DNA of 64,000 nucleotides, from assembly GCF_030758975.1 (NCBI RefSeq), contig NZ_CP132359.1:682001-746000 (forward strand), written 5' to 3'. The notes beneath the pieces are model-generated. The model was given only the letters and a program-made list of their open reading frames with translations. It did no database searches and was not told the DNA's origin. A program made the position numbers and the translations under genes. The DNA is from Bosea beijingensis (GTDB taxonomy: Bacteria; Pseudomonadota; Alphaproteobacteria; Rhizobiales; Beijerinckiaceae). Below, piece by piece: positions 1 through 64,000 of this stretch; position 1 is the first letter of the stretch; the number at the start of each line of letters is the position of its first letter.

Positions 1-843
1 CGCCGCAAGCTCACCGATACGGCGCTCGACGATGTCGCGTACTTCCAGCGAATAGGTGCGGGCCGTGCCGCCGATGACGAGCTCGGACGGAATCACGTTC
101 GAGGCGTTGACGTCGCCGCCATGGATATAGCCGACGCTGATCACCGCCGTGTCGAGCGGGGGCACGTTGCGGCCGACGATGCCCTGCAGGCCAAGCACGA
201 AATGCGCCTGCGCATAGGTGATGTCGGTCGAAAGATGTGGCTGGGAGCCGCCATGGCCGCCGACGCCGCGGAAGGTGACCTTCCAGCTATCGGCCGCCGC
301 CAGGAACGGGCCGACATTGATGCCGAAACTCGAAACCGGCATGCCGGGCACGTTATGCAGCCCATAGATCGCGTCGCAGGGGAAGCGCTCGAACAGCTTG
401 TCGGCCAGCATGGCGTTGGCGCCGCCGCGGCCTTCCTCGGCCGGCTGGAAGATCAGGTTGACGGTGCCGGCGAAGTCGCGGTTCTCGGCGAGGTAGCGCG
501 CCGCGGCGAGCAGCATCGTGGTGTGCCCGTCATGGCCGCAGGCATGCATCCGGCCCGGATTCTTCGAGGAATAGGGCAGATTGGTCGTCTCATCGAGCGC
601 AAGGCAGTCCATGTCGGCGCGCAGGCCCACCGCACGGCCGGGCCTGTTGCCGCGGATCACCCCGACGACGCCGGTCTTGCCGACATTCTCGGTGACCTCG
701 ACCCCCCACTCGCGCAGCTTGTCGGCAACGAGCTTGGCCGTGCGGACTTCTTCGAGCCCGAGTTCAGGATGAGCATGGATATCGCGGCGGATCGCGGTGA
801 AGGCGGCGTGATGCTGGCCGAGCCAGGCGTCGAGCTTGGTCAT
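1..843 (-). CDS. M20 family amidohydrolase, first copy (C-terminus outside window)
   Basis: This is the N-terminal 281 codons of an M20D-type metal-dependent amidohydrolase (hippurate hydrolase / N-acyl amino acid hydrolase class). The rest lies left of position 1. The start at 843 matches the start of the complete neighbour at 2284. The zinc-binding HACGHDGH motif lies near residues 100-107 and EEGRGGA near 136-142. The protein is almost identical to the gene at 1088-2284, so the two are a tandem duplication in the same orientation. Substitutions are scattered; for example the residues after GLHN read VPGMPVSSFG here and TPGMAPGTFG in the other copy. The family removes acyl groups from amino acid conjugates in the cytosol. 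The exact substrate is not predictable. Confidence 0.9.
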   Translation of the reverse strand, partial: MTKLDAWLGQHHAAFTAIRRDIHAHPELGLEEVRTAKLVADKLREWGVEVTENVGKTGVVGVIRGNRPGRAVGLRADMDCLALDETTNLPYSSKNPGRMHACGHDGHTTMLLAAARYLAENRDFAGTVNLIFQPAEEGRGGANAMLADKLFERFPCDAIYGLHNVPGMPVSSFGINVGPFLAAADSWKVTFRGVGGHGGSQPHLSTDITYAQAHFVLGLQGIVGRNVPPLDTAVISVGYIHGGDVNASNVIPSELVIGGTARTYSLEVRDIVERRIGELAA

Positions 844-1046
844 GATCGGTGTCTTCCCCTCTCCTGCGGCATCGGGAATGTGAGCTCAGCCGATGTTCCC
901 GATCCGCTCCATATCGCAGAATTCTTCGAAATAGGTCGAACGTCCAGGCCAACTGCCCCGACCGAAACAGCGCGTGCCATCCGGATGGGGCGAAGCCTGG
1001 GCCGGCCCCCGTGTGGAACGACCGGGAATGACGGGCTGTCCTGCGT

Positions 1047-1083
1047 GATCGCAGCCGGCCCCGGAGGGCCGGCCGCGATGATC
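1047..1083 (-). terminator. Hairpin after M20 gene stop
   Basis: A GCCGGCCC / GGGCCGGC stem with a four-base loop is extended by outer GATCGC / GCGAT arms just past the stop codon of the complete M20 gene. There is no T-tract, so it may be an mRNA-stabilising hairpin rather than a true intrinsic terminator. Confidence 0.5.
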
Positions 1084-1087
1084 GTGA

Positions 1088-2284
1088 TCAGGCGGCCTTG
1101 GCCTGCCCGAGCTCCTGGTCGACGACGCCGACCCAGTAGCGCACGCCATCCGGGATGATCTCGTCGTTGAAGTCGTAGAGCGGCGTATGCAGGCCGACGA
1201 AGGAGCCGTCCGGGTTGACGCCGTTGCCGATGCGCATGAAAGCGCCAGGGCGCACCAGCATCATCTCGGCGAAATCCTCGCCGCCCGTGCCCGGCCGCAA
1301 CTGGCCGTTGACCTTCTCGGCGCCGACCGCGGCCGTCGCTGCCGCGACGCCGACCCGGACCTGCTCGGCCTCGTTCACCAGCGGGCTGGTGCCACGATGA
1401 TAATAGGCCTCGGCCTTGCAACCCCAGGCCTGAGCGGTGGCCGCCGCGAGCTCGCCGATACGGCGCTCGACGAGATCGCGCACCTCAAGCGAGTAGGTGC
1501 GGGCCGTGCCGCCGATGACAAGTTCGGAGGGAATGACGTTCGAGGCGTTGACGTCGCCGCCATGGATATAGCCGACGCTGATCACCGCCGTGTCGAGCGG
1601 GGCGACGTTGCGGCCGATGATGCCCTGCAGGCCGAGCACGAAATGCGCCTGGGCATAGGTGATGTCGGTCGAGCGATGCGGCTGCGAGCCGCCATGGCCG
1701 CCGACGCCGTGGAAGGTGACCTTCCAGCTATCGGCCGCCGCCAGGAACGGGCCGACCGTGGTGCCGAAGGTGCCGGGCGCCATGCCGGGCGTGTTGTGCA
1801 GGCCGTAGATCGCATCGCAGGGAAAACGCTCGAACAGCTTGTCGGCCAGCATCGCATTGGCGCCGCCGCGGCCTTCCTCGGCCGGCTGGAAGATCAGGTT
1901 GACGGTGCCCTCGAAATCCCGGTTCTCGGCGAGGTAGCGCCCGGCCGCGAGCAGCATCGTGGTGTGCCCGTCATGACCGCAGGCATGCATCCGGCCCGGA
2001 TTCTTCGAGGAATAGGGCAGGTTCGTCGTCTCATCGAGCGCCAGGCAGTCCATGTCGGCGCGCAGGCCCACGGCCCGGCCGGGCCTGTTGCCGCGGATCA
2101 CCCCGACGACGCCGGTCTTGCCGACATTCTCGGTGACCTCGACGCCCCATTCGCGCAGCTTGTCCGCGACGAGCTTGGCCGTGCGCACCTCTTCGAGGCC
2201 GAGTTCGGGATGCTCATGGATGTCGCGGCGGATCGCGGTGAAGGCGGCATGGTGCTGGTCGAGCCAGGCGTCGAGCTTCGTCAT
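1088..2284 (-). CDS. M20 family amidohydrolase (hippurate hydrolase-like), complete copy
   Basis: The gene encodes 398 residues, a normal length for M20D amidohydrolases. HACGHDGH (residues 100-107), EEGRGGA (136-142) and a C-terminal GTGGEDF segment supply the usual metal and catalytic residues. No signal peptide is visible, so the enzyme should be cytosolic. I place the start at ATG 2284 (MTKLDAW...). The reading frame stays open upstream to 2383, but the extension is unlike the family and ATG 2284 follows a GGAGAGGGG ribosome-binding stretch. The gene lies downstream of, and is oriented away from, purA. It is the intact partner of the copy that leaves the window. Family-level function is acyl-amino acid hydrolysis; the substrate is unknown. 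Confidence 0.92.
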   Translation of the reverse strand: MTKLDAWLDQHHAAFTAIRRDIHEHPELGLEEVRTAKLVADKLREWGVEVTENVGKTGVVGVIRGNRPGRAVGLRADMDCLALDETTNLPYSSKNPGRMHACGHDGHTTMLLAAGRYLAENRDFEGTVNLIFQPAEEGRGGANAMLADKLFERFPCDAIYGLHNTPGMAPGTFGTTVGPFLAAADSWKVTFHGVGGHGGSQPHRSTDITYAQAHFVLGLQGIIGRNVAPLDTAVISVGYIHGGDVNASNVIPSELVIGGTARTYSLEVRDLVERRIGELAAATAQAWGCKAEAYYHRGTSPLVNEAEQVRVGVAAATAAVGAEKVNGQLRPGTGGEDFAEMMLVRPGAFMRIGNGVNPDGSFVGLHTPLYDFNDEIIPDGVRYWVGVVDQELGQAKAA

Positions 2285-2590
2285 GGTCGGTGAAATCCCC
2301 TCTCCTTGGGTCGGCGCGCGGCGTGGCCCCTCCATCGCCGCCTGCTGACCCATAGCCCTTACGCCCGATTGTGGCAGCATCACTGCGCAGATGCTGCAGG
2401 GCGGCCATGCTCCGGCAGTTTATCCCGCCAAATTGGTGTCCAGGCCGCCGGAAAACTTGACCTGCGGGCCGTGTTGGCCCATGAGGGCTTGCAAGGACCT
2501 GCCCCGAAACCCCGGCCTTGCGCCGGGGTTTTGCATTTGCGCGGGCCGCTTGCGTGAAGGCAACGCGGTAACAGCAGGGACACCTCGCTC
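2285..2590. other. Divergent intergenic region M20 / purA
   Basis: These 306 bp separate two divergently transcribed genes and should hold both promoters. The only clear structure is the GC-rich hairpin with a T-run at 2507-2535. No convincing small ORF or known riboswitch consensus was seen. Confidence 0.5.
2507..2535 (+). terminator. Intrinsic terminator-like hairpin in the purA leader
   Basis: An AAACCCCGG / CCGGGGTTTT inverted repeat with a seven-base loop ends about 55 nt before the purA ATG. It may terminate a short upstream transcript or act as an attenuator of purA. Sequence alone does not decide between these. Confidence 0.55.
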
Positions 2591-3883
<1,293 letters not shown>

Positions 3884-3914
3884 CGGCGGGCTTTATCAGC
3901 GACAAGTGAGGCCA

Positions 3915-5156
3915 ATGGCCGACTTCTATCCGATCCTGGCGCGTGCCGTCGCCGGGCTGCCCGAAACCTCCCCGGAGGCCCGGCGCGCCATCTACGACCG
4001 GGCGCGGACGGCGCTCGTCGCGCAGTTGCGCGGTCTCGACCCGCCCCTGAGCGAGGCCGAGATCATGCGCGAGCGCCTGTCGCTCGACGAGGCGGTCGCC
4101 CGGATCGAGGCTGATTACGACGACGCGCCGGCTCCGCCGCCGGCGTCCGACGGCCCGGTGATCCGCACCGTCGAGAACCCGACGCTGCCGATCCGCCCGC
4201 CGACGCCGAAGAAGGCGCCGGAATTCGCGCCGCTCCCCGCCGCTGCCGGTCAGGACGACGGCGAGCCCCTGCCGGAACCGGCCGAGCCGCAGGTTGCCCG
4301 GCCGCGGGTGCAGCCGCCGCGCGAACGGCGGGTCAAGCCCGGCCATATCCGCTCCGCCGTCGTCGGCGGCGTCGTGGCGGTCGCGGTCGCCGCGATCGCG
4401 GCCACGGCGATCTATGTCCACAAGCTCCGGCCGCAGGACACGCCGCGCCAGAGCAGCGAGACCGCCCAACGCGCCCAACCGACGCAACCCGACAATGCCG
4501 GCAAGATTTCCGAGCGGGCCGGCGAGCCGGGCTCGCCGCAGCAGAATCGCCCTGCCGGCAACCCGCAGGGCAATACGCCCGGCACCCCCGTGCCGCAGCC
4601 CAGCGGCGAGATCGCGGTCGCCCAGCGTGCCGTCCTCTTCATCGAGGTGCCGGAAACCCCGCAGCAGCCGCAGACCAGGACCGGCCGCGTGTTCTGGCGC
4701 CTCGACAGCGAGAGCGCCGGCCAGGGCCGCCCGATCGAGACCATCGTGCGGGCGACCGTCGAGATTCCCGAAGAGGGCTTGAGCCTCGACTTCACCATCC
4801 GCCGCAACACCGATTCGGCTTTCCCGGCCTCGCATATCATCGGCCTGCGCTTCACCAGCACCGGCGACCCGGCGACCCAGACGGTCAAGGAAGTCGGCGT
4901 TCCCCAGTTCAAGAGCGAGGAAGGCGAGCGCGGCGCGCCGCTCTCGGCGATCAACTCGGCGCTCGGCGACAATCTCTTCGTCGCGGCCTTGTCGAACGTG
5001 CCGGTCGAGGTCGAGCGCAATGTCGACCTGATCCTCAGCCGTAGCTGGATCGACGTGCCCGTGCGCTTCGCCTCGGGCCGGCGTGGCATCATCACCTTCG
5101 AGAAGGGCGTCTCCGGCAGCCAGACGCTAGCTGACGCCTTCGGCCGCTGGCGGTAA
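3915..5156 (+). CDS. Hypothetical single-pass membrane protein
   Basis: The gene encodes 413 residues without a recognised enzymatic domain. The N-terminal ~70 residues look like a cytoplasmic helical region (DFYPILARAVAGLPE...). A Pro/Ala-rich linker follows, then one transmembrane helix near residues 147-168. A long periplasmic-side part follows, starting with a Gln/Pro/Asn-rich stretch and ending in a folded C-terminal region. The GTG at 3906 is in frame, but ATG 3915 is preferred because GTGAGG can serve as its ribosome binding site. It lies 31 bp after purA on the same strand, so co-transcription is likely. Its role is unknown. Confidence 0.8.
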   Translation: MADFYPILARAVAGLPETSPEARRAIYDRARTALVAQLRGLDPPLSEAEIMRERLSLDEAVARIEADYDDAPAPPPASDGPVIRTVENPTLPIRPPTPKKAPEFAPLPAAAGQDDGEPLPEPAEPQVARPRVQPPRERRVKPGHIRSAVVGGVVAVAVAAIAATAIYVHKLRPQDTPRQSSETAQRAQPTQPDNAGKISERAGEPGSPQQNRPAGNPQGNTPGTPVPQPSGEIAVAQRAVLFIEVPETPQQPQTRTGRVFWRLDSESAGQGRPIETIVRATVEIPEEGLSLDFTIRRNTDSAFPASHIIGLRFTSTGDPATQTVKEVGVPQFKSEEGERGAPLSAINSALGDNLFVAALSNVPVEVERNVDLILSRSWIDVPVRFASGRRGIITFEKGVSGSQTLADAFGRWR

Positions 5157-5206
5157 GGGCGCGCCGCGCTATCGTCTTTTCCAGAGACGCGCGTATAGCG
5201 CGGTAG

Positions 5207-5325
5207 GGTGAGGGGTAGCCCCCTCACCGAGTGAGCTTTGAGGTGGTCGCCGCGCAGCGGTGAGGCTGTAGCTGGCTGGTCCAGGCGCCGACACCTCACC
5301 CCTACCCTCTCCTTACAGGAGAGGG
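5207..5325. repeat. Intergenic hairpin pair between convergent genes
   Basis: Two hairpins lie between the convergent 3915-5156 and 5342-6289 genes. The first is GGTGAGGGG / CCCCTCACC (5207-5228). The second is CCTCTCC / GGAGAGG (5306-5324). CCTCACCCC-type sequence recurs in both, which suggests a degenerate intergenic repeat. It probably also serves as a bidirectional transcription end. Confidence 0.5.
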
Positions 5326-5341
5326 GATCCCGCGCCCCTCT

Positions 5342-6289
5342 TCAGCTCTTCCGCTCGGCCGCGAACCGCGCCGCCGCCCGCAGCATATCCGCCTCCGGGC
5401 CGAAGCCCGCCAAAGCCTCCACCGCCTCGGCGCTCAACCGATCGCGCTCGCGCTTGGCACCGTCGAGGCCGAGCGCGCCGACCAGCGTGCCCTTGCCCTT
5501 GTCGGCGTCCTTGGCGGTCGCCTTGCCCATTTGCTCGGCATCAGATTCGACGTCGAGGATGTCGTCGGCGACCTGGAAGGTCGCGCCCAGCGCCCGGCCA
5601 TAGCGCCCGAGCGCGGCCAGCGCCGCCGCATCCGCTCCGCCGAGCCGCGCGCCGATCTCGACGCTCGCCGCCAGCAATGCCCCGGTCTTCATCGCCTGGA
5701 GCCGGCGAATCTCCGCTTCCGGAAGCGCGCCGCGCACCGGCTCGAAGCGCCCTTCGGCAGCAAGGTCCAGCATCTGGCCGCCGACCATGCCGCCGACGCC
5801 AGAGGCCCGTGCGAGGCAGGTCACCAGCGCCGCGCGCACCGCGCCGTCGGGATGCGTCGCCTCGTCGGCCAGCACCTCGAAGGCCAGCGTCAGCAGGGCA
5901 TCGCCCGCCAGGATCGCCGTCGCCTCGTCGAAGGCCTTGTGGACGGTCGGCCGCCCCCGGCGCAGGTCGTCGTCATCCATCGCCGGCAGGTCGTCATGCA
6001 CCAGCGAATAGCAATGCAGCAATTCGACCGCGGCTCCCGCCCGCCTAGCCTGCTCGGCAGGGACACCCAAAAACCGCGCCGTCTCGACCGTCAGGAAGGG
6101 CCGCAGCCGCTTGCCGCCGGCCAGCGCGCCATGCCGCATCGCGGCAACCAGACGCGGCGGGCGTACGATCTCGCCCGTAGCCGGAGCATTGGACAGCACG
6201 GCCTCCAATAGTGCCTCGATGGCAACCGCGTTCTGCGCCAGCCGGGTATCGAGATCGCCGGAATGGACCGAAGGAGGGACGGAACTCAT
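5342..6289 (-). CDS. ispA: Polyprenyl (farnesyl) diphosphate synthase
   Basis: The 315-residue protein is a class I trans-prenyltransferase that condenses isopentenyl diphosphate with allylic diphosphates in the cytosol. The first aspartate-rich motif is DDLPAMDDDD, with the two-residue insertion typical of bacterial farnesyl/geranylgeranyl synthases, followed by RRGRPTVHK. The second is DDILD. GGKRLRP near residues 57-63 binds isopentenyl diphosphate. Length and insertion favour a farnesyl diphosphate synthase; a geranylgeranyl product cannot be excluded. It is divergent from mtgA. The product feeds quinone, hopanoid and undecaprenyl lipid synthesis. Confidence 0.93.
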   Translation of the reverse strand: MSSVPPSVHSGDLDTRLAQNAVAIEALLEAVLSNAPATGEIVRPPRLVAAMRHGALAGGKRLRPFLTVETARFLGVPAEQARRAGAAVELLHCYSLVHDDLPAMDDDDLRRGRPTVHKAFDEATAILAGDALLTLAFEVLADEATHPDGAVRAALVTCLARASGVGGMVGGQMLDLAAEGRFEPVRGALPEAEIRRLQAMKTGALLAASVEIGARLGGADAAALAALGRYGRALGATFQVADDILDVESDAEQMGKATAKDADKGKGTLVGALGLDGAKRERDRLSAEAVEALAGFGPEADMLRAAARFAAERKS

Positions 6290-6416
6290 GCGCAGGTCTC
6301 GCGTTCGCTGCCGGAAGGGGGGCCTTGCCGGACGTTCGCTGCATCGTCAAGCTGCGCCGCCTTGGGCTCGGGCCATGACGGCCGGGCCGGCCGAGCGGCA
6401 GCGGGGGTGAAGCAAG

Positions 6417-7085
6417 GTGCTGGGTAGGGTTCTCGGCCTGTGCTTCCGGCTCGCCATCTGGCTGCTCCTCGCCCTCGCGGCGTTGATCCTGCTCTATCGC
6501 TTTGTGCCGGTGCCCTCGACATTGATGCTCGGCCGCTGGCTTGTACTGAAGCCGGTCGAGCGCGACTGGGTGCCGCTCGACCAGATTTCGCCGCACCTGA
6601 TCAAGGCCGTCATCGCCTCCGAGGATCAGCGCTTCTGCAGCCATGGCGGCGTCGACTGGGTCGAGCTCAACAAGGTGCTGGAGAACGAGGACGGGCCGAG
6701 CCGCGGCGCCTCGACACTGACCATGCAGACCGCCAAGAACGTCTTCCTCTGGCCCGGCCGCTCCTATATCCGCAAGGGCATGGAGATCCCGCTCGCCATG
6801 GCGATCGACCTCGCCTGGTCAAAACCGCGCGTCATCGAGGTCTACCTGAACGTCGCCGAATGGGGCGAAGGCCTGTTCGGGGCGGAAGCCGCGGCACAGC
6901 GCTATTTCCGCAAATCCGCGGCACGATTGACGCCGGCCGAGGCCGCCCGGCTTGCCGGCGCCCTGCCCAATCCGCTGTTGCGCAACCCGGCAAAGCCGAA
7001 TCGGGCGCTGCAATCCGCAGCCGGCCGCAGCCTGCGCCAGCTCGGCCAGCTCGGATCGCTGGGCGATTGCGGCCTTCCCGGCTAG
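6417..7085 (+). CDS. mtgA: Monofunctional biosynthetic peptidoglycan transglycosylase
   Basis: The 222-residue protein is a GT51 glycosyltransferase that polymerises lipid II at the inner membrane. It starts with a GTG codon and has an N-terminal transmembrane helix (residues ~7-27). The family motifs are SEDQRFCSHGGVDW with the catalytic glutamate, RGASTLTMQTAKN, RKGMEIPLA and EVYLNVAEWG. No transpeptidase domain follows, which separates it from class A penicillin-binding proteins. It is divergent from ispA with about 127 bp between. No alternative start keeps the membrane helix intact. Confidence 0.96.
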   Translation: MLGRVLGLCFRLAIWLLLALAALILLYRFVPVPSTLMLGRWLVLKPVERDWVPLDQISPHLIKAVIASEDQRFCSHGGVDWVELNKVLENEDGPSRGASTLTMQTAKNVFLWPGRSYIRKGMEIPLAMAIDLAWSKPRVIEVYLNVAEWGEGLFGAEAAAQRYFRKSAARLTPAEAARLAGALPNPLLRNPAKPNRALQSAAGRSLRQLGQLGSLGDCGLPG

Positions 7086-7236
7086 AACCTGCCGCGCCAG
7101 CGAAGAAAACCGGATTCGGCACTAGCAATCCTCGCCCCGACCGTGTAAGGCCAACGCCTCACGAGATTGATCCGTCGCTGTGGCGGATGCGTGGCCTTGG
7201 GCCAGCGTCCGGGCGGTGGCATGATGGAGAAGTACA

Positions 7237-7422
7237 ATGGCCGTTCCGAAGAGAAAGACGTCGCCGTCGAAGCGTGGCATGCGCCGCTCGGCCGACGCCC
7301 TGAAGCAGCCCACCTATATCGAGGACAAGAACTCGGGTGAGCTGCGCCGTCCGCACCATGTCGACCTGAAGAGCGGCATGTATCGCGGCCGTCAGGTCCT
7401 GAAGGTCAAGACCGACGCCTGA
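7237..7422 (+). CDS. rpmF: 50S ribosomal protein L32
   Basis: This 61-residue basic protein begins [18 protein letters not shown], the L32 signature, and belongs to the large ribosomal subunit near the peptidyl-transferase exit. It lacks the zinc-binding cysteine pairs found in some L32 proteins, as is usual in alphaproteobacteria. An AGAAGTAC stretch before the ATG may act as ribosome binding site. A strong intrinsic terminator follows at 7463-7490, so it is monocistronic. Confidence 0.98.
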
Positions 7423-7462
7423 GGCGTTCCGTCTTCGACACAGGCTTGCCTGCAAAAGTTTG

Positions 7463-7490
7463 AAACCGGCCGCGAGGCCGGTTTTTCTTT
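7463..7490 (+). terminator. rpmF intrinsic terminator
   Basis: An AAACCGGC / GGCCGGTTT stem with a short loop is followed by TTTTCTTT, a canonical Rho-independent terminator about 40 nt after rpmF. Confidence 0.9.
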
Positions 7491-7494
7491 GCCG

Positions 7495-7707
7495 TCAGCC
7501 CCGCGCCGATTGCAGACGGACGCTGGCTGCCGGAACGGCGAGCCGCGCCGTCGCACGATAGAGGCTCGCCGCCGCTTGCGGGCTCGCCCGGCCGCGCCGG
7601 GCGAACGGGCCGATCTCCGCCCGCGCCGCAGCCGCCTGCAGCAGCACGAGCGCCGATGCATTGGCCTCGGCGGCATTCCGTTCGGTCCAGCTTCCGGCTT
7701 CCGCCAT
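7495..7707 (-). CDS. Small hypothetical protein
   Basis: An ORF of 70 codons converges on the rpmF terminator. Its ATG at 7707 follows GGAG at good spacing. The product is Ala/Arg-rich (AAEANASALVLLQAAAARA) and probably helical, with no recognised domain. Support is the ribosome binding site and position between terminator and the next promoter region. The base composition could also yield this frame by chance. Confidence 0.45.
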   Translation of the reverse strand: MAEAGSWTERNAAEANASALVLLQAAAARAEIGPFARRGRASPQAAASLYRATARLAVPAASVRLQSARG

Positions 7708-7819
7708 GTATCACTCCGGCACACGCAACTTGTGACGGAGTGGTCAGTGCAAGGAATCAACCAGCCTTAACGCTGCGTTAATCAGGAATACCGCATCGTT
7801 TCGAAGCACTTCCCATCAC

Positions 7820-9571
7820 ATGGACAGAGCGCCGAAGCACCGGAACGGAGCCGCGCAACCGTCCGATCGAGGCCGACCGATGCCCTCCCCGTCGATCTTC
7901 AGCTTCCAGAACGGCAGCCCGGTTGATCCCCGCAGCATCCTCTCCTCGATCGGCGAAGTGGTTTATGGCTGGGACATCCAGAGCGACGCGCTGAGCTGGG
8001 GGCCGAACGCCCGCGAGGTCCTCGGCGCGCTTCCCGGGCAGGCCATGCAGCGCGGCCTCGCCTTTGCCGGCCTGGTCGAGCCCGGCAGCGGGCCGAGCCG
8101 CTACGACGCGATCTTCTGCTCCAGCGAGCACGACACCGGCGACGGCGTCATCTACCGCACGCGCTACGCCATCGATCTCGCCGGCCGCAAGATGTGGGCC
8201 GAGGATACCGGCCGCTGGTTCGCCGGCAGCGACGGCTATCCGGCGAGCGCGCGCGGCGTGCTCAGGCTCGAACGCGCCGCGAGGCCGGACGAGCTCGAGC
8301 AGTTCGGCAGCGAGCTCTGCGACCGCCCGGCCCTGGTCGAACGAATCGGCATGGCCCTGCAGGAACATCTGCCGGCGGAGCGGCCGGTCGTGGTCCTCGT
8401 CGCCGCCATCGACGAGCTCGCTCGGCTCAACGACGATTTCGGCCATGAGGCCACCGACGAGATCATCGCCACCGTGCATGAGCGCCTGCGCTCGGTGACG
8501 CGCCGGCGCGACCATCTCGTCCGCTATGCCGGCAACAGCTTCGCGATCCTCCTGGTCGGCTGCCCGCCGGAACAGGTCGAGCCCGCCGCCCGCCGCTTCA
8601 TCAAGGTCGTCGCCCAATCGGCGATCGAGACCAGTCGCGGCATCGCGCTGGTGCGCTTGCGCGTCGGCGCCGCCAGCGCCCCCGAGCTCGGCAGCCATGG
8701 CGGCGCCCTGCTCGCCGCGGCGGAAGGCGCCCTGGCAAGTGCCCGTGCCGGCGCCGTCGATACCGCCGTGATGGCCAGGCCGCAGCCGCGCCGTAGCTCG
8801 GGCAGCGACCAGACAGGCTTCGACGTGCAGGCCATTGCCGCCCTCAACGAGCGCCGCGTGCGCCTCGCCTTGCAGCCGATCGTCCGGACGAACTCGCGCG
8901 AGGTCGCCTTCCACGAAGCGCTGCTGCGCGTCGGCCAGGGCGAGACCGGCCTCTACTTCGCCTCGGCCGAGCTGATCCCGATGCTGGAGCGGCGCGGCCT
9001 CGTCCGGCTGTTCGACCAGCGCGTGCTGGAACTCGCGATCGAGATGCTGGGCGCCGACCCGAACCTCAATCTCTCGGTCAACGTCTCGCCGCGCTCCCTG
9101 AACGATCCCGAATGGTTCGACGCCTTCATCGCCTGCACCAGCGCCGCGCGCGGCAAGGCCTCGCGCCTGATCGTCGAGATCACCGAGACCGCAACGATCG
9201 AGAATCCCGGCCGCATCGCCAAACTGCTGGGCCGGATCAAGGAACAGGGCGCGCGCGTCGCGATCGACGATTTCGGGGCCGGTCACACCTCGCTCAAGCA
9301 CCTGCGCGCCTTCCCGATCGACATCCTCAAGATCGACGGCGCCTTCACCCAGAACCTGCGCCGCTCGACCGACGACCGCTTCTATGTCCGCACCCTGGTC
9401 GAGCTCGCCAGCCATCTCGGCGTCGAGACGGTGGCCGAATGGGTCGATGACGAGATGCAGGCATGCATGCTGCGCGACTGGGGCGTCACCTATCTGCAGG
9501 GCCATCTCGTCGGGCGGGCGGAGGTTGCCGAGCCACTGCAGGCTGCGCCGCGCCGGTTGGCGGCCGGCTGA
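7820..9571 (+). CDS. PAS-like / degenerate GGDEF / EAL cyclic-di-GMP phosphodiesterase
   Basis: The 583-residue protein has three parts. Residues ~30-150 form a PAS-like sensor region (VVYGWDIQSDALSWG). Residues ~170-310 form a diguanylate-cyclase fold whose signature is degenerate (RYAGNSFAI where GGDEF is expected), so it is probably inactive or regulatory. Residues ~330-575 form an EAL domain with the metal and catalytic residues present: HEALLR, NVSPRSL, EITET, IDDFGAGHTSL, ILKIDGAF, VAEWV and LQGHLVG. It should hydrolyse cyclic di-GMP in response to an unknown cytosolic signal. No membrane helix is seen. ATG 7860 (MPSPSIF...) is a possible later start. Confidence 0.92.
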   Translation: MDRAPKHRNGAAQPSDRGRPMPSPSIFSFQNGSPVDPRSILSSIGEVVYGWDIQSDALSWGPNAREVLGALPGQAMQRGLAFAGLVEPGSGPSRYDAIFCSSEHDTGDGVIYRTRYAIDLAGRKMWAEDTGRWFAGSDGYPASARGVLRLERAARPDELEQFGSELCDRPALVERIGMALQEHLPAERPVVVLVAAIDELARLNDDFGHEATDEIIATVHERLRSVTRRRDHLVRYAGNSFAILLVGCPPEQVEPAARRFIKVVAQSAIETSRGIALVRLRVGAASAPELGSHGGALLAAAEGALASARAGAVDTAVMARPQPRRSSGSDQTGFDVQAIAALNERRVRLALQPIVRTNSREVAFHEALLRVGQGETGLYFASAELIPMLERRGLVRLFDQRVLELAIEMLGADPNLNLSVNVSPRSLNDPEWFDAFIACTSAARGKASRLIVEITETATIENPGRIAKLLGRIKEQGARVAIDDFGAGHTSLKHLRAFPIDILKIDGAFTQNLRRSTDDRFYVRTLVELASHLGVETVAEWVDDEMQACMLRDWGVTYLQGHLVGRAEVAEPLQAAPRRLAAG

Positions 9572-9642
9572 CGCAGGCATCGCACAAAATCCCGATCCCC
9601 GAGCCGGAAGGCTACCCCTGACGGGCGGCGGCGGTCACAGGC

Positions 9643-10572
9643 TCAGAAGGGGTTCCAGGGCGCGTCGATGGCGCTGACATGGCCGTACAGGATCGGCTTG
9701 GCCGCCCTGAGCTTGTCCAGGTTCGGCTTCGCAAACTCCCAGAACTTGTCGAAGTCCTTGAATTTCGCGGGCATGGCCTGGAAGCCCCAGTGGTCCTTCC
9801 GCAGGGGCCGGCCTCTCATCGACGCGTAGACATTGGTCGCGTTGACCGAGAAGAAATCGAACTTGTCATACTCGTAGTTCACCCCGCCGTCGGTCAGGCG
9901 AACATAGGTTCCCAGCGTCCCGTCGGCGATATGGCAGAATTCGTGAAAGAGAATCTCGTTCGGCTGCGCGCCCGGCGCCAGGCTTCCCGAGAAATTCTTC
10001 GGCGAGAACTGCACGGTCGAGTTGGCGTTCTGCTCCCCGGACAGAAAGGGGAAGATGTCGACGTTTCCCGGCATGGAATTGACGATCAGCCGGCCCATCT
10101 CGTTGGCGAGGATGTATTTGATGACCTTCTCGATGCCGTTGATCCAGTCCTGGCCGGTCGTCTTGAGATCGGCCTGTTCCGCGCCGGCGGGGTTCAGGAT
10201 CAGCTTCGACGAAAAGGCGCTCGGCCGCGACGGCAGGTTGTTCGATGCACGGTCGGTCGAAGCAAATGTTATCGGCAGGGCCGCCGTCTGCGGCCGGCCG
10301 GCCGCGTCATAGGCAGCAATATTGTCTCCCGCCTTCAACCCGCGCAGCATGAAGTAGACGTGCAGATTTCCGTCCTTCTTATACGGCGGCGGCGATTGAA
10401 AGCGGCTGCTGTTGATCGGCACATAGGCATTGCCGGGCTGACATAGCTGGATCGACCAATCCATATCGGCGGCCCAGACCGCTATGGCGGCGTTTCCAGA
10501 GGGGTCCTTCAGGGCCAGACTGCTCAAGCCCGGGCTGTTCTTGGTCGCCGGAATACCGACAAAATGCGGCAT
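9643..10572 (-). CDS. HExxH zinc metallopeptidase, M91/effector-like
   Basis: The 309-residue protein has ILFHEFCHIADG near residues 209-220, an HExxH gluzincin/metzincin-like site. The segment before it (NSTVQFSPKNFSG...APGAQPNE) resembles the M91 (NleD-like) effector peptidase layout, in which a beta strand and a Pro/Asn-rich stretch precede HExxH. The N-terminal ~110 residues look like a separate beta-rich domain. No signal peptide is visible. Gene context does not link it to a secretion system within this window. The peptidase fold is fairly secure, but family assignment and substrate are tentative. Confidence 0.7.
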   Translation of the reverse strand: MPHFVGIPATKNSPGLSSLALKDPSGNAAIAVWAADMDWSIQLCQPGNAYVPINSSRFQSPPPYKKDGNLHVYFMLRGLKAGDNIAAYDAAGRPQTAALPITFASTDRASNNLPSRPSAFSSKLILNPAGAEQADLKTTGQDWINGIEKVIKYILANEMGRLIVNSMPGNVDIFPFLSGEQNANSTVQFSPKNFSGSLAPGAQPNEILFHEFCHIADGTLGTYVRLTDGGVNYEYDKFDFFSVNATNVYASMRGRPLRKDHWGFQAMPAKFKDFDKFWEFAKPNLDKLRAAKPILYGHVSAIDAPWNPF

Positions 10573-10859
10573 GTGCAGCTCCTTCGTTCAGAATGCTTCA
10601 GCCACGTCACGGGCCGGCGTCATTCCGGCGCCGCTCCCCGCCGGATGAGAATGGCGGAGAGGGCTCGACGCCGCTTCATCCATATGGACGAGGCATCGCG
10701 AGGGCGTGTTTGGCGGGTCTGATGTCGGATACGAAGGGCGCGCCTCATCTCATGGGATCGGCGCGGTCGAGGCTTGCGTCTGATGGCCTTTCGCAGGGTT
10801 CTGCTTTCGACCCAATGCTGACGTTCAGTCCATGCACAGCGTCAGCGTGGATACAGACG

Positions 10860-11033
10860 TTAGCCGCGTCGAAGGGTGAACACGAAGCCGAGCACAGTTT
10901 CGAAACCAATTGCCCAAGAAGCCAAGATAGTGAAGGCAAAGAGACACGCGAAAGTGCCGAGACCAATCCCTAGAGCGCGCAACACCGCAAGTTGTCGGGG
11001 CTCGGGATCAGCGCGCCTATCTTCGTTGCTCAT
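10860..11033 (-). CDS. Small membrane protein (57 residues)
   Basis: This short ORF is opposite to the surrounding long spurious frames. The ATG at 11033 follows GGAGAC at ribosome-binding distance. The product begins with a charged segment (MSNEDRRADPEPRQ) and then has a hydrophobic stretch that could form one or two membrane passes (residues ~18-54), ending in positive LRRG. The charged-start, hydrophobic-core pattern and ribosome binding site support a real gene. No family is recognised. It is transcribed divergently from the PilZ gene. Confidence 0.65.
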   Translation of the reverse strand: MSNEDRRADPEPRQLAVLRALGIGLGTFACLFAFTILASWAIGFETVLGFVFTLRRG

Positions 11034-11393
11034 ATTGTCTCCGACCCATCGGTGTCGTCAGATACCAGCCTCTGCCCTTATTTCAAGCTTTTGCGATAGG
11101 TCGGCAAGGCGACCCGTAGGTCTCGTTCAAGCGTTTAAAATAGTCGACGACGAGCACAACGAGCGCGGCCAGCGAGGTTTTGCAGTAGGAAGATTGGAGA
11201 CCTGGCGTCGCGGGATCTTCGAAGTGGCGCCGATTGGCGAACCCCGGAAGCCCAGCAAATTTCCAAGGACGCTTTGCTGCGCTGAAGTTTTCGGCGGCAC
11301 ACAGTAAGGGTAGAAGCGTGGCGGGCGCTTTTGAGAATTACTCTAGGTTAACCTGACTGGTCTATCGTCCTCTTCAATCGTGGAGGTGCGGGT
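11034..11393. other. Intergenic region upstream of PilZ gene
   Basis: This 360-bp stretch has no ORF with coding character on either strand. It should carry the divergent promoters of the 57-residue protein and the PilZ protein. The region 11320-11360 is AT-richer (GAGAATTACTCTAGG) and is the likeliest promoter area for the PilZ gene. Confidence 0.4.
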
Positions 11394-11957
11394 ATGCCAG
11401 AACGGCGAAGGCATCATAGAGTCCCTGTCAGGTTAGAAGCCAGATTCATGCTGCAAGATGGCAGCGAGCATTTGGCGGAGACGGTTGATGCATCCTTGAC
11501 CGGTATCAGTTTCCGCTCGCGTGCGGTGCCGTATCGAGGCCAGCGCGTAATCGCCTATGTCTCGGACCTAGGGCGCATCGAAGGCACTGCGGCGCGCATA
11601 TCGAAGGATGGCTTCGCGATCACAATCGCTGGAACCCGTTATCGCAAGGATAAGATTGCTGGTGCACTGACATGGGCGAAACTAGAGGAGATTGGCGGCC
11701 GAACGACCGAAAGAATATCGCCGGTTGTCAAAGATGCGTTGCTATTCACCAATAACGCAGCGCACGCGGTTGAGATTCTGAATGTGTCACGCGGCGGAGC
11801 TGCTGTACGATCAAGTGTGTTCCTACCATTGGGTGCGGTGGTTCGGCTCGGTGATCATGCAGCCATTGTGCTGCGCCTCGAGAATGGCGTCTACGCTCTG
11901 GCGTTTGAGCGCGAACTGGCTCCGGAAATCGTCAACTCCGACATTCGCTTCACATAG
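11394..11957 (+). CDS. PilZ domain protein
   Basis: The 187-residue protein starts with RRRHHRVPVRLEARF and continues to DASLTGISF, the RxxxR ... DxSxxG cyclic-di-GMP-binding signature of PilZ domains (residues ~3-90). A second PilZ-like repeat follows at ~110-185 (EILNVSRGGAAVRS), in which the arginine motif is missing, so only the first domain is expected to bind the nucleotide. ATG 11394 follows GGAGGTGCGG, a strong ribosome binding site. Together with the EAL protein at 7820 it gives this stretch two cyclic-di-GMP genes, but they are not an operon. Confidence 0.85.
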   Translation: MPERRRHHRVPVRLEARFMLQDGSEHLAETVDASLTGISFRSRAVPYRGQRVIAYVSDLGRIEGTAARISKDGFAITIAGTRYRKDKIAGALTWAKLEEIGGRTTERISPVVKDALLFTNNAAHAVEILNVSRGGAAVRSSVFLPLGAVVRLGDHAAIVLRLENGVYALAFERELAPEIVNSDIRFT

Positions 11958-12095
11958 CAGCCGCGTTCAGCTCTCGACGGCATCGGTAAAGCCAGCCCCA
12001 GATGTGATTGTGACCTCGTTGCGGGCAGCAAAAGGTGTGAGGGTGGCGCGTCAACTTTCGACCCCGTCCCGACGCTCGTAGCGCCCCCGGCACAA

Positions 12096-12129
12096 ATAAA
12101 AACCGCGCCCTCATGTCCTGAGAGCGCGG
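12096..12129 (-). terminator. phaR intrinsic terminator
   Basis: Read on the minus strand, a CCGCGCTCTCA / TGAGGGCGCGG stem is followed by TTTTTATTT about 20 nt after the phaR stop. Confidence 0.88.
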
Positions 12130-12149
12130 CGCAAATCGTCAGGCTTGCC

Positions 12150-12752
12150 TCACCGCGTGCGTGACAGCTTGTCCAGCCGCTCGCGCATCTCGTTCAGCTC
12201 GCGCTTGAGATCGCCGAGCTCGCCGCTGCCCGCCTCCGCCGCGGGCTTCGCGCCGGCGGCCGCTTCCTGCTTGGCCTGTGCCGCCGCGGTGAACGGGTTG
12301 AACAGCCGGAACGCCTCCTGGAAGATCTGCATGTTCGCCCGCGTCTGCGCCTGGATGGCGTCGAGCGCATTGCCGCCGAAGGCCGAACCCCCGAAGGCCT
12401 TGGACATCTGCTCGCGGAACTTGCTCTGCTCCTGCGTGAGGTTCTCCATCGAGAACTCAAGGTAGCGCGGCACCAGCGCCTGCATGCTGTCGCCGTAGAA
12501 GCGGATGAGCTGGCGCAGGAAGGCGATCGGCAGCAGGTTCTGCCCGTCCTTGGCCTCCTCGTCGAAGATGATCTGCGCCAGCACCGAGCGCGTGATGTCC
12601 TCGCCGGACTTTGCGTCATAGACGACGAAATCCTCGCCCGAGCGCACGAGCCCGGCGAGATCCTCCAAGGTGACATAGGAGCTGGTGCCCGTATGATAGA
12701 GACGCCGATTGGCGTATTTCTTGATGACGGTCGGTTCTTTGTCGCTGGCCAT
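12150..12752 (-). CDS. phaR: Polyhydroxyalkanoate synthesis repressor
   Basis: The 200-residue PhaR has the N-terminal PHB/PHA accumulation regulator DNA-binding domain (VIKKYANRRLYHTGTSSYVTL, residues ~8-28 at its start). A second PHB-accumulation domain (AKDGQNLLPIAFLRQLIRFYG) and an amphipathic, Ala/Lys/Glu-rich tail ending in a coiled coil (LKRELNEMRERLDKL) follow. PhaR represses phasin and PHA genes and binds PHB. The upstream in-frame extension to 12905 is rejected because MASDKEPTVIKKY is the conserved start. It is divergent from phaA, so their promoters share 12753-13057. Confidence 0.95.
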   Translation of the reverse strand: MASDKEPTVIKKYANRRLYHTGTSSYVTLEDLAGLVRSGEDFVVYDAKSGEDITRSVLAQIIFDEEAKDGQNLLPIAFLRQLIRFYGDSMQALVPRYLEFSMENLTQEQSKFREQMSKAFGGSAFGGNALDAIQAQTRANMQIFQEAFRLFNPFTAAAQAKQEAAAGAKPAAEAGSGELGDLKRELNEMRERLDKLSRTR

Positions 12753-13057
12753 CGGTCCTACTTGACGTTGATCCGCGGCCGCCGGCGATTCCGGCGTGCT
12801 CGGCGAAACGGTCTCCCATGGCCTGACGATAGCCTGTCGGTGCTGCACCGCAAGCTCTTTGAGCGGGCGCTGCAAAAATCGCCGAAGTCCCGCAACCACA
12901 AGCATGTACCCTCCGTTACGTCACTCAAGCGGCGACGCTCTGGACGATTTCGACGCTCGCCCGTCTTGACGGAGCCGCGGCGGGCTTCGAAGGTGGCGGG
13001 GAACGGTTGAGCCGGCGGGAGCGGTGCAACCGTAACAACAAAGCGAGGAACCCTCTC

Positions 13058-14236
13058 ATGGCAGATTCGGATATCGTGATCGTCGGTGCGGCCCGCACGG
13101 CGGTCGGCGCCTTCAACGGCGCTTTTGCCAATACTCCCGCCCATGATCTCGGCGCCGTCGCGATCAAGGAAGCGCTGCGCCGCGCCAAGGTCGAAGCGGC
13201 CGAGGTCGACGAGGTCGTGCTCGGCCAGGTGCTCGCCGCCGGCCAGGGCCAGAACCCGGCCCGCCAGGCCGCGATGATCGCCGGCATCCCGCAGGAGAAG
13301 ACCGCCTGGGGCTTGAACCAGCTCTGCGGCTCGGGCCTGCGCACCGTTGCGATCGGCCTGCAGCAGATCGCTAATGGCGACGCCAACGTCATCGTCGCCG
13401 GCGGCATGGAATCGATGTCGCTCGCCCCGCACGCCTCCTATATGCGTGCCGGCACCAAGATGGGCGACGTCAAGTTCGTCGACACCATGATCAAGGACGG
13501 CCTCTGGGACGCCTTCCACGGCTACCACATGGGCACGACCGCCGAGAACGTCGCGACCAAGTACCAGATCAGCCGCGAGGAGCAGGACCGCTTCGCCGTC
13601 GCCTCGCAGAACAAGGCCGAGGCCGCCCAGAAGGCCGGCAAGTTCAAGGACGAGATCGCCCCGGTGACCATCTCGACCCGCAAGGGCGACATCGTCGTCG
13701 ACAGCGACGAGTATCCGCGCCATGGCGCCACGATCGAAGCCATGGCCAAACTGCGCCCCGCCTTCTCGAAGGACGGCACGGTGACCGCCGGCAACGCGTC
13801 GGGCCTCAATGACGGCGCCGCCGCGCTCGTCATCATGACTGCCAAGGAAGCGGCCCGCCGCGGCCTGACCCCGCTCGCCCGCATCGCCTCCTGGGCGACG
13901 GCCGGCGTCGATCCGCAGATCATGGGCACCGGCCCGATCCCCTCGACCCGCAAGGCGCTTGAGAAGGCCGGCTGGAAGGTCGGCGATCTCGATCTCGTCG
14001 AAGCCAACGAGGCCTTCGCCGCACAGGCTCTGGCGGTCAACAAGGACCTCGGCTGGAACCCGGACATCGTCAACGTCAATGGCGGTGCGATCGCGATCGG
14101 CCATCCGATCGGCGCGTCCGGTGCTCGCGTGCTGGTGACGCTGCTGCACGAGATGGCCAAGCGCGACGCCAAGAAGGGCCTCGCCACGCTCTGCATCGGC
14201 GGCGGCATGGGCGTCGCCATGGCCGTGGAGCGCTGA
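13058..14236 (+). CDS. phaA: Acetyl-CoA C-acetyltransferase (beta-ketothiolase)
   Basis: The 392-residue thiolase condenses two acetyl-CoA into acetoacetyl-CoA, the first step of PHB synthesis. The active-site cysteine is in [11 protein letters not shown] (residue ~89), [11 protein letters not shown] holds the catalytic histidine and CIGGGMGVA holds the second cysteine. I use ATG 13058 ([15 protein letters not shown]), preceded by AGCGAGGA; the frame is open from 13007 but that extension is not family-like. It is the first gene of a phaA - DUF1737 - phaB unit, divergent from phaR. Confidence 0.97.
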
Positions 14237-14255
14237 GAAGAAGCGCCCCCACCTC

Positions 14256-14471
14256 ATGGCGAAGCGCACGACGCTCTACCGCTATCTCACCGGCCCCGAT
14301 GACGCATCCTTCTGTCATCGGGTTTCCGAAGCTCTGAGCCTCGGCTGGTCGCTCTACGGCCAGCCCACCCTGACCTTCGACACGGTCCAGGGCCGGGTCA
14401 TCTGTGGCCAGGCCATCATCAAGGACGTGGACGCGGCCTACGCGCCCACCCTGCAACTATCTGAACAATAA
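14256..14471 (+). CDS. DUF1737 domain protein
   Basis: The 71-residue protein begins with a short basic segment and contains LYRYLTGPDDASFCHRVSEAL followed by GWSLYGQPTLTFD, the DUF1737 signature. The molecular role is unknown. It sits 19 bp after phaA and 43 bp before phaB on the same strand, so it is embedded in the PHB operon, and a link to PHB metabolism is a reasonable inference. Confidence 0.9.
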   Translation: MAKRTTLYRYLTGPDDASFCHRVSEALSLGWSLYGQPTLTFDTVQGRVICGQAIIKDVDAAYAPTLQLSEQ

Positions 14472-14514
14472 CGGCGGCAAGCCGGAAGACGATCACTGAA
14501 AGGGAGACTGGCCT

Positions 14515-15240
14515 ATGGCGAAGGTGGCATTGGTTACGGGAGGCTCGCGCGGTATCGGCGAGGCGATCTCCAAGGGTCTCAAGGCGGCGGGCTACTCCGT
14601 CGCCGCGAGCTATGCCGGCAATGACGAGGCTGCGGCCAGGTTCACCGCCGAGACCGGCATCAAGACCTATAAATGGGACGTCTCGGACTATGATTCCTGC
14701 GTCGCCGGCATCGCCAAGGTCGAGGCCGATCTCGGCCCGGTCGACGTGCTCGTCAACAATGCCGGCATCACCCGTGACGGCATGTTCCACAAGATGACCA
14801 AGGATCAGTGGAACGCCGTGATCGGCACCAACCTGAACTCGCTGTTCAACATGACCCGCCCGGTCTGGGAAGGCATGCGCGCCCGCAAGTTCGGCCGCGT
14901 GATCTGCATCTCCTCGATCAACGGCCAGAAGGGTCAGATGGGCCAGGTCAACTACTCCGCCGCCAAGGCCGGCGATATCGGCTTCGTCAAGGCGCTGGCC
15001 CAGGAAGGCGCCCGCGCCGGCATCACCGTCAACGCGATCTGCCCCGGCTATATCGCCACCGAGATGGTGCGGGCGATCGACCCGGCCGTGATCGAGAAGT
15101 CGATCCTGCCGCATATCCCGGTCGGCCGCCTCGGCGAGCCCGAGGAGATCGCCCGCGCCGTGGTGTTCCTGGCCAGCGACGATGCCGGCTTCATCACCGG
15201 CTCGACCCTCTCCGCCAATGGCGGCCAGTACATGGCCTGA
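14515..15240 (+). CDS. phaB: Acetoacetyl-CoA reductase
   Basis: The 241-residue short-chain dehydrogenase reduces acetoacetyl-CoA to (R)-3-hydroxybutyryl-CoA with NADPH. It has the TGGSRGIG cofactor motif (residues 8-15), NNAG (~82-85), and the Ser-Tyr-Lys site around SSINGQKGQMGQVNYSAAK. AAAGGGAGACTGGCCT precedes ATG 14515, giving a strong ribosome binding site. The phaC synthase is not in this window. A strong terminator follows. Confidence 0.97.
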   Translation: MAKVALVTGGSRGIGEAISKGLKAAGYSVAASYAGNDEAAARFTAETGIKTYKWDVSDYDSCVAGIAKVEADLGPVDVLVNNAGITRDGMFHKMTKDQWNAVIGTNLNSLFNMTRPVWEGMRARKFGRVICISSINGQKGQMGQVNYSAAKAGDIGFVKALAQEGARAGITVNAICPGYIATEMVRAIDPAVIEKSILPHIPVGRLGEPEEIARAVVFLASDDAGFITGSTLSANGGQYMA

Positions 15241-15275
15241 TCGGCCCCGTCGCCTGCCTCAGGCGACTGAAACAG

Positions 15276-15317
15276 AAAGACCCCGGAATGGCCTGACGGC
15301 GATTCCGGGGTCTTTTT
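15276..15317 (+). terminator. phaB operon terminator
   Basis: A long AAAGACCCCGGAAT / ATTCCGGGGTCTTTTT stem ends the phaA-DUF1737-phaB unit. Confidence 0.93.
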
Positions 15318-15345
15318 CGTTTGAGTGATGACGCGGCTTTGAGCC

Positions 15346-16548
15346 TCAGCTCTGTCGCCCGGCCTTCGGCAGCAGGAAGGTCAGCAGGCCCAGGGCCGGC
15401 AGCCAGGCGCAGATCTTGAACACCTCGATGATGCCGATCTTGTCGGCGAGCAGGCCGATGCCGGCCGCAGCGACGCCGCCGAGCCCGAAGGACAGGCCGT
15501 AGAACAGCCCGCCGACGAGGCCGACGCGGTGCGGCACGAGGTCGATCGCGTAGATCAGGATCGCCGAGAAGGCGCTCGCCATGATGAACGAGACGACGAT
15601 GCTGAGCACGCCGGTCCAGAACAGGTCGGCATGGGGCAGCATCAGCGCGAAGGGCAGCGACCCCAGGATCGAGAGCCAGACCACCCGGTCGCGGCCGATC
15701 TTGTCGCCGATCATGCCGCCGACGATCACGCCGATCGCGCCGACGACGAGATAAAGGAACAGCATGATCTGCGAGAGCTGGATCTCGATGCCGAAGCGCT
15801 CGATCAGGTAGAAGGTGTAATAGGAGGTGAAGGCGGCCGTGTAGCCGTTCTTCGAGATCAGCAACATGACCAGCACCGCCATCGTCAGCAGCACGCGCCC
15901 GCGCGGCAGGCCGTGGCTCGCGCTTTCATCGGCATGGCTGGACGAGGATTTCTGCTCGCGCCGCATCGCCGAATAGCGCGAGCCGAGCCAGCCCATGACG
16001 AGCATGGCGACCAGCACGACGCCGGAGAACCAGGACAGGCTCGCCTGCCCGCGCGGCATCACCACCGCCGCCGCCAGCAGCGGGCCGACCGAATAGCCGA
16101 TATGGCCGCCGACCTGGAACACGCCCTGCGCGAGGCCCTGACGGCCGGCCGCGGCATGGCGCGCCATCCGCGTCGCTTCCGGATGGAACACCGCCGAGCC
16201 CAGCCCGATCAGCCCCGCCGCGAGCAGGACCATGGCGTAGCTATGGGCGAAGGAGAGCATCAAGAGGCCCGCCAGCGTCGAGCACATGCCGGCGACCATC
16301 GCATAGGGCCACGGCTTGCGATCGGTGACGAAGCCGAGGATCGGCTGCAACAGCGACGAGGTCACCTGGAAGGCGAGCGTGATCAGGCCGATCTGCACGA
16401 AATCGAGCTGATAGTTCTCCTTGAACAGCGGATAGAGTGCCGGGATCATCGACTGGACGAGATCGTTCAGCAGATGCGCTACGCTGAGCGCTACCAGAAC
16501 CGGCATCAGCGGACGGCGCGTGACGGATTGCAGCGGGATCGTGGTCAT
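15346..16548 (-). CDS. MFS transporter, fosmidomycin-resistance (Fsr)-like
   Basis: The 400-residue protein has 12 predicted transmembrane helices of the major facilitator superfamily. NDLVQSMIPALYPLFKENY in helix 1 and GLGSAVFHPEATRMAR near residues ~125-140 are characteristic of the Fsr subfamily, proton-coupled efflux pumps that include the E. coli fosmidomycin exporter. ATG 16548 (MTTIPLQSVTRRPLMPV) is preferred over an upstream frame to 16668, which lacks membrane or family character. It is divergent from the DMT transporter gene. Actual substrate unknown. Confidence 0.88.
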   Translation of the reverse strand: MTTIPLQSVTRRPLMPVLVALSVAHLLNDLVQSMIPALYPLFKENYQLDFVQIGLITLAFQVTSSLLQPILGFVTDRKPWPYAMVAGMCSTLAGLLMLSFAHSYAMVLLAAGLIGLGSAVFHPEATRMARHAAAGRQGLAQGVFQVGGHIGYSVGPLLAAAVVMPRGQASLSWFSGVVLVAMLVMGWLGSRYSAMRREQKSSSSHADESASHGLPRGRVLLTMAVLVMLLISKNGYTAAFTSYYTFYLIERFGIEIQLSQIMLFLYLVVGAIGVIVGGMIGDKIGRDRVVWLSILGSLPFALMLPHADLFWTGVLSIVVSFIMASAFSAILIYAIDLVPHRVGLVGGLFYGLSFGLGGVAAAGIGLLADKIGIIEVFKICAWLPALGLLTFLLPKAGRQS

Positions 16549-16717
16549 AAAGCAGGCAATGAGCCCGCTTTTGCCTGCGGTCAACGGGGCCGGGAGCATG
16601 ACGCCCATGGCTGCAAGGCTGGGTTGCGGTGCAGCATCCAGTCGCCGGGCCCGGCGCCCCATCGGCAAGCCCAGTAAAACCTGCTATCGCCGCGCGGTCT
16701 TCTTGCCCGGCCCGCTC

Positions 16718-17581
16718 ATGACCGCCCGCACCGCGACCCTCATCGGCTTCTGCGCCATCCTGCTCTGGTCGACGCTCGCGCTGTTCACGGCGATGTCGGG
16801 CCGCGTCCCGCCGTTCCAGCTCGTCGCGATGACCTTCGTCATCGGCGGGCTGCTGATCCTGGCGATCACGGCGCTGCGCGGGCAGCTCTCGCGCATCCGC
16901 CCGACGCCAGCCTCCTTCGCACTGGGCCTTTATGGGCCGTTCGGCGACACCGCGCTCTATTACGCCGCAGTGAAGACGGCCCCGCCGGCCGAGGCGAACC
17001 TGATCCACTATCTCTGGCCGCTGCTGATCGTGCTCTTTGCCGCCCTGCTGCCGGGCCGCGGCCTCAAGCCCCGCCACCTCTTCGGCGCGCTGATCGGTCT
17101 GGTGGCGACCGGCCTCCTCGTCTCGGGCGGCCTCGGAAGCGGCGGCGGGCTGGCACTCGGCCATGTGCTGGCGGCGCTCGGCGCCTTCGTCTGGGCGAGC
17201 TATTCGGTGGCCTCGCGCCGCTTCGCCACCGTCCCCTCCGAGAGCCTCTGCGTGACCATGCTGGGTTGCGCGATCCCGGCGCTGGCCTGCCATCTCGCTT
17301 TCGAGTCCACGCTCTGGTCGCTGACATCGGTCGAATGGGGTGGCGTTCTCGGTCTTGGCCTCGGCTCGATCGGGCTTGCCTTCGTCGTCTGGGATATCGG
17401 CATGAAGCAGGGCGACGTCGCCCTGCTCGGCGTCGCCTCCTATGCCGCACCGGTGCTGTCGACGCTGATCCTGGTGCTGTTCGGCTACGCACCTGCGAGC
17501 TGGCTGCTCGCAGCGTCCTGCGCGCTCATCGTGGTCGGGGCACTGGTGGCAAGCGGCGGCGGATTGCAATCCCGCAAATGA
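16718..17581 (+). CDS. DMT family (EamA) transporter
   Basis: The 287-residue protein has ten predicted transmembrane helices in two EamA-like repeats (starting near residues 5 and 148). The layout, with YYAAVKTAPPAEANLIHYLWPLLIVL at the end of the first repeat, matches drug/metabolite exporters related to YddG-type aromatic amino acid exporters. ATG 16718 gives the N-terminal helix (TLIGFCAILLWSTLALF). The upstream in-frame extension from 16520 is antisense to the divergent MFS gene and is rejected. Confidence 0.88.
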   Translation: MTARTATLIGFCAILLWSTLALFTAMSGRVPPFQLVAMTFVIGGLLILAITALRGQLSRIRPTPASFALGLYGPFGDTALYYAAVKTAPPAEANLIHYLWPLLIVLFAALLPGRGLKPRHLFGALIGLVATGLLVSGGLGSGGGLALGHVLAALGAFVWASYSVASRRFATVPSESLCVTMLGCAIPALACHLAFESTLWSLTSVEWGGVLGLGLGSIGLAFVVWDIGMKQGDVALLGVASYAAPVLSTLILVLFGYAPASWLLAASCALIVVGALVASGGGLQSRK

Positions 17582-17612
17582 GATGCAGGCGCCTCTCGTC
17601 GAGGCACTCTAC

Positions 17613-20339
17613 TCAATTCCGTCGCAGCAGCCGCTCCAGATAGTCCAGCTCTTCGGTCGGCCTCAGGGGATCGCCGAGCCGCTTGCGCAGCTCTTCCAGG
17701 ATGCGCCGCGCCCGCTGGGTCGCGCTCTCGTCGGCGCCGGGCACCTTGACCCGGCCATCGGCCCAGTCGCGCTGGCGCTGCGGCCGGCCGAGCGGGTCCT
17801 CGCTGCCGCGCTGCTGTGCCGAAGGCCGGCCCTGCTGGCGCCCGTCCGGCTCGCCATAGGCCTGCCCCTCGCCTTCGCCCTCGCCGGGCTGGCCCTGCAT
17901 CTGCTGGGCGAGGTTCTGGCCGCCCTTGCGCAAGGCTTCGAGCGCGCGGCCCTGCGCATCGAGCGCGCCTTCGCCCTGCCCCTGCCCGAGCTGGCTCTCC
18001 GCATCGCGCATCGCGTCCTCGGCCTCGTCGAGCTCGCCGTTCTGCGGCGCGCCCATGCCGCGCATCCGGCGCTGCAGGTCCTGCAGGCGCTCGCGCAGGG
18101 CTTGCTGGCGCTGCGACAGGCCCTGCCCCTGGCCGTTCTGGCCCTGCATGCCCTCGCCACCTTCGCCATCCTCGCCCTGCTCGCCGGGCTGTTGTCCCGG
18201 CTGCTGGCCACGCTGTCCCTGTTGGCCGCGTTGCCCCTGCTGGCCTTGCTGACCCTGCTGCCGCTGGCCGGGCCGTGCCTGCTGCTGGCCGGGGCGCTGG
18301 CCGCGCTGGGTCTGGCCCTGCCCCTGCTGGCGGCGCTGCTCGTTCTGATAGGTCTCGTCGCGCAGGTTCTGCTGGTCGCGCGTCATCCGGTCGAGATCGC
18401 CGAGCGCCTGGTTCATCTCGCGCTGGCGCGGGTCCTGCTGGCCCGGGCGCGCCATCTGGAGATTGTTGAGCATCCGGTTGAGCTCTTCCATCAGGCGCTG
18501 CGCCTCGGCCATGTCGCCGCGCTTCGACAGCTCCTCGATGCGGTCGAGCATGTTCTGCAGGTCGCGCGGCGTCACCGTGCGGAAATTCTCAGGCAGGCGC
18601 GCCTGGTCGCGATCGCCGTTCTGCTGTTGCTGGCGCATCATCTGCTCGGCGAGCTGGCGCATGAAATTGTCCATGGCCCGGCGCATCTCGTCGGTGAGCT
18701 TCTTGATCTCCTCCTCGGAGGCGCCACGCTCCAGCGCCTGCTGCAGGTTCTCCTGCGCCTGCCGCAAAGCCCGCTCGGCATCGGACATGTCGCCGTGCTC
18801 GAGCTGGAGCGCCATCGCCCACATCAGCTCGGAGACCTCGCGCAAGTCGTCGTCGCCACCGGCCCGGCGCAGGCGCTCGGCCAGCATGCGCATGCCCAAA
18901 TAGACGCCCGGTTCCTTCATGAAAAGGCCCGGCTCGATCATCAGCGCATCCATGGCGAGCTGCACCTTGGAGCGGTCTTCGACATCCATGACGAGCTTGC
19001 GGCGCTGCTCGACCAGTGCCTTGGCCAGCGGCTTGGTGAAGGTGCGCTGCGGCAGCACGACCTCCAGCGGCTCGCTGCGGCCCTCCTGCCCCGCTTCGTC
19101 CTTGGCGATCAGCACCATCCTGACCTTGGCGCCCGCCCAGGGATGGGCAGAGAAATCGACCGTGCTCTTGTTCTCCTCCTCGCCCGAAGCGGAAGACGGC
19201 ACGGCGAGATTCTGCTTCGGTGGATCGACCAGCGAGCGCCCGCCCTTGGCCACGTCGGGCCGCGAGACATTCACCTCGATCGAGGCGATGCCGTAATCGT
19301 CCCTGGCCTTGTAGGTGATGCCCAAGCCACCCGATTGCGCGCCGGTCACCGGCTTCGGTGGGTCGGTGAAGGCGATACTGGGCGGCTGGTCAGGAACCGA
19401 GGTGATGGTGAGCGTGGTCCCGGGCGCGCCGCTGCCCGTGAGCTTCAGCGTGCCGTTGCCGGTGAGCGTGAAGCGCTTTTCCAGAACCGCCTGCTGCGGC
19501 CCGGTAGGCTGAGCAGGCTTGGCCTGGCCGTCCTTGGCTTCGCCCTCCTTCACCTCCGGCTTGATCAGATCGAGCCGGCCGGTCGTGGCGACGTCCATGT
19601 TGGTCTTGCCGGCGATACGCACGACGATGACCGATTTCTCGGGCGCGTTCAGATTAGGGCTCGCGAGCTTGGCGAAATCGATCAGGATCGGCGGCAGGCG
19701 CGTATAGGCCGGCGGATCGATCCAGGCGTCGATCCGGGTCGAAGCGGCGATCGCGGAACGCCCCTTCCAGTCGAAAGCCGCGGAAAGCCGCTGCGTGACC
19801 TCGGGGCCCGCGACGAAAAAGCCGGTGATGGCGGCGAGCAGCGGCACGGCGCGCAGCGCCCGCCGATCATGGCCCGCCATGCGCGGCTGCGGCGGCTGAA
19901 CGCGCAGCGCCGCGACCTGCCGGCTCTGACGCTCGACATGCAGCTTCCACAGCGCCTGCGAGACCGGATCGGCCGAGCTGATTGCGAGATTGTCCTCAAG
20001 CGAGGAGGCCGGCCGGTGGCCATCGGCGACGGAACGGTCGAGCCGCGTCAGCGCATCGCGATGCGTCGGCAGGACGAAACGCGCGACATGCCAGAGGCTG
20101 GCGGCGAAGGCGGCAGCGAAGGCGAGCACGCCGATGATCCGCCCATACCAGGGCAGATGCGTCCACAGGCCGAACCAGGAGACCGCGAGGAAGGCGAGGA
20201 CGACGCTAAGCGGCAGCCAAAGCCGCGGCCACAGCCGCTCCCAGCCGAGCGAAAGGCGCGACGCAACGGCGAGACGGCCGAGCCGCTGCCGGATGCCGTC
20301 GATCGTGTCGGGCGCCTTGCGGCGCTCTGCCTCGCTCAT
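17613..20339 (-). CDS. TIGR02302 / DUF4175 family membrane protein
   Basis: The 908-residue protein is the large alphaproteobacterial family found beside lysA. The N-terminus has two adjacent transmembrane helices (~45-95) and another near residue 180. A periplasmic beta-domain region follows (DAWIDPPAYTRLPP, the DUF4175 core). A long helical region with many Met/Gln/Arg residues then leads into a low-complexity Gln/Gly-rich stretch (~680-770) and a charged C-terminus. ATG 20339 (MSEAERRK) is preferred to 20363. It is the last gene of argH-lptM-lysA-TIGR02302. Function is unknown; a cell-envelope role is inferred from topology. Confidence 0.88.
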   Translation of the reverse strand: MSEAERRKAPDTIDGIRQRLGRLAVASRLSLGWERLWPRLWLPLSVVLAFLAVSWFGLWTHLPWYGRIIGVLAFAAAFAASLWHVARFVLPTHRDALTRLDRSVADGHRPASSLEDNLAISSADPVSQALWKLHVERQSRQVAALRVQPPQPRMAGHDRRALRAVPLLAAITGFFVAGPEVTQRLSAAFDWKGRSAIAASTRIDAWIDPPAYTRLPPILIDFAKLASPNLNAPEKSVIVVRIAGKTNMDVATTGRLDLIKPEVKEGEAKDGQAKPAQPTGPQQAVLEKRFTLTGNGTLKLTGSGAPGTTLTITSVPDQPPSIAFTDPPKPVTGAQSGGLGITYKARDDYGIASIEVNVSRPDVAKGGRSLVDPPKQNLAVPSSASGEEENKSTVDFSAHPWAGAKVRMVLIAKDEAGQEGRSEPLEVVLPQRTFTKPLAKALVEQRRKLVMDVEDRSKVQLAMDALMIEPGLFMKEPGVYLGMRMLAERLRRAGGDDDLREVSELMWAMALQLEHGDMSDAERALRQAQENLQQALERGASEEEIKKLTDEMRRAMDNFMRQLAEQMMRQQQQNGDRDQARLPENFRTVTPRDLQNMLDRIEELSKRGDMAEAQRLMEELNRMLNNLQMARPGQQDPRQREMNQALGDLDRMTRDQQNLRDETYQNEQRRQQGQGQTQRGQRPGQQQARPGQRQQGQQGQQGQRGQQGQRGQQPGQQPGEQGEDGEGGEGMQGQNGQGQGLSQRQQALRERLQDLQRRMRGMGAPQNGELDEAEDAMRDAESQLGQGQGEGALDAQGRALEALRKGGQNLAQQMQGQPGEGEGEGQAYGEPDGRQQGRPSAQQRGSEDPLGRPQRQRDWADGRVKVPGADESATQRARRILEELRKRLGDPLRPTEELDYLERLLRRN
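18120..18330 (-). repeat. Gln/Gly-rich coding repeat in the TIGR02302 protein
   Basis: The minus strand encodes short units such as GQRGQQ, GQQGQ and RPGQQ many times over, from near-repeats of CAGGGCCAGCAG-type triplets. The tract is prone to length change by slippage. Confidence 0.8.
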
Positions 20340-20484
20340 GCCATCGCTCCGGGCAGCCCCCATTCCTGTCTGAACTTGCCTGACATGATCAGGCTAGCAC
20401 GGGAATGTGGCATTGCCAGCGCGAAGAGGCGCCAACGCACAGCGCTCCGCCTTTCGTGAACGGAGCGGTGCGGGACTGAGCCGA

Positions 20485-21774
20485 TCAGGCGAACCAGCCG
20501 GGCAGCTTGTCCGTGCCGATGAGCTCCTCATAGCTCTGGCGCGGCCGCGTCACGGCATATTGGTCGCCCTTGACCATGACCTCGGCGACCAGCAGGCGCT
20601 GGTTATAGGTCGAGGACATCGAGGCACCGTAGGCGCCGGCCGTCATGAAGGCGACGAGGTCGTTCTGCCGGAGCTGCGGCAGCTTGCGCCCGGTCGTAAA
20701 GGTGTCGCCCGATTCGCAGATCGGCCCGACCACGTCATAGGCCAGCTCCGGCCCGCCGATCTCGGGCTCCGTCACCGGCCAGATCTCGTGATAGGCCTCG
20801 TACATCGCCGGGCGAACGAGATCGTTCATGGCGGCGTCGACGACGAGGAACTGCTTGGTCGGACGCGGATTGAGATGCAGCACCCGCGTCAGCAGGATGC
20901 CGGCATTGCCGACGATCAGGCGGCCGGGCTCGAAGCCGAGTTCGACATCGAGCCCCTTGGTCACCTTGGCGACCATCTGCGCATAGGCCTCGATCAGGCC
21001 GGGCCCATAATCGAAGGTCTTCGGGATGTCGTAGGGAATGCCGAGCCCGCCGCCGAGATCGAGCCGGTCGACGCGGTGGCCCTCGCCTTTGAGGTCGCCG
21101 ACCAGCGCAACCATCTTGGTGTAAGCCGCCTCGAAGGCATCGATCTCGCCGATCTGGCTGCCGATATGCACGGCCAGGCCCATGATCCGCACGCCCGGCA
21201 TGTTGGCCGCGCGGGAATAGAGCCGGCCGACCTCCTCGAAGGAGACGCCGAATTTGTTCTCGGAGGAGCCGGTCGTGATCTTGGCATGGCCGCCGGCGCC
21301 GATATCCGGATTGACCCGGAAAACCGCCTCCTGCCGCTTGCCGAGCGACGCCGCGACCTTGGAGAGCAGGTCGAGCTCGCTCTCGCTCTCGATATTGACC
21401 TGATAGAGTCCGGCCTCGACGGCGAAGCGCAATTCCTGCTCGCTCTTGCCGACACCCGAGAACACGATCTTCTCAGGCGGAATGCCGGCGGCCAGCGCCT
21501 TGCGTACCTCGCCTTCCGAGACGGTGTCGATGCCGGCACCGAGCGCGCCCAGCGTCTTCAGCACGCCGAGGTTGCCGTTCGCCTTCATCGCGTAGAAGAC
21601 ATGGGCCTTGCCGGCCGGCGCGGTCGTCTTCATCGCCGCCTCGAACAGCTTGTAATGCCGCTCGATCGTCGCGCTCGAATAGACATAGACCGGCGTCCCG
21701 ACCTCGGCCGCGATGCGCTGGAGATCGACGCCCTCGGCATGGAGCGAGCCGTCGCGATAAGCGAAATGATGCAT
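20485..21774 (-). CDS. lysA: Diaminopimelate decarboxylase
   Basis: The 429-residue PLP enzyme converts meso-diaminopimelate to L-lysine. The PLP lysine is in FYAMKANGNLGVL (residue ~63). Family signatures are GSQIGE, LDLGGGLGIPY, EPGRLIVGNAG and CESGDTF. A typical fold-type III barrel plus C-terminal beta domain is expected. It follows lptM by 90 bp and precedes the TIGR02302 gene on the same strand. Confidence 0.97.
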   Translation of the reverse strand: MHHFAYRDGSLHAEGVDLQRIAAEVGTPVYVYSSATIERHYKLFEAAMKTTAPAGKAHVFYAMKANGNLGVLKTLGALGAGIDTVSEGEVRKALAAGIPPEKIVFSGVGKSEQELRFAVEAGLYQVNIESESELDLLSKVAASLGKRQEAVFRVNPDIGAGGHAKITTGSSENKFGVSFEEVGRLYSRAANMPGVRIMGLAVHIGSQIGEIDAFEAAYTKMVALVGDLKGEGHRVDRLDLGGGLGIPYDIPKTFDYGPGLIEAYAQMVAKVTKGLDVELGFEPGRLIVGNAGILLTRVLHLNPRPTKQFLVVDAAMNDLVRPAMYEAYHEIWPVTEPEIGGPELAYDVVGPICESGDTFTTGRKLPQLRQNDLVAFMTAGAYGASMSSTYNQRLLVAEVMVKGDQYAVTRPRQSYEELIGTDKLPGWFA

Positions 21775-21802
21775 GGGATGAGCTCGCAGTCAGGCTAGGC
21801 GG

Positions 21803-21836
21803 TCGGCGTCCCGGGCGAAGCCCGAGCATGACGCGT
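21803..21836. repeat. Short palindromic intergenic element
   Basis: CGTCCCGGGC / GCCCGAGCATGACG forms a compact hairpin with a GAA loop in the lysA-lptM gap. The TGACG edge resembles the arms of the TGTCATTCC family described at 22211. Confidence 0.4.
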
Positions 21837-21864
21837 GATAGAGATGTCGCGACGGCGCCGGCCG

Positions 21865-22128
21865 TCACATCAGCGGATCGAGCACGAAAGGCTTGTTCGG
21901 CACGGTGATCGCCTTGTTGACCTTGGCCGGCTTCGCCAGCACGGAGCTCGAGCCCAGCGAAGCCGGATCGTTCTCCTTCGCGCCGATCTGGTCATCAGGC
22001 AGGTCGATGGCGCCGGTCGCGTTGGGCGGTGCCTCCAGCGGCCCCTTGCGCCCGCAGGCGCCGAGCGCAACGGCCAGCAAGCCGACGACCAGCAAGGTGC
22101 GGCCGAGTTTCAGGCGGGAATCAAGCAC
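21865..22128 (-). CDS. lptM: LptM-like lipoprotein
   Basis: The 87-residue protein has a lipoprotein signal peptide ending in ALGAC, with Cys25 as the lipidation site, directly followed by GRKGPLEAPP, the LptM (YifL) signature. In E. coli LptM helps the LptD-LptE lipopolysaccharide translocon mature at the outer membrane. The tail is longer than in E. coli and rich in Pro/Lys/Asp. Position between argH and lysA is the usual one for alphaproteobacteria. Confidence 0.88.
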   Translation of the reverse strand: MLDSRLKLGRTLLVVGLLAVALGACGRKGPLEAPPNATGAIDLPDDQIGAKENDPASLGSSSVLAKPAKVNKAITVPNKPFVLDPLM

Positions 22129-22210
22129 GAAAACGAACCCTCGGGGCGAAACGTGGCGGGACCTTAGCGGAGGATGCGGCGGAGCGCGAGCGCTTGTGAC
22201 CGCCCTCCTC

Positions 22211-22252
22211 TGTCATTCCGGGGCGCGCCGCAGGCACGAACCCGGAATGACA
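22211..22252. repeat. Palindromic repeat, TGTCATTCC family
   Basis: TGTCATTCCGGG and CCCGGAATGACA form the arms of a ~42-bp palindrome between argH and lptM. Related copies lie at 34687-34730 and 39879-40008. Confidence 0.75.
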
Positions 22253-22286
22253 ACGGTGAGCTGCTACAAGCAGATATCGACAGACC

Positions 22287-23672
22287 TCAGCCTTTCGCGA
22301 GCTGCTTCAGCCAGCGCCTTGCCTGCTTGCGGACATTGGCCGGGGCCGTGCCGCCATAGCTGACACGGCTCTTCACCGACTGGTCGACGCCAAGCACGGC
22401 GAAGACGGCATCGGTGATCTGCGGCTCGACGGCCTGCATCTCGGCGAGCGACAGCTTCTCCAGCCCGACCTTCTTCTCCGAAGCGATGCCGACGAGGCGG
22501 CCGGTGACGTGATGCGCGTCGCGGAACGGCATCTTGAGCACCCGCACCAGCCAGTCGGCGAGATCGGTCGCGGTGGCGTAGCCGAGGCCGGCGGCCTTCT
22601 TCATCACCTTGAGGTCGGGCTGCATGTCGCGGACCATGCCGGCAGTGGCCGCGAGGCAAAGCGACAGCGTCTGCAGCGCGTCGAACGTGCCTTCCTTGTC
22701 CTCCTGCATGTCCTTGGAATAGGTCAGCGGCAGGCCCTTCATCATCGTCAGGAGCGCCTGGAGCGCACCAAAGACGCGGCCCGCCTTGCCGCGCACCAGT
22801 TCGGCCGCGTCGGGATTGCGCTTCTGCGGCATGATCGAGGAGCCCGTCGAGAAGGCGTCGGACAGCCTGACGAAGCCGAATTGCGGCGTCGACCACAGCA
22901 CGATCTCCTCGGCGAAGCGCGAGAGATGCATCGCGCAGATGCTAGCCGCCGAGAGCGTCTCCAGCACGAAATCTCGGTCCGAGACCGAATCGAGCGAGTT
23001 CGCCGTCGGCCGGTCGAAGCCGAGCGCCTTCGCCGTCATGTGCCGGTCGATGGGGAACGAGGTGCCGGCGAGCGCGGCCGCGCCGAGCGGGCACTCGTTG
23101 AGTCGCACGCGGGCGTCGCGGATGCGGCTGCGGTCGCGGCCGAGCATCTCGACATAGGCGAGCAGGTGATGGCCGAACGTGACCGGCTGCGCCGACTGGA
23201 GATGGGTGAAGCCCGGCATCACCGCGCCGGCGTAAGCTTCGGCCTTTTCGGCCATGGCGAGCTGGAGATCGGCCATCTGGCCGTCGATCTCGTCGAGCGT
23301 GTCGCGCACCCAGAGCCGCATGTCGGTCGCGACCTGGTCGTTGCGTGAGCGGGCGGTGTGCAGCCGCCCGGCGGCAAGGCCGATCTTGTCCTTGAGATTG
23401 GACTCGACGTTCATATGGACGTCTTCGAGCGCCCGCGAGAACGTAAAGGCGCCACTCTCGATCTCGCCCTCGACCTTCTTGAGGCCGGCGATGATCGTCG
23501 CGACATCCTCCTTGGTCAGGATGCCGGTCTCGGCCAGCATGGCCGCATGCGCCAGCGAGCCGCGGATATCCTGGCGCCAGAGCTTCTGGTCGAAATCGAT
23601 GGAGGCATTGATCTCCTCCATGATGGCGTCGGGACCTGTGGCGAAACGCCCACCCCACATGCGATTGCTCAC
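22287..23672 (-). CDS. argH: Argininosuccinate lyase
   Basis: The 461-residue enzyme cleaves argininosuccinate to arginine and fumarate, the last step of arginine biosynthesis. The start is GTG 23672, giving [10 protein letters not shown], the conserved N-terminus. [17 protein letters not shown] and the signature loop [16 protein letters not shown] (active-site serine) are present. It is divergent from the TlpA gene with only 30 bp between start codons, so the two promoters overlap. Confidence 0.97.
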
Positions 23673-23702
23673 GACGGTCTTTCCTGCTTTTGAGGACGCA
23701 TA

Positions 23703-24329
23703 ATGACGTCTGGAAAAAAGATCGGACTGGCCCTCGGGGTCGTGGCGGCGCTCGGCCTCGCTGGCGTAGCCGCCTTCTACTCCGTCCGGGGCGATGCCGG
23801 CAACGGATCATGCAGTGCCGCGAGCGCTTCCGTCGAGCGCATGAAACCACTGGTCAAGGGCGAGGTCGCGGCCGTCGAATTGCGTGCCCGCCCTCAGCCG
23901 GCGCCCGCACTCGCCTTCACCGGGCCGGACGGCCAGCCGACGACGCTCGCCGCGCTCAAGGGCAAGACGCTGCTGGTCAATCTCTGGGCGACCTGGTGCG
24001 CGCCCTGCCTGCAGGAAATGCCCTCGCTCGACGCGCTCCAGAAGGAGACGGGCGGGCCTGATTTCGCAGTGGTCGCGGTCAATATCGATACCCGCAATCT
24101 CGACAAGCCGAAGACCTGGCTTGCCGACAACAAGGTCGCCGCCCTGCCCTACTATGGCGATCCGCAGGCCGCGACCTTCCAGGCCCTGCGCGCCGCCCAC
24201 AAGGTCGAGGGCATGCCGGTCAGCATCATCGTCGACAAGGCCGGCTGCGAACTCGGCATCATCCAGGGCCCGGCCGATTGGGCCAGCGCCGATGCGAAGG
24301 CGCTGATGAGGGCCGCCATCGGCCGCTGA
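23703..24329 (+). CDS. tlpA: TlpA-type thiol:disulfide oxidoreductase
   Basis: The 208-residue protein has an N-terminal membrane anchor (~7-27) and a periplasmic thioredoxin fold with WCAPC at residues 98-102. The cis-proline loop is EGMPVS. Extra cysteines at ~37 and ~182 match the second disulfide of alphaproteobacterial TlpA proteins. TlpA supplies reductant to cytochrome oxidase copper sites and related periplasmic targets. It is divergent from argH. Confidence 0.92.
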
Positions 24330-24404
24330 TTGACGGCTTTGAACCTCGCAGGCTTATTGCGCGCCGGTGGGAGGCAGCATCCGTCGTCAGCGAGGTCTTC
24401 AATC

Positions 24405-25379
24405 GTGAGCATATCCGTCTTCCGCACAGCGCTTCTGCGCTGCCTCCTCGCTTTGTCTCTGCTGGGCGCCGGCCTCGGCATCGCTCAGGCCCAGGACCGC
24501 AAGGCCATCACCGGCACAACCGTCTCGCTCGTGCCGCTCACCGGCTTCACGTCATCGACAACCTTCGCCGGGCTCGAAAGCGCCAGCACCAAGGCCTCGC
24601 TCCTCGTCGCCGAACTGCCGCCTCAGGCGCATGACCAGCTCGCCCCGATCTTCAAGGATATCGACAAGGCCAAGGCGAACTTCGCTCGCCAGAACATCAC
24701 CGTCGACGACATCGAAACGATCGAGACCGCCGCCGGCCCGGCGCCGCTGATCACCGGCAGCCAGGAAGCGAACGGCACGAGCTACGACAAGTGGATGGTG
24801 CTGCTGAAGGGCGAGAGGACCGTGCTGATCACCGTCCAGTCGCCGGATGGCGCCGATCTCGAACCCGACGATATCGTCGCGATGCTAAAGACGGTCTCGC
24901 TCGGAGCCCCGCCCAGCATGGCCGACAAGCTCAAGGCCCTGCCCTTCACGGTCGCGGCTGCCGAGCCGTTCCGGGTCATCGATACGCTTGGCGGTTCGGG
25001 CGTGCTGATGACCGCCGGCCCGCTCGACGCCGACCCGTCCGGCACGCAGCCGATCATCGTCGTCGCCTATCAGCTTTCCGCACCGATCCCGACCGACAAG
25101 CTCGAAGCCGGCGCCGAGGCGCTGCTCAAGCAGACCAAGAACCTCGAAACCGCCACGATCACCAAGCGCGAGCGCGTGCCCTTCGCCGGATCGTCCGGCA
25201 TCCTCCTCTCGGGCACGGCTACGGATCGCGGCGCCGAGAAGCGCTTCGCGCAATACATGGCAGTCGGAGCCGACGGGCGTTTCGTCAGGCTGATCGCGAT
25301 CGCGCCGGCCAGCGCCTATGACGGCGTCAGGGCCGGCATCGAGAAGGTCGCGGCCAGCATCGCTTTCGCCGCGAAGTAG
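24405..25379 (+). CDS. Secreted hypothetical protein
   Basis: I place the start at GTG 24405, which yields a clean signal peptide (MSISVFRTALLRCLLALSL ... AQA, cleavage near residue 29) and a 324-residue precursor. The frame remains open from 24330, but that would put a polar extension before the signal. The mature part has alternating beta/alpha character without a recognised domain. It lies 75 bp after tlpA on the same strand and before the carbamoyltransferase gene. A periplasmic location is predicted; function is unknown. Confidence 0.8.
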   Translation: MSISVFRTALLRCLLALSLLGAGLGIAQAQDRKAITGTTVSLVPLTGFTSSTTFAGLESASTKASLLVAELPPQAHDQLAPIFKDIDKAKANFARQNITVDDIETIETAAGPAPLITGSQEANGTSYDKWMVLLKGERTVLITVQSPDGADLEPDDIVAMLKTVSLGAPPSMADKLKALPFTVAAAEPFRVIDTLGGSGVLMTAGPLDADPSGTQPIIVVAYQLSAPIPTDKLEAGAEALLKQTKNLETATITKRERVPFAGSSGILLSGTATDRGAEKRFAQYMAVGADGRFVRLIAIAPASAYDGVRAGIEKVAASIAFAAK

Positions 25380-25455
25380 CCCGGCACCGCGTCACCCTGT
25401 CGCGCTCTCCGCTCAATCCAATTGGCTGGGGGCGCCGACAAGGGTAAGGCAGGGC

Positions 25456-27186
25456 ATGACCTATACGATCGGCCTTGCCACCACCTTCCACGATCCCGCC
25501 ATCGCGATCATCGGCCCCGATGGCGAGGTTCTCTTCGCGGAAGCGACCGAGCGCTACCTGCAATACAAGCGCGCGCCGAACTGCGAGCCGGATTCGGCAC
25601 CGCGCATGGAAGGCCTGCTGAAGCGCTACATCCCCAAGGCAGCCGAGGTCCGCATCGCCACGAGCTGGGGCGAGGATTTCACCGGCTTCCTCGACCAGAT
25701 GGCCCGCGCCGGCTCCTTCACGCTCGACGCCCTGCTCAAGCTTTCGCCCGAGCTCAATCGCTCGCTGGTGCCGGAACGGACCGAGCGCGCCCTGATCGCC
25801 TCGCTCCATCTCGGCCAGCAGCGCGCCGGCATGGGCGTTCTGCTCGGGCTCGACCGCGCCTATGGCAAGGCGAACGTCACCGGCCTCACGCGCTACGGCC
25901 ACCACCTCAGCCACGCGGCCTATGCCTGCTGGTCCTCGCCCTTCGACGATGCCGCCTGCCTCGTCGTCGACGGCATGGGCGAGACCGGGGCATCCGCCAT
26001 CTTCGCGCTGGAGAACGGCAAGCTCCGCGAAGTGAAGCGCCATCGCGGCCGCGAATCGATCGGCTTCTATTTCGGCCTCGTCACCGACCTCGCCGGCTTC
26101 GACCAGGCCAAGGGCGAGGAATGGAAGATCATGGGGCTCGCACCCTATGGCAAGACCGACCCGGAATTGATGGCGCTGCTGCGCAAGCTCTACTCGATCG
26201 ACGGCCACAAGCTCTCCTTCGCCAAGGCTGATGTGGTGCAAGGCGTCGCCGCCGAGATCCTGGCGAAGCGCCCGGCCGACGCCCTCGACCAGGGCTGGGC
26301 CGATCTCGCCCGCTGCGGGCAGGACGTCTTCGCCGAGATGATGGAGGCCCTGCTGGCCGAGGCCGCCGCTCTCGTGCCGAGCGAAAACCTCGTCATGGCC
26401 GGCGGCTGCGCGCTGAACTCCTCGTTCAACGGCAAGATCGCCGGCCGCCACGGTTTCAAGACCGTGTTCGTACCTTCGGCGCCCGCCGATGACGGCAACG
26501 CGATCGGTGCCGCGTGGCTCGCCCACGCCGAGGCCAATCCGGACTGGCGCGCACCCAAGGGACCGCTCACTCCCTATCTCGGCTCGACAGTCTCGACCGA
26601 ACCCTTCGAGCGCATGCAGCTCTGGGAGAAGCGGCTGCGCAAGCTTGCTCCCGACGAGATCGCGCCGGTCACCGCCAGGCTCCTGACCGAGGGCAAGCTG
26701 ATCGGCTGGGTGCAGGGTCGCGCCGAGTTCGGCCCGCGTGCGCTCGGCAACCGCTCGATCATCGCCGATCCGCGCCCCGCCGACGCCAAGGACATCCTCA
26801 ACGCCAAGGTGAAGTACCGCGAGGCCTTCCGGCCCTTCGCGCCCTCGATCCTGGCCGAGCATGCCGCCGACTGGTTCGAGCACTATCAGGACGCGCCCTA
26901 TATGGAGCGCACGCTGGTGTGGAAGGAAGCAGTCCGAGACCGCGTTCCGGCTGTCGTTCATGAGGATGCGACGGGGCGCCTCCAGAGTGTCACCGCCGAG
27001 CGCAACCCGCGTTATCACGCGCTGATCTCGGCCTTCCATGATCTGACGGGCGTGCCGGTGATCCTCAACACCTCCTTCAACATCATGGGCAAGCCGATCC
27101 TGCACACGGCGGAGGACGCGATCCTGATGTTCTATACCAGCGGGCTCGACGCGCTGGTGATCGACGACTGGCTGTTGGTGAAGTAA
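25456..27186 (+). CDS. Carbamoyltransferase (NodU/CmcH family)
   Basis: The 576-residue protein has an N-terminal Kae1-like half and a C-terminal carbamoyltransferase half, the NodU/CmcH/TobZ architecture. Signatures are GLATTFHDPA at residues 5-14, RYGHHLSHAAYA (metal-binding histidines), VVDGMGETG, GGCALNSSFNGK, EFGPRALGNRSIIADPR and NTSFN. These enzymes make carbamoyl-adenylate and transfer it to a hydroxyl of a sugar or antibiotic. ATG 25456 matches the family start; the upstream extension to 25318 overlaps the previous gene and is rejected. No glycan or antibiotic pathway genes lie beside it, so the acceptor is unknown. Confidence 0.92.
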   Translation: MTYTIGLATTFHDPAIAIIGPDGEVLFAEATERYLQYKRAPNCEPDSAPRMEGLLKRYIPKAAEVRIATSWGEDFTGFLDQMARAGSFTLDALLKLSPELNRSLVPERTERALIASLHLGQQRAGMGVLLGLDRAYGKANVTGLTRYGHHLSHAAYACWSSPFDDAACLVVDGMGETGASAIFALENGKLREVKRHRGRESIGFYFGLVTDLAGFDQAKGEEWKIMGLAPYGKTDPELMALLRKLYSIDGHKLSFAKADVVQGVAAEILAKRPADALDQGWADLARCGQDVFAEMMEALLAEAAALVPSENLVMAGGCALNSSFNGKIAGRHGFKTVFVPSAPADDGNAIGAAWLAHAEANPDWRAPKGPLTPYLGSTVSTEPFERMQLWEKRLRKLAPDEIAPVTARLLTEGKLIGWVQGRAEFGPRALGNRSIIADPRPADAKDILNAKVKYREAFRPFAPSILAEHAADWFEHYQDAPYMERTLVWKEAVRDRVPAVVHEDATGRLQSVTAERNPRYHALISAFHDLTGVPVILNTSFNIMGKPILHTAEDAILMFYTSGLDALVIDDWLLVK

Positions 27187-27292
27187 CGGGCGGCCTATCG
27201 ATCCGCCGCGGTGATCGGTCGGATCACGCGAAATCGCTGGTTTCAACCTCGTTTGCGGTCATTGTTCCGGCCTGTCGGAAGGAGACGACGCC

Positions 27293-27541
27293 ATGCTGCA
27301 ATTGCGCCCGAACTGCGAATGCTGCGACCGCGACCTGCCGCCGCAATCGCGCGACGCCCTGATCTGCACCTTCGAATGCACGTTTTGCGCCGATTGCGTG
27401 GAGACACGCTTCGCCGGCACCTGCCCGAACTGCGGCGGCGATCTCGTGCGCCGGCCGATCAGGCCGGAGCGGATGCTGGAGAAATACCCGGCCTCGACCG
27501 AACGCGTCCGCAAGCCGCACCCGCAATGCGCGGCGGCTTGA
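27293..27541 (+). CDS. DUF1272 zinc-ribbon protein
   Basis: The 82-residue protein contains NCECCDRDLPP, CTFECTFCADCVE and GTCPNCGGDLVRRP, a set of paired cysteines typical of DUF1272. Probably two zinc sites. AAGGAGACGACGCC before ATG 27293 is a strong ribosome binding site. It follows the carbamoyltransferase gene and converges with grxD. Role unknown. Confidence 0.92.
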   Translation: MLQLRPNCECCDRDLPPQSRDALICTFECTFCADCVETRFAGTCPNCGGDLVRRPIRPERMLEKYPASTERVRKPHPQCAAA

Positions 27542-27585
27542 CGAAAGCGCTCAGGTCAGAAAGCTGATCGGGAAACCGGCGAGCC

Positions 27586-27921
27586 TTAGCTCGCCTGCTT
27601 CACCGCGATGCCCTTCTCTTCGAAGAGCTGCTGCAATTCGCCGGCCTGGAACATCTCGCGGGTGATGTCGCAACCGCCGACGAACTCGCCCTTGACGTAG
27701 AGCTGCGGGATCGTCGGCCAGTTCGAGAAGGCCTTGATGCCCTCGCGGATTTCCTGGTCCTCGAGCACGTTCACGCCCTTATAGGGCACGCCGATATAGC
27801 CGAGGATCTGCGCGACCTGGCCGGAGAAGCCGCACATCGGGAATTGCGGCGTGCCCTTCATGAAGAGCACCACGTCGTTGTTCTTCACTTCCGCTTCGAT
27901 GCGGGCATTGACGTCGGACAT
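27586..27921 (-). CDS. grxD: Monothiol glutaredoxin (Grx4 family)
   Basis: The 111-residue protein has CGFS at residues 30-33 and [12 protein letters not shown], the iron-sulfur carrier glutaredoxin signature, with the WPTIPQLY and GGCDI glutathione-binding loops. It partners BolA proteins in cluster transfer and iron sensing. The gene is third in purL-bolA-grxD with the adjacent bolA-family gene 46 bp upstream, which supports that partnership. Confidence 0.96.
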
Positions 27922-27967
27922 CGTGTCTCTCCTGAAGCGGGTTCAAGGCCCGCCGGATGCTACTGTT

Positions 27968-28204
27968 CTAATCTTGGGGAACGCTGGTCGTCAGCGCAAG
28001 GGCGTGCAGCACGCCGCCCATATTCCCCTGGAGCGCAGCATAGACCATCTGGTGCTGCTGCACCCGGGTCTTGCCCTTGAAGGCGGCCGAGACGACGGTC
28101 GCGGCATAGTGGTCGCCGTCGCCGGCCAGATCCTTGATCTCGATCGCCGCATCCGGCAGCGCCGCCTTGATCATGCGTTCGATCTCGTGGGCATCCATCG
28201 CCAT
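27968..28204 (-). CDS. bolA: BolA family protein
   Basis: The 78-residue protein has the BolA fold signature: DAHEIERMIKAALPDA, a DGDHYAATVVSAAF strand pair and RVQQHQMVYAAL, where the histidine can ligate a shared [2Fe-2S] cluster with a monothiol glutaredoxin. It is closer in length to the IbaG/BolA2-type than to the longer E. coli BolA. It follows purL by 12 bp and precedes grxD. Confidence 0.93.
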   Translation of the reverse strand: MAMDAHEIERMIKAALPDAAIEIKDLAGDGDHYAATVVSAAFKGKTRVQQHQMVYAALQGNMGGVLHALALTTSVPQD

Positions 28205-28216
28205 GGGTCGAACTCC

Positions 28217-30427
<2,211 letters not shown>

Positions 30428-30522
30428 GGGCTCAGGGTTCCTGGCGGGTCCGGCGATAGGGGTTGGCAGGGGCATAGCCTGCCTCGGCCCGCGAGACAAC
30501 ATTCCCGGTGCGGACGGCGCTT

Positions 30523-30960
30523 TCAGCGCTGGATGGCGGCAAGCGCAGCCCTGAGCGGCGGCGGGATCGGCACGGGCTTCTGGCTCGCCCGCTCGACATA
30601 GACGTGGGTGAAGCGCCCTTGCGCCGCCGCTTGATCGCCACCCTGCCGGAAGATGCCGATGCGATAGGTCACCGAGCTGTTGCCGAGCCGCTCGACGGCG
30701 ATCCCGGCCTCCACGGTCTCGGGGAAGGCGACGCTCTCGAAATAGGTGCAGCCGGTCTCGGCCACGAGCCCGACTATGTCGCTGCCGGAAAGGTCGAGGA
30801 AGCCGTTCTCGATCAGCCAGGCATTCACCGCGGTGTCGAACCAGCCATAATAGACCACGTTGTTGACGTGGCCGAAGGCGTCGTTGTCATGCCAGCGCGT
30901 CGGAATGGCGCGGAAGGCGCGGAAATCGGCGCGGGTCAGGCGGGGCTGGCGTTCGCTCAT
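30523..30960 (-). CDS. Acyl-CoA thioesterase (4HBT / YbgC-like)
   Basis: The 145-residue hotdog-fold protein has [21 protein letters not shown], the 4-hydroxybenzoyl-CoA thioesterase signature with catalytic Asp. It should hydrolyse short acyl-CoA or aromatic acyl-CoA in the cytosol. Its ATG overlaps the stop of the upstream methyltransferase gene by four bases (ATGA), so the two are translationally coupled. Confidence 0.9.
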
Positions 30961-31844
30961 TCCACACCTCCCGGCTTCTCGCCCGCCTTGATCTCCGGCA
31001 CGCCGAGCGCATCGGCCAGCCGCGTTTTGGCCGAGCCCGGCTTCAATGGTTTCTGCTGGCTCTCATGCGGCGCCCAACCGGAGACCCAGACGAATTCGAA
31101 CGTCGCCGGCAGGCGCCCGTCCGGATCGGCAAAACGTTCGGCATAGAGCGAAGCCGCGCGCAGCAGCGTCTCGCGCCGCGATGGCGTCTTGCGCCGGGCG
31201 ACGAGCGTGTTGGCCCAGCCCATGGCGCGCAGGTCGCGGAACAGCCCGAAGGCGTCGCGATAGCGCACCGTCACGATCTCACTGTCGATGACCGGCAATG
31301 CGAAACCGGCGCGCTGCAGGAGCCCGCCGAGATCGCGCAGGTCGGCGAAGGGCGCGACGCGCGGGCTGACCCCGCCCGTCGTCTCGCTCTCGGCTTCGAG
31401 CAAGGCCTGCCTAATCTCCTGCAAGGTGCGCCCGCCGAGCAGACAGCCCATGAACAGCCCGTCGGGCTTCAGCGCCCGCTTGATCTGGATGAAGGCGCCA
31501 GGCAGGTCGTTGACCCCGTGCAGCGCCAGCAGCGAAACGGCGAGATCGAGCGAACCAGCAGCGAAAGGCAGGCTCTCAAGATCGCCGACGAGATCGGCCT
31601 GACCGCCCCTGGCTTCGGCCATGCGCAGGACACGACCAGCCTTGCCGGCGAGAATGGGGGCGAGGACCGGCAGCGGGGTGCCGAGGTCGGCCGCGACCGC
31701 GAATTCACGCAGCACCGCGCCAAGCCGATCCTCCAGATCCCCGGCCGCACGTTGCAGCAGGAAATCCGGATAGTCGCCGGCCAGCGCGCGCCTCAGCCGC
31801 GAACGGCCGAGTGCCCGGTCGAAGACAAGACTCTGGTCACTCAA
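30957..31844 (-). CDS. SAM-dependent methyltransferase, BioC/NDUFAF5-like
   Basis: The 295-residue protein starts VFDRALGRSRLRRAL, the conserved N-terminus of the alphaproteobacterial homologue of complex I assembly factor NDUFAF5. A divergent class I methyltransferase fold follows; DLVGDLESLPFAAGSLDLAVSLLALHGVNDLPGA holds the motif II/III region. SAM binding motif I is weak (VLAPILAGKAGRVLRM), so catalytic activity is uncertain. It is coupled to the downstream thioesterase gene. Confidence 0.82.
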   Translation of the reverse strand: MSDQSLVFDRALGRSRLRRALAGDYPDFLLQRAAGDLEDRLGAVLREFAVAADLGTPLPVLAPILAGKAGRVLRMAEARGGQADLVGDLESLPFAAGSLDLAVSLLALHGVNDLPGAFIQIKRALKPDGLFMGCLLGGRTLQEIRQALLEAESETTGGVSPRVAPFADLRDLGGLLQRAGFALPVIDSEIVTVRYRDAFGLFRDLRAMGWANTLVARRKTPSRRETLLRAASLYAERFADPDGRLPATFEFVWVSGWAPHESQQKPLKPGSAKTRLADALGVPEIKAGEKPGGVE

Positions 31845-31947
31845 CTTTGCACCGTCAGCAAGACGTAAGCCCTCACCCTTCGAGGTGCCATTCCTATTCG
31901 GAACAGCTCCTCAGGACGAGGGCTGAGTTGAACGAGCCGTGTGCCGC

Positions 31948-32826
31948 TCAGCGGTCGAGCAGCTTCTCGATTTCAGCGCGCAACTGCGGGCCGAGGTCGC
32001 CGCGATCGAGCGCATAGGCGATATTCGCCGTGAGGAAGCCGATCTTCGAGCCGGTATCGTAAATCTCGCCGTCGAAACGCACGGCATGGAACGCTTCCTG
32101 CCGCGACAGCGCGATCATCGAATCGGTCAACTGGATCTCGCCGCCTGCGCCCTTCTCCTGATTGGCGAGCAGGTTGAAGATCGTGGGCTGCAAGATGTAA
32201 CGGCCGGTGATGTGGAGATTGGACGGGGCCGTGCCCTTCGGCGGCTTCTCGACCATGCCGGTGATCTTCGAGACCTTGGCCTTGGCGTCCTGGACACCGA
32301 CGATGCCATATTGATGGGTCTGGTCGTCCGGCACGGGGGCGACGGCGATATGGTTGCCGCCATGCTGGTCATAGGCCTCGATCATCTCGGCGAGGCAGCC
32401 TTTGCCGGCGCTGTAATGCAGCATGTCGGGCAGCAGCAGCGCGAAGGGCTCGTCACCGACGATCTCGCGCGCGCACCAGACGGCATGGCCGAGGCCGAGC
32501 GGCGCCTGCTGGCGGGTGAAGCTGGTCGCGCCGGCGGCCGGCAGGTCGTGCTTCAGCGCCTCCAGTTCCTTCGTCTTGTTGCGCTTGGCCAACGTGTCGT
32601 CGAGCTCGTAGGCCATGTCGAAATGGTCCTCGATCACTGCCTTGTTGCGGCCGGTGACGAAGATGAAATGCTCGATGCCGGCGGCGCGCGCCTCGTCCAC
32701 GACATGCTGCACGACCGGACGGTCGACGATGGTGAGCATCTCCTTCGGGATCGCCTTGGTGGCGGGCAGGAAGCGGGTGCCAAGACCAGCGACGGGAAGA
32801 ACGGCCTTGCGGATGCGTTTCGTCAT
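31948..32826 (-). CDS. galU: UTP-glucose-1-phosphate uridylyltransferase
   Basis: The 292-residue nucleotidyltransferase makes UDP-glucose from glucose 1-phosphate and UTP. Signatures are AGLGTRFLPATKAIPKEML (residues ~13-31), GRNKAVIEDHFD, LGLGHAVWCAR, VEKP and GGEIQLTDS. ATG 32826 (MTKRIRKAVLPVAG) is the family start; the frame to 32895 is rejected. It is divergent from galE, and the pair supplies UDP-glucose and UDP-galactose for envelope polysaccharides. Confidence 0.97.
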   Translation of the reverse strand: MTKRIRKAVLPVAGLGTRFLPATKAIPKEMLTIVDRPVVQHVVDEARAAGIEHFIFVTGRNKAVIEDHFDMAYELDDTLAKRNKTKELEALKHDLPAAGATSFTRQQAPLGLGHAVWCAREIVGDEPFALLLPDMLHYSAGKGCLAEMIEAYDQHGGNHIAVAPVPDDQTHQYGIVGVQDAKAKVSKITGMVEKPPKGTAPSNLHITGRYILQPTIFNLLANQEKGAGGEIQLTDSMIALSRQEAFHAVRFDGEIYDTGSKIGFLTANIAYALDRGDLGPQLRAEIEKLLDR

Positions 32827-32995
32827 GAAAAATCCATTGGGCGCAATAGCCTTGCCGAAGCCAGGCAGTGATGGGAACGGCCGCACAACTGTCATGGTTG
32901 GCGGCCATCAGGCGGTATTAGCTGACAGGCCTTGAGAAGCCGTCAACGGTTTTTCGATAGATCCGGTTCCTGACGAAGATGAGGCGAGAGAGACG

Positions 32996-33988
32996 ATGGC
33001 GGTATTGGTTTCCGGCGGCGCCGGCTACATCGGCAGCCACATGGTTCTGGAATTGCTGGATCGCGGCGAGAAGGTCGTGGTGCTCGACAATCTCTCGACC
33101 GGCTTCTGGTGGGCGGTGCCGCCCGAGGCGATCTTCGTCCAGGGCGATATCGGCAACCAGGAACTCGTCGAGGGCCTGATCGGCGAATATGAGATCACCG
33201 AGATCGCGCATTTCGCCGCCAGGATCGTGGTTCCGGAATCCGTTTCCGACCCTCTGGGCTATTATTTCAACAATACCGTGAAGACCCGCGGGCTGATCGA
33301 GAGCGCCGCCCGCAAGGGCGTGAAGCACGTGATCTTCTCCTCCACAGCCGCCGTCTATGGCGAGCCGCCGGTCTCGCCTGTGCCGGAAGAGATCGCGCTG
33401 AACCCGATCAACCCCTATGGCCGCTCGAAATTGATGAGCGAGTGGATGCTGCAGGACGCGGCCAAGGCCCATGGCTTCTCCTACGTGGCGCTGCGCTATT
33501 TCAACGTCGCCGGCGCCGATCCGAAGGGCCGCTCCGGCCAGTCCTCGCCGAACGCGACCCATCTCATCAAGGTCGCGAGCCAGGCGGCGCTCGGCCAGCG
33601 CGACGGCCTCACCGTCTTCGGCACCGACTATGCGACGCCGGACGGCACCTGCGTGCGCGACTATATCCACGTCACCGATCTCGCCCGCGCGCATCTGGCT
33701 GCGCTCGACCATCTGCGCGGCGGCGGAGAGAGCCTCACGCTGAACTGCGGCTATGGCCGCGGTTATTCGGTGAAGGAGGTCGTCGAGGTCGTGAAGAAGG
33801 TATCCGGCGTCGATTTCCCGGTGACGCTGGCGGAACGCAGGGCCGGCGACCCGGCCTCGCTGATCGCCCGGGCCGACCGCATCCGCGCCGAACTGGGCTG
33901 GCAGCCGGAGCATGACGATCTCGACGAGATCGTCGGCCAGGCGCTCGCCTGGGAAGAGAAGCTCAGGATGAAGAACGCCTCGGCCTGA
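32996..33988 (+). CDS. galE: UDP-glucose 4-epimerase
   Basis: The 330-residue extended short-chain dehydrogenase interconverts UDP-glucose and UDP-galactose. GGAGYIGSH near residue 7 binds NAD, and the catalytic YxxxK is in NPYGRSKLMSEWML. FSSTAAVYG contains the catalytic serine/threonine. GAGAGACG precedes ATG 32996. Divergent partner of galU across 169 bp. Confidence 0.96.
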   Translation: MAVLVSGGAGYIGSHMVLELLDRGEKVVVLDNLSTGFWWAVPPEAIFVQGDIGNQELVEGLIGEYEITEIAHFAARIVVPESVSDPLGYYFNNTVKTRGLIESAARKGVKHVIFSSTAAVYGEPPVSPVPEEIALNPINPYGRSKLMSEWMLQDAAKAHGFSYVALRYFNVAGADPKGRSGQSSPNATHLIKVASQAALGQRDGLTVFGTDYATPDGTCVRDYIHVTDLARAHLAALDHLRGGGESLTLNCGYGRGYSVKEVVEVVKKVSGVDFPVTLAERRAGDPASLIARADRIRAELGWQPEHDDLDEIVGQALAWEEKLRMKNASA

Positions 33989-34152
33989 GATTCACGCCGC
34001 TTGCCTCGCGCAGGCAGCACCACCCTCTTTGACGGAGTGTGAATTCAGCCCGCCAATGTGAACCTTACCGAGGCTCGCGACGATAAACGAGGTACAGTTC
34101 GCTCAGATCGCTCCCCGCTTTTCGGAGTCGACGCCAAAACCAGAGGCGCGTC

Positions 34153-34644
34153 ATGAAAGCAGCAGAGATCAATCGCTATCTGATCCGATTTGGCTATCTC
34201 GACGGCTTCGAAAAGCTTCTGCGCTCAAAAGCCATCCACCCGTCTCCCGCAAAGATCGGCCAGATCCGGGCCAGGCTCTTCAAGCTCCTGCTGTGGAAGA
34301 TCACGCAGGGGAAGAAGGAGATCAATCGTCTCCAGACCGCCATCGACCAGTTGGAGATGGCCTGCCGCGGCGGCCTGGATGCCAAGCGGATGGAAAACAA
34401 CGCCGCTTATTCGGCCGTCGTCGACCGGCTCGTCTCGCCGCTTCAGGATTTCGACGGCTGGGTGATCAGCCTCTTCGAAACGGACATGGCGCTCCTGTCG
34501 AACATTCACAATCCCACGACTGCGGACAACCGGATCGACTCGCTTTCGGGCTCGTTCAATGCTTTGTGGCGGCAAAGAATGGCGGATGAGGACGGCCTTG
34601 TGAGCCATCCGGACCTGTTCGATCTGTCCATTCACATTGACTAG
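34153..34644 (+). CDS. Hypothetical protein
   Basis: The 163-residue protein is predicted to be mostly helical (KAAEINRYLIRFGYLDGFEKLLRS..., KITQGKKEINRLQTAIDQLEMA). No signal peptide or membrane segment is visible and no domain is recognised. Its base composition is somewhat lower in GC than its neighbours. GAGGCGCG before ATG 34153 supports translation. It has no obvious operon partner. Confidence 0.75.
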   Translation: MKAAEINRYLIRFGYLDGFEKLLRSKAIHPSPAKIGQIRARLFKLLLWKITQGKKEINRLQTAIDQLEMACRGGLDAKRMENNAAYSAVVDRLVSPLQDFDGWVISLFETDMALLSNIHNPTTADNRIDSLSGSFNALWRQRMADEDGLVSHPDLFDLSIHID

Positions 34645-34686
34645 CGCCCATGCGCGGTTACGAGGCAGCCCCGATCAGGCGACCTC

Positions 34687-34730
34687 TGTCATTCCGGGGG
34701 CCGCGCCTGCGGCATGCCCTCGGAATGACA
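34687..34730. repeat. Palindromic repeat, TGTCATTCC family
   Basis: TGTCATTCCGGG and CCTCGGAATGACA arms flank a GC-rich loop between the convergent 34153 gene and rnk. It is the same family as 22211-22252. Confidence 0.75.
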
Positions 34731-34738
34731 GGAGGGAG

Positions 34739-35149
34739 TCAGGACGCGGCCTGCTCCTGCGCCGGCTCGCGAACCTCCAGCACGGTCAGGCGCTTCACGT
34801 CGCCCGAGCGCGTCGTCCAGTCGATCGATCGCTCGGCCGCCATACCGATCAACGCGACGCCGATCGGCGTCATCACCGAGATGCGGTTCTTCTCGATATC
34901 GGCATGCTCAGGCCATACCAACGTGACGGCGGTCTCCCGCTTGGTGCTCTCGTCGCGATAGACGATCTGGCTGCCGATCCGGGCATGGTCATGCGAGACG
35001 CGGCCCTCCGGCAGGATGCGGGCGCGATCGAGCTCATGGGTCAGCTCGGCAGCGAGGTCGGGCATGGTATGGGCCGCGCCGGCCGCGATGCGGCTCAGCA
35101 TGGCATGGTCCGCGGCCGTGACGGTGATGGCGGGACGCTTGGTGGACAT
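34739..35149 (-). CDS. rnk: Nucleoside diphosphate kinase regulator (GreA/Rnk-like)
   Basis: The 136-residue protein has an N-terminal helical segment (TAADHAMLSRIAAGAAHTMPD) and a C-terminal GreA/Rnk domain (ARIGSQIVYRDE, ISVMTPIGVALIGMA). Rnk proteins bind RNA polymerase through the C-terminal domain but lack the long coiled coil of GreA. ATG 35149 is chosen over the open frame to 35209. An unusual leader lies upstream (see 35150-35531). Confidence 0.88.
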   Translation of the reverse strand: MSTKRPAITVTAADHAMLSRIAAGAAHTMPDLAAELTHELDRARILPEGRVSHDHARIGSQIVYRDESTKRETAVTLVWPEHADIEKNRISVMTPIGVALIGMAAERSIDWTTRSGDVKRLTVLEVREPAQEQAAS

Positions 35150-35531
35150 CAGGACAGGTCTTTCATCGAAAAGGCGAGCGCCCGCCGGCGGACGAAAACC
35201 GCACGGCATCCAAAGGTCGAACTCGCAGGGAAACTGGGAAGAGGAAGCGCCCCCGAACCGGAGGCGCCAAGCGCGACAGGCCCGGGGCTAGAAGCCCGCG
35301 ATGAGGTTGCCCGAGCGGTGCAGGCCGCGGCGGAAGGGGGACGCGCTGTTCATCCGCCGAGAGTCTGACAATCACCGAGGCTTGTCAAATCACGAACACG
35401 TCTCATTGCCAGCCGCGCCTTAGTGTCGCTGACAGGTCCGGACGCCACCCCACTGGCGCTCCCTTAACCCTTGGTTAATCTTGTTCGGGCGCTGTGAAGA
35501 TGTTTCCATCCAGCATTCGCCGGGAGTGTCC
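35150..35531. other. Intergenic region rnk / lytic transglycosylase
   Basis: These 382 bp hold the divergent promoters. On the minus strand it contains a 21-codon ORF (35288-35353), a following GC-rich hairpin near 35246-35275 (GGCGCC / GGGCGC arms), and a perfect TTGACA at 35385-35390 that could be a -35 box. On the plus strand an AT-rich stretch (CCTTAACCCTTGGTTAATC) lies about 60 nt before the transglycosylase ATG. Confidence 0.45.
35288..35353 (-). CDS. Possible 21-residue leader peptide
   Basis: ATG 35353 opens a 21-residue frame (MNSASPFRRGLHRSGNLIAG plus F) between a TTGACA box and a hairpin, upstream of rnk. The start codon lies close to the predicted transcription start, so it may be nearly leaderless. 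It is short enough to occur by chance. Confidence 0.25.
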   Translation of the reverse strand: MNSASPFRRGLHRSGNLIAGF

Positions 35532-36767
35532 ATGCGTCTGTCCGTCATCGCAGCCTCAGTCCTGATCAGCCTGGCACCGGCGCTGGCCCAGACCACCGGC
35601 TCGATCAACGCGTCCGGCGCCCAGGCCCGCAGCAATGCGCAGGCGACCCCGGCGAGCGCCTCCTTCGACGTTTTCGTGCAACGGCTCTGGCCGCTGGCTC
35701 AAGGCCGCGGCATTTCGCGCGCCACGTTCGACCTCGCCTTCCGCGGCGTGACGCCGGATCCGTCGATCGTCGCGCTGACGAAGAAGCAGTCCGAGTTCAG
35801 CGCCCCGATCTGGAACTATCTGGAGAATGCCGTCGGCGGCTCGCGCATCCAGCGCGGGCGCGAGGCCGCGGCCGAAAATGCCTCCGTGCTCGCGCAGGTC
35901 GAGGCGCGCTACGGCGTGCCCAAGGAGGTCGTCCTCGGCGTCTGGGGCATGGAGACCAATTACGGCTCGTTCAAGGGCGGCAAGGATGTCATCCGCTCGC
36001 TCGCGACGCTGGCTTCGATCCGCTATCGCGGCGACTTCTTCCGCGATGAACTCCTGACCGCTCTCGAACTGATCGAGAAGGGCCATGTCGAGCGCAGCGA
36101 ATTGAAAGGCTCCTGGGCTGGCGCCATGGGCCACACCCAGTTCATGCCGTCGAGCTACATGAAATATGCGGTCGACTGGACCGGCGACGGCCACGCCGAC
36201 ATCTGGACCTCGTCGAGCGACGCCATCGCCTCAACCGCCAATTATCTCAAGGGCTATGGCTGGGTGCCCGGCCTGCCCTGGGGCATGGAGGTGACGCTTC
36301 CTGCCGGCTTCGACCACCGCCTGGACAAGGCGAGCTTCTCCAGCTTCGCTTCCGCCGGCATCCGCCGCGCCGATGGCGGGCGCCTGCCCTCCTCCGGCGA
36401 AGGCCGCCTGTTCTATCCGGCCGGTCATACCGGCCCGGTGATGCTGCTCACTGCCAATTTCGACGTCATCAAGAAATACAACTCGTCGGATGCCTATGCG
36501 ATGGCCGTCGGCCATCTCGGCGACCGCATCGCCGGGCGCGCCGCGATCCAGGGCAACTGGCCGACCAAGGCCCCGCGCCTCGACATGGCCGCGACCCGCG
36601 ATCTCCAGAACCGCCTGAAGGCGCTCGGCCTCTACAATCACGATGCTGATGGCCGCATCGGCACAGGCACGCGCGAGGCGGTCCGCCGCTACCAGATCAG
36701 CGCCGGCGAGATCGCCGACGGCTATCCCACGCCGGCCCTGCTGTCGAAGCTGCGCGGCAAGCGCTGA
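35532..36767 (+). CDS. mltB: Lytic murein transglycosylase, MltB family, with peptidoglycan-binding domain
   Basis: The 411-residue secreted enzyme has a signal peptide (MRLSVIAASVLISLAPALAQ). The MltB-type catalytic domain (~50-340) has GVWGMETNYGSFKG with the catalytic glutamate and SWAGAMGHTQFMPSSYM. The C-terminal peptidoglycan-binding domain (~345-410) shows LQNRLKALGLYNHDADGRIG. It cleaves glycan strands with anhydro-muropeptide formation. No lipobox is present, so it should be soluble in the periplasm. ATG 35532 directly starts the signal peptide; the frame is open upstream to 35481. Confidence 0.93.
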   Translation: MRLSVIAASVLISLAPALAQTTGSINASGAQARSNAQATPASASFDVFVQRLWPLAQGRGISRATFDLAFRGVTPDPSIVALTKKQSEFSAPIWNYLENAVGGSRIQRGREAAAENASVLAQVEARYGVPKEVVLGVWGMETNYGSFKGGKDVIRSLATLASIRYRGDFFRDELLTALELIEKGHVERSELKGSWAGAMGHTQFMPSSYMKYAVDWTGDGHADIWTSSSDAIASTANYLKGYGWVPGLPWGMEVTLPAGFDHRLDKASFSSFASAGIRRADGGRLPSSGEGRLFYPAGHTGPVMLLTANFDVIKKYNSSDAYAMAVGHLGDRIAGRAAIQGNWPTKAPRLDMAATRDLQNRLKALGLYNHDADGRIGTGTREAVRRYQISAGEIADGYPTPALLSKLRGKR

Positions 36768-36823
36768 CTTCGGGCCGGCCCGGGCCTATAATGGGGAGCG
36801 AAGGGGAACCACCGGATCGGCCT

Positions 36824-38026
36824 ATGCGCCTGCGCTCGCTCGCCATGGTTCTGGCTGCCGCCTGCCTGCTCCTGCTGACGGGCGGGCCGACCTCTCTCGC
36901 CCAGCAGCAGCCGCAACAGCGCAGCCTGTTCCAGATGTTCTGGCAGATCCCGGCCCAGCCGCGAAACGCGACGCCGCAGCCGCGCCAGCGCGTCGCGCCG
37001 GCCGTCCGCCGCCGCGATGCGCCCGTCGTCGTCCGCGACGATCCGGTCATCCCCAAGGTCGATGTCACCAGCCGCATCGTGGTCATGGGCGATTCCCTCG
37101 CCAATCTCCTGGCGAACGGCCTGGACGACGCCCTCAACAACCGGCCCGATGTCGAGGTGATCCACAAGGCCAAGCCCGATTCCGGCCTGGTGCGCAGCGA
37201 CTTCTACGACTGGCCGAAGACGATCTCCGAGCTGCTCGCCAGCGACCAGAAGATCAGCATCGGCGTCGTCCTGCTGGGCCTCAACGACCGCCAGCCGATG
37301 CGCGAGGGCGAGACCGTCCACGAACCCTTGAGTCCGCGCTGGCTCGAACTCTACAGCGACCGGATCGACGCCATCGCCAACGCCTTCGCCGGCAAGCGCG
37401 TGCCCTTGATCTGGGTCGGTGCGCCGCCGATGCAGAACGGACGGCTCTCGGCCGATCTCGTCACCTTCAACGACCTCTATCGCCAGCGTGTCGAGAAGGC
37501 GGGCGGGCAATATGTCGATCTCTGGGGCGGCTTCGTCGATGCCGAGAACCGCTATGCCGCGACCGGCCCGGACGTCTCCGGCCAGCCGGTGCGCCTGCGC
37601 CTCGGCGACGGCATCCATTTCACCGCGGCCGGCGCCCGCAAGGCCGCGCATTTCGTCGATCTCGTCATCCGCCGGATGATCGAGGCCGCCCCGCAGAACA
37701 GCGTCATCGCCCTGCCCGTCTCGCCCGAGACCGGCGCCCCCAGCGCGCCGGAGCTCCAGCCCGGCGGCGTCGAGCGCCTGATCGACCAGATGGTCGCGGG
37801 CGTGCCGACGATCGGCCTGCCCGCCGCCTTGCAGGCCCGCCCGCTCGCCGGGCCGATCCAGCCACTCACCGGCCAGGCCGCGCTCTCCGAGCAGCCGCTG
37901 CTCGCCTCGATCGCCGAGGCGCGCGGGCGCGGCGACGCCGCCCTCCAGCTCGAACGCGTCTTCGGCCAGGGCATCGCGCCGGACCCGCTTCCGGGCCGGC
38001 TCGACGATTACCGCTGGCCGCGCTGA
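36824..38026 (+). CDS. SGNH/GDSL-type hydrolase, DUF459 family
   Basis: The 400-residue protein has a signal peptide (MRLRSLAMVLAAACLLLL ... SLA) and a Gln/Pro-rich linker. The SGNH hydrolase domain follows, with VVMGDSLANLL holding the nucleophilic serine and GDGIHFTAAGARKAA the catalytic Asp-His pair. A Pro-rich C-terminal extension follows. DUF459 proteins are periplasmic esterase-like enzymes, some implicated in acylation or deacylation of cell-wall sugars. It follows mltB by 56 bp on the same strand, which fits a cell-envelope unit. Confidence 0.88.
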   Translation: MRLRSLAMVLAAACLLLLTGGPTSLAQQQPQQRSLFQMFWQIPAQPRNATPQPRQRVAPAVRRRDAPVVVRDDPVIPKVDVTSRIVVMGDSLANLLANGLDDALNNRPDVEVIHKAKPDSGLVRSDFYDWPKTISELLASDQKISIGVVLLGLNDRQPMREGETVHEPLSPRWLELYSDRIDAIANAFAGKRVPLIWVGAPPMQNGRLSADLVTFNDLYRQRVEKAGGQYVDLWGGFVDAENRYAATGPDVSGQPVRLRLGDGIHFTAAGARKAAHFVDLVIRRMIEAAPQNSVIALPVSPETGAPSAPELQPGGVERLIDQMVAGVPTIGLPAALQARPLAGPIQPLTGQAALSEQPLLASIAEARGRGDAALQLERVFGQGIAPDPLPGRLDDYRWPR

Positions 38027-38033
38027 ACCCGCG

Positions 38034-39548
<1,515 letters not shown>

Positions 39549-39625
39549 CGGAATCTCATCAAGTCAGGCATGCGCGCAAGAGCGCGCCAACAAAGGCTGA
39601 CGATGAGACGACGATGCGTTCCCGG

Positions 39626-39736
39626 TCAGCCCCGCGAGGTGAAGCGCGGGGCGCAGACAGGTCCGCGGGTGCGGCAACGGAAGCGGCGGCGCGGCGCCTG
39701 CTTCCCCTTCAGGGTCGATTCCATGATGGCGATCAT
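39626..39736 (-). CDS. Leader ORF 2 of ABC-F gene (36 residues, Arg-rich)
   Basis: The frame begins MIAIMESTLKGKQAPRRRFR and continues with further Arg, Cys and Pro residues. Its ATG overlaps the stop of leader ORF 1 (ATGA). The last codons and stop lie at a CCCCGCG / CGCGGGG hairpin (39630-39651). Translation through an Arg/Pro-rich stretch next to a hairpin is typical of ribosome-mediated attenuators. Reality of the ORF is inferred from this arrangement. Confidence 0.4.
   Translation of the reverse strand: MIAIMESTLKGKQAPRRRFRCRTRGPVCAPRFTSRG
39630..39651 (-). promoter_or_regulatory. Hairpin in ABC-F leader
   Basis: CCCCGCG and CGCGGGG arms with an eight-base loop lie 82 nt upstream of the ABC-F start, at the end of leader ORF 2. 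It may be an attenuator or anti-terminator stem. Confidence 0.5.
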
Positions 39737-39807
39737 AGCGATGGCGAGACCGGTGAACAGGGCGCCGCAGGTATGAGGGGCGCGAGCCCGGCGCGGAGCT
39801 CGCTCAT
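39733..39807 (-). CDS. Leader ORF 1 of ABC-F gene (24 residues)
   Basis: ATG 39807 opens a 24-residue Ala/Pro/Ser-rich frame (MSELRAGLAPLIPAAPCSPV...). A GAGG lies 12 nt before it. Its TGA overlaps the ATG of leader ORF 2 by four bases, so the two could be translationally coupled. Confidence 0.35.
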   Translation of the reverse strand: MSELRAGLAPLIPAAPCSPVSPSL

Positions 39808-39878
39808 GACATGGATTGACCTCTTTCGGATCAGATTGTGCGCGTCACTGTTCAAACGTTGCCGGTCGGCGCCGCTCT

Positions 39879-40008
39879 TGTCATTCCGGGGCTTCGCGCA
39901 GCGAGGAACCCGGAAGCCACGACTGGGCGAGCCGCCGGCAATGAATACGGAATGTCCTACCCAGTCGTGGGTTCCGGGTTCGCGCCTGCGGCGCGCCCCG
40001 GAATGACA
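39879..40008. repeat. Compound palindromic element, TGTCATTCC family
   Basis: Two copies of the family face each other. Outer arms are TGTCATTCCGGGG and CCCCGGAATGACA. Internal arms include AACCCGGAA / TTCCGGGTT and CACGACTGGG / CCCAGTCGTG. The whole 130 bp can fold into one long hairpin and resembles a miniature mobile element. Confidence 0.75.
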
Positions 40009-40045
40009 GCCGTATGTTTCAGAACCGCAGCAGCGAGAGAGATCG

Positions 40046-40354
40046 ATGGCTGACGACAAGATCGAGATCGAGAACGTCAATACGCCCGGCAAGACCGAGC
40101 GGGTCGACCGGGCCAAATACCTCGGGATGCGCAAGGCGCTGCTGAACATCCTGCCGGAGGCCGCGCCGGGCCTGAAGGTTTCCGAAGCCAAGGAAGCGCT
40201 GCTGCCGCATCTGCCCGACACTCTGTTTCCACAGGGCAAGACGGCGGGATGGTGGCTGAAGGCCGTGCAGCTCGATCTCGAAGCCAAGGGCACGATCAGG
40301 CGCGCGCCCGGCTCGCCGGTCCGGCTCTACAAGGCCGGGACGGTGAAGAACTGA
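40046..40354 (+). CDS. DUF6958-like hypothetical protein
   Basis: The 102-residue protein begins MADDKIEIENVNTPGKTERV and contains KYLGMRKALLNILPEAAPGL and a winged-helix-like C-terminus (GWWLKAVQLDLEAKGTIRR...GSPVRLYK). The layout matches small cytosolic proteins annotated DUF6958. AGCGAGAGA precedes ATG 40046. No partner genes; function unknown. Confidence 0.8.
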   Translation: MADDKIEIENVNTPGKTERVDRAKYLGMRKALLNILPEAAPGLKVSEAKEALLPHLPDTLFPQGKTAGWWLKAVQLDLEAKGTIRRAPGSPVRLYKAGTVKN

Positions 40355-40424
40355 CGCCGATCCGGGTCAACCGGGGATCGGCCCTATCGACATCTCCGCC
40401 GAGTTCAATCCAGGGAGGCAAATT

Positions 40425-40670
40425 TCAAAAATCAGGAAAATGCCTCAGAAATGCATAAATACATACAGACCATAGCAATATCAAGCATATATGCATGATA
40501 AAGGCAGCCTTGAATATTCCCCCTTGCGTATCAAAAGAATAAACTACTTTCGGCCCAACGATGAAACCCGTCTTGAGCGCGACCCAGATTATCCGAGACG
40601 ATGTATAAACTCCCCAAACCGAGACTGCTACAACAAAGGCAGCGACGCCCAATTTAGCAAAAGAGTTCAT
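40425..40670 (-). CDS. Small two-helix membrane protein downstream of gltD
   Basis: The 81-residue protein has two hydrophobic segments (residues ~5-32 and ~53-76: [19 protein letters not shown] and [19 protein letters not shown]). The start is 15 bp past the gltD stop on the same strand, with AGAAGGG as ribosome binding site, so it could be read with gltBD. The gene is clearly AT-richer than its neighbours, which points to recent acquisition. No family recognised. Confidence 0.7.
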
Positions 40671-40685
40671 CACAAACCCTTCTCC

Positions 40686-42110
<1,425 letters not shown>

Positions 42111-42208
42111 GCCGTTTCTCTCGCCGTGTGCGCGGGGCGTCCCCGTGCGCGTGCCTTGACTTGATCGAGATGCCGGGACCGTGACGGCCCCGGCGGGGTG
42201 GCGTTCGC

Positions 42209-46897
<4,689 letters not shown>

Positions 46898-47089
46898 CGT
46901 CAAACCCCGCTTCCCAGAACCCCGCGAGCTTGCGCCGGCAGGGAGACCCGTCAGTCCATGATCCCGACCGCTGCGGCCCTCGGAGCCGACCTGAAGTCGG
47001 CAGCAAGGATGGGGCCAAGGCGGTCCGGCCGTCGTCTTCCTGGAGGCTTTTTTGCTTGCGCTTTGTTTCCACCGCGCCCGCGTCCTCCG

Positions 47090-47126
47090 CAGGCGCCTCC
47101 GGGCGTGCCTCGCCCGTTCGCGCCTG
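47090..47126 (-). terminator. Two-step hairpin after 22-codon ORF
   Basis: CAGGCGC / GCGCCTG outer arms and CGGGCG / CGCCCG inner arms form a strong stem three bases past the ORF stop. There is no clear T-tract. Confidence 0.5.
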
Positions 47127-47129
47127 TCT

Positions 47130-47198
47130 TCAGGCCGTCGTTTTACGGACGGCGCGCGTGCGATTGGCTTTGGCGTTGGTAGCCCGGCCCTTCGTCAT
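47130..47198 (-). CDS. 22-residue basic peptide
   Basis: ATG 47198 is preceded by GGAGGCGAGC, a near-perfect ribosome binding site. The peptide starts [17 protein letters not shown] and has seven Lys/Arg and no acidic residues. A strong hairpin follows immediately. It lies upstream of gltB in the same direction but about 230 bp away, so it may be a leader peptide or an independent small gene. It is too short to assign a family. Confidence 0.5.
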
Positions 47199-47517
47199 GC
47201 TCGCCTCCGTTGCGACGGCGCGACCTCCAGCTAGATCAGCTTTTGGTCGGCGCGGTGAAAAATTGGACAGCAACACTGTCCTATTGCGGTGAACTTGCCA
47301 GAGTTCCAATCTACGCACAAGCGCCGATTTCGCGCTGCAGCGAAATTTTATTGCAAAATCGAATCCGCACCAGACATTTCCGGAATGAAAGCCTGACTCA
47401 GGCAGTCCGGTTCTTGTTTTTGAGCATAACACAGGGTCTTGCCCCAGCGCAGCGCGCAAACCCCCTCTTCGCCGGAGCCGCTTGGCAGGAAAACGCGCTG
47501 CGCCTAACCCTCAAGCC

Positions 47518-48573
47518 ATGGATTTCTTCAGCGACAACACCGCCGCCGCCAGCCCCCGCGTCATGGCCGCGCTCGCCGCCGCCAATGCCGGCGCCGCTTC
47601 TCCCTATGGCAAGGACGACTGGACGCGCCGCGTCGAGGAGCGCTTCGCCGCGATCTTCGAGCGCGAGGTCGCGGTCTTCCTCGTGCTGACCGGCACGGCG
47701 GCGAACGCGCTGGCGCTGGCCAGTATCGTCAAGCCCTGGGGCGCGATCCTCACCCATGAGGAGGCGCATGTCGTAGAGGACGAATGCGGCGCACCGGAGT
47801 TCTTCACCAACGGCGCCAAGCTGGTCGACCTGCCCGGCACCGGCGCCAAGCTGAAACCGGAGACGGTGACGAAGGCGCTCTCGCATCTGCGCGCCGGCGA
47901 TTTCCATCAAGTCCAGGCCCAGGCGCTGACGATCACGCAGGCGACCGAATGCGGCACGATCTATACGCCGGCCGAGGTCCGTGCCCTGAAGGACGCCGTC
48001 ACGCCGCGCGGTCTCAAGCTCCATATGGACGGCGCCCGCTTCGCCAATGCGCTGGTCACGCTCGGCTGCACGCCGGCCGAGATCACCTGGAAGGCCGGCG
48101 TCGACGTGCTCTCCTTCGGCGGCACCAAGAACGGCGCGCTCGCGGCGGAAGCCGTGATCTTCTTCGACCCGGCCGAGGCCGAGGAGATGAAATGGCGGCG
48201 CAAGCGCGCCGGCCAGACGCTCTCCAAGGGCCGCGTTCTCGGCGCCCAGTTCGAGGGCCTGCTCGCCGACGATCACTGGCTCGATCTCGCCCGCCACGCC
48301 AATGCGCGCGCGAAGCGTCTGGCGGATTCGGTGACGCAGGGCAGCGAGGCCCGCCTCGCCTGGCCCTGCCAGGCGAACGAGGTCTTCCTCGTGCTGCCGC
48401 CCGCCGTCCAGCAGCGCCTGAAGGCGGCAGGCATCGGCTATTACGACTGGTCGGCCCGCTCGCTGCCAGCGGAAGCGCCGCTCAAGGATGGCGAAGTCGT
48501 CGGCCGGTTCGTCATGTCCTTCGCGACGGAAGCTGAGGACGTGGAACGCTTGGTCGCTGCGATCGCCGGTTGA
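47518..48573 (+). CDS. ltaE: Low-specificity threonine aldolase
   Basis: The 351-residue PLP enzyme cleaves L-threonine and L-allo-threonine to glycine and acetaldehyde. FFSDNTAAASPRVM at the start, HEEAHVVEDECGAPEFF, LHMDGARFANA and the PLP-lysine in SFGGTKNGA are family features. ATG 47518 is used; the upstream in-frame extension to 47482 is not conserved in character. No operon partner. Confidence 0.94.
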   Translation: MDFFSDNTAAASPRVMAALAAANAGAASPYGKDDWTRRVEERFAAIFEREVAVFLVLTGTAANALALASIVKPWGAILTHEEAHVVEDECGAPEFFTNGAKLVDLPGTGAKLKPETVTKALSHLRAGDFHQVQAQALTITQATECGTIYTPAEVRALKDAVTPRGLKLHMDGARFANALVTLGCTPAEITWKAGVDVLSFGGTKNGALAAEAVIFFDPAEAEEMKWRRKRAGQTLSKGRVLGAQFEGLLADDHWLDLARHANARAKRLADSVTQGSEARLAWPCQANEVFLVLPPAVQQRLKAAGIGYYDWSARSLPAEAPLKDGEVVGRFVMSFATEAEDVERLVAAIAG

Positions 48574-48665
48574 GCGGGCGCATTTGCGCCCCGTTTCCAG
48601 CCGCATACCTGCCGCAATCCCTAACAAGACTGAATGGCGAGCAGTCAGTCGTTAAGGAATTTGGC

Positions 48666-49622
48666 ATGGCAGATCGTTCGACCGCACCGGGGCGTATCGC
48701 GCTGATGGGCCTGGTCGTGGCCGGCGCAATGGCCGGCATGGCGGGTACCGCCAGCGCCCAGTACTACTATTACGACGATGGGTACGAGCCCTATCCCGCC
48801 TATGGATATGGCTATCGTTACGACTATGGCTACGCCCCGCGCCCACCCGCCGCGGTGCCGCGCGCGCCGGCTGCCGTCTCGCCCTACTCTGTCAACAGCG
48901 GCGCCGCCCGCCGTTACGGCCTTGTCCGGATCGAGCGCACGATCCGGCGCGACGACACCTATATCGTCGACGGCGTCACGGCGGGTGGTCAGCGCCAGCG
49001 CCTCATCCTCGACGCTTATGCCGGCGAATTGATCCGTCGCATCCCCTTGCGCGGACAGGCCGCCCCCAGCGTCGCCCGCGCCGACCCGCGCGAGGAACAT
49101 GCTCCGCCGCGCCAGCGCTTGGTGCCCCAGCCGCCCGAGCGGCCTGCCGAACTGAAGGGGCCGACGGAAGCCAGTGCCCCGGCAACGACCGTGCTGCCCT
49201 CGCCGGCCGCACCGCCTGCGCCTGAGCCCGCCGCGCCAGTCGAGAAGCCGCCGGCCGAGGCCAGCGCGCCCGCGACGACCTCACCGCCGTCTCCTGCTGC
49301 GCCGCCTGCCCCCGAGCCGGTGAAGCCTGCGGAACCGGGCCCGGCCGAAGCCAGCGCCCCCGCGACCGTCGCACCGCCGCAACCCGCCAAGCCGGCAGAG
49401 CCCTCGCCCGGTGCGACCAATCCCGACACCGGAGCCGACAAGCCGAAGCTCGTGAACCCCAGCGATGTGCGCAATACCGAGGGCACCGAGCGCAAGCCGC
49501 CGCTTTCGACAGCCGCGCCCGCAGTCGAAGCCGGGTCAATCCCCCCGGTACAGAACATCGACTCCACGCCATCGACGCCGAAGCCCGAGACGCCGATCGC
49601 CCCGGTCGCCCCGATGAACTGA
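48666..49622 (+). CDS. Secreted Tyr- and Pro-rich hypothetical protein
   Basis: The 318-residue protein has a signal peptide (MADRSTAPGRIALMGLVVAG ... ASA) and a Tyr/Gly-rich stretch (YYYYDDGYEPYPAYGYGYRY). A short conserved-looking domain follows (RYGLVRIERTIRRDDTYIVDG), then a long Pro/Ala/Glu-rich tail with three copies of an EASAPATT-type unit. AAGGA precedes ATG 48666. The domain and tail suggest a periplasmic or envelope-associated protein. Function unknown. Confidence 0.85.
   Translation: MADRSTAPGRIALMGLVVAGAMAGMAGTASAQYYYYDDGYEPYPAYGYGYRYDYGYAPRPPAAVPRAPAAVSPYSVNSGAARRYGLVRIERTIRRDDTYIVDGVTAGGQRQRLILDAYAGELIRRIPLRGQAAPSVARADPREEHAPPRQRLVPQPPERPAELKGPTEASAPATTVLPSPAAPPAPEPAAPVEKPPAEASAPATTSPPSPAAPPAPEPVKPAEPGPAEASAPATVAPPQPAKPAEPSPGATNPDTGADKPKLVNPSDVRNTEGTERKPPLSTAAPAVEAGSIPPVQNIDSTPSTPKPETPIAPVAPMN
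49150..49400 (+). repeat. Coding direct repeats (EASAPAT units)
   Basis: Three successive units encode EASAPATT or EASAPATV followed by Pro/Ala-rich spacers of ~25 residues. The nucleotide sequence is also similar between units, so they arose by internal duplication. Confidence 0.8.
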
Positions 49623-49634
49623 TCCGCCAACAAA

Positions 49635-49660
49635 AAAGGCTCCCGTTTCCGGGAGCCTTT
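49635..49660. terminator. Bidirectional terminator
   Basis: AAAGGCTCCCG / CGGGAGCCTTT with a TTTC loop lies between the convergent 48666 gene and hsp20, flanked by A-rich and T-rich edges. Confidence 0.9.
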
Positions 49661-49687
49661 CGCTTTCAATCGAAAGCTTGGCGTAGG

Positions 49688-50158
49688 TTACGCGGCCTTG
49701 GCGACCTTGGCCTCGAGGACCTTGGCCGAACCGCCGGTGCCGATCGCGATCTGGCGGGGCTTCTTGGCCTCGGGAATCTCGCGCACGAGGTCAATATGCA
49801 GCAGGCCGTTCTCCAGGCTGGCGCCGGTTACCTGTACGTAATCGGCAAGCTGGAAGCGACGCTCGAAGGCGCGCGCGGCGATGCCCTGATGCAGGACCTC
49901 GCGCTTCTCGGCTCCCTCGACGGGCTGCTTCTCGCCCTTGACGGTCAGCGCGTTTTCCTTGGATTCGATGGAGAGGTCGCCCTCACCGAAGCCGGCAACC
50001 GCGATGGTGATGCGGTAGGCGTTCTCGGCGGTCCGCTCGATATTGTAGGGCGGGTAGCTCGGGGCGGCTTCGTTGCTCGTCGCCTGGTCGAGGAGATTGA
50101 ACAGACGGTCGAAACCGACGGTCGAGCGATAGAGCGGGGAAAGGTCGAAATGACGCAT
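49688..50158 (-). CDS. ibpA: Small heat-shock protein (Hsp20/IbpA family)
   Basis: The 156-residue protein starts MRHFDLSPLYRSTVGFDRLF, the class A rhizobial sHsp N-terminus. It has the alpha-crystallin domain (PPYNIERTAENAYRITIAVAGF...GIAARAFERRFQLADYVQVTGASLENGLLHI). The C-terminal IxI-like motif is RQIAI. It holds unfolded proteins in the cytosol. GGAGGACATATC precedes ATG 50158 and sits inside a ROSE-type leader, so translation should be induced by heat. The upstream open frame to 50524 is rejected. Confidence 0.95.
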   Translation of the reverse strand: MRHFDLSPLYRSTVGFDRLFNLLDQATSNEAAPSYPPYNIERTAENAYRITIAVAGFGEGDLSIESKENALTVKGEKQPVEGAEKREVLHQGIAARAFERRFQLADYVQVTGASLENGLLHIDLVREIPEAKKPRQIAIGTGGSAKVLEAKVAKAA

Positions 50159-50250
50159 GATATGTCCTCCGAAGAAGCGACAATGATGTCGGTCCGCCTC
50201 GCCTGAGCGCGGACCTTCGTTGCTTTCGCGCAGCCGGTTCTGGCCTGCAC
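50159..50250 (-). promoter_or_regulatory. ROSE-type RNA thermometer upstream of ibpA
   Basis: On the minus strand UCGCU (the U(U/C)GCU ROSE consensus) pairs with the Shine-Dalgarno GGAGGA. GUC-G-CUUC and GGAGGAC form a stem with a bulged G and a UUC loop at 50164-50181, ending 5 nt before ATG. A second stem, GGUCCGC / GCGGACC, lies at 50191-50215. ROSE elements melt on heating and free the ribosome binding site. Confidence 0.8.
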
Positions 50251-50421
50251 AGACCTGATCTGGGGAGGCGCTCGGGCTTTTCAAGAGCCGTTCTTTCGGG
50301 CCAGAAATCAGCCCTCGCATTTCTTTTCGACGCACCGACATGTTTTCGCAGGATATCCCGTGCAGGATGTCGGGCATGCGGCGGCCACGATCGATGACGT
50401 AGCCGAGATGCGGAGCAGTTG

Positions 50422-51477
50422 ATGGCCGAGGCCGCTTTCTTTGCCGATCCGAACTACCCCGTCCCGGGGCATGGCAAGACCTGGCTCGCCACGACACGGG
50501 ACGGCGCGTCCCTGCGTTTCGCAAGCTGGCGCCCGACGATAAAGCCGGTGCGTGGCACGATCGTCGTCGTGCAGGGCCGGGCCGAATTCATCGAGCGCTA
50601 CAGCGAAACCGTCGCGGAACTGCGCCGCCGTGGCTTCCATGTGCTGGCCTTCGACTGGCGCGGCCAGGGCGGCTCCCAGCGCTTCGTCCGCCGCACGCGC
50701 AAGGGCCATGTCGGGCGCCTCAAGCACTACGAGGCCGATCTCGCGCTGGCCATGGCCGAGATGCAGGCGAAGCTGCCTCCGCCCTATTTTGTGCTCTCGC
50801 ATTCGATGGGCGCCGCGCTCTGCCTCGATGCGGCTCGCTCGAATGCCTTGCCGGTCGCGCGCATGGTCGCGCTCGCGCCGATGCTCGGCATCGCGATGAT
50901 TGCGCATCCCGGCCGGGCCAAGTTCCTGGCGAGTCTGCTCTACTGGCTCGGCCTCGGCCGTGCCTTCGTCCCGGGCGGCGGCGACACCGCGATCGCCACG
51001 AAACCTTTCGAGGGCAATCGCCTGACCAGCGACCCCGTCCGCTACGCCCGCAACGCCGTGCTCTCGGCGGCGGCACGCGATCTCAGCATCGGCGATCCCA
51101 CCGTCGCCTGGATCAGGGCCGCCTTCCGCCTGATGGCGCGCCTCGGCACGCCCTCTGCCCCGCTGGAGGTGAAGGTTCCAACCCTGATCATCGCGGCGGG
51201 GCGCGATCCAGTCGTCTCGACGCCGGCGATCGAACGCTTCGCGGCGCGGCTCAAGACTGGCTCGGCGTTGGTCTTGCCGACCGCACGCCACGAGATCCTG
51301 ATGGAAAGCGACGCGATCCGCGCCCAGTTCTGGGCCGCCTTCGACGCCTTCATCCCCGGCGAGGACCAGGCTTCGCCGGCCTCAGCCGGCGAGCAAGGCC
51401 ATGGCGGCCTCATGCAGCGCCTTGCTGCCGGCCGCGAGGATACGCCCGCCCCCGGCAGCGCTGCCACCGTCCCATGA
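50422..51477 (+). CDS. Alpha/beta hydrolase (lysophospholipase/PldB-like)
   Basis: The 351-residue hydrolase has VLSHSMGAAL with the nucleophilic serine, GRDPVVS with the acid and TARHEILME with the histidine. GTIVVVQGRAEFIERY near residue 45 is typical of lysophospholipase-type serine hydrolases. No signal peptide is seen. Its 3' end overlaps the convergent phosphatase gene by 96 bp, and the last ~30 residues are Pro/Ala-rich and may be dispensable. ATG 50422 is used; an in-frame TTG directly before it is unlikely. Confidence 0.88.
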   Translation: MAEAAFFADPNYPVPGHGKTWLATTRDGASLRFASWRPTIKPVRGTIVVVQGRAEFIERYSETVAELRRRGFHVLAFDWRGQGGSQRFVRRTRKGHVGRLKHYEADLALAMAEMQAKLPPPYFVLSHSMGAALCLDAARSNALPVARMVALAPMLGIAMIAHPGRAKFLASLLYWLGLGRAFVPGGGDTAIATKPFEGNRLTSDPVRYARNAVLSAAARDLSIGDPTVAWIRAAFRLMARLGTPSAPLEVKVPTLIIAAGRDPVVSTPAIERFAARLKTGSALVLPTARHEILMESDAIRAQFWAAFDAFIPGEDQASPASAGEQGHGGLMQRLAAGREDTPAPGSAATVP

Positions 51478-52164
51478 GGTGACGATGCCGCCCGCGCCCT
51501 CGATGATGGGTATCAGCGCGACGATGTCGTAGGGCTTGAGGCCACTCTCGATGACGAGATCGACATGGCCGGCCGCCAGCATGCAATAGGCGTAGCAATC
51601 GCAGCCGTAGCGCGAGAGCCGGACCTCCTTCTCGACGCGGGCGAAGGCCTTCGCCTCCGCGCCCTTGAACAGGGCCGGCGTCGTCGTCATCAGCGTCGCC
51701 GCTGCGAGATCTGTGGTCTGGCGCGTCCGCAGCTTCTTCGGGCCGCCCGGTCCTTCATAGCGCGCCTCGCGCCCGTCCCCGGAAAAGCGCTCGCCCGAAA
51801 AGGGCTGGTGCATCATGCCGTAGACCGGCACGCCGTTGCGGGTGAGCCCGATCAGCGTGCCCCAGACCGGGATGCCGGAGATGAAGGCGCGCGTCCCGTC
51901 GATCGGGTCGAGCACCCAGACATACTCGGCATCGGTGTTCTCGCTGCCGAATTCCTCGCCGAGCACGCCATGGGCCGGGAACTGCCGCTTGATCATGTGG
52001 CGCATCACCGTTTCGCCGGCGCGGTCGCCTTCGGTCACGGGATCGAACACCCCGCCGCGGGACTTGTCCTCCGTCGCATGCAGCGCCCGGAAGAAAGGCA
52101 GGATCGCCCGGCCGGACTGCGTCGCCAGCTCTGCGACGAAAGCGCCGAAATCGACTGCGCTCAT
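51382..52164 (-). CDS. hisN: Inositol monophosphatase family protein (histidinol-phosphatase HisN-like)
   Basis: The 260-residue IMPase-fold enzyme has GEEFGSE and WVLDPIDGTRAFISG metal-binding motifs and SWDGGSAAGGGR near the C-terminus. Alphaproteobacterial members of this branch act as histidinol-phosphatases in histidine synthesis; inositol monophosphatase activity is the alternative. ATG 52164 (MSAVDFG) is chosen; the frame stays open to 52269. It is convergent with, and overlaps, the hydrolase gene. Confidence 0.88.
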   Translation of the reverse strand: MSAVDFGAFVAELATQSGRAILPFFRALHATEDKSRGGVFDPVTEGDRAGETVMRHMIKRQFPAHGVLGEEFGSENTDAEYVWVLDPIDGTRAFISGIPVWGTLIGLTRNGVPVYGMMHQPFSGERFSGDGREARYEGPGGPKKLRTRQTTDLAAATLMTTTPALFKGAEAKAFARVEKEVRLSRYGCDCYAYCMLAAGHVDLVIESGLKPYDIVALIPIIEGAGGIVTSWDGGSAAGGGRILAAGSKALHEAAMALLAG

Positions 52165-52316
52165 GAATAGGCACTCCAGTTTGCTGCTTTGCAGCATAAA
52201 CCCCGCGGTGGACCACTCGAACCGGGGCTCGGATGCGGAGATATCCGAAAAACCCTGGCTTTTGGCCATGGCATCATGCGCTCACCGCATGGCGCCATTG
52301 ATTTCGCTGATTTTAA

Positions 52317-52345
52317 TTGCGTTTTGCAGCGCACCCTCATATTGT
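52317..52345 (+). promoter_or_regulatory. Sigma-70-type promoter of candidate sRNA
   Basis: TTGCGT (52317-52322), a 17-bp spacer and TATTGT (52340-52345) predict a transcription start near 52352. No ORF follows, but a terminator lies 60 nt on. Confidence 0.6.
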
Positions 52346-52351
52346 GCATTG

Positions 52352-52441
52352 CGAAGGGGAGATGACCTCAAACCTTCATTGCCCTCCTTGGGCGTTTCCT
52401 CCCTAGACTTGGGCCGCCACGCAAGTGTGCGGCCCTTTTTT
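52352..52441 (+). ncRNA. Candidate trans-acting sRNA (~90 nt)
   Basis: The predicted transcript runs from the promoter at 52317-52345 to an intrinsic terminator (GGGCCGC-CAC-GCAA-GTG-GCGGCCC followed by TTTTTT, 52411-52441). The unpaired middle holds two CU-rich anti-Shine-Dalgarno stretches, GCCCTCCTTGGG and TTTCCTCCC. This layout matches the CCUCC-loop sRNAs of rhizobia (alpha-r8/mmgR type). It lies between the divergent hisN-like gene and the convergent N-formylglutamate amidohydrolase gene. Confidence 0.6.
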
Positions 52442-52471
52442 CTTGGAAATGGTCCCGCTCCGCCCCTGCCG

Positions 52472-53392
52472 CTATTCGGCCGCCTCGCGCCATTCGTCGA
52501 GCCAGCCGCTCCAGCGCGCGAAGCAATCCGCCATCACAGCCGTCATCGCCTGCTCGACTTCGCCGAAACCGGCATGCGGCTCCAGCGTCGCCTCGTTCAT
52601 GTAGAGCGCCCGGTTCACCTCGATCTGCAAGGCATGCACGCCGGCCGCCGGCGCGCCGTAATGCTCGGTAATGAAGCCGCCCGCATAGGGCCGGTTGCGG
52701 GTGACGCTGAAGCCCAGTCGCGTGAAGGACTGCTCGGCAATGTCGATGATGTAGCCGGCAGCGCTGGTGCCGAAGCGGTCGCCGAGAATGATGTCGGATT
52801 TCGCCAGCCCGTCGCGATCGAGCCCGGCCGAGGGCATCGAATGCGCATCGACGAGGATGCAAGTGCCGAACACACCTTGCGTACGCTGGACGAGGCTGCG
52901 CAGGCCGGCGTGATAGGGCCGGTAGAGATCCTCGATGCGGGCGAGCCCCTCCTGGACCGGAATCTTCCCGAAATAGATCTCCTGCCCGTCGCCGACGATC
53001 CGGGGGATCGTGCCGAGCCCGCCGGCGACCCGCATCGAGCGGGTATTGGCGAAGGGCGGCACCCGCCCCTCGAACATACGCGGATCGAGCTCGTAGGGTT
53101 CGCGATTGACGTCGAGATAGGCGCGCGGGAACTCGGCCACGAGCAGCGGCGCGCCGAGCGAGACGCTCTGTGCGAAAAGCCTGTCGACATAGGCGTCTTC
53201 CGAGCGCCGGAGGCTACGCAGGGGCAGGCGCGCCGCCTCGACGAATCCGCGCGGATAACAGCGGCCGGCATGCGGCACGTCGACCACCACCGGCACGACC
53301 TGGAGGGCCGGCTGGTAGAGGCTGAACGGCCGCTCGATCTCGGCGACGACGTCGTCCGGCGCGGGCGGGAAAGGAGCTGAGGACAGGCTCAT
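52472..53392 (-). CDS. N-formylglutamate amidohydrolase
   Basis: The 306-residue protein belongs to the FGase family that hydrolyses N-formylglutamate or N-formylaspartate. VDVPHAGRCYP holds a zinc-binding histidine, DAYVDRLF the aspartate, LVDAHSMPS the second histidine, and LQIEVNRALYM a conserved glutamate. ATG 53392 (MSLSSAPFPPAP) is chosen; an ATG at 53410 is in frame. No other histidine-degradation genes lie nearby. Confidence 0.9.
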   Translation of the reverse strand: MSLSSAPFPPAPDDVVAEIERPFSLYQPALQVVPVVVDVPHAGRCYPRGFVEAARLPLRSLRRSEDAYVDRLFAQSVSLGAPLLVAEFPRAYLDVNREPYELDPRMFEGRVPPFANTRSMRVAGGLGTIPRIVGDGQEIYFGKIPVQEGLARIEDLYRPYHAGLRSLVQRTQGVFGTCILVDAHSMPSAGLDRDGLAKSDIILGDRFGTSAAGYIIDIAEQSFTRLGFSVTRNRPYAGGFITEHYGAPAAGVHALQIEVNRALYMNEATLEPHAGFGEVEQAMTAVMADCFARWSGWLDEWREAAE

Positions 53393-53614
53393 CACGAGCG
53401 ACTGAAGCACACAAACCTGACTGGTTGAAGCGATGTCGCGAACCCCTGTAAATTCTCTGCTGGATTCACGCGTTGTTTACCATGATGTTGCCTTATCAAA
53501 GGACATGGTTCCAACTGTGCGGCCGGGTGAGTACCCAACCGTTCCAGACCCGGCCTTGGCCGCGGTGCCAGACGTTATAGAAACACAGGCCTCAGGGACG
53601 CATAGATCAGGCCC

Positions 53615-53974
53615 ATGACGAAGATACTGCTCGCCGAAGACGACAACGATATGCGTCGCTTCCTGGTCAAGGCCCTGCAGAATGCGGGCTATGACGTCGC
53701 CTCATTCGACAACGGCCTGTCGGCCTATAACCGCCTGCGCGAGGAGCCGTTCGAGCTCCTGCTGACGGATATCGTCATGCCCGAAATGGACGGCATCGAG
53801 CTGGCGCGTCGCGCCACCGAGCTCGATCCCGACATCAAGGTGATGTTCATCACCGGCTTCGCCGCCGTGGCGCTGAACCCCGATTCGCAGACCCCGAAGG
53901 ATGCGAAGGTGCTGTCCAAGCCCTTCCATTTGCGCGAGCTCGTCAACGAAGTCGAGAAGCTGCTGGCGGCCTGA
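53615..53974 (+). CDS. cpdR: Cell-cycle response regulator CpdR
   Basis: The 119-residue single-domain receiver has Asp52 in LLLTDIVMPEMDG as the phosphoacceptor, the acidic pair EDDN at residues 8-11 and Lys ~101 in VLSKPFHLREL. Length and sequence match CpdR, which controls ClpXP-dependent CtrA degradation in alphaproteobacteria. No output domain is present. The preceding ~200 bp should carry its promoter; a 61-codon frame there (53433-53618) lacks coding character. Confidence 0.95.
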   Translation: MTKILLAEDDNDMRRFLVKALQNAGYDVASFDNGLSAYNRLREEPFELLLTDIVMPEMDGIELARRATELDPDIKVMFITGFAAVALNPDSQTPKDAKVLSKPFHLRELVNEVEKLLAA

Positions 53975-54039
53975 GCGCCGTTCGGCATCTCGCGAAAAGA
54001 GATGCCAACAGCCTCGTGAGAATTTATGCGGCAAACGCC

Positions 54040-54068
54040 TTGCCACCCGCGAAGCGAGCCGCTATAGC
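54040..54068 (+). promoter_or_regulatory. Promoter of tRNA-Val
   Basis: TTGCCA (54040-54045), 17 bp, TATAGC (54063-54068): a good sigma-70-type promoter about 75 bp upstream of the tRNA. Confidence 0.65.
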
Positions 54069-54141
54069 CCCCTCACCTCGCAGCGTGAACGCGGCCAACA
54101 CGGCTCGGACACGCTTCCGGAAGCCTCCTCAGGGCGGCGAC

Positions 54142-55580
<1,439 letters not shown>

Positions 55581-55780
55581 GACGAAGGCCTTCGATACTG
55601 GCGATTGATGTAGGCTTGGACATCCTCAGGGGTGAAGCGCGGCCCTACCGGGAACGCGTAGAAATCGATCGCTCCGGACTTTCGGGCGCGCCGAAGCTCG
55701 CCAGAGCGGAAAAAAGGCCATAGGGCCTCGACTTCCTGCTCGGTGAGGTATTTTTCCGGGGGGATCACATCGAGAACCAT

Positions 55781-56315
55781 CACGGCACACTGCCGCGCTG
55801 ATACCGATGAGGATCGTCAAACGAGGGGACGGTTTGCGGCACGAGTGATTCCACGGCTAAACCCCGCCCTAAGGCGCAGCGTCCGTGCCTCACTCGAATT
55901 CGCCCAGGCTGGCACATTTGCCTGGCACGGCGGGATCGCGGGTCTCAACGCGACGGCCCAGCGGGATCTGTTTACGCCGACCCCTAATTCGTTCCAACGA
56001 CGCGGCCGCTACGAACATGAGCCGTAATCGACCAAGACCTTCCGGATGTCGAATGCCGACGGCCTCCGGTTGCCGCCGGCGCTGCCGAACATCGTGGTCA
56101 CGCGGCAACAGCGCTGTTTCATCGGAAGGCGAAGGGGCGAGGTATCCCGGTGTGTGGAGAATCCCGCTGGCCGTCACCCGCGACCCGAATCGATCACGAT
56201 GCACAAAGAACATAGCATGAATTCCTATGAGATCGAAGCCACCGAGCTGCTCGAGGCTTTGTGAGGGCAAGCGGGACCTGCGCCGCTGCAAGCCTCGCTC
56301 TTGGCTGCGATGAGG
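55781..56315. other. Island intergenic region
   Basis: No convincing gene in these 535 bp. The plus strand at 56200-56264 has a short frame (MHKEHSMNSYEIEATELLEA plus L) that looks protein-like but lacks a clear ribosome binding site and may be a remnant. GC content is lower than in the core genome. Confidence 0.4.
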
Positions 56316-57041
56316 TCAGGTTCGTCCGGCCAGTTTCTGGCGCTCGCGACGTCGCATGACGAGCGTCGTCGCGAGCAGGGTGGCGAGGCCGCAGCCCGTC
56401 ATTGCCTCGCGCGAGACGGCCGCATCGCCAGCGATGTCGCAGGCCCGTCCGAGATATGTTTCGAAGAGTTGCTCCCGCAGGAGTGCGACTTCGCCGATGA
56501 AACCGTTGGAGTAGGGCTTGCAGGAATAGTCGCTCTGCAGCACCTCTCTGTGCCAGGCTGCAAGCGCCGAGAGCTGACGATCATCGATGCCATCGCGCAG
56601 GCTCTTCCCAGCCATGGGCACTTCGGCTCCGCCGATCAGATGAGTGTCAAGATCACAGCTGGCGACCCCTCCCGCTTCCGGCAGGAACGTGGCGAGAAGA
56701 TCCCGGAACACTGCGTTGTTCTGCAGCGGTCTTTTGACCAGCAGCGCCATCAGCAGGTCGCTCGCGATCAGCAGATCGGCAGCATTAGCAGCCTCGGCGA
56801 ATTCAGCAGTATCGCGCCGGCTTGGAAGCGCTTTGGTCGCTTCGCTGATTACCTTCATGCGCGCGTAGGCGTTAACGAGGAAGGCCTCGGAGTAGCCAGG
56901 CAAGCTATTGCTCTGAAAGAACGAATTGAATGCCTCGCGCTGGTCGGGCGAGCAGTCGAGAATGGCCGACATCGCGTCGGTAATCGGCGGCTTGCCCGGT
57001 GAGCTAACATGCCCGAAGGTGATGATAGTCATAGTCTTCAC
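56316..57041 (-). CDS. Unknown protein A2, paralogue of the 59206 gene
   Basis: The 241-residue protein is not recognised. Near the start it has FGHVSSPGKPPITDAMSAIL, closely matching FGHVSQPGEPVLTDALSAML of the 59206-59940 product. Further shared segments are AADLLIASDLLMALL / AAHLLIAADLVAALL, DGIDDRQLSALAAW / EGMTDSDLQQIARW and a late GF-or-GL ... LF ... GR segment, so the two are full-length paralogues. The shared motif lies 14 nt upstream in a shorter form (ACCCCCGAAAG). The start may be GTG 57041 or ATG 57032. Mostly helical; no membrane or signal segment. Confidence 0.8.
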   Translation of the reverse strand: MKTMTIITFGHVSSPGKPPITDAMSAILDCSPDQREAFNSFFQSNSLPGYSEAFLVNAYARMKVISEATKALPSRRDTAEFAEAANAADLLIASDLLMALLVKRPLQNNAVFRDLLATFLPEAGGVASCDLDTHLIGGAEVPMAGKSLRDGIDDRQLSALAAWHREVLQSDYSCKPYSNGFIGEVALLREQLFETYLGRACDIAGDAAVSREAMTGCGLATLLATTLVMRRRERQKLAGRT

Positions 57042-57411
57042 TTTCAGTATTTTGTCTTTCGGGGGTTATTCGGAATTACTTCCAAACAATCTTCTTTGTG
57101 CCTCGACTGACCTCGTGCATCCGTTTTGGCGTTCGAGAGCAGCGGAACGGACTTCGACGAAGATGCTGGTCTGTCGCGGCGGATTATTCCGGGCCGCTGA
57201 GCATGCTTGGCAGGCCGCGATGCCTTTATGGCATCGGATACACGGCGAAGCGTGTACGGCGAGATCTGGCATCCTAGGCCCAAGGGGCTTGCGCCGGTCC
57301 GGGCGCCGTGTGATCGGCACGTCGTGTTTTTGAGCATGTGCCTGGCGGATTGCAGCCGTTGACGACCGCAATCCGAGTTTCGAGTGCTCTCGAAGCATCC
57401 GAGCGGTGAGC
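57042..57411. other. Intergenic region upstream of A2
   Basis: These 370 bp include a minus-strand frame ending at 57044, two bases before the A2 start (97 codons from an ATG at 57336; ISPYTLRRVSDAIKASRPAK). It may be a small coupled gene or a chance frame. CTTTATGGCATC / GATGCCATAAAG and CACGGCGAAGCGTGT hairpins lie at 57220-57260. Confidence 0.4.
57056..57067 (-). promoter_or_regulatory. Shared leader motif before A2
   Basis: AACCCCCGAAAG on the minus strand, 14 nt before GTG 57041. It is the shortest version of the four-gene motif, lacking two bases. Confidence 0.6.
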
Positions 57412-58023
57412 TCAGATCGCGTTGCCGCCGCTGGACGTCTGCACGAGGCGGACACCTGGGAGGTTCAGTGCCATGATCGCTTGCTGGACCTCGGATCGGC
57501 TTCGACAGGCGACGTAGCACCCCGCCTCATTGCGGATGCCGATCTCGACGATGGCGCTCGTCGGGATGGTTTCGAACGACACGTACCAGGTCGAGGCTTT
57601 GATGAACCCGCCACCGGAGAGGATCAGGGCACGGCGCGTGTCCTTGTCGACTTTGGTCGTCGACCACTGAAGCCAGTTGAAGAGACCATGACTGTGCTCA
57701 GGGAGGTCGATTTGGATGCGAACCTGTCGCTTGTCAGCGAAGCGCGCTCCATTTGGCGGACGAACGCCGTCAGCCTCCTCGAAGAAGCGGCGCTGGCTCG
57801 CGGTGAGCAGCCCAGGCTCGCCAAGCCCGTGTTCAGCTGGATCGGAATCGGTGGTCAGGTTGACGCCGTTAGCGATCAGGTTCCGACCGTAGTACCTGCG
57901 CTTGTCGGGCTTCTTCATGTTCCCAACGAGGTTGGGACTGTCGATCACGACCTCCCCGCGATTGAGGCCGTACGTCATGATCGACTCGATGTGTTCGATC
58001 GCGGTGAAGTGATACAGTTCCAT
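57412..58023 (-). CDS. Unknown protein with ADP-ribosyltransferase-like N-terminus
   Basis: The 203-residue protein starts MELYHFTAIEHIESIMTYGL and continues to NGVNLTTDSDPAEHGL. A HFT motif, a GL turn and a following LTTD/LTxx strand are the first elements of ADP-ribosyltransferase-like folds such as DarT, KptA/Tpt1 and related toxins. Middle and C-terminal parts (RQVRIQIDLPEHSHGLFNWL..., WYVSFETIPTSAIVEIGI) are compatible but not diagnostic. The shared motif precedes it. Enzyme activity is a hypothesis. Confidence 0.7.
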   Translation of the reverse strand: MELYHFTAIEHIESIMTYGLNRGEVVIDSPNLVGNMKKPDKRRYYGRNLIANGVNLTTDSDPAEHGLGEPGLLTASQRRFFEEADGVRPPNGARFADKRQVRIQIDLPEHSHGLFNWLQWSTTKVDKDTRRALILSGGGFIKASTWYVSFETIPTSAIVEIGIRNEAGCYVACRSRSEVQQAIMALNLPGVRLVQTSSGGNAI

Positions 58024-58038
58024 GCGGCAAACTCTCTA

Positions 58039-58051
58039 CTTTCTCGGGGGT
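58039..58051 (-). promoter_or_regulatory. Shared leader motif before the ART-like gene
   Basis: ACCCCCGAGAAAG on the minus strand, 15 nt before ATG 58023. A GGGGAATTACCCC near-palindrome overlaps its upstream edge. Confidence 0.65.
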
Positions 58052-58090
58052 AATTCCCCTTTCGCTACGCCGCGGACTTCTCTCAGTGAA

Positions 58091-58120
58091 AAAGCCCCGC
58101 ACTCGGTGAGGCAGGGCTTC
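58091..58120 (-). terminator. Terminator after the 58198 gene
   Basis: On the minus strand AAGCCCTGC / GTGCGGGGCTT is followed by TTTTC, about 80 nt past the stop of the 58198-58995 gene. It implies that the next gene has its own promoter. Confidence 0.7.
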
Positions 58121-58197
58121 TCTGTTCGTTTTGGATCGAGATCGAGCGGGTAATAGAGCGGAGACCTCGCTGCGGGCCCTTGGCCCCTCGCAGAGCG

Positions 58198-58995
58198 TCA
58201 GAATGCCTCGCGATACCGCTTCGCGGCGTCGGCCATGCCCTCGCCTTCGAGCCAACGGAGGAGCACGTCCGATGGAGCAGGCTTTTGGCCGTAAGCATGG
58301 GCCAGCAAGGTTGAGCCGGGTCGATAGATTGTGACCGTCACGCCGCCGAACGGGCGTTGCTTAGGCCCGGGACTCTCGTGGTAGGGCGACAGGGCTCGTA
58401 AGATGACGAGCCGCACCATATCGCGCACGACGGTGTTGGCATGAGGGATCCAGATTTCATCCGACCCGGTGTTCACCAGCCAGGCACTGTCGACCTCGAT
58501 GAGCCTGTCATGACCGACGGGCGACAGCCACATCGCGAGGCTGACGGAATAATCCCTTTGCAGCGCCATGATGCAGTTGCGGTCGGTCATGGCGAGGCTC
58601 TGCATGATCTCGGTGACGCGAGCTGGGCCCAATCGCGCGTGCTGAGCCCTTGGATGATTTGCCGCGCCGGATGATGCGCGGGACGTGACCCGCCAACCAT
58701 TTGCAGATCGTCCGGGCAAAATCTCGCTTGTTGCCGCTCGCAACTTCGGAAGCACATCGGCGCGCGTCAGGCTTCGGGCCCGAAAGATGGCCTCGAGCAC
58801 ATCGTCGTATTTGGCCCGAGCCTGTTCAACCGCATCGAAAGGGGTCTTTGCCTTGTCGCTGTACTGGAACAGCGGATGGCCGTCGGCGGAGTAGAGGCGC
58901 ACGCTGTGCTGGCGCAGGCGATCAGCGACTTTCGGCTTTGCGGCCGCCGAGCCCAGGCTGTTGGGCGAAGTGATCTGGTGAATGGCGTTCGTCAT
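58198..58995 (-). CDS. Unknown protein B
   Basis: The 265-residue protein is not recognised. It begins MTNAIHQITSPNSLG and has a segment VRLYSADGHPLFQYSDKAKTP, a basic Ser/Arg-rich middle (GWRVTSRASSGAANHPRAQH) and a C-terminal part DMVRLVILRALSPYHESPGP. It looks cytosolic with mixed alpha/beta content. GAGGGACCAGAC precedes ATG 58995, and the shared leader motif lies just upstream. A terminator follows. Confidence 0.8.
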   Translation of the reverse strand: MTNAIHQITSPNSLGSAAAKPKVADRLRQHSVRLYSADGHPLFQYSDKAKTPFDAVEQARAKYDDVLEAIFRARSLTRADVLPKLRAATSEILPGRSANGWRVTSRASSGAANHPRAQHARLGPARVTEIMQSLAMTDRNCIMALQRDYSVSLAMWLSPVGHDRLIEVDSAWLVNTGSDEIWIPHANTVVRDMVRLVILRALSPYHESPGPKQRPFGGVTVTIYRPGSTLLAHAYGQKPAPSDVLLRWLEGEGMADAAKRYREAF

Positions 58996-59009
58996 GTCTG
59001 GTCCCTCTT

Positions 59010-59022
59010 CTTTCTCGGGGGT
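59010..59022 (-). promoter_or_regulatory. Shared leader motif before gene B
   Basis: ACCCCCGAGAAAG on the minus strand, 14 nt before ATG 58995, identical over 13 bases to the copy at 58039. Confidence 0.65.
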
Positions 59023-59205
59023 GCTTTCTGCCTTCCCTCGAAATCACCGATTTCTCGTCTGGTCCGCCGAAGGCGTTCTGGCTCGCAGCGGTCATCGAGC
59101 CACCCTGCGGTTTGTCGAGGACGCGCATTGCGACCTCGACAATGGCAGGTCACCGTCAAGGCGAGGCCACAAGGCAGGCCCGGTGATGCCGCCCGCCTGG
59201 AAGCT

Positions 59206-59940
59206 TCAATCCTCGCAGGGCATGAGGATGCCGCGAGGGTCGGGTTCGCGGTCGGCGAGTTCCACGGAGAACGCAACCGCGATGACGCAGGCGTGGCGGG
59301 CCCGGACGCCGAGCCCGGTTTCGGGCAGTTTGAATTCGCGGCCGTCGACATTGCTGAACAGCGCATCGTGAACGATGGCGATGTCGCTGAAGAGACCGAT
59401 GACGTGGTCACGGGCGGGAGCGGAAGTGCGACGCGCCCGCGACCACCGTGCGATCTGTTGAAGATCGCTGTCGGTCATGCCCTCGGCGAGATCATGAAGG
59501 CCCAGCGCTTTGGCCCTGTCAGCTGCGATATGCAGATCGACGGAGCCGGCGCGCTCCCGCACATCGGGCAGGACCAACCCGATGGCGTCTTTGACTCGTG
59601 CGAACGTTTCTTTGCTGTCATCTGCAAGGAGCGCGGCGACGAGGTCTGCGGCGATCAGAAGGTGCGCAGCCTGGCAGGCATCCCGGTCACAGGCGGCGAG
59701 CGGCTGCATATGACGTTCGGCGAAGTAGGTGCGCAGCACGAAGATGCGCAGGATCGCGCGAGCGATCAGGCCCTCGGCGACTTCGGCGCCGCGTTGACGC
59801 AGGCCATAGTGCCATTGGTCGAGGTAGTTCGCGGGCGCATCAGCGAGCATAGCGCTGAGCGCGTCGGTGAGCACCGGTTCCCCCGGCTGCGAGACATGCC
59901 CGAAGCAGGCGCGAGGGGCGAGGCGAGCGGCGTTCGTCAT
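59206..59940 (-). CDS. Unknown protein A1, paralogue of the 56316 gene
   Basis: The 244-residue protein has the FGHVSQPGEPVLTDALSAML N-terminal motif shared with A2, and the helical segments AAHLLIAADLVAALL and EGMTDSDLQQIARW. No catalytic motif, signal peptide or membrane helix is visible. It is the first gene of the leftward cluster. AAAGGAAAATCAAG and the shared motif precede ATG 59940. Confidence 0.8.
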   Translation of the reverse strand: MTNAARLAPRACFGHVSQPGEPVLTDALSAMLADAPANYLDQWHYGLRQRGAEVAEGLIARAILRIFVLRTYFAERHMQPLAACDRDACQAAHLLIAADLVAALLADDSKETFARVKDAIGLVLPDVRERAGSVDLHIAADRAKALGLHDLAEGMTDSDLQQIARWSRARRTSAPARDHVIGLFSDIAIVHDALFSNVDGREFKLPETGLGVRARHACVIAVAFSVELADREPDPRGILMPCED

Positions 59941-59950
59941 CTTGATTTTC

Positions 59951-59963
59951 CTTTCTCAGGGGT
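59951..59963 (-). promoter_or_regulatory. Shared leader motif before A1
   Basis: ACCCCTGAGAAAG on the minus strand, 10 nt before ATG 59940; differs from the other copies at one base. Confidence 0.6.
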
Positions 59964-60154
59964 TTTGGGATCTCAGTCCCAAAGGGACCTCCTTTTTCGG
60001 AATTGCCTCTTCTCGTGGGCGCCGATCGTTCAGATGGTCGCCGTTCCTTGCCGCGGGCGTTGAGCCCGCCAGCCAACGGCTTTGCCGGAGGCCCCGGCAC
60101 CGAGAGGTGACGGCGAAAAATTTTTTTGGCCTGTCCGCTTCGTGCGGCGTCGTC

Positions 60155-60182
60155 TGTTGTTTTGATAGTTCTATGCACCAAC
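60155..60182. repeat. 28-bp direct repeat, copy 1
   Basis: It shares AGTTCTATGCACCAAC exactly and 26 of 28 bases overall with 60337-60364. Confidence 0.85.
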
Positions 60183-60336
60183 GCTTCGCGGCCTCGCGAT
60201 GGTGCTCACGCAAGCGGCCGACGCGTGCAGCGCAGAGGGCTCTTGCGTGCCTCGCCCGGTACATTTCCTCAAGCCGCCCGAGCGACCCGAGGCGGCAACT
60301 CAAGGCCTCTCGTCAGACCTAGGATGCGCCTGCGGA

Positions 60337-60364
60337 TGTTGTTTAGACAGTTCTATGCACCAAC
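60337..60364. repeat. 28-bp direct repeat, copy 2
   Basis: Second copy, 182 bp to the right of the first in the same orientation. Confidence 0.85.
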
Positions 60365-60533
60365 AGGTGGCGTGGCCAACGCGCCCGTTCTCAATGGCTT
60401 ATCAACCATGGTCAAAAGCCCCCTCGAGAATTGGGCACCCACCTGCCTCATCCCTCAAATTGTCTGCAATCTATTTGGGGGCCGCTATCGGCATCGCCAG
60501 TTGAATGACCGCGATGAAGTCGGGGGATTTTGC

Positions 60534-61062
60534 GTGGCGGTTTCAGACAACGCGGCGTTCGTCGCATCCTATTACTATCAGGAAGCAGGCCTCGCAGCGC
60601 GCGACGATCTGGCAAATGGAGTCTGGTACGCGCCAGATATCCGCATGAAGGTGCCCAACGGCACGCCCGTCTCTGAGGCTGACCTCAGAGAGGTACTCAA
60701 GCGTCGCTTGCCCTGGACTAACGAAACCGGGCCGGCCAAACGCGAGAGCAAGCAAAAGACGCCCACGAAGAAAGGCAGTGCCTCGATCGAAACCACGTCC
60801 GCAAGAGACATCAGCTTCTCGGTGCCGAAGTCCGTCTCCCTCGTCTGGGCGCTGGGCACGCCGGATATCCGGATGAAGATCGAGGAAGCTCAGCATCGCG
60901 CCGTGAAACGCGCCATGGACCTGTTCTTCCAGAATGTCGCTCTTGAGCGCATTGGCAATTCGAAGGAACAGAAGACGCGGCCTGCAATCGCGTTCTGCGC
61001 GCTCTTTCTGCACGGAACCTCGCGCAATGCAAAGCGTGATGACGGCAAGCTCCATCCCGATC
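60534..61062 (+). pseudogene. TrwC/TraI-type relaxase, truncated
   Basis: The remnant encodes ~176 residues of an HUH relaxase (MobF family). It has the N-terminal catalytic tyrosines (VASYYYQEAG, residues ~10-19), the diagnostic ARDISFSVPKSVSLVWAL segment and the start of motif III (FLHGTSRN ... KLHPDP). The reading frame then passes directly into IS66 TnpB, so the last histidine(s) of the metal site and all downstream helicase parts are lost. GTG 60534 with GGGGA upstream is the likely start; an ATG at 60408 is possible. The island is therefore no longer self-mobilising through this gene. Confidence 0.85.
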
Positions 61063-61082
61063 CGTGCGGTGCGGGCCTCGCG

Positions 61083-61436
61083 ATGATTGTGCCAGGCGTC
61101 GATCTGAAGATCTACATGGCGACGCGCCCTGTCGACTTCCGTCGCGGCCTCGACGGGCTTGCCGCGACGGCGCAGGAGGTCCTCGGCCTTGATCCTTATA
61201 GTGGTGCGGCCGTCGTCTTCCGCGCCAAAAGGGCTGACCGGATCAAGATATTGGTCTGGGATCGCACCGGGCTGGTGCTGGTGCACAAGCGGCTGGAGGG
61301 TTCGAAGTTCGTGTGGCCGCAGGTTCGCGATGGCGTGATGCGGATGTCGCCGGCGATGTTTGCGGCGCTGTTTGAGGGACTGGATTGGCGCCTGATGCGT
61401 CCCGAACGGGCCCGGCGTCCGCAGCTTGCCGGGTGA
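61083..61436 (+). CDS. tnpB: IS66 accessory protein TnpB
   Basis: The 117-residue protein has VDLKIYMATRPVDFRRGLDG, DPYSGAAVVFRAKRADRIKI and KRLEGSKFVWP, the IS66 OrfB (TnpB) signatures. ATG 61083 overlaps the stop of the residual tnpA-like frame (ATGA), the usual IS66 coupling. It is in frame with the upstream relaxase remnant, giving a single 436-codon open frame that is an artefact of the junction. Confidence 0.92.
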   Translation: MIVPGVDLKIYMATRPVDFRRGLDGLAATAQEVLGLDPYSGAAVVFRAKRADRIKILVWDRTGLVLVHKRLEGSKFVWPQVRDGVMRMSPAMFAALFEGLDWRLMRPERARRPQLAG

Positions 61437-61504
61437 GTGCGGCACACTGACTCAGGGGCGCGCCGCGCATGGCGCTGACGGTGGATCCGTGCTCGAAATA
61501 GCGC

Positions 61505-63070
61505 ATGAACGTCGCCGTTCTCCACGACGAGGTCGAGCGTCTGAAAGCCGAGCTGGCGCAGACGCAAGAGGCCCTGGCTCAGTCCGAGGAAGCACGGCGG
61601 CGGCTGGAGAGCATCGTCAGCGACTTCCAGCGCGAGAAGTTCGGCGCCAGGTCCGAGAAGCTCTCCTGCGATCAATACCATCTGCCGCTGGAGGACGTCG
61701 AAATCGCCCAGGGCGTGCTCGACGCCGCCCATGAGAAAGCGCAGCGGATCATCAAGGGCCGCCCGGACGGCGCCTGCGCTTCTCATCGGCGCAACCGCGG
61801 TCACCTGCCGGCCCATCTGCCGCGGGTGGAGCGGATCATCGAGCCTGAGAGCAGGCTGTGTCCGTGCGGCTGCGGCGAAATGGCCAGGATCGGCGAGGAC
61901 GTCAGCGAGCGGCTGGACGTGGTGCCGGCGCAGTTGCGCGTGCTGGTCACCCGCCGCCCGAAATACGCCTGCCGCCGCTGCTCGGGCGCGGTCGTGCAGG
62001 CCCATGCCCCCGAGCATGTGGTGCCGGGCGGCCTGCCCACCGAGGCGCTGATCGCCCAGGTCATCGTCGCCAAGTTCGGCGATCACCTGCCGTTCTACCG
62101 GCAGGCCGAGATCTATGCCCGCCAGGGCATCCGGCTCGATCGCGCGACACTGGGTAACTGGGCTGGCCGGGCCTGCTTCCATCTCAAGCCCATCGCCGAG
62201 CGCATGCGCCAACATCTGGCCGCGGCAGGTCGTCTGTTCATGGACGAGACCACCGCACCGGTGCTCGATCCTGGACGAGGGAAGGTCCGGAAGGGCTTCT
62301 TCTGGGCGATCGCTTCCGATGACCGCGGTCATGGCGGCCAGGGCCCGCCCATCGTGCTGTTCCACTATGCGCCGGGGCGCAGTGGCGAGCATGCGGAACG
62401 CTTCCTTCAGGGCTTCCGCGGGCAGTTCCTGCAAGTCGACGCCTATGAGGGGTACGATCGGCTGGCGCGCCTGGAACGGCCGCAGGGGCCCTGGAGGCTC
62501 GTCCATTGTTGGGCCCATCTGCGCCGACGGTTCGTCAAGCTGGCGCGCAACACCAAATCCCCGATCGCCGAGGCGGCGATACGCCAGATCGCGGCGCTCT
62601 ATGCCATCGAGGCGACAGTGCGCGGGGCAGCGCCGCAACTGCGGCTCGCCGCCCGGCGGGAGCATTCCGCGCCGATTATCGCCGCCCTCAAACCATGGCT
62701 CGAGAAGCAGCTGTCGCTGATCTCCTCCGGATCCAGACTGGCCGAAGACATCCGTTATGGGCTCGCTCACTGGGAGGGGCTCACCCGCTTCCTCGAAGAT
62801 GGCCGCCTCGAGCTCGACACCAACCCCGTCGAGAACGCCATCCGGCCAGTCTGCCTGACCCGAAAAAATGCTCTGTTCGCGGGCCATGAGGTCGGGGCCG
62901 AAAACTGGGCTTTGCTCTCATCCCTCGTCGCCACGTGCAGGCTCAACGACGTCAATCCCGTCGCCTATGTCGCAGAAACCCTCGACGCCATCATCAACGG
63001 CCACCCACAAAGCGCCGTCGAAGACCTCATGCCATGGCGCTTCCGGAAAACCTCAAGCCCAAATCCGTAG
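61505..63070 (+). CDS. tnpC: IS66 family transposase TnpC
   Basis: The 521-residue transposase has an N-terminal coiled coil (~5-40) and the GARSEKL segment. Zinc-binding cysteines follow (CPCGC at 119-123, CRRC at 156-159). The DDE catalytic residues are D247 (FMDETTAP), D312 (QVDAYEG) and E443 (NPVENAIRP). The C-terminal RKNALFAGHEVGAENWA is typical. Length is complete, so transposition functions may persist even though the left end is lost. Confidence 0.95.
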   Translation: MNVAVLHDEVERLKAELAQTQEALAQSEEARRRLESIVSDFQREKFGARSEKLSCDQYHLPLEDVEIAQGVLDAAHEKAQRIIKGRPDGACASHRRNRGHLPAHLPRVERIIEPESRLCPCGCGEMARIGEDVSERLDVVPAQLRVLVTRRPKYACRRCSGAVVQAHAPEHVVPGGLPTEALIAQVIVAKFGDHLPFYRQAEIYARQGIRLDRATLGNWAGRACFHLKPIAERMRQHLAAAGRLFMDETTAPVLDPGRGKVRKGFFWAIASDDRGHGGQGPPIVLFHYAPGRSGEHAERFLQGFRGQFLQVDAYEGYDRLARLERPQGPWRLVHCWAHLRRRFVKLARNTKSPIAEAAIRQIAALYAIEATVRGAAPQLRLAARREHSAPIIAALKPWLEKQLSLISSGSRLAEDIRYGLAHWEGLTRFLEDGRLELDTNPVENAIRPVCLTRKNALFAGHEVGAENWALLSSLVATCRLNDVNPVAYVAETLDAIINGHPQSAVEDLMPWRFRKTSSPNP

Positions 63071-63090
63071 GGCCGCGGCGGAGCGCTTAC
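63071..63090. repeat. IS66 right inverted repeat
   Basis: GGCCGCGGCGGAGCGCTTAC; its reverse begins GTAAGCG, the conserved IS66 terminus. Confidence 0.85.
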
Positions 63091-63457
63091 CAACAGCCGC
63101 GTAGGCCCGGGCGACATCGACCGGATCGTGAAGCGATGAGTAAGGCATCTCAAACCAAGTGGCCCCGCCGGCACCGGCCGACGGGGCAAATTAAGGGAGG
63201 AAACGCCGGATGGGGCAAGACCGAATCTGCCACTGCAGAGAGCGGCGCGACACCTACCCCTGGGTTTAATCGACCGAGACCTTCGCCAGAAAGCGCACGT
63301 GTCGCGTGGGCACATTGTGCCGGCAGCAGGGTGAATATTGGCCCGTTGCGGACTCGCGGAACGTCCGCTTTCAGGCACCTAACTTGCGAGAAGATGCTGC
63401 GGCCGAAACTTGCCCTCGGCTAACCTTCGAAAGGACCGCTTGTGTGCCGTAGCAACC
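63091..63457. other. Intergenic region between IS66 and helicase
   Basis: These 367 bp contain no convincing gene. A short plus-strand frame just inside (VGPGDIDRIVKR then stop) could be the end of a gene cut by the IS. CCCCGCCGG / CCGACGGGG forms a hairpin near 63163-63187. Confidence 0.4.
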
Positions 63458-64000
63458 TCAGATTCCCATCTCCGCTAGGAACCTCGACGGCAACTTGGTC
63501 CATCCCTTGTAGGACTTGGCGCGCGATAGCGTCAGCGTTTCCATGCAGCGGGTGATAGCGACGAAGCAGTTCCGTCGTTCTTCCTCAAGCTGCGGACTGT
63601 TGTCCCCCTGCTTTTTGCTCTGGAAGGATGGAAGTACGTCTTCTGCTAAGCCCAACAGATACACGTGGTCAAACTCGTTGCCCTTCGACCCGTGGATTGT
63701 CAGGAGCGGGATGACGCCAGCTTCTAGCGGCGGCTCCTTCGATCTCAGATCAAGTTCTTGGAGAAAGGCCTCGAGGGGCGCCGTGCGGCCGACCGCGCCG
63801 ATGATTTCCTTGTAGAGGTCCTTCCATGCCCGCGCATCCTCGTCGACCGACGGATGCTCTTCGAGCAACGTTGGCGCAGCCGCCGCAAGGGCCGCGTTCG
63901 CAGCCCTGAGGTACCTCTGAAAGTCCGAACGCTCTGCTAGGTCGGACCTCACTATAGGGATGATTTCAGCGCCGAACGGAGAGAGGGGCAGATCAGTGGT
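63458..64000 (-). CDS. UvrD/Rep-like superfamily 1 helicase, C-terminal part
   Basis: The frame is open to the right edge; 180 residues are visible. They include LLTIHGSKGNEFDHVYLLGL (motif V) and EEERRNCFVAITRCMETLTLSRA (motif VI), typical of UvrD/PcrA/Rep helicases. The tail ends WTKLPSRFLAEMGI without the long C-terminal extension of UvrD, as in shorter relatives such as the GajB subunit of Gabija. Family is secure; the specific role needs the missing upstream part and neighbour. Confidence 0.85.
   Translation of the reverse strand, partial: TTDLPLSPFGAEIIPIVRSDLAERSDFQRYLRAANAALAAAAPTLLEEHPSVDEDARAWKDLYKEIIGAVGRTAPLEAFLQELDLRSKEPPLEAGVIPLLTIHGSKGNEFDHVYLLGLAEDVLPSFQSKKQGDNSPQLEEERRNCFVAITRCMETLTLSRAKSYKGWTKLPSRFLAEMGI

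Follow-up and report, generated by a model that had tools for sequence, protein, structure and literature searches.

A start-adjacent motif that may control four genes of a Bosea mobile island together

Four genes (A to D) on the minus strand of the window, which is the whole 64-kb stretch of DNA that was analyzed (G000:C1:682001-746000, from a genome, G000, consisting of one contig of 5.56 Mb), all carry (4/4) an asymmetric repeated sequence just upstream of their starts, in a single orientation. The sequence is absent from control upstream regions, and other species of Bosea have its core ahead of relatives of two of the genes, A and B. It may be a conserved, uncharacterized signal that controls the four genes together. 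The best explanation, to which we assign a probability of roughly 0.4, is an RNA-level element acting at the start of translation on cargo genes that are separately placed.

Leader motif in the island and its frequency

Gene A (59206..59940, minus strand) codes for 244 amino acids predicted to be all-helical, and gene D (56316..57041, minus strand) is its paralogue, with 25% identity; both belong to a family (A/D/A') that includes a second copy of A found elsewhere in the genome. Gene B (58198..58995, minus strand; 265 amino acids) represents a second uncharacterized family (B/B'), while gene C (57412..58023, minus strand; 203 amino acids) has a relative in Agrobacterium Ti plasmids. All four were called as open reading frames (ORFs), and their being real genes is supported, at the level of sequence comparison, by protein homologues (A, D and A'; B and B'; C and the Ti-plasmid protein), to which a structure model is added for A. 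The gaps between the genes measure approximately 170 to 370 nt. As stated in the initial annotation, a terminator follows B, or at least a terminator-like hairpin and U run in the B-C gap (58090..58121, minus strand; −22 kcal/mol, z of −3.4 in folding against shuffles), and a tRNA-Val(gac) gene (54142..54216, plus strand) marks the left edge of the island. An integrase-like gene recognized by eye (54153..55580, minus strand) overlaps this tRNA; it matched NCBIfam XerA at an E value of 0.042 only and gave no integrase match in Pfam. Divergent from A is the N terminus of a TrwC/MobF relaxase (60126..61436, plus strand), whose gene is interrupted by an IS66 and reads into the Orf2 gene of the inserted element. 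The best explanation for this arrangement is a MobF-type mobile island of Bosea that carries A to D as cargo. The window also contains a sub-threshold match to the suhB/mmgR small RNA (63145-63223, minus strand), with 29.4 bits compared to a gathering score of 41.

The initial annotation had placed ACCCC(C/T)GAGAAAG, or a form two bases shorter, near the starts of A to D and had not noticed it in other parts of the window; this observation was confirmed. The four sites, all on the minus strand, are located at 59951..59963 for A (ACCCCTGAGAAAG, 10 nt from the ATG), 59010..59022 for B (ACCCCCGAGAAAG, 14 nt from the ATG), 58039..58051 for C (ACCCCCGAGAAAG, 15 nt from the ATG) and 57056..57066 for D, which has the shorter form ACCCCCGAAAG. 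The start of D is either the GTG at 57041, 14 nt from the motif and thus at the usual spacing, or the ATG at 57032, 23 nt away. Exact ACCCCYGAGAAAG occurs in the 64 kb at three sites only, at A, B and C and always on the minus strand. When up to three mismatches were allowed, the window had 27 sites versus 26.6 in shuffled sequences, so only exact or near-exact sites are meaningful. The motif is non-palindromic, always sense oriented and near the start codon, and it is set on unrelated families, A/D, B and C having no mutual homology detectable with phmmer.

The frequency of the motif over the 5.56-Mb genome is not the random one that would speak against a shared signal. Exact CCCCYGAGAAAG was found in the leaders of A, B and C and at only one further site, 8 nt ahead of the ATG of a 79-amino-acid ORF at genome position 5467139; a second A-B pair is located about 3 kb away. 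The five genomic sites of CCCCYGARAAAG comprise these four plus one (CCCCCGAAAAAG) inside a long ORF that resembles uvrC by eye. As a control, we drew random triples and quadruples from 67 upstream regions of the same genome, each taken at the first ATG of a long, GC3-rich frame. The leaders of A, B and C have a common 13-mer with at most one mismatch, compared to a maximum of 10, reached four times, in 3,000 random triples, and the 10-mer common to all four leaders was equaled by one of 1,500 random quadruples. Neither ACCCCY nor AGAAAG was present in any of the 67 control upstream regions.

The pattern ACCCCYGAGAAAGN{6,18}ATG was found in one of 149 genomes of the family, a sample that included six other Bosea genomes; this one was the genome under study, with three sites, and the reversed control hit two other genomes. 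Among 297 genomes of the order, five had the pattern (three sites in the same genome and a single place in each of four others, at least one of these four inside coding sequence by eye), versus one for the control. Within the genomes sampled, the long form is therefore essentially confined to the island of the window. In 239 kb of Bosea sequence, ACCCCYGA appeared nine times forward and never reversed at 8 to 26 nt ahead of an ATG or GTG, any such codon opening 60 or more codons being counted as a start; six of the nine were A, B, C, D and the A homologues of two other genomes (G741 and G762). Stretches of plasmids from Methylobacterium, Methylorubrum, Azospirillum and one Ti plasmid, 95 kb in all, gave no site in either direction.

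Protein families and their leaders in other Bosea species

Comparison of A to D with Pfam, NCBIfam and PHROGs provided nothing below an E value of 0.01. In PADLOC, no family matched A, C or D, and B had only a weak partial match to E2 (E value of 0.0037 over 68 residues). A, B and D thus have no convincing match in these four libraries, and the families A/D and B, which recur side by side, are missing from the libraries searched. The structure model of A is all-helical (pTM of 0.81, mean pLDDT of 76.9) and had no convincing match in the PDB. Relatives of A, B or D were absent by tblastn from 72,556 plasmid records. In the genus (67 genomes searched), relatives of A occur in G000, G741, G762 and G743, with a further, doubtful one in G732 (E value of 0.008), and relatives of B in G000, G341, G741, G762 and G765. 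With at most nine candidates per genome scored, the A profile over 297 order genomes and the two-row B profile over 289 class genomes recovered the genome of the window only. The B profile over 149 family genomes recovered two others, G341 and G370, the latter of another genus and weak (E value of 7e-4, with an internal stop). C is 27 to 30% identical to an uncharacterized Ti-plasmid protein found in 12 of the 72,556 plasmid records, all from Agrobacterium; of the 297 order genomes it was found only in the one studied here, alongside A, B and D. No Pfam family matched C at an E value of up to 10, its Ti homologue had weak unrelated Pfam matches only, and sequence searches of the PDB provided no convincing relative. 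The initial annotation had described C as ADP-ribosyltransferase-like, an assignment that Pfam, NCBIfam, PADLOC and these PDB searches do not appear to support. Its broader view of the locus survives in part, since a common non-random element on separate genes and the co-occurrence of their homologues were recovered, while the PADLOC results lend nothing to the suggestion of a defense or toxin module.

Four loci, representing three species, have A beside B: the window, a second pair A'-B' in the same genome near 5.47 Mb (locus L004; adjacent and in the same order), G741 and G762. B was not found in a 20-kb stretch around A of G743, nor A in an 18-kb stretch around B of G765. In both the window and G743, A is divergent from a gene of a TrwC-family relaxase (60% identical over 168 residues), so that the A family recurs beside a relaxase gene. 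Between the two genes, the window has two copies of GGTGCATANNACTRTC and G743 has one (L169:10431, minus strand); in the window this sequence is associated with a 40-nt repeat, of which copy 1 is at 60143..60182 and copy 2, 83% identical, at 60325..60364 (both minus strand). It was not detected in 15 other loci scanned (L001 repeats the window), and it could be a promoter, an operator or part of a transfer origin.

Several smaller observations were made at these loci. A' (L004:10074-10847) is a fusion whose first codons derive from an upstream gene with a weak BRO-N match (E value of 0.05), a separate gene in G741 (L167:8078-8491); the fusion apparently arose via a deletion that took out the leader. 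A GC-rich hairpin was predicted in the A-B spacers of L004, L167 and L168 (z of −0.08, −0.84 and −3.14), clearly better than shuffles at G762 only. In G341 (L024:13691-18790), the truncated B is downstream of a 1,699-amino-acid protein, a HerA-like ATPase by eye, and is cut short near an apparent insertion sequence.

Five leaders of relatives played no part in defining the motif, those of A in G741, G762 and G743, of B in G765 and of the truncated B in G341; A', B of L004, G741 and G762 (close behind A), the Ti homologue of C and the pair of small ORFs were kept outside this set. A relaxed core, ACCCCYRR, i.e., ACCCC(C/T)(A/G)(A/G), defined post hoc after the G743 and G765 leaders had been seen, is present in four of the five. 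It stands ahead of A in G741 (GACCCCTGATGAATAAGG), G762 (AACCCCTGATGAATGAGG) and G743 (ACACCCCCAGGAAAGG), at −25 from the chosen start in each, and ahead of B in G765 (AGACCCCTGGGAGAAC, at −18), which has no A neighbor; the truncated B of G341 is the miss. The strict ACCCCYGA is found in two of the five. G741 and G762 are closely related and hence do not count as independent. All starts are predicted, and for A of G741, A of G762 and B of G765 an in-frame ATG occurs at or before the motif and the next ATG was used; by eye, the chosen starts have a better Shine-Dalgarno sequence than the earlier ones. With the start allowed at the first, second or third ATG within 40 codons, for relatives and controls alike, the relaxed core was found in four of five family leaders versus none of 604 control ORFs (strict, two of five versus none), and with the first ATG only on both sides in one of five versus none of 602, the control ORFs being mechanical and many of them not real genes. 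An earlier control of 610 ORFs had no strict and one relaxed hit, which was A of G743 itself, and was not like for like, as chosen starts were used for the relatives and first ATGs for the controls.

The A homologues of G741, G762 and G743 are only 26 to 35% identical to A of the window at the protein level, a divergence at which a short non-coding sequence would be expected to be lost if it were not under selection. By eye, the leader sequence on either side of the core differs. The C-tract is better kept across species than GAGAAAG. The motif is absent from the leaders of A', of B closely behind A (L004, G741 and G762) and of the Ti-plasmid relative of C. Neither the small ORF at 5467139 (ACCCCCCGAGAAAGG) nor its G743 relative (ACCCCGGAGAAAGG) fits the relaxed pattern, but the former is a candidate fifth member of the set.

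Possible modes of action

Under the explanation that we prefer, ACCCC(C/T)G(A), on the sense strand and about 18 to 28 nt ahead of the start codon, would mark each separately placed gene, its C-tract continuing into purines that resemble a Shine-Dalgarno sequence (GAGAAAG in the long form). With the C-rich tract abutting the ribosome-binding stretch, the element would act in the mRNA at translation initiation, where a protein or small RNA encoded by the element or the host might block or help ribosome entry, and A to D would be adjusted together as one set. The sense orientation, the proximity to the start and the overlap with the purine stretch argue for translation initiation. On the other side, predicted folds of the four leaders were no better than shuffles (z of −0.87, 0.67, −1.05 and −0.85 for A to D), and no Rfam covariance model matched any of them in a search of 55500-64000 up to an E value of 5. 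No pair of inverted repeats of at least 14 nt was found within a leader, in a search that required exact 10-base seeds and that imperfect repeats could escape. The missing fold signal speaks for a bound factor rather than a self-contained switch. The lack of the motif at B genes closely behind A fits a role as a mark of genes that are expressed separately.

The main rival is an operator or promoter part near the promoter, bound by a regulator encoded in the island, with co-regulation at transcription, which we consider possible if somewhat doubtful. The gaps between the genes, together with the hairpin in the B-C gap, are suggestive of separate promoters, a B closely behind A could share the promoter of A, and two species have a further element, GGTGCATANNACTRTC, in the space separating A from the relaxase. 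However, the motif is non-palindromic, always sense and keeps near the start codon, and a scan limited to sigma-70-like promoters found none in 55800-61000 (0.7 in shuffles). Shared ancestry without regulation, in which the initiation stretch was copied with the duplication of A and D or by local exchange, would account for the paralogy of these two, for the 19-nt stretch, 84% identical, across the first codons of A and B and for the ATGACGAACGCC that they also share. It is unlikely in view of B and C, which have no detectable homology to A, of the core persisting at distant A homologues with dissimilar flanks and of its presence ahead of B in G765 with no A alongside.

That the leaders merely have a strong Shine-Dalgarno sequence, GAGAAAG(G) pairing with the 16S 3' tail next to an incidental C-tract, seems improbable. 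AGAAAGG does match AGAAAGGAGG, which we take to be the complement of the anti-Shine-Dalgarno sequence at that tail, and the spacing is compatible, but the C-tract is the better-kept half across species and AGAAAG, found in none of the 67 other upstream regions, is not the usual form here. Chance resemblance is highly improbable; a 12- to 13-mer can turn up once or twice per genome, as perhaps at the scattered places in four of the 296 other order genomes, but chance would not account for sites that cluster, agree in orientation and spacing and recur in other species.

Comparison with known systems

The divergent position of A and a TrwC-family relaxase gene in two genomes resembles MobF (TrwC) elements, although relatives of A, B and D are absent from the plasmid records searched and the relaxase of the window is broken by IS66. 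A Gabija system is next door in the same island (window 63458-64000 to L001:13767), with GajB at L001:9962-11920 and GajA at L001:11863-13767 (best PADLOC E values of 5e-240 and 6e-261), whereas A to D match no Gabija profile. Beyond the window, at L001:15755-18157 (69254-71656 in window coordinates), one ORF matches both an anti-phage phosphoesterase (E value of 7e-19) and a thymidylate synthase (E value of 5e-16), a possible fusion of the two, with both matches below curated cutoffs.

No prior description of the Bosea motif was found in the open-access literature searched. By analogy, the nearest described phenomenon is that of the Start-Associated Sequences (SAS/ESAS) of cluster K mycobacteriophages, short asymmetric repeats immediately upstream of starts, nearly always in one orientation and at genes of different families (PMC3203893). 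Their consensus is GGGATAGGAGCCC, about half of the sites have an extended form with 17-bp inverted repeats that are imperfect, and in that paper their role, binder and mechanism are not established (PMC3203893). Common to both systems are an asymmetric start-adjacent repeat, one orientation, several gene families and a mobile element. The Bosea consensus ACCCC(C/T)GAGAAAG differs from GGGATAGGAGCCC and by this measure is not an SAS; host and type of element are also different, the copies in Bosea are far fewer, and the 17-bp inverted repeats were not found in its leaders, where imperfect ones could escape the search. A bolder version of our preferred reading, which we regard as rather doubtful, is a start-leader code of a Bosea mobile-element family, in which a factor encoded by the element or the host would read ACCCC(C/T)GAGAAAG in the mRNA and switch the unrelated cargo genes A to D, and possibly the small gene at the second site, as a translational regulon parallel to the phage SAS. 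If true, this would provide a compact four-gene case in a bacterial island, tractable for finding what reads start-associated motifs.
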